Assembly: GCF_900155395.1 (NCBI RefSeq)
Contig: NZ_LT699722.1
Span: forward strand, 1 to 32,308
Length of the DNA stretch: 32,308 bases
Source of the DNA: Merdibacter massiliensis
Lineage (GTDB): Bacteria > Bacillota_I > Bacilli_A > Erysipelotrichales > Erysipelotrichaceae
Direction of reading: 5' to 3'
The notes under the pieces were generated by a model. It did not search any database and had not been told where the DNA came from. It saw only the letters and a program-made list of their open reading frames with translations. Below are positions 1 to 32,308 of the stretch, piece after piece (the stretch's first letter is position 1; each line of letters starts with the position of its first letter). Both the position numbers and the translations under genes were made by a program.

Positions 1-52
1 CAAAAAATTAAATCAACCAATAACAAATTATTATCTAACAGATAAACAAATA

Positions 53-101
53 AAAATGATGCATACTCGATAATCAAATATCGAGTGTTGCACCATTTTT
101 T
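53..101 (+). terminator. Intrinsic terminator of an upstream plus-strand gene
   Basis: A long imperfect inverted repeat has arms at about 53-72 and 79-97. Its perfect core is ACTCGATA/TATCGAGT around a 6-nt loop, and it ends in a run of six T on the plus strand. It would end transcription entering from the left of the window. No gene can be supported between 1 and 221. Confidence 0.6.
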
Positions 102-200
102 ACTATTCAACCTCTAAAGTCAGGTATAATAGCATGCACAATTTTATTTGGCAATAGTTTTCCCCATTTTTCTTTTCTGATCTTTTTATACAAAAGGGAA

Positions 201-222
201 AAGCGAACATTGCTGTTCGCTT
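201..222 (-). terminator. Terminator of the ydcC-mazF operon
   Basis: A 9-bp perfect stem (AAGCGAACA/TGTTCGCTT) with a 4-nt loop lies directly after the mazF stop codon. On the minus strand it is followed by a T-rich stretch. It fits an intrinsic terminator for the two-gene unit above it. Confidence 0.65.
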
Positions 223-554
223 TACACATTTAAACTGACGCGGATTGCCTGACTTACTTTTGCTAATGTCTCTTCATCTAAGGTACAGATCCAATGCATC
301 AGACGGCTTTTATCAATTGTCCGCAACTGTTCACATAAGATCATCGAAACGTGACTCAAATGTTTTGCACTAAAAATCACATGAGTAGGAATCGGAGGTT
401 TGCTCATCTTTTTCGACACCGGTGCAATGATCACTGTTTTTGAATAGCGATTGCCTTTATCATTTTGGACAACGACAACAGGCCGTATTCCTCCTTGTTC
501 ACTGCCAACGACCGGCGATAAGTTTGCATAGTAGACATCACCCCTGCGGATCAC
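222..554 (-). CDS. mazF: MazF/PemK-type endoribonuclease toxin (EndoA/NdoA-like)
   Basis: This 110-residue protein has the usual length of Bacillus EndoA. It shows the family N-terminus RRGDVYYANLSPVVGSEQGG, the RPVVVVQND strand and the conserved TH.I..A segment. MazF enzymes cut mRNA at short single-stranded sites. The start is GTG, and its GTGA overlaps the TGA stop of the upstream membrane protein, which implies translational coupling. In Bacillus subtilis the order is ydcC-alr-ndoAI-ndoA; here the ydcC-like gene touches mazF directly, so alr and the antitoxin are absent from this position. Either the antitoxin lies elsewhere or the protein works without one. Family call is firm; toxicity is inferred from the family. 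Confidence 0.92.
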   Translation of the reverse strand: MIRRGDVYYANLSPVVGSEQGGIRPVVVVQNDKGNRYSKTVIIAPVSKKMSKPPIPTHVIFSAKHLSHVSMILCEQLRTIDKSRLMHWICTLDEETLAKVSQAIRVSLNV

Positions 555-1543
555 TTCATCACGACCACCTGCATGCTCGATAGAATCGCAGCCATTTCCT
601 GCGCATCTAGATCTTCACTATAAATCGTATACTGCACGGAATCCATCACCGCATTCATCTGTGTACCGTCATATTGACCGATCATGCCAATCGAATCGAT
701 CAGATCTCCGCTCATGATCACTGTTTGTGTCGTATCTTCACTTTCTGCGATCTGTTCAACGATCGTAAAGCTTTTATCCCCGCTATATTCTAATATATGC
801 TGCAATGTTCCGTTGTTTTCAACAACGGAGCTGTTGGTCAGCGTTGCATCCATCGTTTCCATCGGAAGCAGCGGGAGATCTTCCTGCATCGCTCCTGTCG
901 CTGCAGTTTGTTTTTCTAATTGCTGCGGAACTGCAAAATCTTCTTTTTTCAGACCTGGTTCATAGTCTACTTTATGAAATACAAGTTTCAGTTGCGACAC
1001 ATGATCGTCATTAAATATTTCCAGATAGGAGATCTTTGCATCAGATGTGAATACCATCTCCTGCTGTGTAAAATTATGGTTATTCGGATAGGTGACTTTC
1101 GCACTTACTTGATACCCGTCTTTTGTTTTTTCCACCTGTGTTCCTTTTTCTTCCATGATCTCACTCATCGATTGCAGCAAATAAGGCTTTAAGGAATTGG
1201 TCGGCCAATTTCCCTCAAACTTAAAAATTTGATTTAATGATGGCGTAATGACGTAGACCCCATCCTCATTGCGAATAATTTCCTGTTCCTGATTCAGGTC
1301 TTTATCCGTCAAAGATACCTTAAAATACTCTTGGTCTTCTTCTTTTAAGTACTTCACATTGATCGCATAGCTTCGGATATCTTCCCCTTTCGTAAGTTCC
1401 ATGTCCCCTTCTAACAAATAGCTTTTCAAATTTGCTGTCGTCTCTTGAAATTGTTGTTCAAATGGTTTTTCTTTCAATAAGAGAAGCAAAGCTGCGACAA
1501 GCACAAGTGCACCAGCGATCAGAATGATTGCTTTCTTTTTCAT
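551..1543 (-). CDS. YdcC-like LolA-fold membrane-anchored protein
   Basis: The product has about 330 residues. It has one N-terminal hydrophobic helix (residues about 4-24) with no lipobox cysteine, then a beta-rich extracytoplasmic region resembling the LolA/YdcC sporulation-protein fold, with a YEPGLKKEDFAVP segment closing the first domain. A second domain of about 110 residues follows. The ATG at 1543 is chosen because AAAGGGAG lies 6 nt upstream; the longer frame to 1594 has no ribosome binding site. It overlaps mazF by 4 bases. In Bacillus, ydcC also lies in the alr-ndoAI-ndoA neighbourhood, which supports the call. Exact function is unknown; a role in envelope or lipoprotein handling is an inference. 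Confidence 0.65.
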   Translation of the reverse strand: MKKKAIILIAGALVLVAALLLLLKEKPFEQQFQETTANLKSYLLEGDMELTKGEDIRSYAINVKYLKEEDQEYFKVSLTDKDLNQEQEIIRNEDGVYVITPSLNQIFKFEGNWPTNSLKPYLLQSMSEIMEEKGTQVEKTKDGYQVSAKVTYPNNHNFTQQEMVFTSDAKISYLEIFNDDHVSQLKLVFHKVDYEPGLKKEDFAVPQQLEKQTAATGAMQEDLPLLPMETMDATLTNSSVVENNGTLQHILEYSGDKSFTIVEQIAESEDTTQTVIMSGDLIDSIGMIGQYDGTQMNAVMDSVQYTIYSEDLDAQEMAAILSSMQVVVMK

Positions 1544-1638
1544 TTTCGACTCCCTTTCTTTCATCCTAATGTATGTAAGACCAAGCTGAAACATGCATAT
1601 TCACTTGACTCATTCATACAATGTCATGGGGAGATATC

Positions 1639-1833
1639 ATGAAAAAAATCAAAATCATCGCTTTGCTGCTGCTTGTGTTATTTGCTATCGATCATATGTG
1701 CTATATCTTTTTCTCTTTTCCTTCCATTTATCACTATGCCACTTTACATCCAGCTTTCGAAAAATGGTATGCTTTGATGCTTGGCCTCGGCGCAATCATT
1801 TCATTATTATACCTGGGAAAAGAGGACACATAA
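1639..1833 (+). CDS. Small two-helix membrane protein
   Basis: This 64-residue protein starts at ATG 1639 with GGGGAG 6 nt upstream, which is better than the in-frame ATG at 1621. It has two hydrophobic segments (about residues 4-23 and 43-56) separated by an aromatic loop, and ends KEDT. It is transcribed divergently from the ydcC-like gene and ends in a hairpin terminator. No family is recognised. The ribosome binding site, the terminator and a hydrophobic coding pattern support it as a real gene. Confidence 0.6.
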   Translation: MKKIKIIALLLLVLFAIDHMCYIFFSFPSIYHYATLHPAFEKWYALMLGLGAIISLLYLGKEDT

Positions 1834-1865
1834 AAACAGCAGATATCATAAGATGCCTGCTGTTT
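1834..1865. terminator. Terminator between small membrane gene and copZ-like gene
   Basis: A 9-bp stem AAACAGCAG/CTGCTGTTT with a 14-nt loop begins immediately after the stop codon of the small membrane gene. T-rich sequence follows on the plus strand and an A-rich run precedes it, so it can serve both convergent genes. Confidence 0.6.
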
Positions 1866-1869
1866 CTTT

Positions 1870-2061
1870 TTATTTTACTGTATACCCAATATCGCCGATG
1901 ACGCCACGTGCTTTCATCACATCATCCTGTGTGCCTTCCACGATGACTGCCTTTCGTGGAAGATCCACTGTATACTTAACAGATGTTTCCGATAAAGCAC
2001 GATCAATTTTTGCGGCACAATGTTCACACGCCATATCTTCAACTAAAATAATTGTCTGCAT
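1870..2061 (-). CDS. CopZ-like heavy-metal-associated (HMA) domain protein
   Basis: This 63-residue single-domain protein has the metal-binding motif MACEHC (CxxC) at residues 10-15, in a ferredoxin-like beta-alpha-beta fold of normal HMA length. It probably carries Cu(I) or a related soft metal. AGAGGTG lies 7 nt before the ATG, and an extended -10 box lies at 2084-2092. No P-type ATPase or CsoR repressor is in the window, so the partner is unknown. The H between the cysteines (CEHC) is common in CopZ proteins. Confidence 0.85.
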   Translation of the reverse strand: MQTIILVEDMACEHCAAKIDRALSETSVKYTVDLPRKAVIVEGTQDDVMKARGVIGDIGYTVK

Positions 2062-2083
2062 CTAATTTCACCTCTTTGTTCCT

Positions 2084-2092
2084 ATTATAGCA
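2084..2092 (-). promoter_or_regulatory. Extended -10 promoter of the copZ-like gene
   Basis: On the minus strand TGC precedes a perfect TATAAT, about 23 bases before the start codon. No convincing -35 box is seen at 16-18 bp, as is usual for extended -10 promoters. Confidence 0.5.
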
Positions 2093-2115
2093 CTCTGTTT
2101 TGACAAATGCTATTT

Positions 2116-2835
2116 TTATGCAATGATCGTACCTGTTTCTTTCGTGAAGGTGCCGCGCAGATGGATCTGTATATTTTTTTCTTTCGCATACTGTACACAG
2201 CGGTCATGCAATACACGTACTTTCATATTTAACATTTCATCATATGTCAGATGATCATAGCGTTTTGCGAGCGGAGACAGCTTTGGATCTATATCATACA
2301 CCCCGTCCACATCTGTATAAATATCTACTTGTTTCGTTCCCAGCATATCTGCAAATAAGACAGCGCTGAAATCACTGCCGCCTCTTCCTAACGTCGTTAC
2401 ATCTCCGCATGGCGCCTGTGCAATAAAGCCGCTGGCTACTGCCACATCATGATGAGCCAATGTCTGTTTGATACAGCGCGGCGAAAGAGAAAGCACATTT
2501 GCATATTCATAGTGATAATCCGTCAAGATCCCATTTTTATGAAACGGAAGTGCATAGGCCGCTATCCCCATATTCAGCAATTCGCTGCATACGATCAAAG
2601 CAGACAGCTGTTCGCCCATGGAGACCAGCCGTGCCTTTTCTTCCTTTGTCAATCGTGAAGAACCCATGCTTAACAATGTATCTGTCGCATAAGGACTAGG
2701 ATATCGCCCCATTGCCGATACGACCACCAATACTTTTGCCTGTTTTAACTCTTCGATAATGTGTGAATATGCTTGTTTTCTTGCTTTTTCATCACTTAAG
2801 GAAGTGCCTCCAAACTTCATGATCTTGATATTCAT
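2116..2835 (-). CDS. Aspartokinase catalytic domain protein lacking ACT domains
   Basis: This amino-acid kinase has 239 residues. It has the N-terminal KFGGTS motif (residues 7-12), the GRGGSDFSA substrate/nucleotide loop (about 150-158) and the TDVDGVYDIDP motif (about 174-184), all typical of aspartokinases, which make aspartyl phosphate for lysine, threonine and methionine synthesis. Normal enzymes are 400 residues or more because of two C-terminal ACT domains that sense lysine or threonine. Here the protein ends with the kinase core, so no such feedback domain exists. The last residues (HLRGTFTKETGTIIA) match the natural end of the core, so this is not a frameshift truncation. It may be an unregulated isoform or a related amino-acid kinase. 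Confidence 0.8.
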   Translation of the reverse strand: MNIKIMKFGGTSLSDEKARKQAYSHIIEELKQAKVLVVVSAMGRYPSPYATDTLLSMGSSRLTKEEKARLVSMGEQLSALIVCSELLNMGIAAYALPFHKNGILTDYHYEYANVLSLSPRCIKQTLAHHDVAVASGFIAQAPCGDVTTLGRGGSDFSAVLFADMLGTKQVDIYTDVDGVYDIDPKLSPLAKRYDHLTYDEMLNMKVRVLHDRCVQYAKEKNIQIHLRGTFTKETGTIIA

Positions 2836-2873
2836 ATCTCCACCCCACAGTCCTTATACCCTATGCAGAAACA

Positions 2874-2905
2874 AGAAAAAAGGATAGGCATTTACATGTC
2901 TATCC
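2874..2905 (-). terminator. Terminator of the mutY-Nudix operon
   Basis: A 9-bp stem with one G-U pair (arms 2882-2890 and 2897-2905) is followed by TTTTTT on the minus strand. The upstream arm covers the last codons and stop of the Nudix gene. Confidence 0.7.
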
Positions 2906-3463
2906 AATCTGAGAGGCCTTGTTGTTCAATTTTTCATATACCGGCAGCATCTCTTGTTCTTTCACTATTTTTGCTATCTGAGCAGCCGGAAACCATTTAG
3001 CTCCTTTCACTTCATCTTCTTTGTGAGACAAAGGAGCAAGCGGATCGCCATAGAACAAATAGGTAACATTGATATGCAGATGTGCACTGACAAAACGATC
3101 ATTTTTCCAATGCCGCGGCACCCGCAACACATCAATGGCTAGTGGTGTTGGATCAGCCAGCTGTAATGCTTCTATTCCTGTCTCTTCTTTCCCTTCGCGC
3201 TGAGCTACCTGCCACAGGTTTGCATCCCCATCACAGTGCCCGCCGCTCCATCCCCAGGAATCATAAATACGATGATACACGAGCAGCACTTGTTTTCGAT
3301 CCTTGGACATGATCCATGGCGACGCACATAAATGAATGATTGGATTCTCTCTTGTCAATAAATTATGAAAAGAAGAAAATGCCTGCAAGATCAGCTGCCG
3401 GTCTACTTGTTCTTGTTGATTATATGGGATATAGTTTTCAAACAGCTCTTTTAACTCTTGCAT
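2900..3463 (-). CDS. Nudix hydrolase
   Basis: This 187-residue protein has a Nudix box at about residues 77-100, GGHCDGDANLW followed by REGKEETGI. Nudix enzymes hydrolyse nucleoside diphosphates linked to another group. The REx2EExG core that binds the metal is intact, but the glutamate expected seven positions after the first glycine is an alanine next to an aspartate, and the U after RE is glycine. The gene begins 2 bp after the mutY stop, with AAGGAAA upstream, so the two form an operon. MutY neighbours suggest a role in nucleotide-pool or DNA repair, but residues outside the box are not those of classic MutT and the substrate cannot be read. Confidence 0.85.
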   Translation of the reverse strand: MQELKELFENYIPYNQQEQVDRQLILQAFSSFHNLLTRENPIIHLCASPWIMSKDRKQVLLVYHRIYDSWGWSGGHCDGDANLWQVAQREGKEETGIEALQLADPTPLAIDVLRVPRHWKNDRFVSAHLHINVTYLFYGDPLAPLSHKEDEVKGAKWFPAAQIAKIVKEQEMLPVYEKLNNKASQIG

Positions 3464-3465
3464 AT

Positions 3466-4533
3466 TTATTTTCCTTCTTTCATTTTGATCCAGGTGCAGG
3501 CAGCATCATAAAAAGTCCGATAAGCAGTAGGGATCGCATAATTGTCTTCGATTTCTTCTATGCTGTGATAATGGTGATCTGTATCCATTGTCTCAATCAG
3601 AAAGGCATGCATATGCCATTCGACATGTGAAAATATATGTACATGGGGATGTAAAGCGATGATCTGCTGCGACTGCGGATACATTTCTACAATTTGTTTT
3701 TGATCCAGCTTTCCTTCCTTCATCGGAAAACCATATAAATTAGCTAACAATCCTTTGGAAGGCCGCTGAACTAATGCGATCCTATTTTTGTAAACAAATA
3801 CCAATACCGTATATTCCTCCACCCGCCGTGCTTTTTTCTCTCCTTTTTTCGGAAATTGATCTTCTACTCCCCTTCGATGCGCTTTGCATTGCAAAGAAAG
3901 CGGACAACGTTCACAATCCGGTGTTTTATTCGGCATACAGATCAAAGCGCCTAATTCCATGATTGCTTGATTGAAATCACCGGCATCCTCTGCATTTGGC
4001 AGAAATGCACTTACATAGTCTCGATAATGTTTTTTCGTTATTTCTTTGCTGACATCTTCCTCATTTGCCAGTATTCGTGAAAAAACGCGCAATACGTTGC
4101 CATCCACTGCACAAACACGCTCTTGATACGCAATAGAGGCAATTGCACCGGCAGTATAGGGGCCAATGCCTGGCAACGTACACAATTGAGCATACGTTTT
4201 CGGCAGCTCTCCATCATACTGTTCCACACATGCCTGTGCGCATTTTTTCATATTCCGCACGCGGTTATAATATCCTAATCCTTCCCAAAGCTTATGCAAC
4301 AGATCATCGTCAACAAGCGCCAGGTCTCTTAGAGTCGGCAAAACAGCAAGAAAGCGTTCATAATAAGGAATTACCGCTTCTACTCTTGTTTGTTGCAGCA
4401 TGATCTCGCTTACCCAAGTACGATACGCACTCACTTGTCTTCTCCAAGGCAGATCGCGATGTTCTTTGCGATACCATCTCAACAAATTTTGCTGAACCTG
4501 TTGGATTTCTTCTTGTTTCATTGCTATTTCCAT
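3466..4533 (-). CDS. mutY: Adenine DNA glycosylase MutY
   Basis: MutY removes adenine mispaired with 8-oxoguanine. The protein (355 residues from ATG 4533) shows the catalytic glutamate in WVSEIMLQQT, the helix-hairpin-helix LPGIGPYTAGAIASIAY, the catalytic aspartate in VDGNVLRVFSR and a four-cysteine iron-sulfur cluster loop. A C-terminal NUDIX-like 8-oxoG recognition domain follows (about 230-350). The cysteine spacing is C-x7-C-x2-C-x5-C, one residue longer in the first gap than the usual x6. The ATG at 4533 is preferred because AAGGAG lies 11 nt upstream; the longer frame opens with a GTG that overlaps that ribosome binding site. It is co-transcribed with the Nudix gene. Confidence 0.95.
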   Translation of the reverse strand: MEIAMKQEEIQQVQQNLLRWYRKEHRDLPWRRQVSAYRTWVSEIMLQQTRVEAVIPYYERFLAVLPTLRDLALVDDDLLHKLWEGLGYYNRVRNMKKCAQACVEQYDGELPKTYAQLCTLPGIGPYTAGAIASIAYQERVCAVDGNVLRVFSRILANEEDVSKEITKKHYRDYVSAFLPNAEDAGDFNQAIMELGALICMPNKTPDCERCPLSLQCKAHRRGVEDQFPKKGEKKARRVEEYTVLVFVYKNRIALVQRPSKGLLANLYGFPMKEGKLDQKQIVEMYPQSQQIIALHPHVHIFSHVEWHMHAFLIETMDTDHHYHSIEEIEDNYAIPTAYRTFYDAACTWIKMKEGK

Positions 4534-4575
4534 CTGCTGCAGCACTCCTTTTACAAATCGTTTTCATTATAAGTA

Positions 4576-4606
4576 AAAAGTGCCGTAAACGCAAACACGG
4601 CACTTT
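4576..4606 (-). terminator. Terminator of the hydrolase-murF-ddl operon
   Basis: A perfect 10-bp stem AAAGTGCCGT/ACGGCACTTT with an 11-nt loop lies just after the ddl stop, followed by TTTTTAC on the minus strand. Confidence 0.8.
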
Positions 4607-4611
4607 CCATC

Positions 4612-5757
4612 TTACATGATTTTCTTTCCTATTTTCTCTGGAGCTTCTTGCAAAACATTGCTTTCATAGCTGGTGATATGCTTTCCTCTTTTACGATAAG
4701 CCTGTATGCCATCTTGAATGATCAGATCTAACAATTGTGAAAATCCAACACCTTCCCATTCCCACAAATAACAAGATAAAGAGCCAGGAATGGTATTTAA
4801 TTCATTGACATACAGTTTTTCCTGTCCTTTATCATACAAATAATCAATGCGTGCCACACCCTGAATTTCAAACAATCGGGCAATTGCTACTGAACACTTT
4901 TGTACTTCTTCCACCAGTTTTTCTTCCCGGACCCACAAACGTTTTTGATTTATACTCTGTTTTTCCGTTTTGCCGATATATTTTTCGTCATAGCCAAGCA
5001 AATCACCATGATGGATCACCTCTTCTACCGCACTGCTGCGATATCCATAAGGTGTATGCAAAATGGCACAGTTTAATTCACGCATATCTTCCAAACATTC
5101 TTCTACCACGACATGTTCGCCATAATTCCAGGCCTGTTGAATGGCCTGTTCACATTCCGATGCAGAATTTACTTTTTCAATGCCGATGCTGGAACCAAGC
5201 AGTGCCGGTTTTACCATCAATGGATAACGCAAAGAAGCTATCTTCTTTGCGCAAAGTTCTGTTTCCTCTCCTTCCCGTATCTCAATAAAGGGGACAACCG
5301 GGAAGCCTGCCTCTTTTAATAAGCGTTTCTGTATTCCTTTATCTTGGCCGATCGCAGAACAAAGAAGATCGCTCTCGCAAAATGGAAGCTGCAGCATGCG
5401 GCAGAAACCAGCTGCACTGCCATCTTCTCCATTGATTCCATGAAACAAAGGCAATACCACATCAAAAGGAATCGCAAAACCTAGCCAATTTGCTTGATTC
5501 TTTACTAACATCGGCTGTCCTTTTCTTCGTTCAATATGCACAGGATGCAGCTTTTCACATAAGCTCTGCAAGTCACGATAGTTTGCCATATGCCGCAACG
5601 CTTGTCCATGATAAAACTGCCCCTGTTTGCTCACATAACATGGAATGACTTCATATTTTTGTGTATCCACATTTTCCATCACCATCAATGCTGTCAAGAT
5701 ACTGATTTCATGTTCTACACTGTTTCCGCCAAACATACACAATACACGTATCTTCAT
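4612..5757 (-). CDS. ddl: D-alanine--D-alanine ligase
   Basis: Ddl joins two D-alanines for the peptidoglycan stem peptide. The 381-residue protein has the N-terminal FGGNSVEHEISI motif, the LFHGINGEDGS motif, the ATP-grasp lid (LMVKPALLGSSIGIEKV), the omega-loop region GYDEKYIG and the metal-binding segment VNELNTIPG. It is slightly longer than typical Ddl because of a C-terminal tail of about 30 residues (RGKHITSYESNVLQEAPEK and on). GGTGAG lies 4-9 nt upstream of the ATG. It is 17 bp downstream of the murF-like gene, whose substrate it makes. Whether it prefers D-lactate or D-serine as second substrate cannot be judged with certainty; nothing obvious suggests a Van-type enzyme. Confidence 0.94.
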   Translation of the reverse strand: MKIRVLCMFGGNSVEHEISILTALMVMENVDTQKYEVIPCYVSKQGQFYHGQALRHMANYRDLQSLCEKLHPVHIERRKGQPMLVKNQANWLGFAIPFDVVLPLFHGINGEDGSAAGFCRMLQLPFCESDLLCSAIGQDKGIQKRLLKEAGFPVVPFIEIREGEETELCAKKIASLRYPLMVKPALLGSSIGIEKVNSASECEQAIQQAWNYGEHVVVEECLEDMRELNCAILHTPYGYRSSAVEEVIHHGDLLGYDEKYIGKTEKQSINQKRLWVREEKLVEEVQKCSVAIARLFEIQGVARIDYLYDKGQEKLYVNELNTIPGSLSCYLWEWEGVGFSQLLDLIIQDGIQAYRKRGKHITSYESNVLQEAPEKIGKKIM

Positions 5758-5774
5758 TTTCTCACCAGTCCATT

Positions 5775-7358
5775 CTATGCAATCCCTTTTATTTCATGAT
5801 TAAAAATATCAGGAATGTCATTTTCGATCAAAATTGTTTTCTTTCGAGAAGTCAAACTCTTTGCGAATGTAATTGCCTCCTGCATCGTGCCGCAAACATG
5901 GATCTGCTCTTCTGGAAACTGCTGTTCGATCAAAGAACCATAAATTTCTTTGGTCTGCTCCTTTCCTACCAATACGACTTCATCTGCACTTTTCGCAATT
6001 TCTTCCCCAAAAGCACGGCTGTGCGATTGCTGCAATTCGCCTAACTCCATAAAACCAGGCGTAATGATTACACGCCAATTCGGCATTTCTTTTAATACCC
6101 TGCATGCTGCCAGTGCGCCTTGCAGATTGGAATTATATGCATCATCGATCAAAATATCCGCACCCATTTTTTTCATTTCTAACCGGTGTTCAACAAACGG
6201 CAAATGTTCCACCGCCTGTTGCAGATCAGCCATCGGCACATGTAAGATCCTTGCCAAAGCAATCGCTGCTGTTATATTCAGAATATTGCATTCGCCTAGC
6301 AGCCGGGTATGGAACGGATAACATTTATGACCAATCTCTAAAACAAAATGTGTGCCCTCTTCTCCCATATTTGCAGAAATTATTCGCACATTTGCCTTTT
6401 TTGAATACCCATAAGTGTAAATGCTTGCTGTTGTATGCAATGGATAGGAACAGATAAACGGGTTATCCACATTCAGGATGCCGATGCCCTCCGGAGGCAA
6501 CATTTCTACCATCTTCATCTTTTCTTCCACAATTGCTTCCTGCGAGCCAAACGTCTTCAAATGCTGGGGTCCGATTGCTGTTACAATTGTGATCTTGGGT
6601 TGAACAAACGAAAGCAGCTCTGCTAATTCCCCGCTGTGATCGCTTCCCATTTCACAAAGAAACACTTCATGCAACGGATCCAATTCTTCACGTATCGTTC
6701 TGGTTATGCCCATTCGATTATTATAGGAATGCGGTGTCTTCAGCGTATAATAATGATCTTTTAATAATGCATATGCAATATATTTCACACTTGTCTTGCC
6801 ATAGCTGCCGCTGATGCCTACCCGGATCATTTGCGGACAGGCATTTAAACGTGCTTTTGCATCTTGTACATAACTATTTTGGATCATATGTTCCATCGGC
6901 AGCACCACATAAGATGCTATCGGCAGCAAGATCCATGGTATCATCCACAGCAGCGGCAAACAGCAAATATAGAGTTCATAACTCAACGTATAACGCATCC
7001 CGATAATGGTGATTCCAGTCAGCAGAAGCAGACAGATACTAAAACGGCACATCCGGTTTGTAAAACGTAACATGAATGATCGCTTCTTATCTTTTAGACG
7101 CTGGAACTGCACATACAGATAAATAAGCGTAAAACAAAAAACAGAGGGACTGCGCGCTTCTTCCACCTTTAAAAACAAAAGCAATAAAAAAGGCAGTAAG
7201 AGCTGGATCCGTTTCCAGACACGCTGAATGGAAAATTCATCCGCAATCCAGTTTCGATAACGATCCAAATGATAATGACATTGTTGAAACACCCCTAAGG
7301 AAGCATACAGATCATGCCCCTGCATTGCCAAGACACCAATCAGTTCTAACCACAACAT
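5775..7358 (-). CDS. MurF-type Mur ligase with N-terminal membrane domain
   Basis: This 527-residue protein joins a membrane region to a Mur ligase. Residues about 45-180 hold three to four hydrophobic helices. The ligase follows, with the ATP-binding loop GSYGKTS (K188), the EMGSDHSGELAEL motif in the position of MurF's E.G..H.GEI, LGECNILN and DDAYNSN. MurF adds D-Ala-D-Ala to the UDP-MurNAc-tripeptide in the cytoplasm, and classic MurF is soluble with a different N-terminal substrate domain. The ATG at 7358 has GGGGGTGA 5-12 nt upstream and overlaps the hydrolase gene by 13 bases; the longer frame to 7493 has none. Position next to ddl supports D-Ala-D-Ala ligation, but the replaced N-terminus leaves the acceptor uncertain. 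Confidence 0.85.
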   Translation of the reverse strand: MLWLELIGVLAMQGHDLYASLGVFQQCHYHLDRYRNWIADEFSIQRVWKRIQLLLPFLLLLFLKVEEARSPSVFCFTLIYLYVQFQRLKDKKRSFMLRFTNRMCRFSICLLLLTGITIIGMRYTLSYELYICCLPLLWMIPWILLPIASYVVLPMEHMIQNSYVQDAKARLNACPQMIRVGISGSYGKTSVKYIAYALLKDHYYTLKTPHSYNNRMGITRTIREELDPLHEVFLCEMGSDHSGELAELLSFVQPKITIVTAIGPQHLKTFGSQEAIVEEKMKMVEMLPPEGIGILNVDNPFICSYPLHTTASIYTYGYSKKANVRIISANMGEEGTHFVLEIGHKCYPFHTRLLGECNILNITAAIALARILHVPMADLQQAVEHLPFVEHRLEMKKMGADILIDDAYNSNLQGALAACRVLKEMPNWRVIITPGFMELGELQQSHSRAFGEEIAKSADEVVLVGKEQTKEIYGSLIEQQFPEEQIHVCGTMQEAITFAKSLTSRKKTILIENDIPDIFNHEIKGIA

Positions 7359-8068
7359 CTGCTCACCCCCAAAAACTGCTGGATATCTTCTATAAAGCGA
7401 AACCCTTGATGATAATATGCAAAATGATCTTCTCCCCGATAAACGATCAGTTTTGCCTGCGGCAATAATGACTCCATCTTCCTGGCCATCCAAAGCGGCG
7501 TCTGCTGATCTTCACTGCCCCAAACCAACAATACCGGACAGTGAATATCAGGCAATAATGAAGACAGATCTTCATTTACCGCTTGTACCAATACCTTTTT
7601 TAATGCAGGATCTGCATTTCGATAGTCACTGCTCCCAAAGTGAATGGGCAACTTCAGCTTTTGATTGATGCGATACGCCTTCTGTTTTGCACGCTTCCAT
7701 AGCGATAAAGGTGCCCGTAATCCTGCTGCCCCCGTTAAAACCATTTTTTTCACTGGAAATCTTGCCGCATAACGGATTGCGATACGTGCTCCAAACGAAT
7801 GTGCAATCAAAATGGGATTCTCTATTTCATACCTGTTTAAGAGTTCAAAAAGACAGGTAACATAATCATCCATACCCCATCCTTCCCGCAATGGAATACT
7901 TTCTCCAAAACCTGGAAGATCCAGATTTACCACACGATAAGATTCCTGCAGCTGACATTGCAATAAGCGCATCATCGAAAGATCTTGTCCCCAGCCATGC
8001 AGCAACACAACACCCTGTCCTTCCCCACTACACTCCACATGAAGATGTACACCATCCATTTCAACCAT
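7346..8068 (-). CDS. Alpha/beta hydrolase
   Basis: This 240-residue protein has the standard alpha/beta hydrolase marks: the oxyanion-hole segment LLHGWGQD (residues 23-30), the nucleophile elbow HSFGA, the acid in VWGSEDQQTP and the histidine in GEDHFAYYH. AGGAGG-like GGGAGGAAG precedes the ATG. It is the first gene of the operon with the membrane MurF and ddl and overlaps murF by 13 bases. The substrate cannot be told from sequence; envelope-related ester or amide hydrolysis is only a guess from the neighbours. Confidence 0.85.
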   Translation of the reverse strand: MVEMDGVHLHVECSGEGQGVVLLHGWGQDLSMMRLLQCQLQESYRVVNLDLPGFGESIPLREGWGMDDYVTCLFELLNRYEIENPILIAHSFGARIAIRYAARFPVKKMVLTGAAGLRAPLSLWKRAKQKAYRINQKLKLPIHFGSSDYRNADPALKKVLVQAVNEDLSSLLPDIHCPVLLVWGSEDQQTPLWMARKMESLLPQAKLIVYRGEDHFAYYHQGFRFIEDIQQFLGVSRCCG

Positions 8069-8293
8069 TGACTTCCTCCCATGAAATCATATGCAAAGAA
8101 TCGACAAGAGATGACATTCCAACATCTTCCTATAATAAAAAGGTCATAAACAGGAATCCCATTCATGACATAAATAGATATTTAACTAAATACTAAACAA
8201 CCTCTACATGATTGATTATAACTTCTCTAAGGTCATATGATATAAAAATACGATTTTTAAGATCATAAAGTTCATATTCAAACAAAAACAATA
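8069..8293. other. AT-rich intergenic region at the distal end of the CRISPR array
   Basis: This stretch holds the upstream region of the hydrolase operon and the trailer of the array. No ORF with a ribosome binding site is seen. A short repeat-like string (TTCAAACAAAAACAATA, 8278-8294) lies directly beside the last repeat and could be a decayed remnant, but AT-richness makes chance likely. No clear terminator for the array is visible. Confidence 0.4.
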
Positions 8294-9444
8294 GTTCAAA
8301 AATACAATAAAATACAATCCTTAAGAACGACGATCATCATAAATCGTTGTATCGCTTGGTTCAAAAAAAACAATAAAATACAATCCTTAAGAACCGATAA
8401 AATGTATTATGTAATATATGTGAGGTTCAAAAAATACAATAAAATACAATCCTTAAGAACACTCGTTGTAAATCCTTTACCAATGCGCTGTTCAAAAAAT
8501 ACAATAAAATACAATCCTTAAGAACGTGTGTTCTCTACTTTTTTAGGTTCTGCTAGTTCAAAAAATACAATAAAATACAATCCTTAAGAACAACGAATCA
8601 ACAAACAAAATCGAAAACAACGTTCAAAAAATACAATAAAATACAATCCTTAAGAACAACCCGTCATAGTTTTTAGCTCCGTTGAAGTTCAAAAAATACA
8701 ATAAAATACAATCCTTAAGAACTGATGGTCAACAGCGCTCAAACGCACTGGCGTTCAAAAAATACAATAAAATACAATCCTTAAGAACTCTTGGCAATGT
8801 ACTTAAATAAAAAACGCGTTCAAAAAATACAATAAAATACAATCCTTAAGAACCACAGTGGAGAAAGCAACAGTTTCGAGCAGTTCAAAAAATACAATAA
8901 AATACAATCCTTAAGAACTGTTTTGTGGAAGATTCCGACGTGCTTGTTGTTCAAAAAATACAATAAAATACAATCCTTAAGAACTAGACGCTTTACGCTG
9001 ATAATGCACTCATGTTCAAAAAATACAATAAAATACAATCCTTAAGAACCAGCACCACGTATAAATCTATGATATCTGTCGTTCAAAAAATACAATAAAA
9101 TACAATCCTTAAGAACAGCATATCAATTTGCTACAACTACCGTTGTGTTCAAAAAATACAATAAAATACAATCCTTAAGAACACTCTGCTTTCAAACCAA
9201 CGTCTGTACAATGTTCAAAAAATACAATAAAATACAATCCTTAAGAACGTAAACTGTTTTTTTAAAAAAAGAGGAATTGTTCAAAAAATACAATAAAATA
9301 CAATCCTTAAGAACCATGCCCAACCTATTATATTACAGGCGAAGTTCAAAAAATACAATAAAATACAATCCTTAAGAACGATAACTACACAACAAATACC
9401 GTTCAACCGTTCAAAAAATACAATAAAATACAATCCTTAAGAAC
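8294..9444 (-). CRISPR. Type II-A CRISPR array, 18 repeats and 17 spacers
   Basis: Repeats of 36 bp start at 8294 (35 bp), 8359, 8425, 8490, 8556, 8622, 8687, 8753, 8818, 8883, 8949, 9014, 9081, 9147, 9213, 9279, 9344 and 9409. Spacer lengths from low to high coordinate are 30,30,29,30,30,29,30,29,29,30,29,31,30,30,30,29,29. In crRNA sense (minus) the repeat starts GTTCTTAAGGATTG and ends TTTTTTGAAC. The two repeats at the 8294 end are altered (one A deleted; one T changed to A), while those next to csn2 are perfect, so the leader end is at 9444 and transcription runs on the minus strand like the cas genes. This agrees with the anti-repeat at 11641-11676. Spacer targets are unknown. Confidence 0.99.
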
Positions 9445-9454
9445 CGTCATTAGA

Positions 9455-9463
9455 ATTATAACA
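9455..9463 (-). promoter_or_regulatory. Extended -10 promoter for the CRISPR array
   Basis: On the minus strand TGT directly precedes a perfect TATAAT (9455-9460), between the csn2 stop and the first repeat. The predicted transcription start is near 9448, about 4 nt before the repeat. No -35 box is seen at 16-18 bp. The gap between csn2 and the array is only 29 bp, so this is nearly the whole leader. Confidence 0.6.
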
Positions 9464-9473
9464 TAAAAAGCTT

Positions 9474-10358
9474 TTATTTATCGGTTATTTGAGTATTATC
9501 TTTGTCAAACATTAAATAAAAAGTAGTTGTATGATCATGTAATTGTGTATAATATTCCATTATTTTTTCATTTTGTAACTCAATATATTGCTGTACGAAT
9601 GGGGTAAACATATAAGAAATGAAAGGAAATTCAGATAATTCATAATGAATGCATTCCAAAAAATCTTTATTTGACATAGAAATAAGTGAACATGATTCTA
9701 GTTCATCATAGTTACCCTTTTCAAAGCAATTATCTATTATAAACAACAATCCATCTTTAGCATATTCTTTCATCCACTCTAATACCTTTTGTGTAACAGG
9801 AAAATCGATATAAATCAAACTATTCTTTTCTCTATTTAAATATATCAGCAAATTATACAGTGCCATATAGAAAGTATCTGCTGTTTTTGTATCAATATCA
9901 ATTGACAGCATTTCAACTAGTTTACTGATATCAAAATCGATAGAGTTAATATCTATAAAATCATTTGTATATTTTGACAGCAATTGTTTTAATTTGATCA
10001 TACCTAAATCAGTTAATAAGTCATGCATATCTTCGCGAATGCGATCTATAGAAGTAAAGTATTCCATATTACTTTCTATGATCTTTGTGAATTCTGTATT
10101 TAATAAAGACTTTGCGCTGAAATGGAAATTCTGCTCAATGCTTGTTTTAGCATATGGAAGATAAATGAATTCTAATTCATCATACAGAATCTGTACACCA
10201 TCATCATTAAAGACTTTGCAAGCATTCTTTTTCTTTTTCCCAAAATAATTAGACAAACAACTAATAAAGTTTTCTTTATATTCATTGTCAACTAAGAAAT
10301 TCAAGTTTCTTTTTGTCGGAAAACAATAAGTTTCTTCTTCATATATCACTTTCATCAT
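9474..10358 (-). CDS. csn2: Csn2-like adaptation protein of type II-A CRISPR
   Basis: Csn2 forms DNA-encircling rings and takes part in spacer acquisition with Cas1, Cas2 and Cas9. This 294-residue protein lies in the csn2 position, after cas2 and before the array. It has an acidic, alpha-helical composition and a segment SLIYIDFPV then DGLLFIIDN resembling the beta-strands of the Csn2 core. The length lies between the short (about 220) and long (about 315-350) Csn2 families, and I see no strong match to either, so the call leans on context. GGAGGG precedes two tandem ATGs (10358, 10355); the second has better spacing. It overlaps the end of cas2 by about 20 bases. Confidence 0.75.
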   Translation of the reverse strand: MMKVIYEEETYCFPTKRNLNFLVDNEYKENFISCLSNYFGKKKKNACKVFNDDGVQILYDELEFIYLPYAKTSIEQNFHFSAKSLLNTEFTKIIESNMEYFTSIDRIREDMHDLLTDLGMIKLKQLLSKYTNDFIDINSIDFDISKLVEMLSIDIDTKTADTFYMALYNLLIYLNREKNSLIYIDFPVTQKVLEWMKEYAKDGLLFIIDNCFEKGNYDELESCSLISMSNKDFLECIHYELSEFPFISYMFTPFVQQYIELQNEKIMEYYTQLHDHTTTFYLMFDKDNTQITDK

Positions 10359-10674
10359 TCAACCCTCCAATCATGAATGTTAAGCTAGTTGTTGTAATTT
10401 GTTCTTGCAAAGAATAACTTCCATTTATATTCGATATATTTTGAAATTGTCGTTCTGTTACGATTAAAAAACGAATATCACCTTGTGGCGGTGCATGAAT
10501 AATTAAACGCCGTTCAGCAGTATGAACAGAATCACTATTGATACATAGTTTCGAATAAACGGAATATTGTAAACGAATAAATCCTTCACTTTTCAGATAC
10601 TTTATAAAATCCCGATACCATTTTAAATGAAGCTTTGTTTCTGTCGGTAAATCAAAAAGGACAATCAATCGCAT
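10339..10674 (-). CDS. cas2: CRISPR-associated endonuclease Cas2
   Basis: Cas2 bridges two Cas1 dimers in the spacer integration complex. From ATG 10674 the protein has 111 residues, the normal length, and starts MRLIVLFDLPTET like other type II Cas2 proteins, with the conserved aspartate at residue 8. It keeps the LQYSVYSK segment and the RFLIVTERQF strand. This start lies 4 nt after the cas1 stop, with GGAGAAG 8-12 nt upstream, inside the cas1 end; the longer frame to 10740 adds 22 residues without homology or a ribosome binding site. It overlaps csn2 at its 3' end. Confidence 0.95.
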   Translation of the reverse strand: MRLIVLFDLPTETKLHLKWYRDFIKYLKSEGFIRLQYSVYSKLCINSDSVHTAERRLIIHAPPQGDIRFLIVTERQFQNISNINGSYSLQEQITTTSLTFMIGGLNDESDI

Positions 10675-10678
10675 AAAT

Positions 10679-11581
10679 CTATTCTTCTCCATATAATTGA
10701 ATACCTTGTTTAAGGTCCATTGTAAGAAATGCCTCTTCACCTGTATTTAAATAAGCGATATATGTATCAATAATTCTTTCAATTGCCATATTTAAGCGAA
10801 GCCATTTACCGTCTACGAAAATCTTTGCTAATGGTAAGTGAATCAATTCTTTTTTATGTTTTACTGTAAATACATCTTTGATATATAAATATACCCATGC
10901 ATCTACAATTACTCGAAATGGTTCTATAAAATCATATGTTAAGTTAAAAGGATTTGACTCTCCCATATGGTGAATACCTAATTGTGTTAACATCCCTCTA
11001 GCTGCAATACATTTCGATATATAGCTGGCAATGATTTTATAGCCGTAATTTAATGCATAATTAGTAGCTGTCTGTTCTTCTCTAGTAAATTCTTTTCCAA
11101 ACAAAATAGAGAAATATAAGCGAGCACTGACTGCTTCACGATTAGTTTGATCATCATTATACACATTTTCTCTGTATTTTTTTAACATGATACTATTTTC
11201 ATCTTGAATATTCAGAAGCTGCAAGATATCGATTTCAGATTGGATCTTTTGTTCTATTATTTTTTTCCATAGATGTTTTTTTCTTGTAACTTTCCATTGT
11301 ATCTGTTTATTTAACTGTTTAAACACTAAAGAATGGGTGTTATATGGTTGAAAAATGCCAATTGGATCATTCTTGGAATCACAGATGATCACATTAATAT
11401 TTTTTTCTATTAGTTTTGCTAATAATGGAATAGTAATCGTTGTTTTGTCATGTGAAAAAATGACTGTATTGATGTCATTTAATGGAATATTTTGATAGTT
11501 ATGATCTACAGTTATTTTCATTCTATTTAATGTTAATGAGACAATACACTCAGAACCGATAATGACGGTTTTCCAGCCCAT
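10679..11581 (-). CDS. cas1: CRISPR-associated endonuclease/integrase Cas1
   Basis: Cas1 catalyses spacer integration. From ATG 11581 the protein has 300 residues and starts MGWKTVIIGSECIVSL, as in type II Cas1 proteins. It shows the conserved E..Y.S.LFGKEFTR region, NYGYKIIASYISKCIAARG, the H in LGIHHMGESNPFNLTYDFIEPFR with its acidic metal ligands, and the D in VVDAWVY. The frame extends to a GTG at 11605, which would place the start inside the tracrRNA terminator; the ATG is preferred by homology. No Shine-Dalgarno precedes the ATG, which is unusual for this window. cas2 follows 4 nt after its stop. Confidence 0.95.
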   Translation of the reverse strand: MGWKTVIIGSECIVSLTLNRMKITVDHNYQNIPLNDINTVIFSHDKTTITIPLLAKLIEKNINVIICDSKNDPIGIFQPYNTHSLVFKQLNKQIQWKVTRKKHLWKKIIEQKIQSEIDILQLLNIQDENSIMLKKYRENVYNDDQTNREAVSARLYFSILFGKEFTREEQTATNYALNYGYKIIASYISKCIAARGMLTQLGIHHMGESNPFNLTYDFIEPFRVIVDAWVYLYIKDVFTVKHKKELIHLPLAKIFVDGKWLRLNMAIERIIDTYIAYLNTGEEAFLTMDLKQGIQLYGEE

Positions 11582-11591
11582 ATTGACTATG

Positions 11592-11616
11592 AAAAAGGCA
11601 GCCACAATTAGCTGCC
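11592..11616 (-). terminator. tracrRNA terminator, just upstream of cas1
   Basis: A 6-bp GC-rich stem GGCAGC/GCTGCC with an 8-nt loop (11597-11616) is followed by TTTTT on the minus strand. The T run ends 10 nt before the cas1 ATG, so cas1-cas2-csn2 expression from upstream needs read-through. Confidence 0.85.
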
Positions 11617-11676
11617 TCTGATAGTCTACGAATCAATCTTATTCTTCCAGATTGTATTCTATTGTATTTTTTGACA
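11592..11676 (-). ncRNA. tracrRNA of the type II-A system
   Basis: On the minus strand 11676-11641 matches the antisense of the CRISPR repeat at about 29 of 36 positions. It pairs with the crRNA repeat as a 6-bp lower stem (GUUCUU with AAGAAU, one G-U), a 3x3 internal loop (AAG against UGG) and a long upper stem starting GAUUGUAUU. The tail AAGAUUGAUUCGUAGACUAUC is laid out like the nexus region of known tracrRNAs, and a terminator hairpin GGCAGC/GCTGCC with T5 closes it at 11592. The anti-repeat begins 4 nt after the cas9 stop codon. Predicted length is about 85 nt. The pairing fixes array transcription to the minus strand. Confidence 0.92.
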
Positions 11677-11679
11677 ATA

Positions 11680-14600
11680 TTATTCTACCATGGATTTACA
11701 TATTTTCCAAGAGAAAGCTTCTTTTTTAATTTTTGAATATTTTTGTACAGCTCCTTTCGGACCATCGATCAGTAGAGTGCCTTTTTCATTATACGCATAT
11801 CGAATTCCCAGTATGCTGCTTTTGATTTTGATATAACGTGCTTCCTCTCCTATTGCACTTGCAGTTGGACAAAATTGACCAAATATCATTGGCCATGTAC
11901 ATGGGCGATTGACGACCAGATTTAAAAAAGCCGCTTTTTCTAAAAAAGTTTGGAAGTTTGTTTCTTTTTCAAGAAATTGTACGATGCCTTTATAATAGCG
12001 CTCTTTCTGCTGTACCTCCATCAAATTGTCCACACAGAAATTGATCATTTCATGAATGTCTACATCTTGAAATTTCTTTTGTCCGGATGGATGTATATGC
12101 GCTAGTTTAAAATCAAAGTGAATCGAGAGTGCTTTGCGGAAGAACGCCACCTGTTCATAAATTGCATTGTAGCTGAATTGATAAATGTGTTTCAATTCTA
12201 ACTTTTTCTTTGCTATCGATCCAATATTAAATTTCTGTATGACTTGATTTTGGGTATCGTAAATCAGATCATTTTTAAATGCACGGATACAGAAATAATA
12301 TTCTTTCAGGTTTCCATTTTCATCTAACAAATCAGTTTCTTTATAGTAATCCCGAATCAACCGAATATATTTTTCTTTATCAATCGTACCATCGCTGTGA
12401 ATGATGACTTTCGGTATATGAATTGCTACATGTTTCTTTTTCCCTTTTTTTGTCGTGTATTTATAAAAATCAACTGCTGCACAATTAATAGAGGAAAAAG
12501 CATGAACGGCATTATTCACTCCTAAAATGCTCAATGGAGAACGTGGATCTATATCGGATGGTTTTAAGATCGTTGCATTGAAAAATTCCCCTTTATAATT
12601 TTTTTCTGCTTTGATCGAATACAACGGTGTCGTTGACTTGATCTGGGATACCAGAGAATCTGGATGTGCAGGATAATCACCATACGTCTTCCAATAAGCA
12701 ATCTCAATAAATGTATTCAATTTGGACTGCTCGCTTTTTTCTTTCTGTTTTGGATCCGACTCCGCCTGCATCATCTGAAGAAAGTTTTGATAGTTTTTCT
12801 GATTTCCCCGTTGATCATAATTTGGATAGTATGTAGACAATACTTGATCAGCAATGCTTACAATAGCAGCGTCATGTGCATGATGCTGGCTGCCAATGTC
12901 ACGATTTTTCTTAAAGCGCAATGCCTGACGGTACACAGAAGTAAATGCAGAACGCAAAGACACGATATGTGTCGGATAATCATTCACTGCATTATATGCA
13001 CGTAATATTGCCATAAGTTCGCGAATGATATAGCGTGTATCTACTAAATTACGGTTGATAAAGCCGAAAACTTCTTCACTAGAAGATAGCATCAGTTGTT
13101 TTACTTTCTTTTCCGATATCATTCGTAAATCGAACAACTCATTTACGCGGCGAATAAAGTCGCTGGAAGTAATCACTTTACCTGCTTTATTTTTAACTAG
13201 ATCTTGTTCGATATACTCCAATGGTACACGATCTCCTTTTGCACTATTGTATACCTTATGGATCAATATCATATTATCCATTGAATTATCGCCAAAACCT
13301 CTAGGCAATACATGATCCATTTCATAATCCTGTAAATGATGCAAATCAATTGGATCGCCGGAAATCATATCCAGCCCGTTTTGTCGAATATACAATTCAA
13401 TTTTTCTTTTATTCGAAGAAAGATAAGAACTTACTTCTTCCCAATCTTCTATTGCGTGTGCATATAATTTTTTTCCTGGCTGCTTCAATTGTTCTTCTAA
13501 ATAATGATAACAACGTTTCATTTCATCAAAATGTTTTGCAGGCACTTCTCCTTGACGAGAACTGTCTTTCAGATCTCTTGCGGTTTCTATTACTACACGG
13601 GCAGGCACACCATATGTATGAATAATTTCCTCATATAACTTGAAACATTCATTTAATGCACGAATGACTGGGCGGGAAATAGGAATAAACGGTTTTCCGT
13701 TTTCAATCAATAAATCAATAGAAAGGTGCGGATTCTTATTTAACTTCTCCATATATTTATTTGCAGCAAAGTTCAAAGGTTTGCCGTCTTGATCTTTGGC
13801 TTGAGAAATCAAGGTCATCTGTTCATTGGTGTATTCCGCACAATTATCATTAAACAACGCATCGATCAAACATTGTCCGCCCTCATTTATTGGTGTCTCC
13901 AATAAGAATTTCTTAGAAAAAGCATAGAAACCATTTGATTTCAACTTACTTAATTTTTTCGCACTTCTTTCATCAAAACCCATTTCTTGCTGGAAGTAAA
14001 TTGACTTAGAAGTTTCTTCGTCAAACAGATTAATATTTAAAATGATATTCTCTAACTGCTCGATTCGTTCACTCTTTTCAAATAATTCTGTAATCGAAGT
14101 AATGGCTAACTGTGGCAATATTGAACAGATAGAATGATATAAAGTATAACATGAGCGGAATTTTTGACTTCCGCTGTTCTTTCTTGTTCCAAATGTTTTT
14201 AACCCAAGAAGAGCAGCCACCTCTTGATAGTTTACCTTGGTATTTTTTAAAAACAACTGATCAAATATCAATAACTTGTCTTCCAGCGTTAAATAGTAAC
14301 GATTTTCATTTTTATCCACTGCCTGCAGAACGTTCAGCTCATTTAATATATGAAAAGTCTCAGCAATAAAAGACCCTTTAGGAAGAGCAAATTCCTTCGG
14401 CAAATAAGTACAGTGCGATATCATTGCAAGCTTCCAGCGGCGGATACTTTCATATTCATCAACTGCATCTTTACATGAATAAGCATAACTATAACGAAAA
14501 TTCCCTTTTTTTACCAGCCAGGCATTTTTTGCATTTTCTGATAACGGACCGATAAAGTATGGTATACGAGCCTGCATGATGGTGATACAGACTTCAATAA

Positions 14601-15660
14601 AAGAATCCGTCAGTATCGTTGGGTAATAGCTCTGCTGCTTTCTTAGAATAGCACGTGCTTCTTTTACATATAAACCATTTGGATATTTGTTTTCAATATT
14701 TTTAATTACCCTTAACTTTTTCCCTGGTGAAGATACCTTCATCTTGCTTTGAATTGATTTCACAGCTTCTTTATAAGCAGCTGCATCGCTTTGCTCTAAA
14801 GCATAGATTTCTTTCACATGATTTAATTTATCGACATCCAGTTCACAAATATATTGATATTGTTGCAATACTTTTGATACTTCGATCATATCGTGCAATT
14901 CAATCACGCACTCTAAAAAATCGTTTGTCTCCTCTTTTTTTATTAAAGTTAAAATATCCACATTTCCTGATGTATCTTCTAATGCAACAGACTCACTGAT
15001 TTTGGAAAGATTTGCCTTATAGCCCGATAGCAAATACAACAATTGCTCTAAAGCTTCCTCATCTAGATTTTCTTCGTTTAATAACTGTTTTATTTCTTTC
15101 TTTGGGATTTTTCCATCTGTAAACAAGCGTTGCAAGATCTTCTCTTCAAATGCTTTCTGATTTTCAATCTCCACATAAGCAGAAACTGCATCATAGAAAC
15201 GTTCTTTAAACAAAGCAAATGTAATACCATCTTGAGAGTCAAAATTAACATTCTCCATTAAAAAATGACCGCGCGTACCGCAAATATTGTAAAGTGCTAA
15301 TAGCAATTCACGAAAAGACACTTGTTCCTGCAAAGCACGTTTGCGAAGATGATAGATCGTCTCATCTTTAGGCCTTGTTATCGTTGAGGTATCAGTTGTA
15401 AAGCTTAGAAACCCTGGTTGCATGATTTCTTCTTTCATTATGACATGAAAGTCAACAAATGCTTTTTTTAATTGTTCCTTTCTCCATTTTTTGCGTCGCA
15501 AAGTTCTTCTTGCCTGTCGATTGTTCCTGGCATCAGCAGCAGGTTTTGCCTCTTCAAATAAATGGACTCCCAAATCAACTAAATGATTGGTCTTCGTATC
15601 AATCACGCTCCAACCAATCGAAGTAATTCCGATGTCCATCCCCAATGTAAATTGATCCAT
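11680..15660 (-). CDS. cas9: CRISPR-associated endonuclease Cas9, type II-A
   Basis: Cas9 is the RNA-guided nuclease of the system. The 1326-residue protein is in the type II-A size range. RuvC-I: GMDIGITSIGWSVID with D9. Arginine-rich bridge helix: about residues 43-65 (ARNNRQARRTLRRKKWRKEQ). RuvC-II: VVIETARDL with E692. HNH: YEMDHVLPRGFGDNSMDN with H783, N796 and N805 in NSAKGD. RuvC-III: GSQHHAHDAAIV with H927 and D930. All catalytic residues are present, so the enzyme should be active on both strands. A PAM-interacting region follows to the C-terminus (KICKSMVE). AAAGGGGAGGAAG precedes the ATG, and an extended -10 box is at 15691-15699. The tracrRNA anti-repeat begins 4 nt after the stop. 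Confidence 0.99.
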   Translation of the reverse strand: MDQFTLGMDIGITSIGWSVIDTKTNHLVDLGVHLFEEAKPAADARNNRQARRTLRRKKWRKEQLKKAFVDFHVIMKEEIMQPGFLSFTTDTSTITRPKDETIYHLRKRALQEQVSFRELLLALYNICGTRGHFLMENVNFDSQDGITFALFKERFYDAVSAYVEIENQKAFEEKILQRLFTDGKIPKKEIKQLLNEENLDEEALEQLLYLLSGYKANLSKISESVALEDTSGNVDILTLIKKEETNDFLECVIELHDMIEVSKVLQQYQYICELDVDKLNHVKEIYALEQSDAAAYKEAVKSIQSKMKVSSPGKKLRVIKNIENKYPNGLYVKEARAILRKQQSYYPTILTDSFIEVCITIMQARIPYFIGPLSENAKNAWLVKKGNFRYSYAYSCKDAVDEYESIRRWKLAMISHCTYLPKEFALPKGSFIAETFHILNELNVLQAVDKNENRYYLTLEDKLLIFDQLFLKNTKVNYQEVAALLGLKTFGTRKNSGSQKFRSCYTLYHSICSILPQLAITSITELFEKSERIEQLENIILNINLFDEETSKSIYFQQEMGFDERSAKKLSKLKSNGFYAFSKKFLLETPINEGGQCLIDALFNDNCAEYTNEQMTLISQAKDQDGKPLNFAANKYMEKLNKNPHLSIDLLIENGKPFIPISRPVIRALNECFKLYEEIIHTYGVPARVVIETARDLKDSSRQGEVPAKHFDEMKRCYHYLEEQLKQPGKKLYAHAIEDWEEVSSYLSSNKRKIELYIRQNGLDMISGDPIDLHHLQDYEMDHVLPRGFGDNSMDNMILIHKVYNSAKGDRVPLEYIEQDLVKNKAGKVITSSDFIRRVNELFDLRMISEKKVKQLMLSSSEEVFGFINRNLVDTRYIIRELMAILRAYNAVNDYPTHIVSLRSAFTSVYRQALRFKKNRDIGSQHHAHDAAIVSIADQVLSTYYPNYDQRGNQKNYQNFLQMMQAESDPKQKEKSEQSKLNTFIEIAYWKTYGDYPAHPDSLVSQIKSTTPLYSIKAEKNYKGEFFNATILKPSDIDPRSPLSILGVNNAVHAFSSINCAAVDFYKYTTKKGKKKHVAIHIPKVIIHSDGTIDKEKYIRLIRDYYKETDLLDENGNLKEYYFCIRAFKNDLIYDTQNQVIQKFNIGSIAKKKLELKHIYQFSYNAIYEQVAFFRKALSIHFDFKLAHIHPSGQKKFQDVDIHEMINFCVDNLMEVQQKERYYKGIVQFLEKETNFQTFLEKAAFLNLVVNRPCTWPMIFGQFCPTASAIGEEARYIKIKSSILGIRYAYNEKGTLLIDGPKGAVQKYSKIKKEAFSWKICKSMVE
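11682..11710 (-). promoter_or_regulatory. Candidate tracrRNA promoter inside the 3' end of cas9
   Basis: On the minus strand TTGGAA (11705-11710) and TAGAAT (11682-11687) are separated by exactly 17 bp. The predicted start is near 11675, the first base of the anti-repeat. The boxes overlap the last codons and stop codon of cas9. Confidence 0.5.
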
Positions 15661-15690
15661 TTCTTCCTCCCCTTTACATTCTTTTCTTTT

Positions 15691-15699
15691 ATTATATCA
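15691..15699 (-). promoter_or_regulatory. Extended -10 promoter of cas9
   Basis: TGA followed by a perfect TATAAT on the minus strand, about 30 nt before the cas9 ATG. No strong -35 is seen. It lies about 30 bp downstream of the repeat-like element at 15728-15759. Confidence 0.6.
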
Positions 15700-15727
15700 G
15701 ATGTAACCGGATACAAAAGGTTTTGAT

Positions 15728-15759
15728 TTCAAAATATAAAAAGCAATCTCTTAAAGAAC
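15728..15759. repeat. Degenerate CRISPR-repeat-like sequence upstream of cas9
   Basis: Read on the minus strand it begins GTTCTTTAAGAGATTG, which is the first 14 repeat bases in order with two single-base insertions, and it ends TTTTGAA like the repeat. The middle is shorter by about four bases. It overlaps the terminator of the sensor kinase gene, so part of the likeness (T run, hairpin arm) could be convergence. Confidence 0.4.
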
Positions 15760-15771
15760 CAAGGATTGCTT
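15732..15771 (-). terminator. Terminator of the two-component operon
   Basis: An 8-bp stem AAGCAATC/GATTGCTT (15741-15748 and 15764-15771) with a 15-nt loop is followed by a T-rich run on the minus strand. It lies 9 bp after the kinase stop codon and separates the kinase from cas9. Confidence 0.65.
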
Positions 15772-15779
15772 GTTTTCAG

Positions 15780-17318
15780 TTATTCTTTTTCGTTAGTTGC
15801 TTGTGAACCTTCTTGTTTCTGTTCGTTTTTACTATCGTTTTTTGTTTCTCTTCTATTTTTACCTCTTATATTTTTTTGTTTCCGCTCCGGTTTCGTATGC
15901 TTGCGTTCACGGAAAATACGGAAGATGACACCATCTGCTGTGTTTTCGCCGCGAACCTGGTAATGATTTGCCTTTACAACTTTGCTGACAATAGACAATC
16001 CTAAACCGAAACGCCCGCCTTCTCCTTTTTCATACGGTTTGAATAACGTATCGATCCGGCTTTCATCCATGCTCGGTCCATCATTGGCAATAGTCAAACC
16101 TTCCTCTTCATTCAGATGGATCACAATGATGCTTTGTGCATAGCGCAACGCGTTCTCTAATATGTTTTCCACAACAACACGCCAGGATTCCCATAATCCA
16201 TCGAAGAATATTTCTTCCAGATCCGTTTCAATGCGAATATCGTTGCGGATAACGGCAATATTCAACAAGACCTTTTCTACGACCTCTTTCATATTGGTGA
16301 CAACGCCTTCCGCATCTTGTGAAATCAAATATTCCACTCGATTCATATACAGCAGGCTGTGTACCTTATTTTCTAATCGGTCCGCATTGTCAATAATGAC
16401 ATCTACGCTTTTCTCTAATGTTTCATAAGGATAAATACCGTCTTTGATGCTTTCGCCATACGATTTGATCGTCGCGATCGGCGTTTTTAAATCATGTGAA
16501 ATATTATGGATCATTTCTTCTTTTGTCTTTTCCTGCCGCAACAATTCTTCACGCATGCTGACTAAGGCTGCCGCCAATTCTCCGATTTCATCTTTACGAT
16601 TCAAGTGCAGCTCTGCCTCTTTTCCAGCTTTGACTTTCTCTATATAATTCCGCATTTGATTCAATGGATGAATCAAAGAAACGACCCAAAGCATCATGAT
16701 CAAAAAGATAAAACAGAATGCCATGACAGTGATATATAAGATGCTGTTGATCATCATGTCCTTCGCGTCTTGTGCATAGTTCTCATCCATATAGGACATC
16801 AGCACATTGCTCGTACCATCATTCATCAGACGGACGCTATAGCAGTATTCCACTCCATCGATTTTCATATGACCGTGTTCATATTGCAATTTTTTAGGAG
16901 CTGTCTGGTATAACTGCATTCCTTTTTCCATCATCTTTTGAATCAATGCATTGTTTGATGAAAGTTCTTCCCGGACCAGATCCACATCACTTTCACTGCT
17001 GATATATTGAATCTTTGGATCATTTTCACCATTGATGACATCTTGTATATCTACGATCAAATGCATCTGTGAATTCGTCAATGCTCTGCGTAACTGACTT
17101 TGTGTAAAGTTTTCATTTCCTTCTCCGCCATATAAGCTAACGATCATATCCTGGGAAGTATCTAGCGTCGTGTACATTTGTTCACGAATGACGTTTTCCA
17201 CACTACCGGTAAGATAGACAAAGAAAAATGCCGTGAAAAAGGAAATGAGGAAAAAAATGATAGCCGCTAACTGCTGGGAAAGAGACAGTGAACGGATAAA
17301 TTCCCCAAATCGTTTCAT
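15780..17318 (-). CDS. Sensor histidine kinase
   Basis: This 512-residue membrane kinase has one hydrophobic helix at about 19-38, an extracytoplasmic sensor region (about 39-190), a second helix (about 190-212), a HAMP domain, the HisKA motif HNISHDLKTP with the phospho-accepting H275, and ATPase motifs N (ENILENALRYA), G1 (ANDGPSM) and G2 (GGRFGLGLSIVSKV). After the catalytic domain comes a tail of about 45 residues rich in K, R, E, N and Q with no obvious fold. It begins 3 bp after the response regulator stop. The signal sensed is unknown. It lies just before cas9 on the same strand, but a terminator separates them. Confidence 0.93.
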   Translation of the reverse strand: MKRFGEFIRSLSLSQQLAAIIFFLISFFTAFFFVYLTGSVENVIREQMYTTLDTSQDMIVSLYGGEGNENFTQSQLRRALTNSQMHLIVDIQDVINGENDPKIQYISSESDVDLVREELSSNNALIQKMMEKGMQLYQTAPKKLQYEHGHMKIDGVEYCYSVRLMNDGTSNVLMSYMDENYAQDAKDMMINSILYITVMAFCFIFLIMMLWVVSLIHPLNQMRNYIEKVKAGKEAELHLNRKDEIGELAAALVSMREELLRQEKTKEEMIHNISHDLKTPIATIKSYGESIKDGIYPYETLEKSVDVIIDNADRLENKVHSLLYMNRVEYLISQDAEGVVTNMKEVVEKVLLNIAVIRNDIRIETDLEEIFFDGLWESWRVVVENILENALRYAQSIIVIHLNEEEGLTIANDGPSMDESRIDTLFKPYEKGEGGRFGLGLSIVSKVVKANHYQVRGENTADGVIFRIFRERKHTKPERKQKNIRGKNRRETKNDSKNEQKQEGSQATNEKE

Positions 17319-17321
17319 GTT

Positions 17322-17981
17322 TTATCCTAAACGATATCCATATCCATAAATCGTATGGATATTTAAATTCGGCAGTTTTTTACGAAGTCGGCGCAATGTA
17401 TCATCTACGACACGATCACTGCCGTAATAATTTTCTTCCCATACATTTTCTAATATCTTGTCACGCGAAAAAGCAATTCCTTTGTTTTTGATGAACATCA
17501 TCAATAAATCAAATTCTTTTGTCGTCAGATCGATTTCATCACTTCCGGCAAACACTTTACGCTGCTCTTCATCTAATTCATAGCCATCGATCAAGATACG
17601 ATTATTATCATTTTTATAGACACGTTTGATGACATTATTTACACGCAAGACAAGTTCTTTCGGTGAAAAAGGTTTTGTGATATAATCATCACTTCCTTTT
17701 TCCAGACCGATGATACGGTCAAATTCCTTGTCTCTGGCTGACATGAATATAACAGGGATATCACGGCCTTGCAAACGAATTTCTTCGATCAGATCAAAAC
17801 CGCTTTTATCATCCAACATGATATCCAGTATCCACAAATGTACATCATCATCCACTACATGTTCACTTGCTTCCTCATATGTATAATAGGAACGTACTTC
17901 ATATCCTTCTTTCTTTAAATATTGAGCAACAAGATCATTGATTGCTTTTTCATCTTCTACGACACAAATGACTTTTTTCAT
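17322..17981 (-). CDS. OmpR/PhoB-family response regulator
   Basis: This 219-residue regulator has a receiver domain (VVEDE acidic pocket, D53 in LDIMLDD as phospho-acceptor, S/T in FMSARD, K in TKPFSP) and a C-terminal winged helix (about 125-219) ending with the usual IHTIYGYGYRL. It should bind DNA when phosphorylated by the adjoining kinase. ATG 17981 has GGAGG 5 nt upstream; the frame is open to 18047 but the added residues match no family. A GC-rich hairpin CCGCGC/GCGCGG (17998-18017) lies in the leader just above the ribosome binding site. An IS110 copy lies directly upstream and may have displaced the original promoter region. Confidence 0.94.
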   Translation of the reverse strand: MKKVICVVEDEKAINDLVAQYLKKEGYEVRSYYTYEEASEHVVDDDVHLWILDIMLDDKSGFDLIEEIRLQGRDIPVIFMSARDKEFDRIIGLEKGSDDYITKPFSPKELVLRVNNVIKRVYKNDNNRILIDGYELDEEQRKVFAGSDEIDLTTKEFDLLMMFIKNKGIAFSRDKILENVWEENYYGSDRVVDDTLRRLRKKLPNLNIHTIYGYGYRLG

Positions 17982-18067
17982 CTTTTCCTCCATTTCCCCG
18001 CGCCTAAAGTCGCGCGGACACAAATATTTCATCAATAAATCCCACATGCTTTATTTTCGTGTTACCC

Positions 18068-18073
18068 TATAAG
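18068..18073 (+). promoter_or_regulatory. Candidate -10 box at the IS110 left end
   Basis: TATAAG lies just before the first stem of the putative bridge RNA, with no good -35 at 17 bp in the inserted form. In IS110 elements a promoter can form when the ends join in the circular intermediate, so the right end could supply the -35. Inference only. Confidence 0.3.
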
Positions 18074-18256
18074 AGAGGTGGTATACTACAGAGCACGTGG
18101 AGGTGAGTAGGAATTCTACTCAATTGAATATCCTGTATTTTTATAAGTTGCCGTCATCATATCAAGCACAAATAAGTAGGACTTTGAGCCTGGACACTTA
18201 TGATTGTTCAATCAACTGTTGTCGATTCGCTTTGATGACAGTCAATGCCACCTCTC
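18073..18256 (+). ncRNA. Probable bridge RNA (seekRNA) of the IS110 element
   Basis: The region before the transposase has nested complementary segments: an outer 9-bp pair GAGAGGTGG (18073-18081) with CCACCTCTC (18248-18256); a 7-bp hairpin TGAGTAG/CTACTCA (18104-18122); a long-range 7-bp stem GTCATCA (18153-18159) with TGATGAC (18233-18239); and inside it ATAAGT/ACTTAT (18172-18201) with an 18-nt loop. Large loops on stems are what IS110-group bridge RNAs use to bind donor and target DNA. Position and structure support the call; the pairing loops could not be matched to ends or target because the exact boundaries are unknown. Confidence 0.6.
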
Positions 18257-18280
18257 CTTTTGTATGAAAGGAGCTTTTTT
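18254..18280 (+). terminator. Terminator-like hairpin holding the transposase ribosome binding site
   Basis: A perfect 7-bp stem CTCCTTT/AAAGGAG with a 6-nt loop is followed by CTTTTTT. The 3' arm AAAGGAG is the only Shine-Dalgarno of the transposase, 9 nt before its ATG. Its 5' arm shares three bases with the outer stem of the putative bridge RNA. Confidence 0.6.
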
Positions 18281-18282
18281 AT

Positions 18283-19539
18283 ATGGCAATGAAAATCGTT
18301 CGTTTCAACTGCTGTGGCATGGATGTTCACAAAGATCTGGTCGTCGCTACTATTGGTATCACCGATAGACAGTCGAACATCACAGAATATTTCCAACAAT
18401 CTTTTTCCACTTTAAACTCGGACCTATATCGTTTAAAGGATTGGCTGAATTCTTATCACTGTTGTGATGTCTGCATGGAATCTACCGGTAAATACTGGAT
18501 CCCTATCTTCAACATTCTTGAAGGTGAGATCAATGTCCATTTAACTCATCCCAAGTATGTCAAAGCCATCAAAGGCAAAAAAACTGATAAGAAAGATTCC
18601 AAATGGATCTGTGATCTCTTCAAACATGATCTGATCAAATTCTCGTTTATCCCTCCAAAAGAAATCCGAGAACTGCGTGAGATCGCCCGTTACCGATACA
18701 AGCTGGTCTGCATGCGTTCTTCAGAACGGAATCGTTATCAGAACTGTATGACCGTTTCCAATATCGGATTAGCTTCTGTTGTCTCCGATCCTTTTGGCAA
18801 GACAGCTTCCAATATCATGAAAGAAGTCATGAAGCCAAACGTGATTGATGATGACAAGATCTTAAAACTCATTCACAAAAATTGTAAGAACAAAGATAAG
18901 ATACTAGACTCCCTTCACGGCTATCACATCGAAGCGGATCAACGATTCAAGATGGAAAAATCATTGAATCATATGGAGTACTTGGATCAACTCATCAATT
19001 CATGTGAAGCAGAATTGGTCAAGCGGGCTTATCCTTTACGCGAATCTTTCCAGCATATCACACAAATAAAAGGAATTAGTTCCTTATCGGCCATTCTGAT
19101 CATCTCTGAAATAGGAATCGATATGTCTCAGTTTGAATCCGACAAACAACTTGTCAGTTGGGCTGGACTTTCTCCTGCCAACAACGAAAGTGCCGGCAAG
19201 AAAAAGTCAGTTCGTATCTCCAAAGCTGGACAATATCTCAAACCACTGCTTGTCCAATGTGCTTTATCGACCATCAAAGATAAGACATCTTATTTTGGAA
19301 GAAAGTATTCCAATATCAAGAAACGACGTGGTCACAAGAAAGCCATCATTGCGATCGCACGCATGATGTTGGTCAGTATCTATCACATGATCCTAACAGG
19401 CGAAGTATTTCAACCAACGGATTATGAATCCTTCATGAATCCACGATCCGATACCAAACAATCACTAACAGTTGAAGAAGCATTAAACTTTTTGAAACAA
19501 TCCGGCATTGATATATCTTCTATTCAAATCAACTTATAA
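18283..19539 (+). CDS. IS110-family transposase (RNA-guided DEDD recombinase)
   Basis: The 418-residue protein has the N-terminal RuvC-like DEDD domain: D14 in GMDVHKD, E66 in MESTGKYW, D102 and D105 in TDKKDSKW. A coiled-coil middle follows, then the C-terminal Tnp domain with GISSLSAILIISEIG (helix-hairpin-helix-like), VSWAGLSPANNESAGK and the candidate catalytic serine S313 in VRISKAGQYLK. IS110 recombinases use a bridge RNA to choose target and donor. All motif residues are present and the frame is intact, so the element may be active. The ribosome binding site lies in a hairpin arm. Confidence 0.96.
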   Translation: MAMKIVRFNCCGMDVHKDLVVATIGITDRQSNITEYFQQSFSTLNSDLYRLKDWLNSYHCCDVCMESTGKYWIPIFNILEGEINVHLTHPKYVKAIKGKKTDKKDSKWICDLFKHDLIKFSFIPPKEIRELREIARYRYKLVCMRSSERNRYQNCMTVSNIGLASVVSDPFGKTASNIMKEVMKPNVIDDDKILKLIHKNCKNKDKILDSLHGYHIEADQRFKMEKSLNHMEYLDQLINSCEAELVKRAYPLRESFQHITQIKGISSLSAILIISEIGIDMSQFESDKQLVSWAGLSPANNESAGKKKSVRISKAGQYLKPLLVQCALSTIKDKTSYFGRKYSNIKKRRGHKKAIIAIARMMLVSIYHMILTGEVFQPTDYESFMNPRSDTKQSLTVEEALNFLKQSGIDISSIQINL

Positions 19540-19724
19540 ATTTTTTCGATATTTTTACTACTTATTTTTAAGTCGGCTTTTTTTTTACAGTTTTATTCAC
19601 ACTTGATCACCTACATTCCTCTCTTTTTTACTGCCCTATCAATGTTATTGTATCAAAACCAGAAGAAAAAAGCAGTGTTATTTTATGTTTCTTCTGTGGA
19701 AATTATGTGATTGCCGAAAATGAA
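19540..19724. other. Intergenic region after the IS110 transposase
   Basis: AT-rich, with a run of nine T near 19579 but no clear hairpin before it. It must contain the IS110 right end and the ancestral sequence next to glmM. No ORF is supported. Confidence 0.4.
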
Positions 19725-19762
19725 AAAGCACCTTTGTGCACGACATACACAAAGATGCTTTG
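19725..19762 (-). terminator. Terminator of the cdaA-cdaR-glmM operon
   Basis: A 12-14-bp stem with one mismatch (arms about 19725-19738 and 19750-19762) lies directly after the glmM stop and is followed by TTTTTCATTTT on the minus strand. Confidence 0.75.
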
Positions 19763-19765
19763 ATT

Positions 19766-21100
19766 TTACAGATTGTTTTCTTTGATAAAATCTACGATGC
19801 GATATACATAGTCATGGCAAAGTTCATCTGTTTTTGCCTCTACCATCACACGTACCAATGGTTCTGTTCCACTTGGGCGGACCAAGATACGCCCTTCGTC
19901 TCCCAATTCAGCACTTACTTGATCGATCTGCTCTTTCAATTCTGCAGATTCCATCGTTTTATTTTTATCTTGAACTTTTACATTGACCAACAGCTGCGGA
20001 TAGATAAAGAGATCTTTTCCTAATTCTTTCAAGGATTTCTTTTCATCCACCATGATCTGCAGCAGTTTTAATGCGGTCAGCAAACCGTCTCCGGTAACCG
20101 CATGCTCTAAGAAAATGATATGTCCGCTCTGTTCACCGCCGATGCGGAAATCATTTTTCTGCATGCATTCAAATACATACTTATCGCCGACTGCTGTTTG
20201 CTCGTAATCAATCACATTATCGCGCAACGCATGATAAAGTCCCAGATTGGCCATTACAGTTGTAACTACGGTATTTTTATTCAATGTATTTTTCTTTTTC
20301 ATATAACGGCCGCATACATACAATGTGTAGTCGCCGTTAAATAGATTGCCGTCTTCATCTACTGCAATCAAGCGGTCTGCATCGCCGTCAAATGCAAAAC
20401 CGACATCATAATTGCCTTCCCGCATCATCTCTTGCAAGCTTTCCGGATGCGTAGAACCACAATTGGTATTGATATTGATGCCATTTGGAGAACTATGGAT
20501 CGCTTCCACCGTAGCCCCTAATGCTGTCAATGTTTCTACTGCGGTAGCTGTCGCACTGCCGTTTGCCAGATCGACAGCAATTTTCATGCCGCTCAAGTCA
20601 ATATTGACGATTTCTTTTAACCATGATTCATAGATTTCCAATCCTTCGCTCCATTCAATGACGCTGCCGATTGCATCATCTTTTGCCAGCGGGATATCGA
20701 TCTTTCCATCAATATATTGTTCAATGGCATCCTCTACTTCCGGATTCATTTTACATCCTTCCTGGTTAAAGAGTTTGATACCATTATCATAGTATGGATT
20801 GTGGGATGCACTGACCATGATACCGCAATCAAAATGTTCCTTGCGAATCAAATAAGAAACACTTGGTGTTGGACACACGCCCAGCAAATAAACATGTGCA
20901 CCGGTTGATGTCGCACCAGCCGCTAATCCCATTTCAAACATATCACTGGATAGACGGGTATCTTTGCCAATAATGATCTTTGCATGACGATTTTTGCCAT
21001 AATGCCATCCTACATATTGTCCTATGCGGATCGCCATCTGCAATGTTAAATTTTCATTGACTCGCCCGCGTGCTCCATCTGTTCCAAAATATTTACCCAT
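19766..21100 (-). CDS. glmM: Phosphoglucosamine mutase
   Basis: GlmM converts glucosamine-6-phosphate to glucosamine-1-phosphate for UDP-GlcNAc and peptidoglycan. The 444-residue protein shows the N-terminal FGTDGARG, the active-site serine S99 in SASHNP, the metal loop DGDADR, the sugar-binding GEQSGH and the phosphate-binding RPSGTEP near the C-terminus. It follows cdaR by 17 bp in the conserved cdaA-cdaR-glmM operon, in which GlmM is known to bind and inhibit the cyclase CdaA in other Firmicutes. Confidence 0.97.
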   Translation of the reverse strand: MGKYFGTDGARGRVNENLTLQMAIRIGQYVGWHYGKNRHAKIIIGKDTRLSSDMFEMGLAAGATSTGAHVYLLGVCPTPSVSYLIRKEHFDCGIMVSASHNPYYDNGIKLFNQEGCKMNPEVEDAIEQYIDGKIDIPLAKDDAIGSVIEWSEGLEIYESWLKEIVNIDLSGMKIAVDLANGSATATAVETLTALGATVEAIHSSPNGININTNCGSTHPESLQEMMREGNYDVGFAFDGDADRLIAVDEDGNLFNGDYTLYVCGRYMKKKNTLNKNTVVTTVMANLGLYHALRDNVIDYEQTAVGDKYVFECMQKNDFRIGGEQSGHIIFLEHAVTGDGLLTALKLLQIMVDEKKSLKELGKDLFIYPQLLVNVKVQDKNKTMESAELKEQIDQVSAELGDEGRILVRPSGTEPLVRVMVEAKTDELCHDYVYRIVDFIKENNL

Positions 21101-21117
21101 ATTGTGTTCTTCCTTTC

Positions 21118-22452
21118 CTAATTACTAACAGTAACCGTGACCTCATTGCTCGCCAACTGATAGTTTACCAATCGGTTTTTTCCAGTTACTTTTAAAGTAA
21201 CTTTGCTTTCTCCATTTGTAGAAATTCCTTTGAGATCTGCTGTAACAATGATATCTTCTTTATCGATGTTTTGCAACATTTCTTCGCTTCCATATACGGT
21301 TACATCTACATTTTTCGGATTTGTCGTTATTTGTTTGCCGTCTAATTCTTTTGCCTGATTTGTGAACTGTATGGAAATATTCTCAATCTTTTTGCTTGTT
21401 TCTTTTCCAACAGTAACGCGAATACTAATTTGATTTGCATCTGCACTCGTCACACCGCTAGGCAATGTGATCGGCATATTTAATGTTCGGTTGCTGTTAA
21501 TTCCCGAAACCGGCAAAGAAACCTCAATTTGGTCAATCTTATCCAAGACGCTTTGTTTGCCGTAAAGTGTAATTTCATTTAATGAAGCAGTGCATGTTTC
21601 AATAGCTAATCCATCCTCCATCGAACCTACCGCAACAATTTGGATCGGCACTGTCTTTTTCGGTCGAGTAACCGTAACTTTCGTATGCATGACGTCCGGA
21701 ATGATATCCACATCCAGTTTCTCTCCTTTTTCATTGTATGCAGCCAATGGTGCATCCACTTCAAAATCGCCATTTACATTTTTGACATCAATCAGTGCCT
21801 TTACATAAGATACTTGTTTCAACGTATCTTCACTGGCACGCACATTGACAGTATCACTGTCAAATTGCGGTTCACCCAAATCATACGTAGCATCCATCTG
21901 TGCTAAATTGACATAATCATACCCTAAGGTATAGGTCTTCGTCACTTTTTTCTTCAAAACAACATTCACATTCCCTGACTCAATAAAGGCAACGACACGT
22001 GACGGTATATTCTTTACTTCTAATTGAATCTCACTGCTGCCTTCACCTAACTGCCGTAGATCTGCTACGACATTCAAGTTATTCTGCTGGCGAATCATCT
22101 GCAGATCATTGATATCGCCTTGTAACTGCACATCCACTGTCTCCGGCACGCCGCTGACCTCATAGGTTTCCTCATTGACCAATACGGTAACTGGCTGTGA
22201 ATAGAAAGTATATACCTGTCTTGTTTCAAAAAGAGAAGATGCATCATCGCTGATATTGACCACTGCATAGACCAGTATCGCCAGTAACAAAGCAACTGCT
22301 TTTCCGTATCTTTGTGAAAACAGAATACGGTCGGTCCAAACCGAGATCCATTTATAAAACCGGCTGAACGCTTGTTCTACTTTCGAATACTGTTCAAAAA
22401 AGTTCTCTTTGATCTCTTTTCTATCTTCCTTTTTCTTTCGTCTGCGAATCAT
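21118..22452 (-). CDS. cdaR: YbbR-domain protein CdaR, regulator of CdaA
   Basis: The 444-residue protein has a basic cytoplasmic N-terminus of about 50 residues, one membrane helix (about 51-66) and then several YbbR repeats outside the membrane, recognisable by the recurring V.V.L.G...L..I pattern. CdaR modulates the diadenylate cyclase CdaA in Bacillus and Listeria. Its ATGA overlaps the cdaA stop, indicating coupled translation. The charged N-terminus (RRRKKKEDRKEIKE) is longer than usual. Confidence 0.92.
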   Translation of the reverse strand: MIRRRKKKEDRKEIKENFFEQYSKVEQAFSRFYKWISVWTDRILFSQRYGKAVALLLAILVYAVVNISDDASSLFETRQVYTFYSQPVTVLVNEETYEVSGVPETVDVQLQGDINDLQMIRQQNNLNVVADLRQLGEGSSEIQLEVKNIPSRVVAFIESGNVNVVLKKKVTKTYTLGYDYVNLAQMDATYDLGEPQFDSDTVNVRASEDTLKQVSYVKALIDVKNVNGDFEVDAPLAAYNEKGEKLDVDIIPDVMHTKVTVTRPKKTVPIQIVAVGSMEDGLAIETCTASLNEITLYGKQSVLDKIDQIEVSLPVSGINSNRTLNMPITLPSGVTSADANQISIRVTVGKETSKKIENISIQFTNQAKELDGKQITTNPKNVDVTVYGSEEMLQNIDKEDIIVTADLKGISTNGESKVTLKVTGKNRLVNYQLASNEVTVTVSN

Positions 22453-23381
22453 GAACGATCACTTCCCTTCCGGCGGCGTCTTGAGGTATTCCGCCGTCCT
22501 TGCAGTTTGACAACGACTGCTTCTGTTGGAATATAATCATTCTTTTCCTGTAGGGGTGCTGCTTCTTCTTTTAGTACTAGTTCCCCCTCATCTTCATCTT
22601 GATCAAACGGTCCATCGATCTGATAGCGTTCCATCAGATATTTGCGTAACTGCGATACACTATATACGCGCAGATCTCCATTTTCCGCAATAGAGATGTT
22701 TCCCGTTTCTTCACTAACAATAATCGTAATAGAGTCTGTGATCTCACTGATACCGACTGCTGCGCGATGACGAGCACCATAACTAGTCGGCAGCTCTCTT
22801 GTCGTTGGCGGGAAATAAGCGGCTGCGCAGGCAATTTTTACGCCCTGGATGATGACAGCACCGTCATGCAGCGGTGTTCCATATTGAAAGATCGAACACA
22901 GCAGTTCACAAGAAACCTGTGAATTCATACTTGTTCCAGTCTTAATATAATCACTGAGATCCTGTCCCTGTTCCAGCGAAATCAATGCACCTGTCTTTGA
23001 AGCAGACATCTGTGCACAGGCTTTCACTAATTCGTCCACCAGATGCGCTCTCTCATTGTTCGTCAAAGACACCAAACGTGTTAAAACGCTGGTTTTTCCA
23101 AGTTTTTCCAACAGCATTCGAATCTCCGGCTGAAAAATGATCACAACTACGATCACTCCCCAGCTCAGCACCATGTCCGCAATGTAATTGATCGTCGTCA
23201 ATCCGATCATCATTGCCAATCCTTTTACGATAAAGATAAATAAGATACCTTTGAAGATTTGTATTGTCCTAGAATTATTTCGAACGATACGCAGACCAAA
23301 AAAAATCACTGCCCAAACGATTCCAATATCAAGAAGCGCCCGTACGACATTCCATATCTCGTTAATTGTTAAATTAAACAT
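22449..23381 (-). CDS. cdaA: Membrane diadenylate cyclase CdaA (DacA)
   Basis: CdaA makes c-di-AMP, which governs potassium and osmolyte balance and cell-wall integrity. From ATG 23381 the 310-residue protein has three membrane helices (about 15-31, 41-58, 67-84) and a DAC domain with the catalytic DGA (173-175) and RHR (204-206) motifs. The C-terminal extension (about 265-310) is acidic, then strongly basic (RRNTSRRRRKGSDRS). The start is chosen because AGGGAG lies 5 nt upstream; the in-frame GTG at 23387 overlaps it. Confidence 0.96.
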   Translation of the reverse strand: MFNLTINEIWNVVRALLDIGIVWAVIFFGLRIVRNNSRTIQIFKGILFIFIVKGLAMMIGLTTINYIADMVLSWGVIVVVIIFQPEIRMLLEKLGKTSVLTRLVSLTNNERAHLVDELVKACAQMSASKTGALISLEQGQDLSDYIKTGTSMNSQVSCELLCSIFQYGTPLHDGAVIIQGVKIACAAAYFPPTTRELPTSYGARHRAAVGISEITDSITIIVSEETGNISIAENGDLRVYSVSQLRKYLMERYQIDGPFDQDEDEGELVLKEEAAPLQEKNDYIPTEAVVVKLQGRRNTSRRRRKGSDRS

Positions 23382-23409
23382 AGACACTCCCTTCTAACAT
23401 CCATATACT

Positions 23410-24174
23410 TTATCTCATCAGATCTTTAATACAATCTGCTACAGATAGATAGACTTGTTCACTTTTCTCCCTGATTTCTTCTGGAGCCATTCCCACGCTG
23501 AATCCATGGTAAGCTTCGATCATCGGCAGATCATTAAAAGAATCCCCGATCGTATAGACATCGTCATCATCGATTCCAAGATACTGCAATACATATGACA
23601 GGCCTTCTGCCTTTGAAATACCAACAGGTACGATGTCGACACAATTGCGATTTGCATAGGCTTCAATATATCCATTAAACTGCTCATTGACATAACGTAC
23701 GATTCGCTGTGCCAATTCATCATCATTCAATGAAATAACGATCTGTGCGATCTTCCCTCCATTCAACAATGCTTCTTCATCTTTTTCCTGCGGCATATTT
23801 GCATATTTTACATCTTCTTGTGAAGGATCGATCACAACACGATGACGGTGAAAACCATCATTCAACACATAGCTTGCACAAGGCAATGTGCGAATATACT
23901 CAATAAGCTCCAATGCTTTATCAAAATCCAGATAACTGACCTGCAGACATTTTCCAGATCCGTCATAAACGACACCGCCATTGTTTAATACGATAAAATC
24001 ACAATGAAAATCATTGTTTTCTAATTCCTGTAAAAAAGATTCCATGCTTCGTCCTGTCACGACAACAAACAGATTTCCAGCATTCTGCCAACGTTTCACT
24101 GCATCCAGATCTTCTTCTACCACCTTTGGCTCATAGCGTAGCGTTCCATCATAATCACTGGCTAATAGTTTCAT
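23410..24174 (-). CDS. HAD-superfamily phosphatase, Cof type
   Basis: The 254-residue protein has the HAD motifs I (DYDGTL, residues 7-12, D7 nucleophile and D9), II (TGRS), III (K in GISKAEGL) and IV (GDSFNDLPM), with a C2 cap between II and III, as in Cof/YbjI sugar-phosphate or cofactor phosphatases. The substrate is unknown. It is the first gene of the unit with cdaA, 28 bp upstream. AGGAGG precedes the ATG. Confidence 0.9.
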   Translation of the reverse strand: MKLLASDYDGTLRYEPKVVEEDLDAVKRWQNAGNLFVVVTGRSMESFLQELENNDFHCDFIVLNNGGVVYDGSGKCLQVSYLDFDKALELIEYIRTLPCASYVLNDGFHRHRVVIDPSQEDVKYANMPQEKDEEALLNGGKIAQIVISLNDDELAQRIVRYVNEQFNGYIEAYANRNCVDIVPVGISKAEGLSYVLQYLGIDDDDVYTIGDSFNDLPMIEAYHGFSVGMAPEEIREKSEQVYLSVADCIKDLMR

Positions 24175-24378
24175 AAGGTGCCCTCCTCACTTTTTTAATC
24201 ATCCTTATTTTATCACACTCCATCTTCATATTCATTCTTATTTTCGGAAATCAACTGGAGAAATATCCTTCCTTGATGTTTTGACAGAACATATCATTTT
24301 ATTTTTTCTATTTCGGCTGATCAAAAAAGATATAGACTTTTTTGCATAACACTTTTCTGAGCAGACATACTAGCTACT
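24175..24378. other. Divergent intergenic region between HAD and yjzC-like genes
   Basis: It must carry promoters for both directions. A TAAAAT box lies in the HAD leader (minus strand, near 24213-24218) and TTGACA occurs on the plus strand near 24279, but neither has a well-spaced partner. No ORF is supported. Confidence 0.35.
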
Positions 24379-24393
24379 GGGAGGTGCTAAACA

Positions 24394-24555
24394 ATGGCAA
24401 ACAAAAAATACCGTCCAGGTATGAACTGTGAGAAAACCGGAAAATATTCCCGTTACAACGCTGATGGAAAATGTGTAAGTGAAGACATTGACGTTGAAAA
24501 GGGAAGACGATTCCCACCTGCTCAGGAAGAAGGCTGTTACTATAAAGAACAGTAG
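24394..24555 (+). CDS. YjzC-like small protein
   Basis: This 53-residue protein has GGGAGGTG 8 nt before its ATG. It reads KKYRPGMNCEKTGKYSRYN, then DIDVEKGRRFPP, and ends EGCYYKEQ. The RPG...TGKY...D..G and GRRFPP pattern matches the YjzC family of small Firmicute proteins of unknown function. It has three cysteines (12, 27, 48), which is more than I expect in that family. It is flanked by its own terminator and is a single-gene unit. Confidence 0.75.
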   Translation: MANKKYRPGMNCEKTGKYSRYNADGKCVSEDIDVEKGRRFPPAQEEGCYYKEQ

Positions 24556-24594
24556 TTCTTTCTGAGATAGCCAGAGTCAAAAGGACTCATCCCC

Positions 24595-24623
24595 AAAAGC
24601 CGGCACATGCCGGCTTTTCTTTT
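24595..24623 (+). terminator. Terminator of the yjzC-like gene
   Basis: A perfect 11-bp stem AAAAGCCGGCA/TGCCGGCTTTT with a 2-nt gap is followed by CTTTTT. A smaller hairpin GAGTC/GACTC lies just before it at 24574-24588. Confidence 0.85.
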
Positions 24624-24634
24624 TACGATGCGGT

Positions 24635-24643
24635 TGTTATAAT
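24635..24643 (+). promoter_or_regulatory. Extended -10 promoter of the rluA-type gene
   Basis: TGT followed by TATAAT, 22 nt before the start codon and directly after the yjzC terminator. Confidence 0.55.
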
Positions 24644-24664
24644 GAGTTGCAAGGAGGAAGATCT

Positions 24665-25591
24665 ATGCATAAATGGCTGTATACAGTGAAAAGTGAAGAA
24701 GCACAAATGCGGTTGGATCATTTATTGCGCACTAAGCTGCATCTGACCAGAAAGCAGATCAGCCGATTAAAGTTTATCGAACATGGCATCATGGTCAATC
24801 AACATTCCGTAAGAACAAATTATATAGTGAAAAATGGGGATGAGATCGCTTTATTGCTGCAACAGCCCTGCATAAAAAATGAAATTCCGCCATTGAGCAT
24901 TCCATTATCCATATTATATGAGACAAATGACTTCATTGCCGTACACAAACCCAGCGGTCTTACTTTTCATCCAAGCCCGGGTCATTACTATGATACATTG
25001 AGCATCCAATTAGATCATCTGTTAAAAATAAAAGGCAGAGGGACAAGATTGTATGCTGTCGGTCGTTTAGATAAAGATACATCTGGGATTGCTTTATTTG
25101 CCAAGCATACGATCGGTGCACAGCGTTTGCTCAAACAAAGGGCAGAAGGCATCTTAAAAAAAGAATACCTGGCTATCGTTCATGGCCATACGCCAGCAAA
25201 AGGAACAATTACTTCTCCTATACAGAAAAAAGCGAATATGCTGAATTTTATGGAAGTACATCCAGAGGGAAAAGAAGCCTTTACTCAGTTTGAACAAATC
25301 CATGCCAATGAACACTTCTCTCTATTGCGTGTACAGATCAAAAGCGGCAGAACGCATCAGATACGCGTACACATGCAAAGTATCCATCATCCAATCGTAG
25401 GGGATCCTCTTTATGGCAACAAAGATGAAAAATACCCATTATGTCTGTTTGCCCACCAATTGCAGCTGCAGGATCCTTTTACAGAAGAAATGATTTATAT
25501 AGAAGATCCTGACCAGAGCTTTGCTTCTTATTACTACCAAATCTTTAAACTGGAGGATGATGACAATGTTTCAAAAGATGCGCAGAAGTAA
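24665..25591 (+). CDS. RluA/RluD-family rRNA pseudouridine synthase
   Basis: It converts specific uridines to pseudouridine, most likely in 23S rRNA. From ATG 24665 the protein has 308 residues, with an N-terminal S4 RNA-binding domain (about 15-65), the catalytic GRLDKDTSGIALFAK motif with D136, and the C-terminal SGRTHQIRVHMQ and GDPLYG motifs. AAGGAGGAAG lies before this ATG; the longer frame opens with a TTG that precludes ribosome binding. The 3' end overlaps the next gene by 26 bases. Confidence 0.92.
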   Translation: MHKWLYTVKSEEAQMRLDHLLRTKLHLTRKQISRLKFIEHGIMVNQHSVRTNYIVKNGDEIALLLQQPCIKNEIPPLSIPLSILYETNDFIAVHKPSGLTFHPSPGHYYDTLSIQLDHLLKIKGRGTRLYAVGRLDKDTSGIALFAKHTIGAQRLLKQRAEGILKKEYLAIVHGHTPAKGTITSPIQKKANMLNFMEVHPEGKEAFTQFEQIHANEHFSLLRVQIKSGRTHQIRVHMQSIHHPIVGDPLYGNKDEKYPLCLFAHQLQLQDPFTEEMIYIEDPDQSFASYYYQIFKLEDDDNVSKDAQK

Positions 25592-26057
25592 CCAGCAGCT
25601 TTCAAAAGAAGAAAGTGTTCTTTTATTACAACAGTGTCAAAGCGGCATATTAGGTGTGATCGGAGATGACGGTTATCCTTATACGGTCCCTATCAATTAC
25701 GTTTATCATGATGGCCATATTTATTTTCACTGTGCGAAAGAAGGACATAAACTGGAAGCAATTCAAAAACATGAAAAAGTTTCTTTTACCGTTGTTGCAA
25801 AAGAAAAAATAGTACCTTCACAACTGACGACCTTTTTCCAAAGCGTCATCTTATTTGGAAAAGCACATATCATAGAAGATGCGCAGCTGCGTTTACAGAC
25901 TATCCGTCTTCTTGCATCAAAATACAGTCAGGATAAAGAGAATATAGAAAAGGAAATCAAAACAGAATGGAATCGTCTATGTTGTGTAGACATCGAAATT
26001 GAACATATCAGTGGAAAGGAAGCAATTGAATATACAAAAATGAGAAAAAACAGCTGA
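25566..26057 (+). CDS. Nim/PNPOx-fold flavin-binding protein
   Basis: This 163-residue protein matches the pyridoxamine-5'-phosphate-oxidase-like family that includes NimA nitroimidazole-resistance proteins: CQSGILGVIGDDGYPYTVPINYVY, then IYFHCAKEGHKLEAI, which are the flavin-binding strands and loop. Of three close ATGs, 25566 has the best spacing (9 nt) to GGAGG. It overlaps the pseudouridine synthase gene. Its last codons lie in the arm of a terminator shared with ftsH. Resistance function is not implied; most members are uncharacterised reductases. Confidence 0.85.
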   Translation: MFQKMRRSNQQLSKEESVLLLQQCQSGILGVIGDDGYPYTVPINYVYHDGHIYFHCAKEGHKLEAIQKHEKVSFTVVAKEKIVPSQLTTFFQSVILFGKAHIIEDAQLRLQTIRLLASKYSQDKENIEKEIKTEWNRLCCVDIEIEHISGKEAIEYTKMRKNS

Positions 26058-26068
26058 TTACTCAGCTG
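26044..26068. terminator. Shared bidirectional terminator spanning two stop codons
   Basis: A perfect 7-bp stem CAGCTGA/TCAGCTG (26051-26057 and 26062-26068) with a 4-nt loop has TTTTTT after it on the minus strand and a weaker CTTTATT on the plus strand. The plus-strand TGA and the minus-strand TAA are adjacent and both lie in the hairpin. Confidence 0.75.
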
Positions 26069-27917
26069 CTTTATTCGTATACGTATTCGATGCCTCTAAG
26101 ATCTGCATGAATTCATCACCTGTGATCGTTTCATGCTCATATAAATATTTTGCTAGTTCATGCAATTTCGACATATGATCTTTCAATAGCTGTTTTGCTT
26201 CATCATGTGCTTTCTGAATAAGGGCAACCACTTCTTCATCTACCCTTGCCGCTGTTTCGCTGCTGCAAGCAAGAGTTGCATCACCGCCCAGATATTGGTT
26301 ATTCACAGTCTCTAAAGCGGTCATGCCAAAGGTATCGCTCATACCTAATCGTGTGATCATGGCACGTGCAATCTTTGTTGCTTGTTCAATATCATTGCTG
26401 GCACCGCTGGTAATTGAATCAAAGATCAGTTCTTCTGCACAGCGGCCGCCAGTCAAGGTCATGATCTTCGTATACGCTTCTTGTTTGGTCATCAAGTTAC
26501 GTTCATCTTCTTCGACCTGCATCGTATAACCTAATGCTCCACTGGTCCGCGGTACGATCGTAATCTTATGTACAGGAGCACTTCCTTTGCTTAAAGCCGC
26601 AACCAAAGCATGTCCAATTTCATGATAGGAAACGATCATCTTTTCTTTATTTGAAATAACTTTGCCCTTTTTCTGGTAACCGGCTATAACCGTTTCAATT
26701 GCTTCTTCCAGATCCTTTTGTACAACAGATTTTCTGCCGTCTTTTACAGCCAATAAAGCAGCTTCATTAATGATATTTGCTAAATCAGCACCGCTGGCAC
26801 CTGCACTAGCTCTGGCAACTGCATTGAAATCAATTGCAGGAGAGCATTTGACATCTTTTGCATGCACACGCAAGATTGCCTCACGTCCTGCAAGGTCAGG
26901 TAATTCAACCGGAATACGGCGATCAAAACGTCCCGGACGCAATAATGCAGGATCCAGACTTTCCGGACGGTTGGTTGCGGCTAAAATAACAACGCCTTTG
27001 CTGCCGTCAAAACCATCCATTTCAGCCAACAGCTGATTCAGTGTCTGCTCACGTTCATCATTTCCGCTGATGCCAGCGCCATCACGTTTTTTCCCGATCG
27101 TATCGATCTCATCGATAAACACGATACATGGTGCCTTCTCGCGTGCCTGTGAGAATAAATCACGTACTTTAGCAGCACCTCGTCCAACGAACATTTCCAC
27201 AAATTCACTGCCGCTGATTGAGAAGAATGGAACACCCGCTTCTCCCGCAACAGCTTTGGCCAACAACGTTTTACCAGTTCCAGGAGGCCCTACCAACAAG
27301 GCACCTTTTGGCATCTGTGCACCAATTTCTTTATATTTTTCCGGCTTATTCAAGAAATCGACAATTTCTTTCAAAGCTTCTTTTGCCTCATCTTGCCCGG
27401 CAACATCTTTAAATGTTTTGCCGTCTTGTGCCGGTACATACATCTTGGCATTGCTTTTGCCTAAATTGCCAAAACCAAAACCGCCGCCGCCAAATGTCAT
27501 CGAATCATTGCCCATCTTCTTTTGCATTCGTCTAAATAAGAAGGAACCAATGCCCCAGAAAATCAATAACGGCAGGAACAGAGTAATCAAATAAGATATG
27601 ATCGGGTTCATTTGTTCACTCTGCACTTTTGTGAAAGTTGCTCCTGCTTCATCCAGTCGATCAACCAAACGGGAATCCTGCATCGTGGCTGTTTCATATA
27701 CGACGGATTCATCGCCTTTCAGCGTATAATAAATTTCTGTATCGTGTACTTCTACCTTTTCTATCTGTTTTTCTTCTATACGATCAAGAAATTCACTGTA
27801 GGAAACTTCCTTTATTCGATTGTTATCTAACATTGGGAAAACAATAAAATTAACTGCCAGCAATGCCAGCAAGATCAGAAGATAGTATCGATACAATGGT
27901 TTTTTCTGCTTGTTCAT
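26058..27917 (-). CDS. ftsH: ATP-dependent zinc metalloprotease FtsH
   Basis: FtsH degrades misfolded membrane proteins and short-lived regulators. The 619-residue protein has two membrane helices (about 11-29 and 105-128) flanking a periplasmic-side domain, a glycine-rich linker, Walker A (210-217, GPPGTGKT), Walker B ([10 protein letters not shown]), the second region of homology ([21 protein letters not shown]) and the zinc motif HEIGH (H432, E433, H436). GGGAGG lies 7 nt before the ATG. A CIRCE operator overlaps its promoter, so the HrcA repressor probably controls it. It lacks the usual hpt/tilS neighbours here. Confidence 0.97.
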
Positions 27918-27943
27918 ACACTTACCTCCCTGTGTTGCTTTTG

Positions 27944-27971
27944 ATTATACTCCTTTTTAGCACTTTTTCAA
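27944..27971 (-). promoter_or_regulatory. ftsH promoter
   Basis: On the minus strand TTGAAA (27966-27971) and TATAAT (27944-27949) are separated by 16 bp, 27 nt before the ftsH ATG. The -35 lies within the CIRCE spacer. Confidence 0.7.
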
Positions 27972-27983
27972 CAAGAGTGCTAA
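27957..27983. promoter_or_regulatory. CIRCE element (HrcA operator)
   Basis: TTAGCACTT, a 9-bp spacer and GAGTGCTAA match the CIRCE consensus (TTAGCACTC-N9-GAGTGCTAA) at 17 of 18 positions. It overlaps the -35 and spacer of the ftsH promoter, where HrcA would block RNA polymerase and release it on heat shock. Confidence 0.9.
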
Positions 27984-28021
27984 AAGTTACATAATTCCAC
28001 ATAATTTTACGTCTTTGTAAT

Positions 28022-28049
28022 AAAAAAGGAAGCACATAAAGTGTTTCCT
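28022..28049 (-). terminator. Terminator of asnB
   Basis: A stem of 8-9 bp with one G-U pair (arms about 28027-28035 and 28041-28049) is followed by TTTTTT on the minus strand, just after the asnB stop. Confidence 0.7.
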
Positions 28050-28052
28050 GTC

Positions 28053-29882
28053 TTATTCGAATAACAATTCTACATGATAATGCTCTAACCAGTAGTTGAT
28101 TTGCAGCAAATACGCAATCGTTTGCGGTGTTGTCATCAACTGCCCATACCAAGGAATGCTGCGTTCTTCTTTTAACAAATTTTCTACTCTTTGCTTTTTT
28201 AACAACTTAAACAATGGCGCATCTGCATTCGTTAACACTTCTTGCATCTGCCTGCTGACACATGTGCGATAAAGCGGATGCCATGTTTTTGGATAAGGAC
28301 TTTTCTTACGCCATAGCACTTCCTGCGGCAATAAACCTTTCATAGCCTCGCGAAGCAGTCCTTTTTCATATCCGTCATGATCTTTCATTTCCCATGGGAT
28401 GCTGTAAAGATACTTTGCTAACCGTACATCACAAAATGGAACACGCACCTCTAATGATGAGTACATGCTCATTCGATCTTTTCGATCCAGCAAAGTCTGC
28501 ATGAACCATTTCATGTTCAACATGGTCATTTCACGCAGGCGGCGCTCATTGGGATCAATGCCTTGTACACAATCCGTATGTTTGCAAGTATCTTGATACC
28601 AGCTTGTTACATACGCTTTTGGATCGATGTCTTCTAACCATTCATCTTTTAAAAAAGATGCGCGATACTGCGTGGTCTGCGACCAAGGGAATCCCTCTTT
28701 CATGCGTATCTGCGGATCTCGAAACCACGGATATCCCCCAAACAGTTCATCTGCACATTCACCTGACAAAGCCACTTTGACGTACTGTGCAATTTCTTTG
28801 CAGAACAATAGCAACGAACTGTCGACATCCGCCATGCCTGGCAGATCCCTCGCATCCACTGCAGCATACAAAGCTTCTGCCACATCCTGTGGTTTTAACA
28901 CGATATGGTGATGTACACTGTGGATACACTTTGTCATCTGTTCAATATAATATGGATCTGCATTCGGCTGAAATTTTGTTGTATGAAAATATTTCGCATT
29001 ATCCTCATAGTCTAAAGAAAAAGTATGCAATGTCTTTCCTTCTTTAGCAAACTGTTTACTAGCTAAAGCCGTAATGATACTAGAATCCAGACCTCCAGAT
29101 AAAAAAGTACCAACTTCTACATCAGCCTGCAACTGCCTATGAATGGCATCCGTTACCAGCATCCGTACTTTTTCCACCGTTGTTTCAAATGAATCCTTGT
29201 GAACACTATCTTTCATATCCATGTAGATCCACGAATGTATACCATGGATATCGACATATCCGCAAGCACCTGGTTTTAACTCTTTGATTCCTTTAAATAC
29301 GCCATCTCCGCCGATTCGGCCGGGTCCAAGCAGCATCAGCTGCAAGATACCGTTTCGATCTACCTGAGGTTTTACGAAAGGGTGTGCGAATAATGTTTTG
29401 ATCTCGCTTCCAAATAGAAATGCATCTTGAACAAATGTATAAAAAAATGGTTTGACTCCCATCGGATCACGTGCAATAAATAACTCTTTGCGATAACAAT
29501 CCCAAATAGCAAATGCAAAGATTCCATTAAACTTCTCTACACATTTTTCTTTCCATTGCAAATAAGCACACAGCACTACTTCTGTATCGCTATGTGTTGT
29601 GAAAGTCCAACCATCTTCTATTAGTTCTTTTCGCAATTCAGAAGTATTATACAGCTCTCCATTATAAACGATACAACAATGTTCCTTCTGCATCGGCTGT
29701 CTTCCTCTTTGCAGATCCACAATGCTTAAACGGGCATGGATCAAAGTGACATATTCACTCTCCCAAACACCTTTTTGATCAGGTCCTCTTCGTTTCATCG
29801 TCTCTTGCATCGCATTTACATATGCATTCTGCATCGAAAGCAGCGGATGCTCATAATCGACGATTCCAGCAATTCCACACAT
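28053..29882 (-). CDS. asnB: Asparagine synthase (glutamine-hydrolysing)
   Basis: AsnB makes asparagine from aspartate with glutamine as nitrogen donor. From ATG 29882 the protein has 609 residues and begins MCGIAGIVDY, with Cys2 as the glutaminase nucleophile after methionine removal; the ATG at 29888 abuts the GGAGG and would bury this cysteine. The glutaminase domain (2 to about 200) has RRGPDQ, SIVDL and YNGELYN; the synthase domain has the pyrophosphate loop SGGLDSS and ALSGECADELFGGYPWF. A clostridial-type family member. The MBL-fold gene lies 66 bp upstream and may be co-transcribed. Confidence 0.94.
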   Translation of the reverse strand: MCGIAGIVDYEHPLLSMQNAYVNAMQETMKRRGPDQKGVWESEYVTLIHARLSIVDLQRGRQPMQKEHCCIVYNGELYNTSELRKELIEDGWTFTTHSDTEVVLCAYLQWKEKCVEKFNGIFAFAIWDCYRKELFIARDPMGVKPFFYTFVQDAFLFGSEIKTLFAHPFVKPQVDRNGILQLMLLGPGRIGGDGVFKGIKELKPGACGYVDIHGIHSWIYMDMKDSVHKDSFETTVEKVRMLVTDAIHRQLQADVEVGTFLSGGLDSSIITALASKQFAKEGKTLHTFSLDYEDNAKYFHTTKFQPNADPYYIEQMTKCIHSVHHHIVLKPQDVAEALYAAVDARDLPGMADVDSSLLLFCKEIAQYVKVALSGECADELFGGYPWFRDPQIRMKEGFPWSQTTQYRASFLKDEWLEDIDPKAYVTSWYQDTCKHTDCVQGIDPNERRLREMTMLNMKWFMQTLLDRKDRMSMYSSLEVRVPFCDVRLAKYLYSIPWEMKDHDGYEKGLLREAMKGLLPQEVLWRKKSPYPKTWHPLYRTCVSRQMQEVLTNADAPLFKLLKKQRVENLLKEERSIPWYGQLMTTPQTIAYLLQINYWLEHYHVELLFE

Positions 29883-29948
29883 GGCCATCCTCCTTGCAAT
29901 ATCACTGTATGTTTCATGCAGAAGAGGAATTGGGCAACTGCCTAGATA

Positions 29949-30620
29949 CTAACGATCATAATAAAATTGTGTCCATTTCCCAAAATAAGTATAACAAGGG
30001 AACGTTGGATGTTTTTCACGTCTTAATTCATGATTGGCCAAGGCAATGGCATCTTCTTTATTTTTTTCAATATAATCAGGGGTAATCGGACAAGCATGAT
30101 GACAAGGAAATACTAAGTCCACTTGATCCATCAAAGGCATCAGCTTGTCAAAGCTTGCAATATAAGCATCTAAACTTCGATGTGCCCCGAATAAATAAAT
30201 CGGCCCTTCTTTTTGCACACTGTCTCCGGGGAACAACAAACGTTTGTTTCTTTCAATAAAAGCAACACTTCCATGCGTATGGCCCGGTATCTCTATGGCT
30301 TCTAAACAATAGTCACCACATGTAAAGACATCTCCTTCTTTTAATGGACGTACCTTTTGCTTCTCTTTGATCAATGGCCAATCTCTTTCGTTTACATAGC
30401 AGAAATCAAAATCAGCCAATCCTCCGCAATGATCGTGGTCTGCATGGGTCAATATGACTGTGACCGGCAATGAAGTTATTTGCCGCACTTGTTCATATAC
30501 ATGACTGTCTTCAAAGCCCGTATCCATTAATAATGCATCCTTTGCGCCAACAAATAAGAACTGCCGTACACGCTCATCTCCTAAAATAAACAGATGTTCC
30601 ATATATTCATATGCTTTCAT
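29949..30620 (-). CDS. Metallo-beta-lactamase-fold hydrolase
   Basis: This 223-residue protein has the metal-binding motif THADHDHCGG (about residues 58-67), the downstream histidine in IPGHTHGSVAF, the bridging aspartate in FPGDSVQKEGP and the last histidines in PCHHACPI. It belongs to the broad glyoxalase II/MBL hydrolase group and is not a beta-lactamase on this evidence. It is preceded by a promoter at 30644-30672 and lies upstream of asnB. Substrate unknown. Confidence 0.88.
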   Translation of the reverse strand: MKAYEYMEHLFILGDERVRQFLFVGAKDALLMDTGFEDSHVYEQVRQITSLPVTVILTHADHDHCGGLADFDFCYVNERDWPLIKEKQKVRPLKEGDVFTCGDYCLEAIEIPGHTHGSVAFIERNKRLLFPGDSVQKEGPIYLFGAHRSLDAYIASFDKLMPLMDQVDLVFPCHHACPITPDYIEKNKEDAIALANHELRREKHPTFPCYTYFGKWTQFYYDR

Positions 30621-30643
30621 ATCATTACCTTCTTCCTGCTTTC

Positions 30644-30672
30644 AAAATAGCACAAACAGATGGTTCATGCAA
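30644..30672 (-). promoter_or_regulatory. Promoter of the MBL-fold gene
   Basis: TTGCAT and TATTTT on the minus strand are separated by 17 bp, with TGC just before the -10 box. It lies 24 nt before the start codon. Confidence 0.5.
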
Positions 30673-30750
30673 TTGAGAATTCCGTCAAAATCGATATATA
30701 CACCCTATATAAAACCGTTCCCAGTTTCCCTTTTTTTTATGTTTCTCCTG

Positions 30751-30759
30751 TGCTATCAT
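30751..30759 (+). promoter_or_regulatory. Extended -10 promoter of the LacI-type regulator
   Basis: TGC followed by TATCAT, about 32 nt before the start. A possible AAAC...GTTT dyad just upstream (about 30711-30726) could be an autoregulatory site, but it is weak. Confidence 0.4.
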
Positions 30760-30790
30760 TAACTTAATCATAAAGGTAGAGGTGTTTGTT

Positions 30791-31777
30791 TTGGGTACTG
30801 TTCGAAAGATCACAATGAAAGAAATCGCACAACTAAGCGGCGTAGGCAAAAGTACGGTCTCCCGCTATTTCAATGGCGGTTATGTAAAAGAAGAAACACG
30901 TCAAAAAATCGCAAGTGTCATCCAGCAATACAATTATGAACCGAATACTTTTGCTCGTTTAAAAGCAAAAAGCAGCAAGATGATCGGCATCATCGCTCCT
31001 TGTTTAGACTCTGTCGTTACATCACAAGTATTGATGAGCATTGATCGTCATCTTCGTCAAGAAGGTTATAGTACCATGATCATCAATACAGATCATCAAG
31101 AAGAGCTGGAATTGCAATATTTAGAAAAGTTATGGCGAATGAATGTGGATGGTCTTATCCTAAGTGCTACCCATTTAAGTGAAAAACATTATGATCTGCT
31201 TTCACAAATTGACATTCCTGTCGTTGTAGTAGCCCAAAATTATCGTGACGGCGTCTGTATCATCAATGATGATTATTATGGCGGAAAATTTGTGGGTAAT
31301 TACATTGGGCTTCACCACCATCATCAAGTTGCCTGTTTATGTGTAGATACCTGGGATGAAGCTGTCGGCGTCGTTCGCCGGCAAGGAATCATTGACGGAT
31401 TAAAAGAAAGCGGTGTAAGTGACCCTTATATTTATCTATCTGATTTTTCATTTGCTCATGCATGTGAACAAGTAAACCGGATCTTGGAAGAACATACGAT
31501 CGATGCCTTGATTTGTTCTACCGATCGCCAGGCTCTTGGTGCCTATAAAGTTATTCGTGAACACGGTCTGCGCATTCCGCAAGATATTTCGATCATTTCC
31601 TTTGGCGGCTATGATATCAGCGAACTGATCACTCCGCGCTTGACCACCGTGCGTTTCGACAGCGAATATAGCGGAAAGTGCTGCGCTCGAACGATCTTAC
31701 GCATGATCAATGGAGAAGAAGTACAGCCGATTCAATATGTCAACTATACATTTATCGAAGGCGAAAGTGTAAAATGA
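30791..31777 (+). CDS. LacI-family transcriptional regulator
   Basis: The protein (328 residues from TTG 30791) has the N-terminal LacI helix-turn-helix ITMKEIAQLSGVGKSTVSRYFNG followed by the hinge-helix region, then a periplasmic-binding-like sugar domain (about 60-328) with IGIIAPCLDS, DGLILSAT, D in ICSTDRQALGAYKVI and ISIISFGGYD. It likely controls sugar uptake or metabolism genes that are not in this window. TTG fits AGAGGTG with 6-nt spacing; the GTG at 30782 overlaps that site, and an ATG at 30815 is a less likely alternative because it cuts the conserved start. Confidence 0.9.
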   Translation: MGTVRKITMKEIAQLSGVGKSTVSRYFNGGYVKEETRQKIASVIQQYNYEPNTFARLKAKSSKMIGIIAPCLDSVVTSQVLMSIDRHLRQEGYSTMIINTDHQEELELQYLEKLWRMNVDGLILSATHLSEKHYDLLSQIDIPVVVVAQNYRDGVCIINDDYYGGKFVGNYIGLHHHHQVACLCVDTWDEAVGVVRRQGIIDGLKESGVSDPYIYLSDFSFAHACEQVNRILEEHTIDALICSTDRQALGAYKVIREHGLRIPQDISIISFGGYDISELITPRLTTVRFDSEYSGKCCARTILRMINGEEVQPIQYVNYTFIEGESVK

Positions 31778-31807
31778 AACTATTCCAGCTATCCATTAGA
31801 ATAGTTT
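31777..31807 (+). terminator. Hairpin after the LacI-type gene
   Basis: A 9-bp perfect stem AAACTATTC/GAATAGTTT with a 13-nt loop begins at the stop codon. There is no strong T run, so it may be a weak terminator or an mRNA 3' stem. Confidence 0.4.
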
Positions 31808-31900
31808 AAACAATCATAAGGCAATCTCCAATGATACATATGCATTTATACATGAGGCTGTAACGAAATAGAAGATTTTAATTAAACGAATCTGTCTATT

Positions 31901-31920
31901 GAGGTTACGACCTCTTTTTT
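31901..31920 (+). terminator. Small hairpin with T run
   Basis: GAGGT/ACCTC with a TACG tetraloop is followed by six T on the plus strand. It lies inside the probable insertion-sequence end, where it could block transcription reading in from the LacI-type gene. Confidence 0.5.
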
Positions 31921-32014
31921 CTTTTCTTTACTTTGAAATTGTTTCAATTCTCCCAATTATCCCTGTTTTTTGGCATTATGAAAACACCTATTGTGGAAAA
32001 CCCATCAACATTAT

Positions 32015-32308
32015 TTATGCTTGTGCTTTTTTTCTTATTTTTTTGTTATGATATTTCATCAGATTAAAGCCTACGCACACCAACAGGAACTCCATTTCTA
32101 CATTTTTGATGCTTCTCCTATGTAATCTGTCATAAGCATAATCTTCTTTTATCACTCCAAAAGCTCCTTCGCTTTGTATGGATCTTTGCACTCGATGATG
32201 GATTCCTTCTTCGCTATTTAGTTTTTTTCTCGCTGTTCTTTCAAACTCCTCAAGTATCGGATTCACGCTTATCGTTCGATCTCCCTTGGCTTTCGTACAT
32301 TGAGATTT
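32015..32308 (-). CDS. IS1182-like DDE transposase, C-terminal part (partial)
   Basis: The frame is open to the window edge, so the true start lies outside. The visible 97 residues read CTKAKGDRTISVNPIL near the edge and then RSIQSEGAFGVIKEDYAYDRLHRR and VEMEFLLVCVGFNLMKYHNKK, which is the C-terminal part of IS1182/ISL-type DDE transposases, including the catalytic glutamate in EGAFGVIKED. The stop is in the expected place, so the 3' end seems complete. Whether the whole gene is intact cannot be judged. Confidence 0.85.
   Translation of the reverse strand, partial: KSQCTKAKGDRTISVNPILEEFERTARKKLNSEEGIHHRVQRSIQSEGAFGVIKEDYAYDRLHRRSIKNVEMEFLLVCVGFNLMKYHNKKIRKKAQA

Follow-up and report, generated by a model that had tools for sequence, protein, structure and literature searches.

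In Streptococcus pyogenes the tracrRNA gene lies upstream of cas9. Faecalibaculum rodentium belongs to the same bacterial family as Merdibacter massiliensis, the host of the locus described here. Its type II-A enzyme, FrCas9, uses a 71-nt tracrRNA without poly-T, which, unlike ours, is encoded on the strand opposite to cas9 and upstream of it (PMC8931148). Three described systems, likened to the present locus by published gene order, have the tracrRNA between cas9 and cas1. In the type II-A system of Lactobacillus rhamnosus GG (LrCas9) the order cas9–tracrRNA–cas1 has RNA-seq support and the locus has csn2, but the tracrRNA is 138 bp long as against the ~84 nt predicted here (PMC10541446). The same placement is reported for Enterococcus faecalis CRISPR3 (PMC4894674) and for the type II-A system of Bifidobacterium merycicum, where the tracrRNA differs in being reported on the minus strand and in having a double-stemmed nexus (PMC4521832). 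In the sgRNAs of Clade V Cas9 proteins the duplex is followed only by a stem resembling a nexus and by one larger fold, and they have been likened to that of Staphylococcus aureus Cas9 (PMC7606464); the likeness to our tracrRNA is one of fold pattern. A sequence-only reading of this DNA had taken the location between cas9 and cas1 to be unusual, but it is published for three genera and also occurs in loci with ~1100-aa Cas9 proteins of the same family (see below). The tracrRNA described here is thus a further example of a known arrangement, both its placement and its size being already known. Its most notable feature appears to be a putative promoter in the final codons of cas9, present in every relative checked.

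Organization of the CRISPR-Cas locus

The window, i.e. the whole 32,308-nt stretch of DNA that was analysed, comes from a 2.47 Mb genome in 23 contigs (99.85% complete) in which the genes for cas9, cas1 and RNase III are each present in one copy. All parts of the locus lie on the minus strand, in the order cas9, tracrRNA, cas1, cas2, a gene in the csn2 position and the array (Table 1). The array, cas9, cas1 and cas2 fall within one locus, as is required for subtype II-A, and the locus is a single-copy type II-A-like CRISPR-Cas9 system. Among named relatives, the closest Cas9 proteins come from an uncultured Erysipelotrichaceae bacterium (77% identical) and Candidatus Merdibacter merdigallinarum (71%). 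A search of solved structures gave no close relative of this Cas9, the best matches extending over no more than about half of its length.

Table 1. Positions in the window of the tracrRNA, its parts and the surrounding CRISPR-Cas features.
Feature	Position	Strand	Remarks
cas9	11680..15660	-	1326 aa; TIGR01865, E 1e-177; RuvC and HNH motifs intact; stop codon 11682-11680
Promoter-like TTGGAA-17-TAGAAT	11682..11710	-	TG before the −10; end of the −10 falls within the stop codon of cas9
Predicted tracrRNA	11592..11675	-	~84 nt: anti-repeat, weak nexus, terminal hairpin, U tract
Anti-repeat	11641..11676	-	matches the repeat's antisense at 29/36 positions; duplex with the repeat −38.6 kcal/mol
Nexus	11630..11638	-	putative; GATTGATTC; 2 canonical pairs at the base; weak support, read off alignments
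Terminal hairpin	11597..11616	-	GGCAGCTAATTGTGGCTGCC; GGCAGC-loop-GCTGCC; compensatory changes in orthologs
T5 tract, intrinsic terminator	11592..11596	-	directly behind the hairpin
cas1	10679..11581	-	from conserved ATG (MGWKT), 15 nt past the tracrRNA hairpin; alternative in-frame start GTG at 11605
cas2	10339..10740	-	TIGR01573
Gene in csn2 position	9474..10358	-	294-aa protein
CRISPR array	8293..9444	-	18 repeats GTTCTTAAGGATTGTATTTTATTGTATTTTTTGAAC, 17 spacers of 29-31 nt

The anti-repeat and its cognate repeat

The antisense of the CRISPR repeat claimed by the sequence-only reading was borne out at 29 of 36 positions, compared with 22 of 36 for the runner-up among the window's 36-mers outside the array, and it does begin at the fourth nucleotide after the cas9 stop codon, as had been stated. 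When G-U pairs are counted, 32 of the 36 positions pair with the repeat. A second, better anti-repeat elsewhere in the genome would have spoken against this assignment; the genome-wide search for one found none, the other significant matches being array repeats only. An Rfam search of the window gave no match at the gathering threshold, and those below it were chance matches only.

The repeats differ among eight distinct loci of this Cas9 lineage, and within this set the anti-repeat of each locus is the best partner of its own repeat (8/8 in rows and in columns). The observed pairing total is reached by one of the 40,320 permutations, namely the true assignment, a figure that is a description and not a strict P value because related loci are not independent. 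The cognate duplexes lie 8.8-12.8 sd below shuffles. Covariance folding of the crRNA:tracrRNA pair, which had been proposed as a check, was carried out with RNAalifold on an alignment of repeat–linker–tracrRNA chimeras; the duplex and the terminal hairpin were recovered with 39 pairs, 18 of them changed on both sides. This structure was used for the covariance model described below, and two inner helices in it form no part of our claim. Since pairing is cognate in 8/8 loci and stem changes are compensated, selection is acting on the element in its role as a guide-RNA scaffold. As stray copies of a repeat might conceivably occur close to a CRISPR locus, one could regard the anti-repeat as a decayed or stray copy without function, yet this is extremely unlikely: in the eight distinct loci the anti-repeats co-vary with their own repeats and the stems change by compensation, and both position and promoter-like site are conserved. 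We conclude with high confidence that 11675-11592 on the minus strand is the tracrRNA of this CRISPR-Cas9 system. A well-supported tracrRNA and repeat pair is thereby gained for a Cas9 lineage without a close relative of solved structure, and a guide RNA for this Cas9 is therefore easy to build and test.

Occurrence in related genomes

Cas9 proteins of the same lineage (47-77% identical) were found in 15 of 273 genomes of the family, the window's own included, and relatives were compared where the 3' end of cas9 is not cut by a contig end. An anti-repeat and hairpin are present in a short cas9–cas1 gap in L052, L053, L056-L060 and L062; in L010 the contig ends 22 nt into the anti-repeat. The same tracrRNA lies between cas9 and cas1 in the Erysipelotrichaceae genomes where this region is readable, ten in number, so that the orthologous cas9–anti-repeat–cas1 order, for which the sequence-only reading had proposed a search, does exist in relatives within the family. 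A covariance model built from nine loci matches 10 of the 273 family genomes, once each. Nine of these matches are the training loci themselves, inside the cas9–cas1 gap, the window (match at 11590-11674, E 1.2e-10) being among them. The tenth, in genome G055, is outside the training set (E 2e-12); it is flanked by cas1 on one side and by a displaced 3' end of cas9 on the other.

The G055 locus (L079, G055:C1:330500-348000) carries a type I restriction-modification island (HsdM, HsdS, HsdR) at ~870-10230 that separates the 3' end of cas9 from the tracrRNA; the island also encodes a protein weakly matching an insertion-sequence zinc ribbon. The last cas9-like codons, with TTGGCA-17-TAAAAT, stay on the tracrRNA, and cas1, cas2 and the array follow. 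As the Cas9 of G055 is broken near residue 730, this locus may be decaying.

Three further loci of the same family (L093-L095, with ~1100-aa Cas9 proteins) likewise have the anti-repeat 3' of the cas9 stop codon. The HNH/RuvC regions of these proteins are only ~30% identical. In most of the larger Cas9 loci of the order the anti-repeat is upstream of cas9 and on the opposite strand.

The tracrRNA tail

The GC hairpin followed by T5 that had been noted is present, and the tail, counted from the end of the anti-repeat, measures 44 nt to the end of the hairpin and 49 nt with T5, in agreement with the earlier estimate of about 49 nt with one clear terminal hairpin. What did not hold is the description of this scaffold as very compact or unusually short: the S. 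pyogenes tail, counted likewise from a published template, is 46 nt, and the FrCas9 tracrRNA is 71 nt long. Nor is a single hairpin after the nexus a novelty, as this has already been published for a Cas9 clade (PMC7606464). Neither its length nor its number of hairpins sets this scaffold apart, because its tail has about the length of the S. pyogenes one, the tracrRNA of FrCas9 is 71 nt and a nexus with one fold is published. The S. pyogenes tracrRNA resembles that described here, in which the nexus is a putative one, in having a short nexus followed by ...UAUCA, but after the nexus it has two small hairpins where ours has one larger hairpin.

Across loci the putative nexus can be read by eye as a short GA..UC-type stem with 2-4 pairs, and RNAalifold calls no conserved pairs there. 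The terminal hairpin is intact by eye in all eight loci, indels misaligning part of it. Hairpin and T tract together have the make-up of a Rho-independent-type terminator; a pattern scan did not list the hairpin, probably because the stem extends into the T run. The hairpin loop ATTGTG, or a close variant, is kept in orthologs despite a varying stem, and this conserved loop is perhaps read by Cas9. A TGAT/ATCA stem in the minimum free energy fold of the window's tail was dropped, being absent from orthologs.

A promoter-like site in the last codons of cas9

The TTGGAA-17-TAGAAT site that the sequence-only reading had placed over the last cas9 codons, with a start near the anti-repeat, is present and matches the consensus at 9 of 12 positions, with a predicted transcription start at ~11675, 7 nt past the −10. 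By itself such a site is weak evidence because shuffled DNA has as many (39 in the region compared with 40.8 in shuffles), and it is conservation that appears to give it weight. In 10/10 loci, the window included, the site at the cas9 stop codon is the best or tied best when −400 to +60 is scored. The −10 ends 4-7 nt before the anti-repeat in these loci, with −35/−10 spacings of 16-17 nt. A conserved FSW motif of Cas9 partly explains the TGG of the −35 but not the −10. In L053 and L060 the cas9 reading frame is a few codons shorter at its end (the query match contains one in-frame TAA), with the −10 still present. The distant Cas9s of L093-L095 carry TTGAAA-17-TATAAT or TATACT across the cas9 stop codon. 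A promoter in cas9 codons would thus recur in two distant Cas9 lineages, which is less expected, and a tracrRNA promoter embedded at the end of cas9 seems to be a recurring arrangement. As the site is kept in relatives, a role as a promoter is likely.

Transcription, processing and loading into Cas9 are presumed here from established type II biology. An RNA of ~84 nt would start near 11675, from the putative promoter overlapping the end of cas9, and would stop at the hairpin–T5 terminator; its 36-nt anti-repeat would pair with each repeat of the pre-crRNA, the host RNase III, for which the gene is present, would cut the repeat:anti-repeat duplex and Cas9 would be guided by the resulting crRNA:tracrRNA pair. 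Transcripts reading through from cas9 could also contribute to the tracrRNA pool. It is also conceivable that the tracrRNA lacks a separate promoter; it would then be the 3' UTR of the cas9 transcript, set free by RNase III once crRNA has paired with it, and the hairpin would simply be the terminator of cas9. The tracrRNA is indeed on the same strand as cas9, 4 nt past its stop codon and with a terminator directly behind, and a 9/12 match is of a kind equally common in shuffles. We nevertheless consider this rather improbable, as the promoter-like site occurs in the same place with 16-17-nt spacing in ten scored loci, is found also in a distant Cas9 lineage, and in G055 has stayed on the tracrRNA though the restriction-modification island splits off cas9. 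Both routes are possible, with a separate tracrRNA promoter more likely, judging from these sequence comparisons, than release from the cas9 mRNA alone. In S. pyogenes type II-A a long, self-targeting form of tracrRNA (tracr-L) represses the cas promoter (PMC11417352). That a similar long form is also made here is very unlikely, since the 400 nt on the upstream side hold no segment resembling the repeat (11/20 at best) and no 11-mer is shared, on either strand, with the 150 nt before cas9.

The terminator and the start of cas1

In ten loci the tracrRNA hairpin ends 11-29 nt before the start of cas1, and in all ten at most three of six Shine-Dalgarno letters precede it. Clear Shine-Dalgarno sequences are found in the window at cas9 and at the gene in the csn2 position. 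A tracrRNA terminator abutting a cas1 start that lacks a Shine-Dalgarno sequence is a less expected arrangement. Because the hairpin adjoins a cas1 start without a good Shine-Dalgarno sequence, low expression of cas1 is suggested. AT-rich leaders can initiate translation without a Shine-Dalgarno sequence. A bolder reading of the same sequences would make the tracrRNA gene a brake on spacer acquisition, with cas1, cas2 and the gene in the csn2 position expressed by readthrough only and cas1 translated weakly. We regard this as unlikely; if true, a high ratio of Cas9 to adaptation proteins would be fixed, with the tracrRNA promoter hidden in cas9 codons.

The csn2-position gene, the array and flanking DNA

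Orthologs 28-38% identical to the csn2-position protein occupy the same place in other loci. The protein is without a match to any Pfam, NCBIfam or PADLOC model, Csn2 models included, and a nine-member profile of it did not match solved (PDB) Csn2 structures. It is possibly an undescribed Csn2 subfamily. A single-sequence fold of the protein was set aside (pLDDT 37). Four spacer-target searches gave no credible target, which does not imply that targets are absent: one blastn of the array against phages returned nothing better than E 1, and three exact spacer 24-mers had zero matches in IMG/VR. The array leader (9445-9474) is tightly packed against the gene in the csn2 position. The last repeat (8328-8293, minus strand) is degenerate, its T run being one base shorter, and marks the leader-distal end. 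An IS110-family transposase gene (E 9e-73) lies on the plus strand at 18283-19539, ~2.6 kb from the start of cas9.
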